35,663 nucleotides of DNA from Acidimicrobiaceae bacterium (GTDB lineage: Bacteria > Actinomycetota > Acidimicrobiia > Acidimicrobiales > MedAcidi-G1). Of the stretch, positions 1-35,663 are shown one piece after another (positions within the stretch are counted from its first letter, which is position 1; the number at the start of each line of letters is the position of its first letter). The DNA is taken from the NCBI GenBank assembly GCA_002717365.1, contig PBDJ01000019.1, forward strand, positions 1-35,663, written 5' to 3'. The notes below the pieces were generated by a model, which made no database searches, had not been told where the DNA came from, and was given only the letters and a program-made list of their open reading frames with translations. Position numbers and translations under genes: made by a program.

Positions 1-105
1 AGGCGCCGCAGTCGTCGCAGCAGGCGCCGCCTCTTCGTCATCACCGCAAGCGGCAAACAAAGTCATCCCTGCCAGAACTAGTCCACAAGCAAGAAAACGC
101 TTCAT
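1..105 (-). CDS. Secreted lipoprotein, N-terminal part only (cut by window edge)
   Basis: Only the first 35 codons lie in the window. The protein starts MKRF, continues with a hydrophobic stretch and reaches a lipobox ending FAAC with Cys20, followed by an acidic and Ala/Thr/Pro-rich linker (GDDEEAAPAATT). This is a classic lipoprotein signal peptide: cleavage before Cys20 and lipid attachment would anchor the protein on the outer face of the membrane. The ATG is preceded by a strong GGGGAGGAAAG ribosome binding site. Such linkers are common in ABC-transporter substrate-binding proteins, and the neighbouring sugar-catabolism genes would suit a sugar-binding protein, but no part of the mature domain is visible, so that role is inference. 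Confidence 0.75.
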   Translation of the reverse strand, partial: MKRFLACGLVLAGMTLFAACGDDEEAAPAATTAAP

Positions 106-197
106 TAGTCTTTCCTCCCCTAAGTCATCCGCCGTCGGGCGACAACACGCCAACTAGTGGCACTCCCTCCACCATGTACCTACAAATATAAGATATT

Positions 198-227
198 AGA
201 TTAGATACAATTCAGTTTCTTGGTCAA
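198..227 (-). promoter_or_regulatory. Probable sigma-70 promoter for the lipoprotein gene
   Basis: On the minus strand TTGACC (222-227) is followed after 18 bases by TAATCT (198-203) in an AT-rich stretch. This would give a leader of about 85-90 bases before the ATG at 105. The position, downstream of the P450 gene and its candidate terminator hairpin, suggests the lipoprotein (and presumably its transporter) starts a separate transcription unit. Confidence 0.45.
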
Positions 228-276
228 GGGCAGCCTGGGTCCAGCTCTCCTTATTATTCTTCACCCAGTTCAGTTG

Positions 277-307
277 TGACAGGCACCGGAAAGGCGCCAC
301 TCTGTCA
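277..307 (-). terminator. Candidate terminator hairpin after the P450 gene
   Basis: TGACAG (277-282) pairs with CTGTCA (302-307), and inside it GCGCC and GGTGC can pair around a five-base TTTCC loop, leaving a small bulge. The hairpin lies 127 bases beyond the P450 stop and upstream of the lipoprotein promoter. There is no U-tract, so it may be a factor-dependent or U-less terminator, or just a leader structure. Confidence 0.3.
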
Positions 308-433
308 GCTAGGAGTCTGCAACTGTGCACCGGTATCTCTCACCGACCAGAGTTGCCTCCTAGGTTCTCATCTCTATCCCTTGTACCCCAGCACCCGATT
401 ACACACCCAGCAAAATCTCGCCTAGCCATAGGG

Positions 434-1645
434 TTAGTTAAGGGTCACCCAAAGCTCACGCAAGGAGCGGGAATTCAGATTGGGTTGATACCTAAGTTCA
501 TTGTCCACCAAGTCAACCGAGGCAAACCGGCGTGCCAACCCCATGAAAGCCTCTTGACCCTCAAGTCGAGCAATATTCGCTCCAAGGCAATGGTGGACAC
601 CGAGACCGAAGCTGAGGTGAGGGTTGGGGTCACGTGAGATGTCGAATAGCTCAGGAGATTCAAATCTTCTCGGATCCCGATTTGCCGATGCCGTGACCCA
701 CCGTACCCGCTCCCCCGCCCGCAGTTCTCGTTCCCGACAGACAACATCTCTTACAAGCAGCCTTGAAGTCGTCTTCACAGGTCCGTCGTATCGGAGACAT
801 TCTTCGGTAGCAAGTCGACCGATATCGCCACTGCCATTACGAAGGCGATCCCACTGCTCCGGATGCCTGGCAAACGCTAAAACACCATTGCAAATAAGGT
901 TGATAGTGGTTTCATGACCCGCGACGAGGATCAACGCGGCGTTCGCAACCGCCGCTGCCATATTTATTACCCCTGATTCAACACCGACCGCTAAGTCCGA
1001 TAATAGATCTCCGCGTGGTTTTCCCTGTCTTTTCCGAATCAATGGTTCAAGTAGATTATTGAGTTCAGAGATCCCGGCATCGATTCTAAGCATTCGGTCT
1101 GGTTCAGGATGGTTAAATTGATTGAACTTCTCACTAACTTCCCGAATCAGCTCGTAGTCCGGTGCTGTTATTCCAAGAAGGTCAGCTATCACTCGCAATG
1201 GCAGCGGTAGCGCGAACTCTGACAGTAGGTCAATATCCTGTCCCGGGCTTATTCGATCAATAAGAGACTCTACAGTTTGTGCCACAAGTGGCCGCCATGA
1301 TTCGACCGCTTGAGGGGTAAAGCTACGGTGGAGTAGGCGCCGAACAACTTGATGATCTGGTTGGTCATTCTGAGCAAGCATCTGACCAAAGAAGTTTCGA
1401 ACTCTCTCGAAATAAAGAAAATGATCGTGATAAATCGCTGGGTAAGGGGGTCTAGTATCGTTAGCAATATAGGCACTAGAAAACACGTCTGGGTTCTTCA
1501 GCATCCATACCAAATCATCATGTCTTGTTAGCAACCACAGAGAGTGACGGGAGTTCCAGCAAACCGGGTCCGTCTCCCGTAGGTTCCCATAGTAAGAATA
1601 GGGATCTCTCTGCACTTCAGGTGCAAACAGGTCTTGGTCAGTCAT
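434..1645 (-). CDS. Cytochrome P450 (bacterial soluble type)
   Basis: A full-length soluble P450 of 403 residues. The I-helix oxygen-activation motif AGHETT is at 242-247, the K-helix ExxR pair is E282 and R285, and the heme-thiolate loop FGLGVHHCLG places the axial Cys at 353. The family inserts one oxygen atom from O2 into an organic substrate using electrons from a ferredoxin and reductase, neither of which is encoded nearby. It follows the CoA-transferase gene by 84 bases on the same strand and is probably in its operon. Function in context could be hydroxylation or O-demethylation of the compound handled by the neighbouring sugar genes, but the substrate is unknown. The region is AT-richer than the core genome to the right. 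Confidence 0.93.
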   Translation of the reverse strand: MTDQDLFAPEVQRDPYSYYGNLRETDPVCWNSRHSLWLLTRHDDLVWMLKNPDVFSSAYIANDTRPPYPAIYHDHFLYFERVRNFFGQMLAQNDQPDHQVVRRLLHRSFTPQAVESWRPLVAQTVESLIDRISPGQDIDLLSEFALPLPLRVIADLLGITAPDYELIREVSEKFNQFNHPEPDRMLRIDAGISELNNLLEPLIRKRQGKPRGDLLSDLAVGVESGVINMAAAVANAALILVAGHETTINLICNGVLAFARHPEQWDRLRNGSGDIGRLATEECLRYDGPVKTTSRLLVRDVVCRERELRAGERVRWVTASANRDPRRFESPELFDISRDPNPHLSFGLGVHHCLGANIARLEGQEAFMGLARRFASVDLVDNELRYQPNLNSRSLRELWVTLN

Positions 1646-1729
1646 AGTCGAAACCCACTTAACCCAGCAATATCCGCATGAAAGGCTCTGTGCCCCGGGG
1701 ATCTAAATCAGACCATCAAGATGTTGTAT

Positions 1730-2953
1730 TTATTCTCCTGATGACATGCCGGTATTTGAGACTATTCCTTCATTTTCCAGTTCAATAAGTTCTTGCCTTG
1801 AGTAACCGAGCTGGTCTACGAGGATTTCAAGATTATGCTCACCTAAGTCTGGACCACATGAGCGGATCGAGCCTGGAGTATCAGAAAGTATTGGAATAAC
1901 ATTAGGCATAACTAGAGGACCAAGTGTTGGATGTTCGACGCAGATAATGGTCTGTCTTTCAATGAACTGTGGATCCTTCATTATGTCTGCGATATCATAG
2001 ATTGGAGCAATAGCTGCCTCTCCTTCTTCAAACGCTGTGAGAACCTCTTCTGTAGTCCGTGCAGCAATAAAGGAACCTATTGCCTCATCAACCTCATCCT
2101 GATTCTCAAGACGTCCTGAATGATCTTTAAACCAAGATTTCTGAGCCAGGTCAGGCCGACCAATTATGGTCATTGTGCGATCGGCAATACTCTGGGCACT
2201 TGCTGACAAAGCTAACCACCGACCGTCCTTTGCCATATACACATTCCTTGGAGAAGTGAATGGGGCACGGTTCCCAGTCCGCCCCTGAACCACTCCAAGC
2301 TGGTCATACACCAGGGCCTGGGGGCCCAGAAGCCAGAAGATTGGTTCGTAAATCGCAAGATCGATCATCTGCCCTTTCCCGGTGCGGTCCCGATTGAATA
2401 GGGCCACCATCGTTGCGTAGGCCCCGATCATCGAGGCGACCCCGTCAGCTAGAGCAAACGGAGGCAGGGTAGGAGGGCCATCGGGTTGGCCGTTGATAGC
2501 TGCAAAACCCGACATAGCTTCTGCAAGTGTCCCGAATCCGGGCCGGTGACTATACGGCCCCTCTTGCCCAAAACCAGTTGTTCTGACCATAACTAACCGG
2601 GGGTTGATTGCAGATAGAACATCCCAACCGAGCCCCCAACTTTCTAGTGTTCCCGGTCGGAAGTTCTCGATGTATACATCAGCATCAGCAACCAACTCTT
2701 TGAGGATCCGAGCCCCACGGGGATCCGAAAGACGAATGGTCACCCCACGCTTATTGCGGTTGGCGAACGTCCACCAAAATGAAACTCCGTCTTTCTCCCA
2801 GCCCATCGTTCTCAAACTGTCGCCGTCAGGGTGCTCAACCTTGATCACATCAGCACCGAAATCTCCCAGCAGGGTCGCGAGTACCGGGCCCGCAAAGATC
2901 GTTGCGGAGTCGACTACCTTGAGACCCTCCAAGGGCCCGCCTACCGATTCCAA
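1730..2953 (-). CDS. Class III (CaiB/BaiF family) CoA-transferase
   Basis: A protein of 407 residues, normal length for family III CoA-transferases, which move CoA between acyl groups through an aspartyl-CoA thioester. The N-terminal Rossmann part has GADVIKVE (33-40), the linker has the family motif ENFRPGTLESWGLG (96-109), and Asp170 in ALADG occupies the place of the catalytic aspartate. The start appears to be TTG at 2953, supported by AGGAG nine bases upstream. A GGCCC/GGGCC hairpin lies just upstream (2979-2993). It lies between the oxidoreductase gene and the P450 on the same strand. CoA donor and acceptor cannot be told; substrates in the family include carnitine, formate, dicarboxylic acids and 2-methylacyl compounds. 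Confidence 0.92.
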   Translation of the reverse strand: MESVGGPLEGLKVVDSATIFAGPVLATLLGDFGADVIKVEHPDGDSLRTMGWEKDGVSFWWTFANRNKRGVTIRLSDPRGARILKELVADADVYIENFRPGTLESWGLGWDVLSAINPRLVMVRTTGFGQEGPYSHRPGFGTLAEAMSGFAAINGQPDGPPTLPPFALADGVASMIGAYATMVALFNRDRTGKGQMIDLAIYEPIFWLLGPQALVYDQLGVVQGRTGNRAPFTSPRNVYMAKDGRWLALSASAQSIADRTMTIIGRPDLAQKSWFKDHSGRLENQDEVDEAIGSFIAARTTEEVLTAFEEGEAAIAPIYDIADIMKDPQFIERQTIICVEHPTLGPLVMPNVIPILSDTPGSIRSCGPDLGEHNLEILVDQLGYSRQELIELENEGIVSNTGMSSGE

Positions 2954-3128
2954 TTCACGACACTCCTATTACTTACTTGGCCCTATCGGGGCCTGCTCCC
3001 ACAAACCCCCAGTCGTTAAGAATCACCGGTCCTGGTCGCACTGAAGATCTGAGATCCTGCGGCATTGACCAGACAATAGAATATATCGATCCGGCTCCGC
3101 CCGAAGACAGTGAAACGAAGGTCTGGAA

Positions 3129-4244
3129 TTAGAACAGGCTCGAGATGGAGACCGGTAACCCGGCCTCCGCTGAACAGTAGGCCCCCTCAATCACTTCGAC
3201 CGTTCTGGCGCCGACCTCACCCGGCGATTGGTTAGTGACATCCCTACCAAGCGCCAGATCGATAAGCGCGTGGATCGGGCCGTCACAGTTGTACGCCCCG
3301 TCACCAGGAGAAGCCGGGAACTGTTCATCAAGCTCTCCTGGTCGATAGATCCAGGCAAGCTCACGTTCCATATCAATATGGAACTGTCCGTCCGAACCAA
3401 TGATTCGGATGTCAAGTTTGTGCTTGTTTTGGTTGGAGCCAAGATGGTTCGACCCGCCGGACACGGTTCCTACGGCATCATTGTCGAACCTAAGGCAAAG
3501 GGCGTCATGGAACTCGACGCGTGAATCGGGAGGAGTTGCCATCCAGGCAAAGACGTCAGCGCACCGTAGCTCGGTTAGCCAAAACAGGAGTCCCAACGCA
3601 TGAGACAACTGGGCTTGGGCATACCCCCCTCCCGCCACCGCCGGGTCTGCGCCTGTCTCTGGCCTAGGAACGAACAGCGGGTCAGTATTCGAAAGGTCCA
3701 CATCACCCGAATCGCTGTCTTGCCGGTCAGAGAATGCCGGCTGTTGCCCTCGGAGTGCCTCGCGGGTGGTTGACGACATATTCACCGCCACCTGCTCAAT
3801 TTGTCCGATCCCGGTCGTTTGCATCCAAGATCTCGCTGCCTCCACCATCGGGAAGTAGTGCCAGCCGTATGCGAGGACGAGGTGTCGTTCGCGCCGGGTT
3901 GCCAACTCGACCAGTTCCCAGGCCTCACTCGCCCTAAGAGTAAATGGCTTCTCGCAAAGGACATGCGCTCCCGCCTCAAGAGCCGCCTTGGCGTGCTCGT
4001 GGTGGACCGCTACGGGACCGGCAACGATGCATAGGTCAACTCCGGCGTCCAATACCTCTTGAAAGTCGGTTGTTGCGAAATCAAACCCGAAACGTGCGCG
4101 GATCGCTTCAGCCTGAACTGGATCACGCCTGCATACCGAGACGAGATCTACCTCATCCTTGCGCTGAACCACGTTCGGAAGATGCGACGCAACAGTCCAT
4201 GCGCCAGCTCCCAGTACCCCAAGTCTGAGTCTTCCCTTTGACAT
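3129..4244 (-). CDS. Gfo/Idh/MocA family NAD(P)-dependent oxidoreductase
   Basis: A protein of 371 residues from the ATG at 4244. That start is chosen over an upstream one because an excellent AGGAGGGG site precedes it and because the Rossmann fold begins right after it (GVLGAGAW at 9-16). The conserved CEKPF motif at 97-101 supplies the usual Lys-Pro of the family, and the C-terminal half matches the beta-sheet dimerisation and substrate domain. Members oxidise or reduce sugars, inositols and related polyols with NAD(P). The gene is divergent from the TIM-barrel gene at 4310, with only 65 bases between, so the pair probably shares a control region. The likely role is oxidation of a sugar or sugar derivative; the exact substrate is unknown. 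Confidence 0.92.
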   Translation of the reverse strand: MSKGRLRLGVLGAGAWTVASHLPNVVQRKDEVDLVSVCRRDPVQAEAIRARFGFDFATTDFQEVLDAGVDLCIVAGPVAVHHEHAKAALEAGAHVLCEKPFTLRASEAWELVELATRRERHLVLAYGWHYFPMVEAARSWMQTTGIGQIEQVAVNMSSTTREALRGQQPAFSDRQDSDSGDVDLSNTDPLFVPRPETGADPAVAGGGYAQAQLSHALGLLFWLTELRCADVFAWMATPPDSRVEFHDALCLRFDNDAVGTVSGGSNHLGSNQNKHKLDIRIIGSDGQFHIDMERELAWIYRPGELDEQFPASPGDGAYNCDGPIHALIDLALGRDVTNQSPGEVGARTVEVIEGAYCSAEAGLPVSISSLF

Positions 4245-4309
4245 GACCCCTCCTGCGCAGTAACTCTGCACTCCGTACCCGGTCACCTCTAGCGACAGGA
4301 TCTATCTAA

Positions 4310-5203
4310 ATGTCGACCCCAAACACAATAAGGCTCGGCTGTGCCGATTTCACATGGCCGCTTCTCCCCCACCGTGACGCCCTCAGCCTCATTCATCTCC
4401 TCGGCTTCCAAGGGGTTGATCTCGGAATGTTCTTCGAACGCTCCCATCTTCGGCCCGAGAATGTGCAAGAAGATACCTCCTACTGGGCCGGTCTTGTAAG
4501 GGAGCGACTGGACCAGGCGCAACTAGAGGTTGCTGACCTCTACTTCGCACCCTCTATGGACCTGGCTACGCGGGGTGCCAATAACCCCGACCTGGCCGAA
4601 GTCGAGGCAGGACACGAGATGTTCCTTAGCGTTCTGGATTTCGCTCGAAGGATCCAGGCTCCAGGAATAACTATGAACAGTGGGATGGACTATGGGGACG
4701 AGAGCAGAAGTCAGTCGTTGAGCCGCTCCGCCTCAGAACTTGCCAGACGCGTTGACGCCGCAGGCCAGTACGGAATCGAGATCCGGGTTGAAGGAAGCGT
4801 CGGAAGTAACACCGACAGCCCGGAGTCCCTAGGAGAGTTGATGGTAAGTACACCAGGGTTACGTGTCACCCTCGACTACTCACATTTCGTCTACCAGGGC
4901 AGGCAAGAATCCGAAGCGGATTGCCTCATCGAATACACAGGACACTTTCAATGTCGTGGCGCTGCCCCAGGAGTTATGCAAGCCCGGTATGAGGAGAATA
5001 CTATCGATTTTCCCCGTATTATTCGGGGACTCCAAGATTCCGACTATGCGGGGTATTTCTCACTTGAGTATGTATGGGTCGATATATGGGGTTGTAATCA
5101 GACTGAGAATACAATGGAAACAGTTCAATTCCGGGATCTAGCTATTGCCACACTTGAAGGGCGTGAATACACACCTGTTGTAGGACCCCAATACGATATC
5201 TAG
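4310..5203 (+). CDS. Sugar phosphate isomerase/epimerase (xylose isomerase-like TIM barrel)
   Basis: 297 residues with the alternating pattern of an AP-endonuclease-2/xylose-isomerase-like TIM barrel. Likely metal ligands lie in the expected strand ends: Glu in the GIEIRVEGS segment, Asp and His in LDYSH, and Glu in YFSLEYVW. Family members isomerise or epimerise keto-sugars, inosose derivatives and sugar phosphates. It is divergent from the Gfo/Idh/MocA gene and converges on the FGGY kinase gene. No strong ribosome binding site sits at the ATG; an AGGA is 11 bases upstream. Toward its 3' end the codons become AT-rich (5,000-5,200), like the kinase gene that follows. Confidence 0.85.
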   Translation: MSTPNTIRLGCADFTWPLLPHRDALSLIHLLGFQGVDLGMFFERSHLRPENVQEDTSYWAGLVRERLDQAQLEVADLYFAPSMDLATRGANNPDLAEVEAGHEMFLSVLDFARRIQAPGITMNSGMDYGDESRSQSLSRSASELARRVDAAGQYGIEIRVEGSVGSNTDSPESLGELMVSTPGLRVTLDYSHFVYQGRQESEADCLIEYTGHFQCRGAAPGVMQARYEENTIDFPRIIRGLQDSDYAGYFSLEYVWVDIWGCNQTENTMETVQFRDLAIATLEGREYTPVVGPQYDI

Positions 5204-5290
5204 TAGAAAACGAGGTCCCCGACAGTTGCGTTATAGTGCTTTAAGTAATGCGGCCATGAGAGTATTCTAACTGTTAGATTGTCTCTTCTA

Positions 5291-6757
5291 TCAATTTGGT
5301 ATTAGAATAGATTCATAGACAGCTTTAAATCTCTCTCGTTTATCAGCATACAACTCTGATGACTCTGCACTTGGATCAAACCGATCTCTAATCAACAACA
5401 ACCTGGTGTCAAATCCAATATCCATAGCCTCAGCTGCTATTCGTGCAGCACCGAACGCCGCAACGTCCGCACTTTCAGTCGAGGCGATAGAGACATTGAG
5501 AATATCTGCCATAATCTGCAACCATAGCTTGGATTTGGAACCTCCCCCCACAGCAATAAGTTCATCGATCCTAAACCCGTCTTTCCGCATCACGTCCTTC
5601 ATGAGGCTAATTTCGAATGCCACGCCTTCGAGAATACTACGGACAAGTTCACATCGATCAGTACCGAAAGTGAGGCCTACAATGGCACCTTTTGCATCAG
5701 GATCGTTGAAAGCTATACGAGACCCTCCAAGGTGCGGAACGAAAATCATATCTGTCGAACATTTTTTAGCGCTATCAATTATGTCCGAATAGGTTATAGA
5801 TATTTCCGAAAGTCTCTCCGAGTCGATAGTCGGATTAATAATATCTCTGAACCAACGAAGGACTGCTCCACCCGCAGGAGTGCCTGCTATAGCGATCCTT
5901 TCAGAGCGCGTCACGTGAGGAATGACTGGGATTGCCCCTGCATGCTGCTGATCTCCCTGGAATATCTCGGCCAGGACGCCTGTCGTGCCCATGGAAAGAA
6001 GACTTTTTCCACCAACATCCAATCCTGCCCCCACCGCTGCACAGGCTTGGTCAAGACCTCCGACCACAAATGTTGCATTTGGAGCTAGTCCTAGGTCAGC
6101 TGAGATATCATCACTTAGCCGTCCGATACTAGTTCCCGGAGCAACGATTTCTGGTAGTTTTGTTACCTCAATCTCCGCCGCACTAAGAATCTCGGGCGAC
6201 CAGTTTAGACTATCCAAATCAAACGCTAGAGTTCGTGCTGCCATTGAATAATCTATCAGCGGTTCAAATCCAAGGCGAACAGCAACAAGTTCTCCGTAGC
6301 AAAGAAGTTTCCACGCCTTGTTATATATCTCTGAAGACTTATTTGAAATCCACATCCACTTAAATATTGCGTAATGTGGTAGCGGTTCCAGTCCAGTTAT
6401 TCGTCGTATATGCTCCTTAGATATTCGCTGAAATAGCTGATCGGCATATATATTAGGACGTTTGTCGAAAGACACTATCGTGGGAGCCAGCGGCTTCCGA
6501 TCCTTTCCCACGGCCGTCACTGCCTCGCCCAAGACCGAGACGCATAGGGCCTCAGGAGGTTCGTTACATTCTCCAGTAACCTGCCGGATAGCTCCCTGTA
6601 AAGCCTGCCAAACATACTCGGTGTCTAGCTCGGCAGCACCAAATTCCGGGATCGATAGAGGGTACTCCTCATAAGCTCGATGGCGTATGCCCTGGTCATC
6701 AACGGCAACAACCTTACATCCGGTCGTTCCGATATCGATCCCAAGAAGACTCCCCAT
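5291..6757 (-). CDS. FGGY-family carbohydrate kinase (xylulokinase-like)
   Basis: 488 residues, normal for FGGY sugar kinases, which phosphorylate a sugar or polyol hydroxyl with ATP. The N-terminal phosphate-1 motif is DIGTTGCK (8-15), the catalytic aspartate is expected at D236 in GGLDQAC, and the C-terminal adenosine motif VGGGSKSKLW lies around residue 400. It resembles xylulokinase more than glycerol kinase, though the substrate is not determined. The gene begins 17 bases after the aldolase stop on the same strand, so kinase and aldolase form an operon in which the kinase would make the phosphorylated sugar that the aldolase cleaves. Codon use is clearly AT-richer than in the core genes beyond 13 kb, suggesting transfer from another source. 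Confidence 0.9.
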   Translation of the reverse strand: MGSLLGIDIGTTGCKVVAVDDQGIRHRAYEEYPLSIPEFGAAELDTEYVWQALQGAIRQVTGECNEPPEALCVSVLGEAVTAVGKDRKPLAPTIVSFDKRPNIYADQLFQRISKEHIRRITGLEPLPHYAIFKWMWISNKSSEIYNKAWKLLCYGELVAVRLGFEPLIDYSMAARTLAFDLDSLNWSPEILSAAEIEVTKLPEIVAPGTSIGRLSDDISADLGLAPNATFVVGGLDQACAAVGAGLDVGGKSLLSMGTTGVLAEIFQGDQQHAGAIPVIPHVTRSERIAIAGTPAGGAVLRWFRDIINPTIDSERLSEISITYSDIIDSAKKCSTDMIFVPHLGGSRIAFNDPDAKGAIVGLTFGTDRCELVRSILEGVAFEISLMKDVMRKDGFRIDELIAVGGGSKSKLWLQIMADILNVSIASTESADVAAFGAARIAAEAMDIGFDTRLLLIRDRFDPSAESSELYADKRERFKAVYESILIPN

Positions 6758-6774
6758 TTGTGGACCAGATATCG

Positions 6775-7425
6775 CTAGTCACCTAGATCGGATGTCAAGA
6801 TCCTTGAGTCCCCGCCATATCGTAAGCCCTGGGGCTGACCGACCTGGAGTGCGATAAACAGCACCTGTGCATTGAACTCAACGCCGATTGTCTTGTCTAC
6901 GGCTAACTCGATTGAGTCAGCAACAACTACAAGACCATGGTTTCTCCATATAACAGCATCTCTATCCCCCATGACTTGAAGCATGTCTAATGCAAAAGCC
7001 TCATCACGTGCTCCGGCCCAGAAAGGCATAATAGGAACATCCCCACGTGATGATTTCAGACCGTTCGTGGTGATTGTATGAATTTCTCTTCCTAAGGCCC
7101 CAAACGCATTTACGTACGGTGGTTCGGAGTGAATTACGGCATTAACATCAGCCCGCTCTCTATAGACGGTCGCATGGACCCGACTATCGGCGGATGGCTC
7201 ATGTTTCCCAGCTACTTTCTCCCCTGCCGGATCGAGAACAACGAGATCTTCAACATTCATCACCGCGTAGGCATACGCGTGAGGTGTGATCGCCAAATAT
7301 CCAGTGTCCGGATCTCGGACACTTAGATTCCCCTGCCGGGCGGGCATCAGTTCCGGGGTTGACGCAACTCGCATGGAGTTGATCAGTCTCTCTTTGAGAT
7401 TTTCTGACACCCAGTCTTCTGACAC
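6775..7425 (-). CDS. Class II aldolase/epimerase (fuculose-P aldolase / ribulose-P epimerase family)
   Basis: 216 residues from a GTG start with AAGGG seven bases upstream. The family uses a divalent metal to cleave or epimerise sugar phosphates such as L-fuculose-1-phosphate or L-ribulose-5-phosphate. Visible landmarks are QGNLSVR (31-37, phosphate-binding loop), PSADSRVH with Asp80 where fuculose-phosphate aldolase has catalytic Glu73 and AraD has Asp, His99 as first metal ligand, and His163 in RNHGLVV. The usual His-x-His pair reads His99-Ser-Glu101, so the second metal histidine appears replaced by glutamate. It is the first gene of an operon with the FGGY kinase and is divergent from the GntR regulator, which probably controls it. 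Decarboxylase members of this fold are an alternative. Confidence 0.88.
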   Translation of the reverse strand: MSEDWVSENLKERLINSMRVASTPELMPARQGNLSVRDPDTGYLAITPHAYAYAVMNVEDLVVLDPAGEKVAGKHEPSADSRVHATVYRERADVNAVIHSEPPYVNAFGALGREIHTITTNGLKSSRGDVPIMPFWAGARDEAFALDMLQVMGDRDAVIWRNHGLVVVADSIELAVDKTIGVEFNAQVLFIALQVGQPQGLRYGGDSRILTSDLGD

Positions 7426-7464
7426 GTTTGTCCCTTCAAGAAATAGACCGACAGCTACGGCCCC

Positions 7465-7503
7465 GTCGCCGTCGTCGTCGTCGCCGCCGTCGCCGCCGTC
7501 GCG
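7465..7503. repeat. GYC trinucleotide repeat in the aldolase-gntR control region
   Basis: Thirteen triplets run in register; the first twelve are GTC or GCC and the last is GCG. The stretch lies between two divergent genes, 40 bases upstream of the aldolase GTG, in otherwise moderate-GC DNA. A five-base inverted repeat GGACT-CT-AGTCC (7503-7514) follows at once and could be a regulator site. The tract is non-coding as far as can be seen. Confidence 0.7.
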
Positions 7504-7514
7504 GACTCTAGTCC
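7503..7514. promoter_or_regulatory. Inverted repeat, possible operator between aldolase and gntR
   Basis: GGACT and AGTCC are perfect inverted repeats separated by two bases, within the 236-base divergent region of the aldolase and the GntR regulator. The position fits an operator for the adjacent regulator, but the sequence does not match the usual TNGTNNNACNA core of FadR-subfamily sites, so this is only a candidate. Confidence 0.2.
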
Positions 7515-7661
7515 ATCCCCCAACCTCTCAGACCCACTCGAATCTATTCGTTGTGCCGTACCTCTTTCGGACCGGCCATGGCGCTGTCGAGAGGACTGGA
7601 ACCCAAACCGGGCAAGGCTTGTTACCCTCGGTCAACCTAGGAATCTGGAGTCGACAATCCC

Positions 7662-8324
7662 GTGACCTCTTACAAGACCAAAGCTCAGAACGCTGCAGAG
7701 GTGATTCGAGACCGAATTCGTCATGGGGTTTACGCATCTGGCCAAAGGCTCGATGTGGACGAGATCGCCTCTGATCTAGCGATGAGCGCCACTCCGGTAC
7801 GTGAGGCGCTAAGTGAGCTCCAAGCTGAATCTTTCGTACTTAACTGGCCTCATCGAGGAAGCTTTGTTGCGGATTTCAGCCCCAACGAGACTGCAGCCTT
7901 GTATGACCTTCGAGCAGTTCTTGAAGGGCACGCAGTAGCAGTTGCGGCTAAATGGCTTACCGATGAGGATCTTTCCAATCTCGAGGACCTCCAGGAACGT
8001 TTGACGGCCGCGTTTCGGGACAACGATCTGGACCTCGCCATGGTCCTTAACGAGGAATGGCATATGAACATCTACATGGCGGCTACTAGTGCCCCACATA
8101 TCTTCGACTTCATCAACCGTCTCTGGAACGACCCTCGCTCATCCCTGTCGACTATCCCGGGGCGCCCAGAATTAGCTCAATCCGACCATCTTGAAATCCT
8201 TGAGGCTCTTCGTGCACGTGACGGAGAAAGGGCGTCGGCGCTCATGCGGGTCCACATTCTCAACGGCAAGAACCTGGTCCTAGATACGCCAGCTCCGGAT
8301 TCCGCCTCCGCGCCTGTCAAGTAA
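7662..8324 (+). CDS. GntR-family transcriptional regulator, FadR/FCD subfamily
   Basis: 220 residues beginning at a GTG with GGAG eleven bases upstream. The N-terminal third is a winged helix-turn-helix (EVIRDRIRHGVYASGQ, then DEIASDLAMSATPVREALSEL), the GntR signature. The rest is an all-helical FCD ligand domain with histidines in EEWHMNIY and in the last helix (MRVHI), which in this subfamily often bind a metal near the acid ligand. It is divergent from the aldolase-kinase operon, so it most likely represses that operon until a sugar acid or phosphorylated sugar binds. Its last eight bases overlap the end of the convergent mutarotase-like gene. Confidence 0.93.
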   Translation: MTSYKTKAQNAAEVIRDRIRHGVYASGQRLDVDEIASDLAMSATPVREALSELQAESFVLNWPHRGSFVADFSPNETAALYDLRAVLEGHAVAVAAKWLTDEDLSNLEDLQERLTAAFRDNDLDLAMVLNEEWHMNIYMAATSAPHIFDFINRLWNDPRSSLSTIPGRPELAQSDHLEILEALRARDGERASALMRVHILNGKNLVLDTPAPDSASAPVK

Positions 8325-8613
8325 GGCGCCAGACCAATTCGGCTTCTACCGGCTCCTCCAACATCAGATCCGAGAAGTACTCGGACCACCGCTTACTGAC
8401 ATCCATCTCCGCAATCCGTTCAAGCCCTCGACGGACGTCGTCAGGATGCTCCAGATAGACGACGACCTGGCGTCCTGCAATAAAGACGGCATCCTTCTTG
8501 AAACCCTCGTTTCTGAGTGCCTCTTCCAACTCTGCCCAAACTTCCGTATGTCGCCTCTTGTACTCCTCTTCCCGCCCAGCCCTTAACCTGAATGTCAAGC
8601 ACCCATAGTCCAT
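8317..8613 (-). CDS. L-rhamnose mutarotase-like protein (RhaM family)
   Basis: 98 residues, the normal length of RhaM, a dimeric ferredoxin-like fold that interconverts the alpha and beta anomers of L-rhamnose. The family motif appears as YKRRHTEVWAELEEAL with His22 at the position of the catalytic histidine, and the C-terminal RWSEYFSDLM matches the conserved RWWxYMxDxM segment. The gene overlaps the 3' end of gntR by eight bases in convergent orientation and is divergent from the esterase at 8657. Its presence suggests the local pathway handles a 6-deoxyhexose, though family members occur in other sugar clusters, so the substrate is inferred only. Confidence 0.88.
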   Translation of the reverse strand: MDYGCLTFRLRAGREEEYKRRHTEVWAELEEALRNEGFKKDAVFIAGRQVVVYLEHPDDVRRGLERIAEMDVSKRWSEYFSDLMLEEPVEAELVWRLT

Positions 8614-8656
8614 GGTGGAGACACCCCTTTCATCCGCCTAGCGGTCCAGGTTCATT

Positions 8657-9619
8657 ATGACGCAACAAACCAGCGGGCTTCACCGTGACTTGTTCCTACC
8701 GGAAAGTGTCGACCCAGACACCTTGGCCCTGAATAGAAACATCGAACAACAACTGTCAGGTGAGCCCCCAATCAATTCACTGACTGCCGCCGAAGCTCGA
8801 AAACAGCAAGCCCGGAGGTCCCTGCGGGGCCAATCCGCAACATCGGAGATTGCTTCTTCCCGAACGGTGAACGGACGACGCAGGGATCTGCGACTTCGAT
8901 GCTTCATCCCAGAGACGGTTAGTGGCGTTTACCTCTTTCTACACGGAGGAGGTTGGGTTATGGGGGGTGCAGATATGCAGGACGAATACCTCACGTCGAT
9001 AGCCAATTCCTGCAGCGTCGCAATAGTGAGCTTGGATTACCGACTTGCACCCGAACATCCTTACCCTGCCGCCCCCGACGACTGTGAAGACGCTGCGCTG
9101 TGGCTAGCCAATACGGCTCATCAGGAATTCAACACCTCAACATTGCTAATAGGAGGAGAATCCGCGGGCGCCCACCTAGCCGCCGTGACCCTCCTGCGGA
9201 TGCGTGACCGGCACGCTTACACGGGATTCTCCGCTGCAACAATGACAGCTGGGGTCTTCGACCTCACAATGACGCCAAGCCTCGCTCAATCGCCAGGCAG
9301 CACGTGGCCGATCAACAGAGCCGCGATGAAGTGGTTCATAACCCACTTCGGACCTGAAGATCTCACGGATCCCGATATCTCCCCGCTCTACGCTGATCTC
9401 CGAGAGATGCCCCCTTGCCTCTTCGTGGTCGGGACCCTCGATCCCCTTCTCGACGACAGCCTCTTCATGCACACGCGCTGGCTAGCAGCCGGCAACCACA
9501 GCACACTCGGCGTGTACCCGGGCGGGACACATGGGTTCACAGCACTCTCCTCGCCGGTCGCGGTCTCCGCTCGAGACTCAATACACGAATTTATTCGTGC
9601 TCATGTGGGACACATATAA
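8657..9619 (+). CDS. Alpha/beta hydrolase, hormone-sensitive-lipase-like esterase
   Basis: 320 residues with all landmarks of the HSL (family IV) esterases: the oxyanion-hole motif HGGG at 96-99, nucleophile Ser169 in GGESAG, Asp262 in GTLDPL and His292 in GGTHGF. The catalytic triad is complete. The enzyme should hydrolyse short-chain esters; in this setting it may remove acetyl or other acyl groups from a sugar or lactone. It starts 43 bases from the divergent mutarotase-like gene, with AGG about eight bases upstream of the ATG. It has no signal peptide and is probably cytoplasmic. Confidence 0.93.
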   Translation: MTQQTSGLHRDLFLPESVDPDTLALNRNIEQQLSGEPPINSLTAAEARKQQARRSLRGQSATSEIASSRTVNGRRRDLRLRCFIPETVSGVYLFLHGGGWVMGGADMQDEYLTSIANSCSVAIVSLDYRLAPEHPYPAAPDDCEDAALWLANTAHQEFNTSTLLIGGESAGAHLAAVTLLRMRDRHAYTGFSAATMTAGVFDLTMTPSLAQSPGSTWPINRAAMKWFITHFGPEDLTDPDISPLYADLREMPPCLFVVGTLDPLLDDSLFMHTRWLAAGNHSTLGVYPGGTHGFTALSSPVAVSARDSIHEFIRAHVGHI

Positions 9620-9751
9620 TCAGGTTCCAGGTTTCGCTGAACCAGCTAGTGGGGTCTGAAGTGGGGTTAGTCCAACACTCAGATCAAACCTTGAAGTAGT
9701 CACTGCCAGGGCAAAGTTTCAGGGCCTCACACTCCATAACTCGATTTCGAT

Positions 9752-9776
9752 AAAGGTGGCAAAAGAAAAGACCACC
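9752..9776 (-). terminator. Weak terminator candidate after the MetE-like gene
   Basis: On the minus strand GGTGG and CCACC pair around a 12-base pyrimidine-rich loop and are followed by TTTAT. It lies 40 bases past the stop of the MetE-like gene, in the 196-base space between convergent genes. The loop is long and the T-run short, so support is modest. Confidence 0.3.
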
Positions 9777-9815
9777 GCCAGACCTGCAGCACGAAGAGTG
9801 CCGATCCCCAGGTCA

Positions 9816-10868
9816 TTACCCGCCAGCCAACTCCCCGCGTACAAGTTTCGCCCCGTCAACAAGCGCCCTGAGTTTTGAATAGGCGAGCCGTCGATCTAAG
9901 TACTTCATGCCACAATCTGGTGCTACAACTAGTCGCTCCGGTGGCACAAAGGAGAGCGCCGCCTCGATTCTACGGGCGACTGTCTCAGCGGATTCAACTT
10001 CTGGATCACCATTGTTTATGACACCAAGGATGACAGTCTTGCTAGACAAGTCCTTTAGGACTTCCAGATCAAGAACAGGCTGGGCCGCCTCAATCGAAAT
10101 CTGGTCGACCTCGCTTTCGTCTAACTCGGCCAAGAACGAGTAAGAATCTGGTTTTCCTAACCCTCGTAGCTGATGAATTGCCGCATACCCAAAGCACATG
10201 TGCAGCGCTGTAACTCCCTTGGTTCCCTTAATCGCCTCATTTATCACCTCGACCGCATACTCCCGAGCCTTCTCGGGCCTAGCTTGCATATACGGCTCAT
10301 CTAGGCAGACGATGTCCGCTCCTGCTGCAAATAGGTCTCGAATCTCCGCATTTACCGCCTTTGCATAATCGGTCGCTAGGGCCACTTCATCGTCGTAGTA
10401 GTCATCCTGCGCCTGTTGGGCCATGGTGAACGGTCCGGGCAAAGTGATCTTTATCTGCCGTTCAGTGTTGGCGCGCAGAAACTCAACGTCCTCTACCTCA
10501 ATGGCTTTTTCCCTAACAATTCTTCCTACAACTCGTGGTACTGGATTTGCCTGTCCGGTCCGATCGAGGGCCGTGCCGGCGTTCTCGGTGTCGATCCCAC
10601 CAAGTGCCGTGGCGACTCGATTCGAATAGCTTTCGCGCCGAATTTCTCCATCAGTAATGATGTCAACCCCAGCTCGCTCCATATCGCGGATCGCCACAAG
10701 AGTTGCGTCATCCTGTGCTTCCTTGAGGTGCTGCGTGTCAATACGCCACAACTCACGTGCCCGAACACGAGGTGGAAGCCGGGAACCCAACCTGGCCCGG
10801 TCGATCAACCATTCCGGCTGAGGGTAACTCCCGACCACGGTAGTCAGAATTTCCTTTGACGACCCCAT
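9816..10868 (-). CDS. Core-MetE-like cobalamin-independent methyltransferase
   Basis: 350 residues corresponding to the catalytic C-terminal barrel of cobalamin-independent methionine synthase, without the N-terminal domain of full MetE. The zinc ligands expected from MetE are all present: His223 and Cys225 in LHMCF, Glu260 in SIEAAQP and Cys319 in APDCGMK. Other landmarks are VVGSYPQP near the N-terminus and a DGEIRRESY segment. An AAGGAGGAG site just before the ATG predicts efficient translation. Such short homologues transfer methyl groups to a thiol such as homocysteine, sometimes from a corrinoid or an unusual donor instead of methyl-tetrahydrofolate. The gene stands alone, convergent with the esterase; donor and acceptor are not known. 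Confidence 0.88.
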   Translation of the reverse strand: MGSSKEILTTVVGSYPQPEWLIDRARLGSRLPPRVRARELWRIDTQHLKEAQDDATLVAIRDMERAGVDIITDGEIRRESYSNRVATALGGIDTENAGTALDRTGQANPVPRVVGRIVREKAIEVEDVEFLRANTERQIKITLPGPFTMAQQAQDDYYDDEVALATDYAKAVNAEIRDLFAAGADIVCLDEPYMQARPEKAREYAVEVINEAIKGTKGVTALHMCFGYAAIHQLRGLGKPDSYSFLAELDESEVDQISIEAAQPVLDLEVLKDLSSKTVILGVINNGDPEVESAETVARRIEAALSFVPPERLVVAPDCGMKYLDRRLAYSKLRALVDGAKLVRGELAGG

Positions 10869-11403
10869 AGCTCCTCCTTAGATTGACGGGAACCCCATTC
10901 CCGTAATCCCTGAATGATAAACGTGTGGATCCTACGGCAGCCTGCTAGGGACTAAGAAAGCACAGGCCACTAACAGTCAGGACTCACTTGAAATCTCTCC
11001 GGTATCCCGCGGCAGGATTCGAACCTGAGACCGGTGCGGAATAGAAGATCACAGGAACCTGTCCGAGGTCTCTATCTAGACCGCTAGCGCCCGTGGATTC
11101 AACGATGTGTGTCTGTCGGGTGCGGCCGTGTCCGTGCGGTGGTGTGCATTCTGTGCAATGAAGTGTGCAACGGCGGGGGCTTGAGGGCTCTCGTCGGTTC
11201 GCATACATATGATATCTATATCACCAATATATCAAGAATGTACTTACATTGACCGTAAATATCTGTTATTTAATTGACTTTGGATCAGAAGTATTTCCAC
11301 TTGGTGCACCACAGGTGGTTCTGCTGAGGGTTGTTTACCTACCCTTTCCAGCCCCTGCAGGGCCACCGTGCACAGTGAATTGGGTATTTGCTAAGGAGGA
11401 ATA
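10869..11403. other. Long intergenic region at the left edge of the mobile remnant
   Basis: 535 bases without a convincing protein gene. It contains the tRNA-like fragment near 11,009-11,040, a self-complementary GGTCT/AGACC element near 11,070-11,085, a GTGCATT-type imperfect repeat near 11,144-11,165 that resembles one near 12,960, and an AT-rich stretch (11,205-11,305) that probably carries the promoter of the small ORF at 11,404. Confidence 0.5.
11009..11040 (-). other. tRNA-like T-arm fragment, possible attachment-site remnant
   Basis: The minus strand reads CAGGTTCGAATCCTG (11,013-11,027), a perfect T-arm with the TTCGAAT loop, followed by a GC-rich strand like an acceptor 3' half. I could not fold the upstream sequence into a D-arm, anticodon arm and matching 5' acceptor strand, so this is not an intact tRNA. 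Its place at the edge of a region with an integrase suggests the 3' end of a tRNA left by integration, but it does not match the tRNA-Asn 3' end at 13,038. Confidence 0.35.
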
Positions 11404-11652
11404 ATGAAAGCAGTGACGGACAGTCCTTCTAGTCGCCGGGTGAAGTTCGCGGAACTAGCCAGCAAACGGGTGAATCGTGCTACAGCCGCGATCGGGAGCA
11501 TCGGAAACCTCTCGAATCGCACTAACTACGAATGGACCGAGCAAGACGCCAAGAAGATCCTTCGGGAACTCCGGAAGGCAGTCAAGGAGGTTGAGGACAG
11601 GTTCTTCAACAAAGGCGGTCGGTCAGGTCGTACCTTCTTGATCGAACCGTGA
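11404..11652 (+). CDS. Small basic protein of unknown function in the island remnant
   Basis: 82 residues, charged and helix-rich, with many Lys/Arg and a segment LASKRVNRATAAIGSIGNLS followed by NYEWTEQDAKKILREL and an EVEDRF tail. An unusually good ribosome binding site (AAGGAGG) precedes the ATG, which argues for a real, well translated gene. I do not recognise a characterised family, though similar small KRVNxAxxAIxxIGNLSNR-type proteins are familiar from plasmids and islands. It is followed by the truncated ATPase gene. It might bind nucleic acid or regulate the element, but that is a guess. Confidence 0.7.
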   Translation: MKAVTDSPSSRRVKFAELASKRVNRATAAIGSIGNLSNRTNYEWTEQDAKKILRELRKAVKEVEDRFFNKGGRSGRTFLIEP

Positions 11653-11773
11653 CGTCGGCACAACGAGCAGCACTCTGATTTTCGTGCTGTGATTGGAAGT
11701 GTGATGCCATTCAACTGAGGCTGGAACTGTAAAGCCTCGGATATGTCAGGAGATGCAGTGACTGGGTGTTCCG

Positions 11774-12142
11774 GTGCCTAGAGACGCTGAGTTTCGTCAG
11801 TGGACTTGGGCCGTACCCATACCTGGACGGGGTGGGAACGTCAGCGCCGACCAGAAGGTCTTCCGGGGGCAGGAGGTCGAACAACCCGGAGACTTCGCGG
11901 AGAATAGGCCCGGCCCTGCCGCGACGATCTTTGTGCGGGAAGTCGTCCAGGACTCCCGGGATGCTGCAGACGAATTACGGGAGCAGTTAACTGCTACCGG
12001 AAACAATGAGCTCCCGGACCTTGAGGTCCTGTTTGAGTTCAAAGCCTCAACCGGTGAAGAGAAGGGCTCACTGGTAGCCGCTTTAGACCTGGCCAACTAT
12101 GCCAACACGCTCGAAAAGGCAGGTCGCGAGAGTCTCGATTGA
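11774..12142 (+). pseudogene. Truncated GHKL-type (histidine kinase-like) ATPase gene
   Basis: Only about 120 residues remain, from a GTG at 11,774. The segment FVREVVQDSRDAADEL (from about residue 53) matches the N-box pattern E-x-x-Q-x-S-x-D-A of GHKL ATP-binding domains, as in large ATP-binding proteins of mobile and defence islands. The later GHKL boxes and everything beyond are absent: the frame stops at 12,142, inside the tail of the head-on integrase reading frame. The most natural reading is a gene cut by a deletion that also removed the end of the integrase. No good ribosome binding site is visible near the GTG. Family assignment rests on one motif and is moderate. Confidence 0.5.
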
Positions 12143-12904
12143 GAGGACCCCGTGGCCGTGATGGCCGGTTTTAGTTGAGGTGACAGAGGCACCTTGACCG
12201 GGAGTAACGGTGATGCCTTCTGTGATTGAGACGAGTCCCTTGTCGAGGTCAACGTGTTCCCAACGCAACCCGGCAATTTCGTTACGTCGTAGACCGATGG
12301 TGGCAGCGAGTCTGACGGCTAGGGCGGTCTCGGGATCTTCCTGGAGGATTTCAAGATGCGCCTGGACAGTCTCCATGGACGGCGCATGTGGTGGTTCCGT
12401 GCGGGCGGTGGGGCACTCCGCGAGCGTGGCCGGGTTGGAGGAAACCATTCCTCTCTTCTCTCCCCATATGAACGCTGATCGAATCAGTGCATGAACCAGA
12501 CACACCGAAGTCGCCTTGAGGCCCTTGGCAAGCAGAGCGTCGTAGAGGCGGGTCAGTTCATGGGAGTAGATGCCATCGGCCACCCGGTCACCCAACCCCG
12601 GCCGGACATGACGCTGATAGCGGCACAGTTCCCGATAGCGGCTACCTGGCTCCCGTGGGTTCCCGCTTCTGGTCGGGGCGGAAAGAAACTGATCGACAAG
12701 AACATCAAGCGTGGTGTCGGTGGAGACGGCGGTTCCACCGAGGTGATCAATCTGCAAGCGAGCCAGGGCTAGTTCAGCGTCCTTCCTCTTTCCACGGACG
12801 GTCTTGGATGGCTGACCCCGCTTGCCAGTCAGAGGATCGGTGATGCTGATCCTGACCAGAAACCGACCCGGTTCGAGTTCCTTTACGTAGCCGCGTCCGC
12901 GCAT
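12083..12904 (-). pseudogene. Truncated tyrosine recombinase (phage/island integrase)
   Basis: From ATG 12,904 there are 273 residues: an N-terminal arm-type segment (MRGRGYVKELEPGRFLVRIS), a core-binding SAM-like domain (about 65-155) and the start of the catalytic domain. Arg206 in IGLRRNEIAGLRW is the first catalytic arginine and Lys245 in STKTG the beta-hairpin lysine. The His-x-x-Arg box and the tyrosine nucleophile are missing because the frame ends after VLSIETLATCL and a short unrelated tail. It therefore cannot recombine DNA. The gene starts 134 bases downstream of the 3' end of tRNA-Asn and runs away from it, the usual layout for tRNA-targeting elements. An upstream reading start at 12,997 is possible but would precede the typical N-terminus. 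Confidence 0.85.
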
Positions 12905-12961
12905 GGATCCGAACGTACCGGTGAAGACGTATTGGCAACCTGGCCGAGAGGACACGAAAGT

Positions 12962-12992
12962 GCATTGGGGTGCATCACTCCCCCACCAATGC
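12962..12992. repeat. Inverted repeat next to the integrase start
   Basis: GCATTGG (12,962-12,968) and CCAATGC (12,986-12,992) form a perfect 7-base inverted repeat with a short central G/C-rich part that can also pair partly. It lies between the integrase start and tRNA-Asn, where integrase arm sites or the integrase promoter would be expected. Confidence 0.45.
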
Positions 12993-13008
12993 GGCACCCC
13001 GGCCTCTA

Positions 13009-13020
13009 AGGACCGGTCCT
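13009..13020. repeat. 12-base perfect palindrome downstream of tRNA-Asn
   Basis: AGGACCGGTCCT is a perfect palindrome 18 bases beyond the 3' end of the tRNA. It could end the tRNA transcript as a small hairpin or be a recombinase or regulator site; there is no U-tract. Confidence 0.35.
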
Positions 13021-13037
13021 GACCTGCGGTTTCCTTG

Positions 13038-13110
13038 CTCCGGGGGTGGGGCTCGAACCCACGACCTGCGGATTAACAGTCCGACGCTCTGCCAGCTGAG
13101 CTACCCCGGA
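13038..13110 (-). tRNA. tRNA-Asn (anticodon GTT)
   Basis: A full 73-base cloverleaf can be folded by hand on the minus strand: acceptor TCCGGGG/CCCCGGA, D-arm GCTC...GAGC, anticodon loop CTGTTAA giving anticodon GTT, and T-arm GTGGG-TTCGAGC-CCCAC, discriminator G. CCA is not encoded. The outermost anticodon-stem pair is a T/C mismatch, otherwise all stems pair. A candidate -10 box TATCCT lies 12 bases upstream of the 5' end (13,123-13,128). The gene sits exactly at the switch from the accessory, AT-richer region to the core genome and is next to the integrase remnant, so it is the likely insertion target. Confidence 0.96.
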
Positions 13111-13185
13111 AAGGGCGTGCGCAGGATACCAGCGCGGTTCATACCCCCGACCGGTTCGTGGAGACCGACTGGACCCTCTTCAGTC

Positions 13186-14421
13186 CTAGTCAAGGTAGTC
13201 ATGAAGCTTCTGCAAACGGTGAGGATGACGCAACTTGGCTATGGTCCGCGCCTCGATCTGACGTACCCGTTCGCGGGTCACTCCGAAGTGGCGCCCCACC
13301 TCCTCCAGCGTCCGGGGTTGTCCTCCGTCCAAACCGAAGCGCATTCGAACGACGTGCTTCTCACGGTCGTTGAGTTCCTCCAGAGCAACCAGGATGTCGT
13401 CGCCAAGCAGACGCCGAGCGACCTCTTCCTCAGGCCCCACCGCTCCCAGGTCTGGTACCAACTCGGCCAGGTTGGCATCCTGCTCTTCACCCATCGGCGA
13501 GTCCAGAGACAGCGGGTTGTCCTGCTCCTTGGCCAACTGGAGAAGGTCCCCGACCTCATCGGGTCGCAGCCCCGCGTGCTCGGCAATCTCATTGTTCGAG
13601 GGATCTCGTTCCAACTCTTGGGAAAGGTTCCGCTGGATCCGCAGCACCCGGTTCATGGCATCCACTTTGTGGACTGGAATTCGGATAGTGCGCGACTGGT
13701 CGGCGATGGCCCGGGTGATGGCCTGACGAATCCACCACGTGGCATACGTGGAGAATTTGAAGCCTTTGTTGGCGTCAAATTTCTCGACGGCCCGCATCAA
13801 ACCCAGGTTCCCTTCCTGGAAAAGGTCTAGGAGCGGAAGGCCTCGGCCCCCATACTTCTTGGCTACCGACACCACTAGGCGCAGGTTGGCCCTGGTCAGA
13901 CGGTCACGGGCCCGGTCACCTCGTCGCTGCAGTCGCCGCAGCCGGGCCACTTCTGCAGCAGCAGTTCGGTCCAGTTCGCCGGCCGCCGCTAGGTCGGCCA
14001 GTTCCGTCTCGGCCCGGTTGCCTTCCGTGATGCCGTTGGCCAGCTCGACCTCTTCGGCCTGGGTCAGGAGGGCGACCTGTCCGATCTCACGGAGATAGAG
14101 GCGGGTCGAGTCGGCGGCCGACCCCTGGTCTGCTCCCGCCTGTGAACGGATCCGGTACTCCAGTGGTCTGGCCCTAACCAACCGAATGACCTCTTCGTCG
14201 TCAGCCTCCACGGCCACCGCCTCGTCGAACTTGATCCCTTCGGTCTGCAGTGCCGTTCGGATACCGGAGATCAGTTCTGGGGTCAGTTCAGCATCACAAA
14301 CCACGTCGATGACCTCGTCGAGGGTGAGGCGGCCGCGGGACCGGCCGCGTCTGATCAGGCGGGCCACCTCGAACTCTGAGACTCCGGGCCAGGCCGGTAT
14401 TTCGGAGGCCGCCTCAGACAT
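13186..14421 (-). CDS. rpoD: Primary RNA polymerase sigma factor (sigma-70 / SigA type)
   Basis: 411 residues from ATG 14,421, chosen because of GGGAGGG just upstream and because it overlaps the dnaG stop by eight bases. Regions of a group 1 sigma factor are in order: a shortened acidic N-terminal part, region 1.2 ([17 protein letters not shown]), region 2 with the core-binding and -10 melting helices ([31 protein letters not shown]), region 3, and region 4 with the -35 binding helix-turn-helix ([20 protein letters not shown]). It directs housekeeping transcription. The dnaG-rpoD pair recalls the classical macromolecular synthesis operon, and the overlap implies translational coupling to dnaG. 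Confidence 0.96.
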
Positions 14422-16198
14422 CAACCCTCCCCTCCGAATAGTTGACCAGCCACCGTAGTAATGGATCCACCTTGGCGAAATCGGTGACGGCCTCACGCAG
14501 GTCCATGACCCAGTTCCGAAGGAACGAGATGGACGGCTGGTAGGTCGCGAGGTCTCCGGCCTGGCGTGCCTCGGCCTCCAGCACTACAGCGGTCCGTTCG
14601 GCAGCGAGGAAGAGTAGGCGTGACACCACACCACAGGGGTCGTCTTCGCTGGCGTCGTCGACGGCGAGCCGGGCCAGCAGGTCGCTTGCCGCTCCCCCGG
14701 CCTGTTCCATGGCCGCGTGTAGGTCCGGGGTAGTTCTCAGCGCCTCATAGGATTTTTGGTTGATCGGGTCGACGAACAGCACTGAGGCCAGGTGGTTGGT
14801 CACCTCGTCGGGCCGGTGGACCAACAACCGCAGTGCCTGGTGCTCCGGGGTCAGGTGGCCGGGTGTGGTCGGGCCGCCACCATCCACCGCCACCCGTCGG
14901 CCCCGGACGGCCAGATCCCTGGTGGACGTTTCAGCCCGGCGTCGTACTTCGTCGGCGCTGACCATGCATCGGTCGGCGATTCTCATCACGTACTGGTCCC
15001 GAACCAGCGCGTCGGGATGTTCGACGACCAGTCGCATGGCCGCCGTTACAGCTAGGGCTCGCCCTTCTGCCGAGTCCAGGTCACTCCGGTCTAACTCCCG
15101 ATCCACCCGGAACTCCAAAAATGGGCGAGCTTGTTCAATGACGGTCCGTAGACCGTCCGGGTCATTCTCCGCCAGGTCACCAGGATCGGCCCCGGCGGGT
15201 AGGGCTGCCACGGCGAACCGCAGGCCGAACTCTTCCTCCCAGGCATAGACCCGCTCGGCGGCCGCCTGGCCGGCCCCGTCGGCATCGAAGGCCAGCACGA
15301 TGTGGCTGGCGAACCGCCCCATGGTACGGGCGTGCTGGGGGGTGAGAACCGTGCCGCAGGTGGCTACCGCCCGCTCGATGCCTGCCAGGTGACACCCGAT
15401 TACGTCGGTATACCCCTCACATACCACCAGCTCGTCGGTCCGCCCTGCCTCGCTCTTAGCCCAGTGGAGCCCGTAGAGAACTTCGCTCTTGGAGTAGAAC
15501 TCAGCGGCGTCCGAGGTGTTTTTGTACTTCGGTCCCTCGCCGTCGGGCAGTTTGCGTCCACCGAACCCAATGGCGTTGCCTTGGGCGTCAAAGATTGGAA
15601 AGACGATCCGGGCCCGGAAGAAGTCGTACTGGCCGCCCCGCTTGTTGATGCCACCCAGCCCGGTAGTCACCCACTCGTCGTCTTTCATCCTCAGGTGGCG
15701 CGACAGTTCGGACCACTCGTCGGGTGCCCACCCGATTCGGAACCGGCGGGCTACATCACCGTCGTAGCCTCGTGAGCGGAGGTAGTCGCGGGCCGAACGT
15801 GCGAGGGGGTCTTCCAGAAGACGCTCGTGGTAAAAGTCCACGGCTCTCCCGATGCACTCGGCATGCTCTTTGCGGCGGTTGCGGCTTCGCCCCTCGTTGT
15901 GGTCCGTGTACCGGAGAGTCAGCCCGACCTTGCCGGCTAGGAACTCGACGGACCCAGCGAAGTCCAGCCCTTCGGTTTCCCGGACGAAGTCGATTGCGTC
16001 GCCCTTGGCCTGGCACCCGAAGCAGTAATACACGCCCTTTTCGGCGTTCACCGAAAACGAGGGGGACTTCTCCCCGTGAAACGGGCAAAGCCCCATCCAC
16101 TGGACGCCCTGCTTCTTGAGTTGGGTGTGTTCAGTGACGAGGCGGACGATGTCGGTCTCGTCTCGTACGCGCCGTACGTCGTCGTCCACGATGCCCAC
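14414..16198 (-). CDS. dnaG: DNA primase
   Basis: 594 residues, typical of bacterial DnaG, which makes RNA primers at the replication fork. The CHC2 zinc finger is complete (Cys38, His41, Cys59, Cys62), followed by the primase core ([10 protein letters not shown] around 213-222) and the TOPRIM domain with CEGYTDV and [14 protein letters not shown] carrying the metal-binding acidic residues. The C-terminal part is the DnaB-helicase-interacting region. The stop overlaps the rpoD start, so the two are co-translated. It lies 60 bases after the PPDK-like gene on the same strand. Confidence 0.97.
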
Positions 16199-16258
16199 CG
16201 GTCGAACGTATCACCGGCCTTGCGGAGGCTTTCCGGCAGCCCAGTGCCGTCGGACAGG

Positions 16259-17785
16259 TCAGGCGTTCTGGGCGATAAGCGCTTGGGCTGCAGCTAGGCG
16301 GGCTACTGGAACCCGGAACGGTGAGCACGACACGTAGTCCACTCCGGCTTCCACCAATAGGTGGATGGACCGGGGATCGCCGCCGTGCTCCCCGCACACA
16401 CCGATCTCGAGATCCGGTCGAGTTTTCCGCCCGGCCCGGATGGCCGCTGCTATCAGCGGGGCCACTGCTCCCTCGTCGAGGTGCTCGAATGGGTTGGCGT
16501 CCAGTACGCCTTGCTTCCGGTATCTGTTCATCAGGTCCCGTTCGGCGTCGTCCCGGCTCAACCCGAACACCATCTGGGTGAGGTCGTTGGTCCCGAACGA
16601 GAAGAAGTCGGCGTGTATGGCCAGTTCGTCTGCTAGGAGGGCAGCACGTGGGGTTTCGACCATGGTGCCTACCAGCAGGGTGTCTCCTGTGCCGGAGGTG
16701 GCCATCTCGTCCAGAACCCAGCTCCGCACCAGAGCCAGTTCGGACGCCGTGGCTACTAGAGGCAGCATCACCGAGGCGTGTGGCTCAACCCCGGCGGCCC
16801 GTGCATCGACCACCGCTGCACACAGGGCCCGGACCTGCATCCGGTAGAGGCTCTCGCGCAAAATGGCTAGGCGAACCCCTCGGATGCCGAGCATTGGGTT
16901 GTGCTCCCGGTCCGCTGCAGCATCGCCGTGGAACTCGTGCTGTGGAGCGTCCAGGAGACGGACTGCTACCGGGTAGGGGGCCATGACCTCCAGCACCTCG
17001 GCCAGGTCGGACCGCTGGACGGTTTCTAGGTCACCGAGGGCTTTAGCCTCTTCATCCGGATCCTCAGCGGCCAGAAACCGCTGTATCAGCGGAAGCCTCT
17101 CTCCGAGGAACAGGTGCTCGGTCCGGCATAGGCCAATGCCCTCGGCTCCGAAACCTCGAGCCCGGACCGCGTCGTCGGGCCGGTCGGCGTTGGCCCGCAC
17201 TCCAACGCAATCACCGCGTACCTCGTCGGCCCAAGACAGCAGAATGTCTAGCTCGGGCAGATAAACCGCGCTGGCCACGTTGACTTCGCCGGCGAAGACC
17301 TCCCCTGTGGAGCCATCTAGTGAAACGGCCGAGCCTTCGTCCAGGCGCCGACCTCCGAGCACCACGTGGTTATCGCCCACTTGGAGGTCGGCCACGCCCA
17401 CCACGGCGGGAATGCCCCACCCTCGTGCCACCACGGCGGCATGCCCGGCCATCCCACCTCGAGCCGTGAGAATGCCGGCCGCCTCTCGCATGCCGACCTC
17501 GTCGGCCGGTGTGGTCTCGTCGCGGACCAAGACTGCGGCCTCGCCACGGTCCGAGGCATCCAAAACAGCTTCGGCAGTGAGGCACAACGCTCCGCTGGCT
17601 GCTCCCGGGCTAGCTGCTACGCCGGTACCCAGCGCTTCGGGCCTCGGACCTTCGGCTACGCCAACGTGGAGCAGATTGACGACCAGGGAGGGCGGCACAG
17701 CGGCCACCGCCACGCGTCGGGCTTCGGCGTTGCCGGCCGCCGTGGTTTCCGCTATGAGTCTTCGAAGGTCGTCGACGCTTTCCAT
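16259..17785 (-). CDS. PPDK-like protein lacking the ATP-grasp domain
   Basis: 508 residues that match only the central and C-terminal parts of pyruvate, phosphate dikinase (about 870 residues in full). The swivelling phosphohistidine domain is intact (TARGGMAGHAAVVARG, His115), as is the PEP/pyruvate barrel with FSFGTNDLTQ, GVCGEHGGDP (Cys464) and the family tail SCSPFRVPVARLAAAQA. The N-terminal ATP/AMP/Pi-binding domain is absent; the frame begins at the inter-domain linker (VVNLLHVGVAEG). No separate ATP-grasp gene is near. Full PPDK interconverts pyruvate and PEP; this version could do the PEP half-reaction with a partner or a different phosphodonor. The gene is between glyS and dnaG, all on the minus strand, in a neighbourhood that is conserved in actinobacteria. 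Confidence 0.88.
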   Translation of the reverse strand: MESVDDLRRLIAETTAAGNAEARRVAVAAVPPSLVVNLLHVGVAEGPRPEALGTGVAASPGAASGALCLTAEAVLDASDRGEAAVLVRDETTPADEVGMREAAGILTARGGMAGHAAVVARGWGIPAVVGVADLQVGDNHVVLGGRRLDEGSAVSLDGSTGEVFAGEVNVASAVYLPELDILLSWADEVRGDCVGVRANADRPDDAVRARGFGAEGIGLCRTEHLFLGERLPLIQRFLAAEDPDEEAKALGDLETVQRSDLAEVLEVMAPYPVAVRLLDAPQHEFHGDAAADREHNPMLGIRGVRLAILRESLYRMQVRALCAAVVDARAAGVEPHASVMLPLVATASELALVRSWVLDEMATSGTGDTLLVGTMVETPRAALLADELAIHADFFSFGTNDLTQMVFGLSRDDAERDLMNRYRKQGVLDANPFEHLDEGAVAPLIAAAIRAGRKTRPDLEIGVCGEHGGDPRSIHLLVEAGVDYVSCSPFRVPVARLAAAQALIAQNA

Positions 17786-17832
17786 CTCGTCAGTCTGGTC
17801 GTCTTTGCCGGCGCCGGCGGCGTCGGATTCGC

Positions 17833-19152
17833 TCAGGGGTTCAGGCGACTGCCCAGGTACTCCACCAGGTTGTCGACGGGCACCCGGTCCTGGGTCATGG
17901 AGTCCCGCTCACGCACGGTCACAGCCCGGTCTTCCAAGGTGTCGAAGTCGACGGTCACGCAATAGGGCGTACCGATCTCGTCCTGTCGCCGGTAGCGGCG
18001 TCCGATGGCCTGGGTCTCGTCGTAGTCACACATCCAGTGGGGCTGGAGCAGGCCCAGGACCTCGTTTGACGGCTCTACGAGCTCGGCCTTCTTGGACAGC
18101 GGCAGCACGGCGGCCTTGTAGGGGGCCAGACGGTGGTCGAGACGCAGAACGGTCCGTATGTCGTCGTTGACTTCCTCTTCGTCATAAGCCGCCATGAGGA
18201 AAGCCATCGCCGTCCGGGTGGCGCCGGCCGCCGGCTCGATCACGTGGGGCACGTAGCGGTCGCCGGAGTTGGGGTCGTGGTACTCCAGTTTCGCTCCTGC
18301 ACTCTCGGCGTGGCGCCGGAGGTCGAAGTCGGTGCGATTGGCAATCCCCTCCAACTCGTCCCACCCCCACGGGAACAGGAACTCCACGTCGGCGGTACTC
18401 GTCGAGTAGTGGCTCAACTCGTCACTGTCGTGTTCTCGGAGACGTAGAAGGTCTTCCGGCATGCCTAGGTCTCGGTACCAGCTCATTCGGGCGTCACACC
18501 AGTAGCGGTACCACTCAGCCGAGTCGTCGGGCGGCACGAAGAACTCCATCTCCATCTGCTCGAACTCGCGGGTTCGGAATACAAAGTTGCCGGGGGTGAT
18601 TTCGTTGCGGAAGGATTTTCCGATCTGGGCGATGCCGAATGGCGGCTTCTTACGAGACGTGTTCAGCACGTTGGCGAAGTTGATGAACATGCCTTGAGCT
18701 GTCTCGGGGCGTAGGTACACCTCGGCCGCCGACTCAACCATCGGACCGGCGTGGGTCTTGAACATGAGGTTGAACTGACGGGCCTCGGTCAGCGTGCCGG
18801 ACCTGTTGCACAATGGACAGACTTCTGAATCTTCAAGTTTGTCCTGACGGTGCCGAGCCCCGCACTCCCTACAGTCCACCAGTGGGTCGGAGAAGTTCGC
18901 CAGGTGGCCGGAGGCCTCCCACACGGCGGGCGGCGAGAGGATCGAGGCATCCAGACCGACCACGTCGTGGCGTAGTTGGACCATGGTTCGCCACCATTGC
19001 TCCTTGACGTTGCGGAGCAGGAGAACGCCGATCGGCCCATAGTCGTAGGTGGAACGGAAGCCGCCGTAGATGTCGGCCGACTGGAAAACGAATCCCCGAC
19101 GTTTCGAAAGGTTCACCACCTTGTCGAACAGCGTCTCGTCGTTGGGGACCAT
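17833..19152 (-). CDS. glyS: Glycyl-tRNA synthetase (alpha2 type)
   Basis: 439 residues of a class II synthetase of the homodimeric kind that charges tRNA-Gly with glycine. Visible are motif 1 region FRSTYDYGPIGVLLLRNVK, a zinc-binding insertion (Cys94, Cys97, Cys112, Cys115), the glycine-pocket and motif 2 region (LRPETAQGMFINF, GKSFRNEITP, FRTREFEQMEMEFF) and a C-terminal anticodon-binding domain ending in RVPVDNLVEYL. The ATG is preceded by TACCCT eight bases upstream and no ribosome binding site, which suggests a leaderless mRNA. It is divergent from the RDD-protein gene and upstream of the PPDK-like gene. Confidence 0.96.
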   Translation of the reverse strand: MVPNDETLFDKVVNLSKRRGFVFQSADIYGGFRSTYDYGPIGVLLLRNVKEQWWRTMVQLRHDVVGLDASILSPPAVWEASGHLANFSDPLVDCRECGARHRQDKLEDSEVCPLCNRSGTLTEARQFNLMFKTHAGPMVESAAEVYLRPETAQGMFINFANVLNTSRKKPPFGIAQIGKSFRNEITPGNFVFRTREFEQMEMEFFVPPDDSAEWYRYWCDARMSWYRDLGMPEDLLRLREHDSDELSHYSTSTADVEFLFPWGWDELEGIANRTDFDLRRHAESAGAKLEYHDPNSGDRYVPHVIEPAAGATRTAMAFLMAAYDEEEVNDDIRTVLRLDHRLAPYKAAVLPLSKKAELVEPSNEVLGLLQPHWMCDYDETQAIGRRYRRQDEIGTPYCVTVDFDTLEDRAVTVRERDSMTQDRVPVDNLVEYLGSRLNP

Positions 19153-19160
19153 GGTCGTGC

Positions 19161-19166
19161 AGGGTA
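19161..19166 (-). promoter_or_regulatory. -10 box for leaderless glyS transcript
   Basis: TACCCT on the minus strand ends eight bases before the glyS ATG (19,152). Transcription from this box would begin at or within a base or two of the start codon. No Shine-Dalgarno sequence is present. The same box and spacing occur before the gene starting at 31,730. Confidence 0.5.
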
Positions 19167-19225
19167 CCTGTGCACTCTTCAGTGAGGGCCGACGGTCTTC
19201 GGGGCGTTCAGGTCAGAATGGGTCG

Positions 19226-19744
19226 ATGGACGTCTTCGAACGACTCCGGCGTGGCGATACCGGCCCCGACCCTACGGCGGTGTCCGGGAGGAGGCTGGCT
19301 GCGTGGCTGCTGGACAATCTCTTCATGGCTATCGTCATCCTGCTAATCCACCGGGGCGACGCCGTCTTGACTAACGAGACTGGTATCCCAACGTCCATCA
19401 ACCCGACCATCATCTGGACAGCCACTGTCCTCATGGTCCTCAACCAGGTCGTCTTGACCATGGTGACCGGTTTTAGTTTGGGCAAAGCGGTCACCGGACT
19501 GCGGGTGGTCAATCGGAGGGACGGTGGTCTACCTGGATTCCGGGGGGCCGCCGGACGGACCCTTCCGTGGGTGATTCCTGTTCCATTCATTCCTCTGGTG
19601 GAGATGGGCTTGGTGCTTACCAGCCGGGGCCATCGGCGGATCGGTGACCGGATAGGAGGAACGCTGGTCGTGGACCGAAGCTGGGTCGGCGAGCCGGTGT
19701 TTGTGCCCGGACTGGACCAGGTCCCTGGTGACGATCTGATTTGA
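19226..19744 (+). CDS. RDD-family membrane protein
   Basis: 172 residues from ATG 19,226. The RDD fold is seen in the first helix (SGRRLAAWLLDNLFMAIVILL, with the Arg and Asp of the family), a second hydrophobic segment (TIIWTATVLMVLNQVVLTMV) followed by the typical SLGKAVTGLRVV loop, and a third region (LPWVIPVPFIPLVEMGLVL) before GHRRIGDRIGGTLVV. These are integral membrane proteins, mostly of unknown role, some linked to ion homeostasis. The chosen start avoids overlap with the divergent glyS gene; CAGAAT six bases upstream could be a leaderless -10 box. Confidence 0.88.
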   Translation: MDVFERLRRGDTGPDPTAVSGRRLAAWLLDNLFMAIVILLIHRGDAVLTNETGIPTSINPTIIWTATVLMVLNQVVLTMVTGFSLGKAVTGLRVVNRRDGGLPGFRGAAGRTLPWVIPVPFIPLVEMGLVLTSRGHRRIGDRIGGTLVVDRSWVGEPVFVPGLDQVPGDDLI

Positions 19745-19768
19745 ATCGGTCTTGTCGGATCGGGCTGG

Positions 19769-20488
19769 CTAGGCGTGGCCCATAACCCTCCGGGATCGGA
19801 AACGACGCTCTAGGTGGTATTCGGCCACACTGGTGACCACCGCGTCTACCTCCCCGCACACTCCCGGGTCGGCGACCTCCAGGGCATCGGACAGCCCGCC
19901 ACCCAAGATGGCCCGGAGCACGGACAACGCCGGCTGACTTACTGGACGGCCCCGGCGACAGGCGTCACACAGCACACCACCTTCCCCTACGTCGATGGCC
20001 ACCAGCGGTGACCTAGTGTCGCAACGCACGCAGGCGTCTAATTGGGGTGCTAGCCCCTCGTGGGCCAGGAGCTTTAGGTAGAAGGCTGGAACGACCAGTG
20101 CCGTGGGTCGCTCGTTGAGCGTTCGCAGGGCCCCCAGCAGCATCCGGTAGCGCCGCTCGTCAGGTTCCCGGTCTGGGCTGACTACGTCGATCACCTCAAG
20201 GAGGGCTGACGAGTCGGCGAACCGGTTTACGTCGAGCCGCAGGCTCTCGAACCGGTCGATGGTCTCGGCCTGGGTCACGATGTCCAGGTCGCCTCGCCCG
20301 GCGTATAGCTGAACCGCCACGTGGCTGGTCGGCTCCAGGCGCCCACCGAACTTGCTGCGAGTCTTGCGCACCCCCTTGGCTACCGCCCGAACCTTGCCGT
20401 TCTCGGGGGTCAGTAGGACCACGATCCGATCGGCTTCGCCGAGACGCCAGGTCCGGAGGACGATGCCGTCGGCGCGGTAGAGACTCAC
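19769..20488 (-). CDS. recO: DNA repair protein RecO
   Basis: 239 residues. The N-terminal OB-fold (YRADGIVLRTWRLGEADRIVVLLT, GVRKTRSKFGGRLEP) binds DNA, and the C-terminal helical domain carries a four-cysteine zinc site (Cys153, Cys156, Cys174, Cys177). RecO helps load RecA on SSB-coated single strands during RecF-pathway repair. Its ATG overlaps the uppS stop by four bases (ATGA), so the two genes are co-translated. It is convergent with the RDD gene, 24 bases apart. Confidence 0.95.
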   Translation of the reverse strand: MSLYRADGIVLRTWRLGEADRIVVLLTPENGKVRAVAKGVRKTRSKFGGRLEPTSHVAVQLYAGRGDLDIVTQAETIDRFESLRLDVNRFADSSALLEVIDVVSPDREPDERRYRMLLGALRTLNERPTALVVPAFYLKLLAHEGLAPQLDACVRCDTRSPLVAIDVGEGGVLCDACRRGRPVSQPALSVLRAILGGGLSDALEVADPGVCGEVDAVVTSVAEYHLERRFRSRRVMGHA

Positions 20489-21207
20489 GCCTCAGGCCCG
20501 CCGACACCGCCGTAGCGACGGTCGCGGTCTTGGTACTCCTTGATCGCCGCGTACAGGTGCTCACGCCGGAAGTCAGGCCACAGCGTGTCGCTGAACACCA
20601 ACTCGCTGTAGGCGAGATTCCAGAGCAGGAAGTTTGAGACCCGGTACTCCCCAGACGTACGGATCACTAGGTCCGGCTCGGGCATCTCCGGGTCGTAGAG
20701 GTGCCGGGCGATGGTCCGTTCTGTGACCTTCCGGGTATCGCTGTCAATGATCTGCTGGACAGCATCAACCATCTCGGCACGACCGCCGTAGTTGAAAGCG
20801 ATGGTGAACGTCAGCCCCGTGTTGTTTCGGGTTAGATCTGTCGCCTCGTCCATGCGTCGGACTAGGCGTTGAGGCACCCGCCGGTCCCGACGGCCAATAA
20901 ATCGGATGCGAATGTTGCGTTCGTGGAGTTCCCGCTGACGGTTCAGAAGGATCTCCTCGTTGAACTGGAGAAGGAACTGCACCTCGTCGGCCGGGCGGCG
21001 CCAATTCTCTGTTGAGAAGGCGTAGACGGTGAACCAGCCCACGCCTAGATCGTCAGCACCGTCCAGGACCTCGAACAAGGCTTGTTCGCCGGCTGTGTGG
21101 CCGTCAGTCCGGGGTAGGCCGCGCTGTTCGGCCCACCGGCCGTTGCCGTCCATCACACAGGCGATGTGACTGGGGATCCGGGTCGGATCGAGATCCGAGG
21201 CAAGCAC
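20485..21207 (-). CDS. uppS: Undecaprenyl (isoprenyl) diphosphate synthase
   Basis: 240 residues of a cis-prenyltransferase, which elongates farnesyl diphosphate with isopentenyl units to make the lipid carrier for cell-wall precursors. All signature segments are present: MDGNGRWA (19-26, with catalytic Asp20), AFSTENWRRP, AFNYGGRAE and the C-terminal RTSGEYRVSNFLLWNLAYSE. The start is a GTG at 21,207; TAGTTT six bases upstream and no ribosome binding site suggest a leaderless mRNA. It is divergent from dinG and overlaps recO. Confidence 0.95.
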   Translation of the reverse strand: MLASDLDPTRIPSHIACVMDGNGRWAEQRGLPRTDGHTAGEQALFEVLDGADDLGVGWFTVYAFSTENWRRPADEVQFLLQFNEEILLNRQRELHERNIRIRFIGRRDRRVPQRLVRRMDEATDLTRNNTGLTFTIAFNYGGRAEMVDAVQQIIDSDTRKVTERTIARHLYDPEMPEPDLVIRTSGEYRVSNFLLWNLAYSELVFSDTLWPDFRREHLYAAIKEYQDRDRRYGGVGGPEA

Positions 21208-21213
21208 GGGATG

Positions 21214-21219
21214 AAACTA
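21214..21219 (-). promoter_or_regulatory. -10 box for leaderless uppS transcript
   Basis: TAGTTT on the minus strand, six bases before the uppS GTG. Together with the dinG box at 21,258 on the other strand it forms a compact divergent promoter region of 63 bases. Confidence 0.4.
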
Positions 21220-21257
21220 CCCGCACTCTTCGTCGGCGAGGTGTCGGTAGGCCGTTC

Positions 21258-21263
21258 TAGCCT
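21258..21263 (+). promoter_or_regulatory. -10 box for leaderless dinG transcript
   Basis: TAGCCT is followed by seven bases and then ATG at 21,271, with no Shine-Dalgarno sequence. This supports the start chosen for dinG over more upstream in-frame starts that would overlap uppS. Confidence 0.5.
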
Positions 21264-21270
21264 CCGTGCG

Positions 21271-23184
21271 ATGGATGTGGCGGAGCAGGCGGCGATCGCC
21301 CTCGAGGAGGTCTGCGGGGCCTTACCGGGAGGCGGTGAGCGCCGCCCCGGTCAGGAGGCCATGGTTCGTCGGGTAGCCGAGTCGATCGAAGCCGGTAACC
21401 ACCTGGTAGTCAGGGCGGGAACCGGCACCGGTAAGTCGCTGGCCTATCTCGTCCCCGCACTCCTGTCAGGCCGGACCACCGTGGTGGCCACAGCCACCAA
21501 GGCCCTCCAGGACCAGTTGGCTGGCAAGGATCTCCCATTCCTAGCCGAACACCTCCGGTCCCGTCTTGGACGGACCTTCACTTTCTCGGTGTTGAAGGGT
21601 CGATCCAACTACGTGTGCCGCCAGCGCCTCACCGAGTTGGCGGACGTCAGCGATGGTCAGCAGCAACTCGATGGCCTAGCCGATGCTGCCGATGCCAATC
21701 AACTAACCGCTATCACCGAGTGGGCCGATTTGACGGAAACGGGTGATCGAGCCGACCTCCCGATCCAACCCACGGAGATGACGTGGGCAGCAGTCAGTGT
21801 CGGTTCCCACGAGTGCCCGGGTGCCGCCCGATGTCCCAGCGGAGAAGAGTGCTTCGCCGAGGCGGCCCGGGCAATAGCCGAAACGGTCGACCTGGTTGTG
21901 ACCAACCTCCACCTTTACGGGATCGACGTGGTCACCGAGGGGGGCGCCCTCCCATTCCACGAGGTGGCCATCCTCGATGAGGCTCACCAAACTGAGGACA
22001 TCTTGGCCCATGCCTCGGGGTTCGAGTTGCGGGCCGGACGGTTTACCGCCCTGGTGCAACGAGCCCGGTCGATCCTGGCTAGCTCGACAGCCGTCGAAAA
22101 CGTGGCCGACCTAGCGGGTCGTCTGGATGACGCTCTCGGCCCCTACCTCGGCGATCGCCTGATCCCGGCGGCAACCGTTGAACTGCGATCCGCACTGGAT
22201 CTGGCTGATACACGTCTGGCAGCACTCCGAACCGAGTTACTGGGTATTCCGGTGGACGGCCCCGGTGATACGGGAGCCAGACGGGCTCGCGCTCTCAGGT
22301 CGTTGGAGACCCTCGCCGGTGATGTCACCGCAGCGCTCAACCTTGACGGTGGACCGATACCGGGTCCCAAGGTGGCGTGGACCGAAGGAACTGCCGGTCG
22401 GCTCAGCCTTCAGGTCGCCCCGGTCGATGTGGCCGCTGTGCTGGACCAGTACCTGTGGGGTGAGCGCACTGTGGTTCTGACCAGCGCCACTATCCCGGCC
22501 AATCTGTCAACCCGTCTGGGCCTAACCGACCACCGGCACCGGATCGAAGACGTGGGCAGCCCCTTCGACTTCGAACGTCAGTCGCTCCTTTACTGCGCGA
22601 CCTCGATGCCTGACCCTAGTGATGACGGTTACCGGGTGGCCTGCTACGACGAGATCGAGCGCCTGATCACAGCGGCCGGTGGGCGGACGCTGGCCCTATT
22701 CACCAGCCGTCGGGCCCTCGACGAGGCCGTCGATGTACTCCGCGACCGTTTCCCCTGGCAGGTCCTACACCAGGAGGACCTGCCTAAACCCTTGCTGCTA
22801 GCCGAATTCGCCGCTGATGAGACGTCATGCCTGTTCGGCACCAAAGGGCTCTGGCACGGAATCGACGTCCCGGGCCCCAGCCTCTCGCTCGTCGTCATCG
22901 ACCGAATCCCGTTCCCTCGTCCCGACGACCCACTGTTAAGCGCTCGTCGGGACCTGTTAGGAGAAGGAGCGTGGCGAGAGATCGACCTCCCACTAGCTGC
23001 CACTGAACTCGCTCAGGGGGCCGGGCGCCTCATCCGGACGACCGAGGATCGGGGTGTGGTTGCCGTGCTCGACCGGCGCCTAGCCACCAGCCGCTCCTAT
23101 CGATGGGATCTTCTAGAAGCTCTTCCCTCGATGGCCCGTACGGCCGATCCGGATGAGGTGGTCTCATTTTTGGAGGGGTTGTGA
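21271..23184 (+). CDS. dinG: DinG-family ATP-dependent DNA helicase (Fe-S, XPD-like)
   Basis: 637 residues of a superfamily 2 helicase of the DinG/XPD type. Walker A is GTGTGKS (50-56), the DEAH box is at 237-240 (LDEAH), and four cysteines between them (117, 183, 189, 195) form the usual 4Fe-4S cluster. The C-terminal helicase half has FTSRRALDEAV, GTKGLWHGIDVPG and the motif VI segment QGAGRLIRTTEDRGV. Such enzymes unwind DNA 5' to 3' and resolve R-loops, G-quadruplexes and repair intermediates. The gene is divergent from uppS and convergent with era, 24 bases apart. Confidence 0.94.
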   Translation: MDVAEQAAIALEEVCGALPGGGERRPGQEAMVRRVAESIEAGNHLVVRAGTGTGKSLAYLVPALLSGRTTVVATATKALQDQLAGKDLPFLAEHLRSRLGRTFTFSVLKGRSNYVCRQRLTELADVSDGQQQLDGLADAADANQLTAITEWADLTETGDRADLPIQPTEMTWAAVSVGSHECPGAARCPSGEECFAEAARAIAETVDLVVTNLHLYGIDVVTEGGALPFHEVAILDEAHQTEDILAHASGFELRAGRFTALVQRARSILASSTAVENVADLAGRLDDALGPYLGDRLIPAATVELRSALDLADTRLAALRTELLGIPVDGPGDTGARRARALRSLETLAGDVTAALNLDGGPIPGPKVAWTEGTAGRLSLQVAPVDVAAVLDQYLWGERTVVLTSATIPANLSTRLGLTDHRHRIEDVGSPFDFERQSLLYCATSMPDPSDDGYRVACYDEIERLITAAGGRTLALFTSRRALDEAVDVLRDRFPWQVLHQEDLPKPLLLAEFAADETSCLFGTKGLWHGIDVPGPSLSLVVIDRIPFPRPDDPLLSARRDLLGEGAWREIDLPLAATELAQGAGRLIRTTEDRGVVAVLDRRLATSRSYRWDLLEALPSMARTADPDEVVSFLEGL

Positions 23185-23208
23185 ACCTGGCCCGATGGCT
23201 TCCTACGG

Positions 23209-24081
23209 TCAGTAGCCCAAGCGGTCCAGGGCCTTGGGTCGACGCTGCCAGCCTTTGTCAACGCGCACTAGGAGCTCGAGGAACGCCCCCTCGGGCAGCT
23301 GAGCCCGAGCTGCCGTGCCGACCTCCTTGAGGACGGCCCCTTTCTTCCCGATCACGATTCCTTTTTGGGACTCGCGCTCGACCAGGATCTCACAACGGAT
23401 CCGGGGCCACTCCCACTCAGTCACCCGGGTGGCGATGGAGTGAGGCAACTCCTCCTTCACGATGGACAGCAGTTGCTCGCGCACCAGCTCGGCGACCCAG
23501 AAGGCCTCCGGGACGTCGGTAACCATGTCCTCCGGGTAGTACCGCGGCCCCTCCGGGAGTCGCTCCAACACATGGTCGCGTAGGGCGTCCACCCCGTCAC
23601 CCGTCCGGGCCGAGATCGGGAAGTACTCGTCGAAGTCGAATCTCGAAGCAGCAATCAGCTGTTCGGCTAACTGCTCTCGCCCCACTCTGTCGGCCCTGTT
23701 GATGACCAATACGGTGCGGTCTTTCGGTAGCCCAGCGGCGATGAAACTGTCGCCCCGCCCGATGGCACCGTCTGCTTCTACCAGGAAGAGCACCACGTCC
23801 ATGTCGCCGAGCGCCGCTCGGGCCGTGTCGTTCAGGCGTTCGCCCAGCAGGGTTCGGGGTTTGTGGATCCCTGGGGTGTCGCAGAACACAACTTGGACGT
23901 CGGGCCGAGTCAGCACTCCACGCACCTCGGTCCGGGTGGTCTGAGGCTTGTCGGACACGATGGTGACCTTCTGGCCGAGCAACCGATTCAACAGGGTTGA
24001 CTTGCCGACGTTGGGTCGACCGACCAACGTCACAAAGCCCGATCGGTGGCCGTCCCCGCCGGGCTCGACCAGCCTGCTCAT
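23209..24081 (-). CDS. era: GTPase Era
   Basis: 290 residues with the Era layout: G1 GRPNVGKS (21-28), switch region ending in FCDTPGIHKP (68-71 DTPG), an NRAD segment in place of the canonical NKxD, and a C-terminal KH domain with GIVIGKKGAVLKEVG. Era binds the 3' end of 16S rRNA and assists 30S subunit maturation. Its ATG overlaps the stop of the CBS-domain protein gene by four bases, making it the last gene of the phoH-ybeY-corC-era operon. Confidence 0.96.
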   Translation of the reverse strand: MSRLVEPGGDGHRSGFVTLVGRPNVGKSTLLNRLLGQKVTIVSDKPQTTRTEVRGVLTRPDVQVVFCDTPGIHKPRTLLGERLNDTARAALGDMDVVLFLVEADGAIGRGDSFIAAGLPKDRTVLVINRADRVGREQLAEQLIAASRFDFDEYFPISARTGDGVDALRDHVLERLPEGPRYYPEDMVTDVPEAFWVAELVREQLLSIVKEELPHSIATRVTEWEWPRIRCEILVERESQKGIVIGKKGAVLKEVGTAARAQLPEGAFLELLVRVDKGWQRRPKALDRLGY

Positions 24082-25346
24082 TCAGTGTCCTCGGGTCCGC
24101 TGATCCTTACTCGGGTTATCCGGCGCCCCACTACCTGCTCTACCCCGAAACGTCGACCGGCCACTTCCACACCCTCACCGACTTCCGGGACGCGACCTAA
24201 CGCATCGAGGATCAGGCCGCCCACGGTGTCCCAGTCACCGTCGGGCAGAGTGCCGCCCAGCATTTCATCCAACTCGTCGATGGGCATACGCCCGTGGGCT
24301 CGTAGGTCTCCACCGGCCAGTGCCTGGACCAGAGGTTCTCCGGTGTCGAACTCGTCCTCGATCTCACCCACCACCTCCTCCAAGAGGTCCTCCATGGTGA
24401 CCAGTCCGGCCGTACCCCCGTACTCATCCACCACGATGGCCAGGTGATAGCGATCAGCCTGCATCTCACGCAGTAGGTCATCAGCCTGCTTGGTCTCGGG
24501 CACAAAGCGGGGTGGTCGGACGAGGGATCCGACGGGTTCGGTGTCCCGTCCGTCCAGGTGGGCTTTCATGAGGTCCTTGGCGTGGACCACACCGACGATG
24601 TCATCGACGCCGTCGCCGCTGACCGGGACTCGCGAATGGCCGTTGTGGGCTGCCACGGCTATGGCCTCCGCTACCGTCAGGTCGGCAGCCGCGCAGTTCA
24701 TGTCCGGGCGGGGAACCATAACCTCCCTGACCAGGGTGTCGCCGAAGGCGATAACCGACTCGATCAGTTCGTGCTCCTCGGCATCGATGGATGCTGAGGC
24801 CAGCGCCCGGTCGGCCACAGCCAAGAGTTCCTCTTCGGACACGCTAGGCGCACCAGTTCTGAGTCGCCGAGGCAGTAGGCGGTTCGAAAGGTTGACCAGG
24901 CCTAGAGCGATCCACCGCAGCAGCCCGATCCGCCCCAGGGTCCGAACAAGGGGTGCCAGGCGGAGCGCCAGCCGATCAGTGGTTCGGAGGGCCACCGTCC
25001 GGGGCAGCACGTCGACCAGGGCGAAGCCGACCACTAGAAGGCCGACTAACGCCAGAGCGGCCCAAGTAGCGCCGACCCGGTCAGCCACCACGATGACCAG
25101 CAGGCCAGCAGCCGAGAGACGAAATGCCATCAGCACGAACAGGAGGGGGCCTAGACCACGTACTCGGTCTTCCAACAGGTCCAAAAGATCCGACCGATCG
25201 ACACTGTCGTCGGTTTCCATGCCGGAATCGAGCAGAACCTCGGCCTGGGCCCGGCGGATGTGCAGAAGACTGGTTTCGGCAGCAACCAGTACACCGCTAG
25301 CCGCCATCAGCAGCACCACGAGGGCCAATCCGAGCACGAGACTCAC
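24078..25346 (-). CDS. HlyC/CorC-family membrane protein with CBS domains
   Basis: 422 residues from GTG 25,346, which overlaps the ybeY stop (GTGA). A longer start would run far into ybeY and lacks support. The N-terminal CNNM/DUF21 region has three to four membrane segments (VSLVLGLALVVLLMAASGVL, LGPLLFVLMAFRLSAAGLLV, WAALALVGLLVVGFALVDVL). A CBS pair follows (MVPRPDM to LVTMEDLLEEVVGEIEDE), then the CorC/HlyC transporter-associated domain (GRMPIDELDEML, VGGLILDALGRVP). The family is tied to magnesium or cobalt transport and its regulation by nucleotides. The place between ybeY and era is widely conserved. Confidence 0.94.
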   Translation of the reverse strand: MSLVLGLALVVLLMAASGVLVAAETSLLHIRRAQAEVLLDSGMETDDSVDRSDLLDLLEDRVRGLGPLLFVLMAFRLSAAGLLVIVVADRVGATWAALALVGLLVVGFALVDVLPRTVALRTTDRLALRLAPLVRTLGRIGLLRWIALGLVNLSNRLLPRRLRTGAPSVSEEELLAVADRALASASIDAEEHELIESVIAFGDTLVREVMVPRPDMNCAAADLTVAEAIAVAAHNGHSRVPVSGDGVDDIVGVVHAKDLMKAHLDGRDTEPVGSLVRPPRFVPETKQADDLLREMQADRYHLAIVVDEYGGTAGLVTMEDLLEEVVGEIEDEFDTGEPLVQALAGGDLRAHGRMPIDELDEMLGGTLPDGDWDTVGGLILDALGRVPEVGEGVEVAGRRFGVEQVVGRRITRVRISGPEDTE

Positions 25347-25846
25347 GGTCGTTCCACTCCGTGTCGAGCCAAGTGGCTCCGCTCCTTGCCTTGCATGGCC
25401 ATCGCCTGGTCCGGATCGGAGTGGTCGTCCCCTAAGAGGTGTAGAACGCCGTGCACCACCAACAGAGCCAACTCGGCGTGGTAGCCGCCGGCATGCTCCG
25501 GGGCCTGGCGGGCGGCCACCGACGGGCACACCACTACATCGCCTAACAGAACGGGTACGTCGACCGGCACCTCAGCTGGATCATCGACCGGGAAGGCCAG
25601 GACGTCGGTCGGGCCAGAGCCGTCCATGTGGTCGCGGTTCAGGGCCTCAATGGACGATTCGTCCACGAAATGCAGATGAATCTCGGCCGGTCGGTTGTCG
25701 AGCCCCTCATTCAAAAGGACGTCGGCCACCAAAGCCTCCCACCGGCTCACATCAACCGGCTGGTTGGGATTGGGGTAGTCCCGCTCGTCCTCCACGATCA
25801 CCGTCGGGCCGGAGACATAACCCGGTTGGGGAGGTTCTCCTCTCAT
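25343..25846 (-). CDS. ybeY: Endoribonuclease YbeY (rRNA maturation factor)
   Basis: 167 residues. The zinc site is the family's H-x3-H-x5-H motif: His132, His136 and His142 in VVHGVLHLLGDDHSDP. The preceding NRDHMDGSGPTDVLAFP matches the conserved substrate-binding segment. YbeY processes 16S rRNA 3' ends and takes part in ribosome quality control. The ATG overlaps the phoH stop by four bases and the gene's stop overlaps the next start, so it is translationally coupled on both sides. Confidence 0.96.
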   Translation of the reverse strand: MRGEPPQPGYVSGPTVIVEDERDYPNPNQPVDVSRWEALVADVLLNEGLDNRPAEIHLHFVDESSIEALNRDHMDGSGPTDVLAFPVDDPAEVPVDVPVLLGDVVVCPSVAARQAPEHAGGYHAELALLVVHGVLHLLGDDHSDPDQAMAMQGKERSHLARHGVERP

Positions 25847-26817
25847 CCGGTCGGCCTGTCGAGGTCCGGAGGCTTCACTCCGGTCCGCTCGTACGCCTCA
25901 ACGATGTCTTGGACGATCCGGTGGCGAACCACGTCGCGGGCCCCCAGTCGGACGAATGACAGTCCCTTGATCCCGGACAGGGTGTTCTGGAGGCCCTCGA
26001 GACCACTGCGACCTCCCGGGACGTCAACCTGGCTTACGTCGCCTGTCACCACCACCCGCGATCCGAACCCCACACGGGTAAGGAACATCTTCATCTGTTC
26101 CGGCGTGGTGTTCTGGGCCTCGTCCAGGATGACAAAACTGTTGTTGAGAGTGCGACCCCGCATGAACGCCAGGGGCGCCACCTCCACCTGGCTGCGGTCT
26201 AGTAGCCGCTGGGCGGTCTCCGCGTCCACCATGTCGAACAGGGCGTCGTAGAGGGGCCGGAGGTAGGGATCCACCTTGGCCATCAGGTCGCCGGGCAGGA
26301 AACCAACCCGCTCTCCAGCCTCGACTAGCGGACGGGTCAGAACGATGCGATCCACCTGTCCGGCCTTTAGCGCCCGGACAGCCATGGCCACAGCCAGCCA
26401 ACTCTTGCCGGTACCCGCTGGGCCGATAGCAAAGGTGATAATCCCCTCGGCTACCGCCTCGACGTAGCGCTTCTGCCCAGCCGACCGGGGACGGACTGGC
26501 TTGCCCCTAGCTGAACGGAGTATCTCCGTCGTGAGCACCTCTGAGGGTCGCTCGTCGGCCCGCACCATGTCGATGGCCCGGTCCAGGGTGTTCTCGTCGA
26601 CAGCAAGGCCCTGTTGAAGGAGGGCCACCACCTCATCGAAAACCCGTCGGACGGTAGGCGCGTGGTCGCCGTCGATGGTGATCTGGTTACCTCGGACGTG
26701 GATAGCTGAACCGGGGAAGGCGCCCTCGACTCGCCTCAGCAGGACGTCGCGCTCTCCCACGAGGTCCGACATGAGGTCGTTGCCGGGGACATTGACGGTG
26801 ACGGTGGTCGACTCCAT
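25843..26817 (-). CDS. phoH: PhoH-like ATPase
   Basis: 324 residues from ATG 26,817. After an N-terminal KH-like domain comes a P-loop ATPase: Walker A GPAGTGKS (132-139), TRPLVEAGERVGFLPGD, and Walker B FVILDEAQNTTPEQMK, then VTGDVSQVDVP as sensor. These are the core signatures of PhoH, a putative RNA-linked ATPase or helicase found beside ybeY in most bacteria, consistent with a shared role in RNA metabolism. It is first in the phoH-ybeY-corC-era operon. The proposed start is preferred over one 17 codons upstream because homologous N-termini begin with the KH-like part. Confidence 0.95.
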   Translation of the reverse strand: MESTTVTVNVPGNDLMSDLVGERDVLLRRVEGAFPGSAIHVRGNQITIDGDHAPTVRRVFDEVVALLQQGLAVDENTLDRAIDMVRADERPSEVLTTEILRSARGKPVRPRSAGQKRYVEAVAEGIITFAIGPAGTGKSWLAVAMAVRALKAGQVDRIVLTRPLVEAGERVGFLPGDLMAKVDPYLRPLYDALFDMVDAETAQRLLDRSQVEVAPLAFMRGRTLNNSFVILDEAQNTTPEQMKMFLTRVGFGSRVVVTGDVSQVDVPGGRSGLEGLQNTLSGIKGLSFVRLGARDVVRHRIVQDIVEAYERTGVKPPDLDRPTG

Positions 26818-26968
26818 TGTTCGGATACAGGCTAACGGCAGGGGCGGCCATGACCCGCAGGCGCCCAATGGATCAGTCGGCGACCGCTGCTACCGTCGTC
26901 GGAAGCCAACGAATTGCTACCCGATCCTCTCGGACACCTGTCCTCGCTGGGTGCCCTCAGCTCTCCGC

Positions 26969-27352
26969 CTACTTCTTCTTCCGGCGGCGTCTGCGGCCCC
27001 CGGAACCCCGCTGGATTTTAGCTCCGCTGCGACTGAACCACTTCTTGGAGCTCTCGGCGTCCAGGTCGGCCATCACGCGGGGACCGGCCTCGTTGACGAT
27101 GTCCTCGGCGGCGTCTAGCAGGGCGGCGATGCTGTCGTCTTCACCCAGGCCGACCGGCTCATCAGGTGTTTCCGGGGTGACAAGCGTTCCGTGGCTCCAG
27201 TTGACATCGACCCGACGCTTGGCAAACGACGGGCAGTCCTCCGGGCAACGCCAGGGCGCCTCGGGTGCGAGGTCCAGGTTGCACTTTCTCACAGTGTCCC
27301 CGTTGGGGTAGCTACGGCTCTCGAAGTGCTTGCAGTCCTGGCGCATCGGCAT
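26969..27352 (-). CDS. Small Cys-rich protein with basic C-terminal tail
   Basis: 127 residues from ATG 27,352 with GGGGAGG upstream (spacing about 12). The N-terminal 45 residues hold four cysteines (7, 24, 36, 40) in a CKHF...C...WRCPEDCPSF arrangement that looks like a small zinc or Fe-S site. A middle acidic helix (SIAALLDAAEDIVNEAG) and a strongly basic end (RRRRRKKK) follow. I do not recognise a characterised family. It begins 47 bases after sufB on the same strand and may be part of its transcript, which would suit an iron-sulfur or RNA-related role, but this is inference. Confidence 0.75.
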   Translation of the reverse strand: MPMRQDCKHFESRSYPNGDTVRKCNLDLAPEAPWRCPEDCPSFAKRRVDVNWSHGTLVTPETPDEPVGLGEDDSIAALLDAAEDIVNEAGPRVMADLDAESSKKWFSRSGAKIQRGSGGRRRRRKKK

Positions 27353-27399
27353 GACCAGAGTGTGCCTCCCCGGAGACACCCGCCGGGTGACCAACCGGG

Positions 27400-28803
27400 T
27401 CAGCCGATCGAGCCCTCCATCTGCAACTCAATGAGGCGGCTCCACTCCACGGCGTATTCCATGGGAAGTGTCCGAGTGACCGGCTCGATGAAGCCGTTTA
27501 CCACCATCGACATGGCCTGCTCCTCGGACAATCCTCGGCTCATCAGGTAGAAGAGCTGGTCGTCGGCGACCTTGGACACTGTGGCCTCGTGACCGACCAC
27601 CGCGTCGGCTGAACCGACCTCCATGTACGGGTAGGTGTCCGAGATGCTGTCGTCGTCCAAGATCAGGGCATCGCACTGCACGAAGCTCTTGCAGCCGTAG
27701 GCGTCGTCCTCTACCCGGACCAGGCCGCGGTAACTGGTCCGTCCGCCGTCCTTGGAGATCGACTTGGAAACGATCTTGGATGTTGTCTCGGGGGCGGCAT
27801 GGGTCATCTTGGCTCCGGCGTCCTGGTGTTGACCTGTCCCTGCGTAGGCCACCGAGAGGACCTCACCGGAGGCTTTGGGTCCGGCCAGGATGACTGCCGG
27901 GTACTTCATGGTCAGCCGAGATCCGATGTTCCCGTCGATCCACTCCATGTGCCCCTCGGCCTCTACTCGGGCCCGCTTGGTGACCAGGTTGTAGACGTTG
28001 GATGACCAGTTCTGGATGGTGGTGTAGGTGACCCGGGCCGCCTTCTTGACCACGATCTCCACCACAGCCGAGTGCAGCGAGTCGGTGCTGTAGACGGGGG
28101 CTGAGCACCCTTCGATGTAGTGCACCTCGGAGCCTTCGTCGGCGATGATGAGGGTTCGCTCGAATTGGCCCATGTTCTCGGCGTTGATCCGGAAGTAGGC
28201 CTGGAGGGGCATCTCCACCTTCACGCCGGGCGGCACGTAGATGAACGATCCCCCGCTCCACACGGCGGAGTTCAGCGCCGAGAACTTGTTGTCGTTGGGC
28301 GGGATGATTCGGCCGAAGTAGGCGCGCACGATCTCCGGGTGCTCCCGCAGTGCAGTGTCCATGTCACAGAAGATGACGCCCTGGGCTTCAAGGTCTTCGC
28401 GGTTGCGGTGATACACGACCTCGGACTCGTATTGGGCAGTGACACCGGCCAGGTACTTGCGTTCTGCCTCGGGAATGCCCAACTTCTCGTAGGTGGTCTT
28501 GATTGACTCCGGGACCTCGTCCCAGTCGTCGGAAAGCGAATCCGTGGGTTTGATGTAATAGAAGATGTCTTCGAAGTCGATGCCCGACAGGTCACCGCCC
28601 CACCAGGGCATCGGTCGACGGCCGAAGCGATCGTAGGACTTCAGCCGGAAGTCCCTCATCCAGTTGGGCTCGCCTTTCATCCACGACATCTCACGGATGA
28701 TGTCCTCGTTCAGCCCCTTCTTGGGCTTGAAGACGTAGTCCTCCTCGTCGCTCCAGCCAAGCTTGTAGCGACTGAGGTCGAGACCGAGATCGGTTGCGGC
28801 CAT
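27400..28803 (-). CDS. sufB: Fe-S cluster assembly scaffold protein SufB
   Basis: 467 residues, normal SufB length. Diagnostic segments include [16 protein letters not shown] near the N-terminus, [44 protein letters not shown] and the C-terminal [21 protein letters not shown] and [27 protein letters not shown]. SufB with SufC and SufD builds 4Fe-4S clusters under stress or as the main system in actinobacteria. Here it stands without sufC, sufD or sufS within the window, which is unusual. AAGGAGA lies 11 bases before the ATG, and the leader holds a strong hairpin. Confidence 0.96.
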
Positions 28804-28840
28804 CTGTGACGTCTCCTTGGAGACCGGTTACTTGCTCGTA

Positions 28841-28860
28841 CCCGACGGCGACCCATCGGG
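28841..28860 (-). promoter_or_regulatory. Leader hairpin upstream of sufB
   Basis: An 8-base-pair stem (CCCGATGG pairing with CCGTCGGG, one G-U pair) closes a GTCG loop. It lies between the candidate -10 box at 28,885-28,890 and the sufB ribosome binding site, so it would be in the 5' UTR. It may stabilise the mRNA or serve regulation in response to iron or redox state; no regulator site is identified. Confidence 0.4.
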
Positions 28861-28884
28861 ATTTCTCCTACGTAGATAGTAACA

Positions 28885-28890
28885 ATTGTA
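28885..28890 (-). promoter_or_regulatory. Candidate -10 box of sufB
   Basis: TACAAT on the minus strand, one base from the sigma-70 consensus, in a short AT-rich stretch 82 bases upstream of the sufB ATG. It overlaps the palindrome ACAATTGT, which could be a repressor site. No clear -35 box is seen. Confidence 0.35.
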
Positions 28891-28961
28891 GGCGCAGAAT
28901 CCCCGACCCTTCTCCTAGTGGGCGGGGTTGTGGGCGACCGCCGAGCCATCCGAGACGGACC

Positions 28962-28973
28962 CCGGGCACCCGG
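28962..28973 (-). terminator. Short GC hairpin after the hydrolase-like gene
   Basis: CCGGG and CCCGG flank a two-base centre 23 bases beyond the hydrolase-like stop. It could help end transcription before sufB, but there is no U-run. Confidence 0.2.
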
Positions 28974-28995
28974 TTAGGAACCTCGGTAAAGCCGG

Positions 28996-29793
28996 TCAGC
29001 CATGTTGGCGACGCTGGCGGTCCAGCCAGCCCAGAAGCATGGCGATGGCCCGGGGGTCGTGTCGCAGGTGGTGGCCGGCTCCGGCGATCATCCGCAGGTC
29101 GGCGATTCCGTGGCCCGAGGCCAATACCCGGGCATCCAGCGGAGGCACTACCTCGTCGTCGCTGCCGTGGACCAGCAGGAGGTCACGGGTGCCCAGCTCG
29201 GCCACCGATCGTTCCGCCGAAATCTCTCGCAAGGCTGCGGACCATCGTCCAAAGTCGGTGGACGACTCCTCGGAGGTGATCACCCCGGCCCGACGGGCAT
29301 GGAGGAGGAGACGGCGCGGGTTGGCCGCCCAGTCCGACCAGTCGGCCGGAGCAGCCAAGGCGGCCACGCCTCGGATCTCGGGATCGATCGCCGCAGCGCA
29401 GATAGCCAGCGAAGCGCCGGTCCCAAACCCGACGGCCCAGACGCCCTCTACACCGTCCTGACCGCGGAGGTCTGCGGCGGCAGCTACCACGTCATCTCGC
29501 CATCCGTCCAGGCTGAAGTCTCCCTCCGAGTCGCCCATTCCACGCATGTGCGGAACCATGGCCACCCAAGCCATCTCGGTGGAGATACGGAAGGCCAGTT
29601 CGGGAAAGGTGGCCACGCTGTTGGCTCCGCCACCTGGTCCGCTGGGAAAGCCGTGACAGATCACCACACCGGGCCGGCCGCCCTCGTTGAGCGGCGGGCG
29701 GGTCAGATGAGCGACCAAACTCAGGTCACCGGACCGAAACCGGTGGTTCTCAAACCCGTCCGGCGGATCGGGCCTCGTATCGTCGACGGCCAC
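28996..29793 (-). CDS. Alpha/beta hydrolase-fold protein with Gly in place of the nucleophile Ser
   Basis: 265 residues from GTG 29,793, four bases after the stop of the upstream gene. The fold is clear: oxyanion region ICHGFPSGPGG (45-55), strand-turn MVPHMRGMGDSEGDFS, then the nucleophile elbow VGFGTG where Gly124 occupies the place of the catalytic Ser, Asp in VHGSDDEVVP and His in GAGHHLRHD. So the acid and base are kept but the nucleophile is missing, unless another residue (Thr125 or Ser128 nearby) serves. It could be a non-hydrolytic or regulatory family member. It is last in a run with the gamma-carbonic-anhydrase-like and flavin reductase genes. Confidence 0.85.
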   Translation of the reverse strand: MAVDDTRPDPPDGFENHRFRSGDLSLVAHLTRPPLNEGGRPGVVICHGFPSGPGGGANSVATFPELAFRISTEMAWVAMVPHMRGMGDSEGDFSLDGWRDDVVAAAADLRGQDGVEGVWAVGFGTGASLAICAAAIDPEIRGVAALAAPADWSDWAANPRRLLLHARRAGVITSEESSTDFGRWSAALREISAERSVAELGTRDLLLVHGSDDEVVPPLDARVLASGHGIADLRMIAGAGHHLRHDPRAIAMLLGWLDRQRRQHG

Positions 29794-29797
29794 CCTT

Positions 29798-30316
29798 TCA
29801 GTCCAGTCGACGTAGCAACTCGCGGAACTCGCGACCTCGCTGCACATAGACCTCGGCGTGAGCCATGTTGGCGTCCTCAGGCACCACGCCTTCGCGAACA
29901 GTGGCCGGCACGCCAAGGGCCATGGAGTTCGGGGGCACGATCTGGCCGTTGCGTACCACGGCGTTGGCCCCCACGATCGATCCCCGACCAACGACTGCCT
30001 CGTAGAGGACCATAGCCCCAACGCCGACCAGTACCCGGTCCTCGATAGTGCACCCTTCGAGGTGGCACAAATGGCCGAGGGTGACGTCGTTGCCCACGAT
30101 GGTGGCCAACTCGCCGGTGCAGTGCAGCACGGAGTTGTCCTGGACCGAGGTCCGGGCTCCGATGGCGATGCGGTTGTCGTCGGCCCGGATCACCGCATGG
30201 GGCCACACGCTGGAGCCGGGTCCCAGTACTACGTCGCCGATCACCACGGCCAGCGGATGGACGTAAGCCGTGGGGTCGACCTGCGGGACCCGGTCACCTA
30301 GGGCGTAGACGGCCAT
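29798..30316 (-). CDS. Gamma-carbonic anhydrase-like hexapeptide-repeat protein
   Basis: 172 residues forming a left-handed beta-helix of hexapeptide repeats (AVVIGDVVLGPGSSVWPHAV and following), with a C-terminal helix. Family zinc ligands should be three histidines. His65 (VLHC) and His82 (GHLCHLEGC) are present, but the third position is Glu87, with a His two residues earlier (His85). The change looks like a conserved subfamily trait rather than damage, and such proteins may bind other metals or ligands. The ATG overlaps the flavin-reductase stop by one base (TAATG), so they are co-translated. Whether it hydrates CO2 is uncertain. Confidence 0.9.
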   Translation of the reverse strand: MAVYALGDRVPQVDPTAYVHPLAVVIGDVVLGPGSSVWPHAVIRADDNRIAIGARTSVQDNSVLHCTGELATIVGNDVTLGHLCHLEGCTIEDRVLVGVGAMVLYEAVVGRGSIVGANAVVRNGQIVPPNSMALGVPATVREGVVPEDANMAHAEVYVQRGREFRELLRRLD

Positions 30317-30804
30317 TAGACGAGTGGCCGGTACCTGCCGTACCGGCCACCGAGGAATACGAGCGGTGAACCCTCGTCCACGTGGCTCAGGTCGGTGACT
30401 CGACCCAGGACGAACCAGTGGTCGCCGGCGTCGACCACATCATGAATCGCGCAGTCGATGGAGGCCAGGCATGATGGGATAACCGGAGACCCGGAAGCTG
30501 CGGGGACCCAGCCCGTTTCCTTCCACGGGTCCCCGCCCTTACGGAAGAAAGCGTTGGAGAGGTCCTCCTGGGTGTCAGATAGCACGTTGACGCAAAACGA
30601 CCCGCTGGTCTCAATACGTGGCCACGTGTACGAACTCTTGCCGGGTAGGAACCCGACCAGGGGCGGATCCATGGACACCGAAACGAAAGAGCCGATGACC
30701 ATGGCCAAGGGCTCGTCGCCCTCCATCCCGGTAACCAGAGTCACCCCGGTGGGGTAACGCCCCAGAACCTTCCGGTAAAGGTCGCCGTCAATCTCCGATC
30801 CCAC
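30316..30804 (-). CDS. Flavin reductase-like FMN-binding protein
   Basis: 162 residues from a GTG start with GGAGG five bases upstream. The split-barrel flavin reductase domain is recognisable in YRKVLGRYPTGVTLVTG, the GSFVSVSMDPPLVGF segment, SGSFCVNVLSDTQEDLSNAF and the closing HWFVLGRVTDL and PLVFLGGRYGRY. Such proteins reduce FMN or FAD with NAD(P)H to supply a two-component monooxygenase, or act as flavoproteins themselves. No monooxygenase partner is seen next to it. It heads the overlapping run with the gamma-carbonic-anhydrase-like and hydrolase-like genes. Confidence 0.92.
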   Translation of the reverse strand: MGSEIDGDLYRKVLGRYPTGVTLVTGMEGDEPLAMVIGSFVSVSMDPPLVGFLPGKSSYTWPRIETSGSFCVNVLSDTQEDLSNAFFRKGGDPWKETGWVPAASGSPVIPSCLASIDCAIHDVVDAGDHWFVLGRVTDLSHVDEGSPLVFLGGRYGRYRPLV

Positions 30805-30854
30805 CTGTGCCTCCGTGCCGTCCGGGTCGGTCGAGGCTGGACGCTAGCGCCGGA

Positions 30855-31730
<876 letters not shown>

Positions 31731-31738
31731 GACCGTGA

Positions 31739-31744
31739 AGGGTA
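31739..31744 (-). promoter_or_regulatory. -10 box for leaderless transcript of the MBL-fold gene
   Basis: TACCCT with exactly eight bases to the ATG at 31,730, identical in box and spacing to glyS. Confidence 0.45.
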
Positions 31745-31772
31745 CGGACGGGCCTGACCCGGTGGGGCAGAT

Positions 31773-32204
31773 GTGACGAATCTCTCAGGTGACCGCGGCT
31801 CAGATTGGCCGGATTTCAAACCAGTCAACCAGATAAGCAAGACTCGGCTGGTGGTTGCAGACGTCGGGTCCGCTGGCTTGTCAGATGGCCTGGTGGCCAT
31901 CGTCAAGGCAGGTTGTCCGGCTTGCGCTCTAGTCGCGCCGGTGCTTGCCGACCTGTCCGAACGGGCCGGGTTGACCGCCTACACCCAGGACGATCCGACC
32001 TTCCCGGCGGTGGCCGACTGGGTTGTGGACGACACCGATCTGGCCATCAGTTGGCACCTGGACCTGGAGGCTGTGCCCACCCTGTTGCGAATCGAGGCCG
32101 GTCAGGAGGTCGAGCGGACAACGGGATGGGACCGAAACCGGTGGGAGCAGCTGGCAGGGGTGACCGACCTTGGACCCGACCTACCGGCCTTCAAGCCCGG
32201 CTGA
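31773..32204 (+). CDS. Thioredoxin-fold protein with CPAC active site
   Basis: 143 residues from a GTG at 31,773. The segment AGCPACALVAPVLADL carries the redox pair Cys48 and Cys51, and VPTLL supplies the cis-proline loop around residue 101. It lacks a signal peptide, so acts in the cytoplasm. It is the first gene of an apparent three-gene operon, six bases before the next gene, ending with the UGSC selenoprotein. A thioredoxin-like partner beside a selenocysteine protein suggests it reduces or exchanges disulfide/selenosulfide bonds with it. Its stop is TGA in the same frame as the following gene. Confidence 0.85.
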   Translation: MTNLSGDRGSDWPDFKPVNQISKTRLVVADVGSAGLSDGLVAIVKAGCPACALVAPVLADLSERAGLTAYTQDDPTFPAVADWVVDDTDLAISWHLDLEAVPTLLRIEAGQEVERTTGWDRNRWEQLAGVTDLGPDLPAFKPG

Positions 32205-32210
32205 GGGTCC

Positions 32211-33302
32211 CTGACAGTTGATCCCGGGCGGATCGACGAACTCCGGATCCGGTTCAGCAATACCGGCCTAGCCTCCCGTCGGGTTGAACTGGGATCAGAC
32301 GAGGACGACGCCGAGGCCCTCTTCGACCGAGGGTGGACCGACGGGCTGCCTGTTGTTCCCCCAACCGAAGCCCGGGTGGCTCGCATGCTGGACGGAACGA
32401 CTCGGGCAGCCGACGAGGTGGTGGCGGTCGTGCCCCCTGCCCTCGTCGAATGCACGGTGGAGAAGGTGGCCGTGAACGCCGTGATGGCCGGCTGCCGGCC
32501 CGAATATCTCCCGGTGGTGTTGGCCGCTCTGGAGGCCGTCTGTACCGACGAGTTCAACATGCACGGAATTCTCGCCACCACGATGGGAGTCGGACCCGTC
32601 CTGGTGGTCAACGGCCCGGTGGCATCACGAATCGGAATGAATAGCGGTGTGAATGCCCTCGGCCAGGGGAACCGAGCCAATGTCACCATCGGGCGAGCTG
32701 TCCAGTTGGTGGTCCGCAACGTCGGCGGGGGGGCTCCCGGTGGCATCGACCGGGCCACCCACGGCAGCATGGCCAAGTTGGGGTTCTGCTTTGCCGAGGA
32801 CGAGGCGGGCAGTCCGTGGACCACCTTGTCTGAGGATCGTGGCTTCGACCGGTCCCAGGACGTGGTGACGGCCTTCTGCGGCGAGGGGCCCCGGATCCTG
32901 GTCGACCAGAAGAGTCGATCGGCCGATTCTCTGGTTCGGGCACTGGCCGAGGGCCTGCGATCCAGCGTCTCGCCCCGGGTGATGATGGGTATGGATGTGA
33001 TGCTGGTGCTCTCCCCGGAACACATGTCCCGGTTCCGAGATGCCGGCTGGGACCGAAACCGGTTCATGGCCGAGTTGTCCGGTCATCTGACGGTCAACGT
33101 CGACGACGTCCTGGCTGGAGCAGGCGGGATCGAAGAAGGGCTTCCCGAGGGATTCGCCGGCATGGCCCTCCCCAAGTTTCGTCCGGGTGGGCTGCTGGTC
33201 GTCCACGCAGGTGGTCCGGCCGGCTTGTTCTCAGCCATTGTGGGAGGATGGCTGAACGGCCCGATGGGCAGCGAGCCGACGAGCAGGGAGATCACGCCGT
33301 GA
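32211..33302 (+). CDS. Protein of UGSC-linked family, conserved DGLPVVPPTE N-terminus
   Basis: About 363 residues if it starts at CTG 32,211. No ATG, GTG or TTG is in frame between the previous stop (32,202-32,204) and GTG 32,376, but the conserved-looking stretch FDRGWTDGLPVVPPTEARV lies before 32,376 and must be coding. CTG 32,211 has GAGGG just upstream. Later segments are rich in glycine and methionine (MNSGVNALGQGNRANVTIGRAV, GVGPVLVVNGPV). I do not know the biochemical function; it resembles proteins that accompany UGSC proteins. The stop overlaps the UGSC gene start by four bases (GTGA), so the two are co-translated and probably form a complex or pathway. Confidence 0.75.
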   Translation: MTVDPGRIDELRIRFSNTGLASRRVELGSDEDDAEALFDRGWTDGLPVVPPTEARVARMLDGTTRAADEVVAVVPPALVECTVEKVAVNAVMAGCRPEYLPVVLAALEAVCTDEFNMHGILATTMGVGPVLVVNGPVASRIGMNSGVNALGQGNRANVTIGRAVQLVVRNVGGGAPGGIDRATHGSMAKLGFCFAEDEAGSPWTTLSEDRGFDRSQDVVTAFCGEGPRILVDQKSRSADSLVRALAEGLRSSVSPRVMMGMDVMLVLSPEHMSRFRDAGWDRNRFMAELSGHLTVNVDDVLAGAGGIEEGLPEGFAGMALPKFRPGGLLVVHAGGPAGLFSAIVGGWLNGPMGSEPTSREITP

Positions 33303-33823
33303 GCCAGCCGACCGTCGTCCTGGACCCGACCGCCGGTACGACCCCGTCGGATCGGACCCGTAACCACCGTCCTCCCTCCCTGGTTGGTGTGACGGTGGGC
33401 CTGTTGGACATCAACAAGCCACGGGGCGATGTTTTTCTAGATCGGGTGGCCGAGCGGTTGGGCGAACAGGGCGCCACCGTTCTGCGCTACACCAAGCCAA
33501 CGTTCACCAAGCCGGCCCCAGTCGACCTGCGCCACGAGATCGCCACCCAGTGTGCGGCGGTCATTGAAGCCCTCGCCGATTGAGGATCCTGCACGACGTG
33601 CAGTGTGCACGACATCGATGATCTGGAACGCCGTGGCCTGGCCGGTGTGGTGGTGGCCTCCGAACCATTTGCCGAAGCCGCCGAGGCTCAGGCCCGGGCG
33701 CTTGGGTTAGATGTGGCCCGCGTGTTCACACCACACCCCATCCAAGACCGGACCGACCAGGAGATGCAGGACCTGGCCGACGACGCCGTCGAGGCGCTGG
33801 TTTCAGCTCTGACGTCAGCCTGA
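33299..33823 (+). CDS. UGSC-family selenoprotein (in-frame TGA read as selenocysteine)
   Basis: Starting at GTG 33,299, the frame runs to TGA at 33,581-33,583 and then continues unbroken in the same frame to TGA 33,821-33,823. Reading the first TGA as selenocysteine gives a 174-residue protein with Sec95 in U-G-S-C-T-T-C (Cys98, Cys101), exactly the UGSC motif that names a known selenoprotein family. Flanking parts also fit one domain: VGLLDINKPRGDVFLDRVAERL before and DLERRGLAGVVVASEPFAEAA after, an alternating alpha/beta pattern. Hairpins suited to a bacterial SECIS follow the TGA. The gene overlaps the previous one (GTGA) and is last in an operon with a thioredoxin-like gene. The function is unknown, likely thiol/selenol redox. 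Gene callers would split it in two. Confidence 0.88.
33584..33611 (+). promoter_or_regulatory. Candidate bacterial SECIS element
   Basis: Right after the TGA two alternative 6-base-pair hairpins exist: CTGCAC-GAC-GTGCAG (33,589-33,603) and CGTGCA-GTG-TGCACG (33,597-33,611). In the second the apical loop starts with G, 20 bases after the TGA, within the range known for bacterial SECIS elements recognised by SelB. Both lie in coding sequence, as bacterial SECIS must. Confidence 0.6.
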
Positions 33824-33848
33824 CCGGGATCGACCGGGAGTCCCGGTC

Positions 33849-34745
33849 TCAGGTCCCCGATTCCCACCCGGGAAGCGCATAGCCGCTGGCGCAGGACACT
33901 ACGAGGCCGTCGGCCATCAGCGTTTCGACGACCCGGCGAGCCCGGCGAGTGTCTCCCGGCCAGCCCATGGCCTCGGCCAGCCTCCCATCGGCCACTGGGC
34001 CCACACCCAGGGAGGCCACCAACCGGCCTCGGCCCTGGCGATCTGAACCCTCAAACGGGGTCTGGCCACCTGACACCCCGGCGGAGCCACGAGCCGGATC
34101 GGAACCTTCGCCTCGCCAGACGCACCGGTCGGCCAGCGGGCAGTGTTCGCAATCTGGAATCCGTGCCGTGCAGGTCAGAGCGCCTAGGTCCAGCAGGGTC
34201 TGGTTCCATGACCAAACCTGCCCCGCGGGGACCGATTGGTCGGCCAGATCCTGGGCCGCTCGAGCCGTGAGGCACCGGCCGGTCCACCGGGCCAAGATCC
34301 GGGCCACGTTGGTGTCCACCACGGCTGCTTCGGCCTCGTGGGCGAAGGCCCGGATGGCCCGCGCCGTGTAGGGACCGATCCCCGGGAGGGCCTCCAGATC
34401 AGTCCGTTCGGTCGGAATCCGGCCGCTGTGTAGAGCCATCACGACTCCGGCTGCCCTGTGGAGGTGAACGGCCCGCCGGTTGTAGCCGAGTCCCGACCAC
34501 TCGGCGATCACCTCGGCCGGCGAGGCAGAGGCACAGGAGGCCACGTCCGGGAACCGGGCCAAGAAGCGGGGCCACCGTTCCGTCACCCGGTCTGCCCGGG
34601 TTTGCTGGAGCATCACCTCGGCCACCAGGACCGCCCACGGGTCGCGAGTGTTGCGCCACGGCAGGTCCCGGCGATTCCGACGTCCCCAGTGGAGGAGCTC
34701 GGCAGGCAACGTCTGCTGACCGATGGTCGTGTCCAAGGCTGGCAC
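33849..34745 (-). CDS. mutY: A/G-specific adenine glycosylase
   Basis: 298 residues. The helix-hairpin-helix LPGIGPYTARAI (120-131), catalytic Glu43 in EVMLQQT, Asp144 in VVDTNVARI and the 4Fe-4S cysteines 192, 199, 202 and 208 (C-x6-C-x2-C-x5-C) are all present. The enzyme removes adenine mispaired with 8-oxoguanine. The C-terminal NUDIX-like 8-oxoG recognition domain of longer MutY is absent; instead there is a short wing-like region (LAEAMGWPGDTRRARRVVETLMADGLV). The start is GTG 34,745; TACGGT seven bases upstream could be a leaderless -10 box, and AGGAG directly abuts the GTG. Convergent with the selenoprotein gene. Confidence 0.93.
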   Translation of the reverse strand: MPALDTTIGQQTLPAELLHWGRRNRRDLPWRNTRDPWAVLVAEVMLQQTRADRVTERWPRFLARFPDVASCASASPAEVIAEWSGLGYNRRAVHLHRAAGVVMALHSGRIPTERTDLEALPGIGPYTARAIRAFAHEAEAAVVDTNVARILARWTGRCLTARAAQDLADQSVPAGQVWSWNQTLLDLGALTCTARIPDCEHCPLADRCVWRGEGSDPARGSAGVSGGQTPFEGSDRQGRGRLVASLGVGPVADGRLAEAMGWPGDTRRARRVVETLMADGLVVSCASGYALPGWESGT

Positions 34746-34752
34746 CTCCTCG

Positions 34753-34758
34753 ACCGTA
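34753..34758 (-). promoter_or_regulatory. -10 box candidate of mutY
   Basis: TACGGT on the minus strand, seven bases before the mutY GTG, in the same arrangement as the other leaderless starts in this window. Confidence 0.35.
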
Positions 34759-34809
34759 GCGGCTACCTCTGGGAGCCCCGTCGTCCCGCCGGTTCGCTCA
34801 GCTCCGCGC

Positions 34810-34815
34810 TAGCGT
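34810..34815 (+). promoter_or_regulatory. -10 box for leaderless transcript of the thioredoxin-like gene
   Basis: TAGCGT is followed by eight bases and GTG 34,824; no Shine-Dalgarno sequence. It decides the start of that gene, which could otherwise be read far upstream inside mutY. Confidence 0.45.
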
Positions 34816-34823
34816 CGGCGCCC

Positions 34824-35315
34824 GTGGCCAACGCACCGGACCTCTCCATCCAGTTGCAGGCGGTAGGAGACGAGCCTCGCCACCTGTCGGAGTTACTGAC
34901 CACTTTTCCGTTGGCTGCCGTGGTCGTGGACCCGTTCACCCACGAAAGTTCGTGGCTGTTGGACACTGCCCGACGCATCCTGGCTGTGTTTCGAGAAGCC
35001 GACGTGCGGGTGGCCTTTGTCGTGGCCGGAACCGACGGCAACGGCGCGGCCCGTTTCCTCGGACCGCTCACCGACGAGATTCTGACTCTGGCTGACCCTG
35101 ACCGGTCTCTGGCCCGCTCCATGGATCTTGGGACTCTTCCCGCCTTCGTGGCTATCCGCCAGGACGGTTCGGTCATCGGTTCCGCCGAAGGTTGGGATCC
35201 GCTCGCCTGGCGTGAGGCGGCAACCAGCCTGGCTGATATGACCCGATGGTCGCGTCCGGAGATCCCGGCCGCTGGCGACCCGGCTCCCTACGCCGGGACG
35301 GCGGCGCTGGGCTGA
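34824..35315 (+). CDS. Thioredoxin-like fold protein without active-site cysteines
   Basis: 163 residues from GTG 34,824. The alternating pattern LAAVVVDPFTHESSWLLDTARRIL, VRVAFVVAGTDG, then LGTLPAFVAIRQDGSVIGSAEGWDP reads as a thioredoxin fold with the cis-proline in TLPAF, but the place of the CxxC holds HESSW, with no cysteine. It is probably a binding or structural relative rather than an oxidoreductase. Similar hypothetical proteins are common in actinobacteria. It is divergent from mutY and 46 bases before the dehydrogenase gene on the same strand, perhaps co-transcribed. Confidence 0.78.
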   Translation: MANAPDLSIQLQAVGDEPRHLSELLTTFPLAAVVVDPFTHESSWLLDTARRILAVFREADVRVAFVVAGTDGNGAARFLGPLTDEILTLADPDRSLARSMDLGTLPAFVAIRQDGSVIGSAEGWDPLAWREAATSLADMTRWSRPEIPAAGDPAPYAGTAALG

Positions 35316-35361
35316 TCCTCCGACCGAAGACGACACCTCCCGCCGGAAGGCTGTCGAGCCG

Positions 35362-35663
35362 ATGACTGCCCGTCCTATCGCCGTCGCCCCGAACACCCGG
35401 CCGGCGATGTACGAAGTGATGTGTCGGGCCGTGATGGCTGGTGGCGGTCGCCTCGTGGAACCAGCCGACGCCGAGGGACTCGTCTGGGCCGACCCGGCAG
35501 GCGTGGACAGTTTCCCCGAGGTGGTGGCCGATGCCAAAAACCTGGAGTGGATCCAGCTGCCCTACGCGGGTATCGAACCCTTTGCCCACCACCTGGACGA
35601 TCGTTGGACATGGACTTGCGGGAAGGGGGTCTACGCCCCGGCGGTAGCCGAGACGACGCTGGG
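35362..35663 (+). CDS. D-isomer-specific 2-hydroxyacid dehydrogenase, N-terminal part (cut by window edge)
   Basis: Just over 100 codons are in the window, open at the right edge. The start is ATG 35,362. The N-terminal substrate domain is recognisable: EGLVWADP, then NLEWIQLPYAGIEPF, and CGKGVYAPAVAETTLG, the typical entry into the NAD-binding domain where the family has N-x-x-G-V-x-x-x-x-V-A-E. Members reduce 2-keto acids or oxidise D-2-hydroxy acids such as glycerate, lactate or phosphoglycerate. The nucleotide-binding and catalytic Arg-Glu-His residues lie beyond the edge, so substrate and completeness are unknown. Confidence 0.85.
   Translation, partial: MTARPIAVAPNTRPAMYEVMCRAVMAGGGRLVEPADAEGLVWADPAGVDSFPEVVADAKNLEWIQLPYAGIEPFAHHLDDRWTWTCGKGVYAPAVAETTL

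Follow-up and report, generated by a model that had tools for sequence, protein, structure and literature searches.

An actinobacterial contig carries what is most probably a two-gene selenoprotein operon. The first gene encodes a thioredoxin domain joined through a selenocysteine (Sec, U; Sec144) to a partner domain, the second encodes a UGSC selenoprotein related to GrdB and PrdB, and the two products would relay electrons to a substrate. The window analysed here is an entire contig of 35,663 nucleotides (PBDJ01000019.1) from the draft genome of an Acidimicrobiaceae bacterium (GCA_002717365.1; 45 contigs, 77.8% complete). The evidence, which comes from sequence comparison, comprises two conserved UGA codons, Sec/Cys exchange at the first of these (site 1), coding selection, a hairpin, the operon arrangement, the Sec machinery, and the likeness of UGSC to GrdB and PrdB; taken as a pair, the genes look like a selenium-dependent reductase. 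The features of the operon are the following.

31773..33302, + strand: second selenoprotein (gene 1), thioredoxin, Sec and unnamed domain, 509 amino acids, with TGA read-through; exact start uncertain
31863..32162, + strand: thioredoxin-fold domain, residues 31-130, with the CPAC motif at 31914-31925
32202..32204, + strand: in-frame TGA predicted to encode Sec144 in K-P-G-U-G-S (site 1), from codon comparison of 75 loci and the window
32205..33302, + strand: unnamed partner domain, which elsewhere adjoins, or is fused to, UGSC proteins
32217..32237, + strand: bSECIS-like hairpin of site 1, GUUGAUCC-CGGGC-GGAUCGAC, 8 bp, 5-nt loop
33299..33823, + strand: UGSC selenoprotein gene (gene 2), 174 amino acids, GTG start, TGA stop at 33821-33823
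33581..33583, + strand: in-frame TGA predicted to encode Sec95 in U-G-S-C-T-T-C (site 2), TGA in 79 of 79 sequences (78 loci and the window)
33597..33611, + strand: bSECIS-like hairpin of the UGSC gene, 6 bp, 3-nt loop

The UGSC gene

The initial annotation started from two ORFs, 33299-33583 and from 33584 onward, that lie in the same frame with only a TGA between them, an arrangement that is directly visible in the sequence. It read this TGA as Sec, within the motif UGSCTTC, and assigned the product to the UGSC family, and both proposals were borne out. Translated in this manner (...ALADUGSCTTCSVHD...), the joined protein matches PF24696 (2e-41) and the NCBIfam model UGSC_fam (NF041046; 1.1e-43, 148.7 bits against a cut-off of 125) with scores that pass both curated cut-offs. 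The UGSC model match spans residues 30-172, running across the TGA, and the U/C-G-S-C motif sits inside one continuous domain. Thus, ORF 33299-33823 encodes a UGSC-family selenoprotein, with predicted Sec insertion. Its GTG start at 33299 overlaps the stop codon of the upstream gene (GTGA).

In a class-wide scan, UGSC matches were detected in 105 of the 296 genomes; of the 86 that are listed above the cut-off, 84 have a single TGA and 2 lack one. The suggested search for Cys at the TGA position in relatives came out differently from what had been envisaged: all 78 related loci examined have TGA, and Cys appears at the Sec site in more distant UGSC proteins. The UGSC family was in print by 2008 (PMC2398784) and is among the five largest selenoprotein families reported from the GOS metagenomes, so that the gene alone adds a new member to a known family; the parts of the selenoprotein literature considered here assign no function to it. 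The expectation that ordinary annotation would yield two truncated hypothetical proteins holds for one deposited plasmid, although the family is already represented in Pfam and NCBIfam. The plasmid is pFER4 of Paracoccus ferrooxidans (L139:7459-8028); its record breaks a UGSC relative (87.6 bits, below the cut-off) at the in-frame TGA into two hypothetical proteins, and selB is found about 4 kb downstream.

The source genome also contains a second UGSC and partner pair, located on the minus strand of contig C31 (L096, G000:C31:61000-69039; UGSC at 4969-5415 and the partner paralogue at 5712-6509 of L096). This UGSC paralogue again has a TGA, in the motif UGSCTSW, and the partner beside it shows no thioredoxin match. 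A conserved protein without an NCBIfam family (34779-35315, + strand in the window) directly follows UGSC in several relatives; in the window, mutY (33849-34745, minus strand) lies between the two.

UGSC as a probable distant relative of the GrdB/PrdB selenocysteine domain

The AlphaFold model of UGSC is confident (pLDDT 90.7); in it, five strands and five helices alternate, in agreement with the single continuous alpha/beta domain proposed in the initial annotation, with Sec95 immediately before the third helix. In structure searches, the matches were generic proteins of the doubly wound alpha/beta type (the best with Z 11.7, rmsd 3.2, and 132 residues), which define a fold class, not a family. 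A thioredoxin-like fold has been suggested for UGSC in print; the model is instead doubly wound alpha/beta, and comparison of UGSC with the thioredoxin-domain profile gave a probability of 1.1%. Thioredoxins are absent among the 50 structure matches listed for UGSC, an observation that alone excludes nothing. At the sequence level, the best PDB relative of UGSC has an E-value of only 0.34, and a weak Pfam match to DUF116 (E 0.061) recurs in 18 of 44 UGSC members.

A diverse UGSC alignment compared with the Sec domain of GrdB and PrdB, the sequences of which were taken read through their TGA, matched with a probability of 96.2% (score 65), Sec aligned on Sec; in separate tests, the UGSC profile reached 86.3% with GrdB and 85.3% with PrdB. 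First, smaller GrdB/PrdB alignments had given low probabilities (1.3, 0.1, and 17.9%). Because motif patterns had been used to select both the UGSC and the GrdB/PrdB sequences, a choice biased toward the motif, the comparison was repeated with the motif masked, and the probability was 93.1%, against 0.7% for the reversed alignment and 3.6% for the best of 30 column shuffles. Among 20 control families, 19 valid ones reached at most 12.4%, although several of these resemble ORFs in the wrong frame and the set is poor in doubly wound proteins; the remaining family scored 99.6% and is no control because one of its members ends in the N-terminal half of UGSC itself. The aligned features are in register, namely, a hydrophobic strand, U-G-[ST]-x-T-x-C, 'E..GIP', and 'HP'. 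On this evidence, UGSC appears to be a stand-alone distant relative of the C-terminal Sec domain of GrdB and PrdB.

The families listed for 44 UGSC proteins do not include PF07355, the Pfam model of GrdB, which in the genomes examined ends just before the Sec, as if proteins truncated at this residue had been used to build it. This early end, together with the failure of the model to detect UGSC, may explain why passages of PMC2398784, PMC13188914, and PMC9312934 do not connect UGSC with GrdB. At the level of titles and abstract openings, the literature surveyed describes neither such a link nor a thioredoxin-partner selenoprotein. Actinobacterial GrdB/PrdB-like genes of the UGTxTRC and UPxCHxSVG types (L141-L148, L154-L164, and L170-L172) continue through a TGA immediately after the PF07355 match.

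Operon context and possible function

The order thioredoxin-partner-UGSC is found in 75 of the 78 loci; the other three have no thioredoxin match, two of them lying at contig ends (L028, L077) and one having simply no such match (L043). A search of 72,556 plasmid records detected the partner domain in 24 and UGSC in 6, all within those 24. An Arthrobacter plasmid carries trxB-trxA-partner-UGSC, and a Roseovarius plasmid carries partner-UGSC-trxB (UGSC_fam 151.3 bits); in Variovorax sp. SRS16, trxB lies upstream of the partner and a Cys-containing UGSC relative (76.5 bits, below the cut-off). In four of the twelve plasmid regions examined, one of which lacks annotation, genes for CoA transferases, a CoA ester lyase, and TRAP or tricarboxylate transporters are located nearby, which hints at organic-acid catabolism. 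On a Sporomusa termitida plasmid (L136:7281-9005), a UGSC-like domain is fused to the partner, with aconitase X nearby. In this fusion, Met-Gly-Thr-Ser replaces the redox motif U-G-S-C, so some relatives may not perform the chemistry proposed below. The partner domain was also considered as a candidate GrdE, and it showed no similarity (probability 0.85%) to the ORF upstream of GrdB, which we take to be GrdE.

In the proposed relay, thioredoxin reductase would charge the CPAC dithiol of the thioredoxin domain, this dithiol would reduce Sec144, and Sec144 would in turn reduce the Sec95-Cys98(-Cys101) centre of UGSC. The latter would then reduce a small organic substrate that the partner domain helps to hold; this step could be nucleophilic or reductive if the analogy with glycine and proline reductase holds. 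A less probable reading, although one that deserves serious consideration, sees the operon as a pair for general thiol repair or antioxidant defence in place of a catabolic reductase, with UGSC acting as a peroxide- or disulfide-reducing partner of thioredoxin. Such a role fits the thioredoxin fusion, and uncharacterized selenoproteins with motifs of this kind are mostly thought to be redox-functional (PMC13188914); however, the UGSC model is not thioredoxin-like, UGSC aligns with the GrdB/PrdB domain, and the CoA-metabolism and transporter genes in four of the plasmid regions hint at catabolism of organic acids.

A predicted second selenoprotein combining thioredoxin, Sec, and a partner domain

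The initial annotation saw the TGA of the UGSC gene but overlooked the second recoded TGA in the same operon, at 32202-32204. The frame upstream of UGSC has GTG 32376 as its first start codon but is conserved well before this position, and it runs across the TGA into a thioredoxin-like ORF (31773-32204); the profile match of the fused protein begins at 31848. In the 75 loci and the window, with L011, L028, L043, and L077 left out due to truncated partners, the codon at site 1 is TGA in 35, TGC in 29, and TGT in 12, that is, TGA or a Cys codon in 76 of 76; some of the loci are near-copies (L044 and L076 are identical), so these are counts of loci and not of independent events. Divergent fused proteins elsewhere in the phylum (L118, L119, L120, and L122) also have Cys at this site. 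Over the 57 codons 3' of the TGA, compared among the 26 of the 35 Sec loci that contain 365 codons and no N, mean pN is 0.195 and mean pS is 0.655, with pN below pS in 324 of 325 pairs in frame; in each of the two wrong frames, this holds for very few of the 325 pairs (5 and 2). From the codon counts and the in-frame pN/pS pattern, we infer that the region 3' of the TGA is translated in frame with thioredoxin. Accordingly, comparative sequence evidence identifies residue 144 as Cys or Sec, with the TGA joining thioredoxin and partner into one predicted protein.

A genuine stop at the upstream TGA, ending a small thioredoxin that would be followed by a separate partner starting further downstream, is highly unlikely. 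There are indeed separate thioredoxin and partner genes elsewhere (trxA followed by the partner in Arthrobacter), the partner paralogue on contig C31 of the same genome has no thioredoxin match, and a start codon is available at GTG 32376 in the window and earlier in many relatives, in some at codon 2. Against this, the window has no ATG, GTG, or TTG among the first 57 codons 3' of the TGA, a segment that is nonetheless conserved and subject to purifying selection; furthermore, in 41 of the 76 sequences a Cys codon takes the place of the TGA within a single long ORF, and a hairpin accompanies the TGA at site 1.

Under the read-through reading, then, gene 1 encodes a single protein with a thioredoxin fold and CxxC that nonetheless scores below the curated Pfam and NCBIfam thioredoxin cut-offs. 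The thioredoxin domain matches a PDB thioredoxin sequence with E 2e-5 and several thioredoxin structures with Z of about 9 and rmsd of 2-3; the model of the fused protein has an overall pLDDT of 78.3, with moderate confidence outside the thioredoxin domain. The two alignments used, A1 and A2, include 41 and 43 of the 48 named loci, with the window added to each; Cys48, Cys51, residue 144, and Cys241 do not vary in any of 42 aligned sequences (Sec written as C). No Pfam or NCBIfam family covers the fused protein, for which just weak, sub-cut-off thioredoxin-type matches were obtained. The fold of the partner domain was not recognized in the structure search, where all matches are weak and the first is 7xky, a fumarate hydratase (E 3.1e-3, probability 0.51), and a comparison of this domain with phages produced no match. 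Mechanical ORF calling splits gene 1 into a thioredoxin and a fragment, and the libraries searched hold no name for it.

Putative recoding hairpins and a probable switch from Cys to Sec

Bacterial Sec insertion calls for a stem-loop just 3' of the UGA with a G in the apical loop. Site 1 has such a structure, an 8-bp stem with the loop CGGGC, which in most TGA loci occupies nucleotides 16-36 counted after the U of UGA; covariation is weak. The mean energy of the hairpin is -10.2 kcal/mol (-13.6 to -4.7) in the 35 Sec loci, and that of the same segment in the 41 Cys loci is -3.1 kcal/mol (-8.1 to 0), with overlapping distributions: five Sec loci lie at -4.8 or -4.7 and ten Cys loci at -5.7 or lower. 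The two loop-proximal stem pairs form in 35 of 35 Sec loci against 10 and 7 of the 41 Cys loci, and the sixth pair (28/35 Sec, 33/41 Cys) does not separate the groups. Pairs were counted in 32 of the 35 Sec loci, leaving out two with N and one identical copy; the covariation rests on one pair (U-A in 14, C-G in 10), double-change pairs are no more numerous than in shuffles (432 of 500 reach the observed number), and two of the stem pairs are broken in 5 and 7 of the 32 sequences.

Relative to its composition, the short site 1 hairpin stands out in the window (z -2.75), whereas folding over 48 nt is unremarkable at both sites (z -0.07 for site 1, -0.08 for site 2). The hairpin of the UGSC site, around GUGCAGUGUGCAC, recurs across loci, with z of just -0.81 in the window. 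The loop of site 1 encodes Gly-Arg in 34 of the 35 Sec loci and in none of the 41 Cys loci; this matches the prediction of an RNA constraint, but the dipeptide may instead be a clade mark retained by common descent.

In a tree of the 76 fused proteins, rooted by midpoint only, the 35 Sec rows form one side of a branch with support of 100/99, and a single change suffices to explain the Sec/Cys label. The Cys rows come from Gammaproteobacteria, Pseudonocardia, and unnamed families of the same class. Because the rows adjoining the Sec clade are Cys, the simplest reading of the tree is a single gain of Sec from Cys at site 1, which is also the probable course of events. Gene 1 thus allows one Cys/Sec switch to be followed along with the rise of a recoding hairpin.

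Selenocysteine machinery of the source genome

The initial annotation forecast that selA, selB, selC, and selD would be encoded elsewhere in this lineage, and all four components were found in the same draft genome. Profile searches detected SelA (387.6 bits, cut-off 267.9), SelB (288.1 bits, cut-off 242.25), the gene of which adjoins selA, SelD (357.5 bits), and a tRNA-Sec with the anticodon TCA (67.5 bits, threshold 47); a second match to the tRNA-Sec model, on contig C31, is barely above the gathering score (48.6 bits). The selD gene (L017, G000:C45, minus strand) belongs to the selenoprotein genes as well, its in-frame TGA falling in the motif GAGUGCK. Given the draft state of the genome, one could suspect sequencing errors, pseudogenes, or a different genetic code behind the in-frame TGAs, but this is exceedingly improbable because the same TGAs recur across dozens of other assemblies, TGA also terminates both genes in the window, and the full Sec gene set is present. 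The host is probably a marine actinobacterium, because a relative whose fused protein is 95% identical to that of the window (L048) is an Acidimicrobiales MAG labelled ALOHA.

Comparison with known systems

Gene 1 shares with thioredoxin the fold and the C-P-x-C motif and differs in being extended C-terminally by K-P-G-(U/C)-G-S and a 365-residue domain. Its Sec lies outside CxxC, unlike that of the Sec thioredoxins in the table of PMC13188914, which are UxxC. The VPGUxxT family in the same table (NF041383) is likewise thioredoxin-like with a P-G-U motif; as a candidate identity for gene 1 it was rejected, given that NF041383 does not match the fused protein and that its only match in the source genome, on contig C40, scores 25 bits against a cut-off of 275. 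Table 1 of this 2026 inventory comprises 119 selenoprotein families, UGSC included, and a thioredoxin-PGU-partner entry was not found in it. Like the partner in Sporomusa, the domain Unknown_1 of PMC2398784 is fused to UGSC, and so, by frame and spacing, is the partner in a further genome (G076, L103). The partner may be the same as, or distinct from, Unknown_1 and the hypothetical protein GOS_A of that paper. The thioredoxin-partner protein apparently is an uncatalogued selenoprotein paired with the known UGSC.

The UGSC protein of the window resembles the published family (NF041046/PF24696; PMC2398784) in sequence, motif, and Sec codon; what sets it apart is that its upstream neighbour is a selenoprotein gene as well. 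It also has a third Cys in U-G-S-C-T-T-C, a residue replaced in the motif of the C31 paralogue. The link to GrdB/PrdB and the thioredoxin-Sec operon partner make UGSC a testable reductase hypothesis. More tentatively, with chances that we put slightly below even, the uncatalogued thioredoxin-PGU-partner protein and UGSC could together form a compact counterpart of glycine and proline reductase, built from thioredoxin, a Sec that relays electrons, and a Sec domain of the GrdB type; in one actinobacterial clade, the relay Cys would then have given way to Sec once, with a new SECIS hairpin that also imposed Gly-Arg on the protein. Thioredoxin participates in glycine reduction, and the UxxCxxC motif of GrdB (PMC13188914) parallels UGSCTTC, while UGSC dispenses with most of GrdB.
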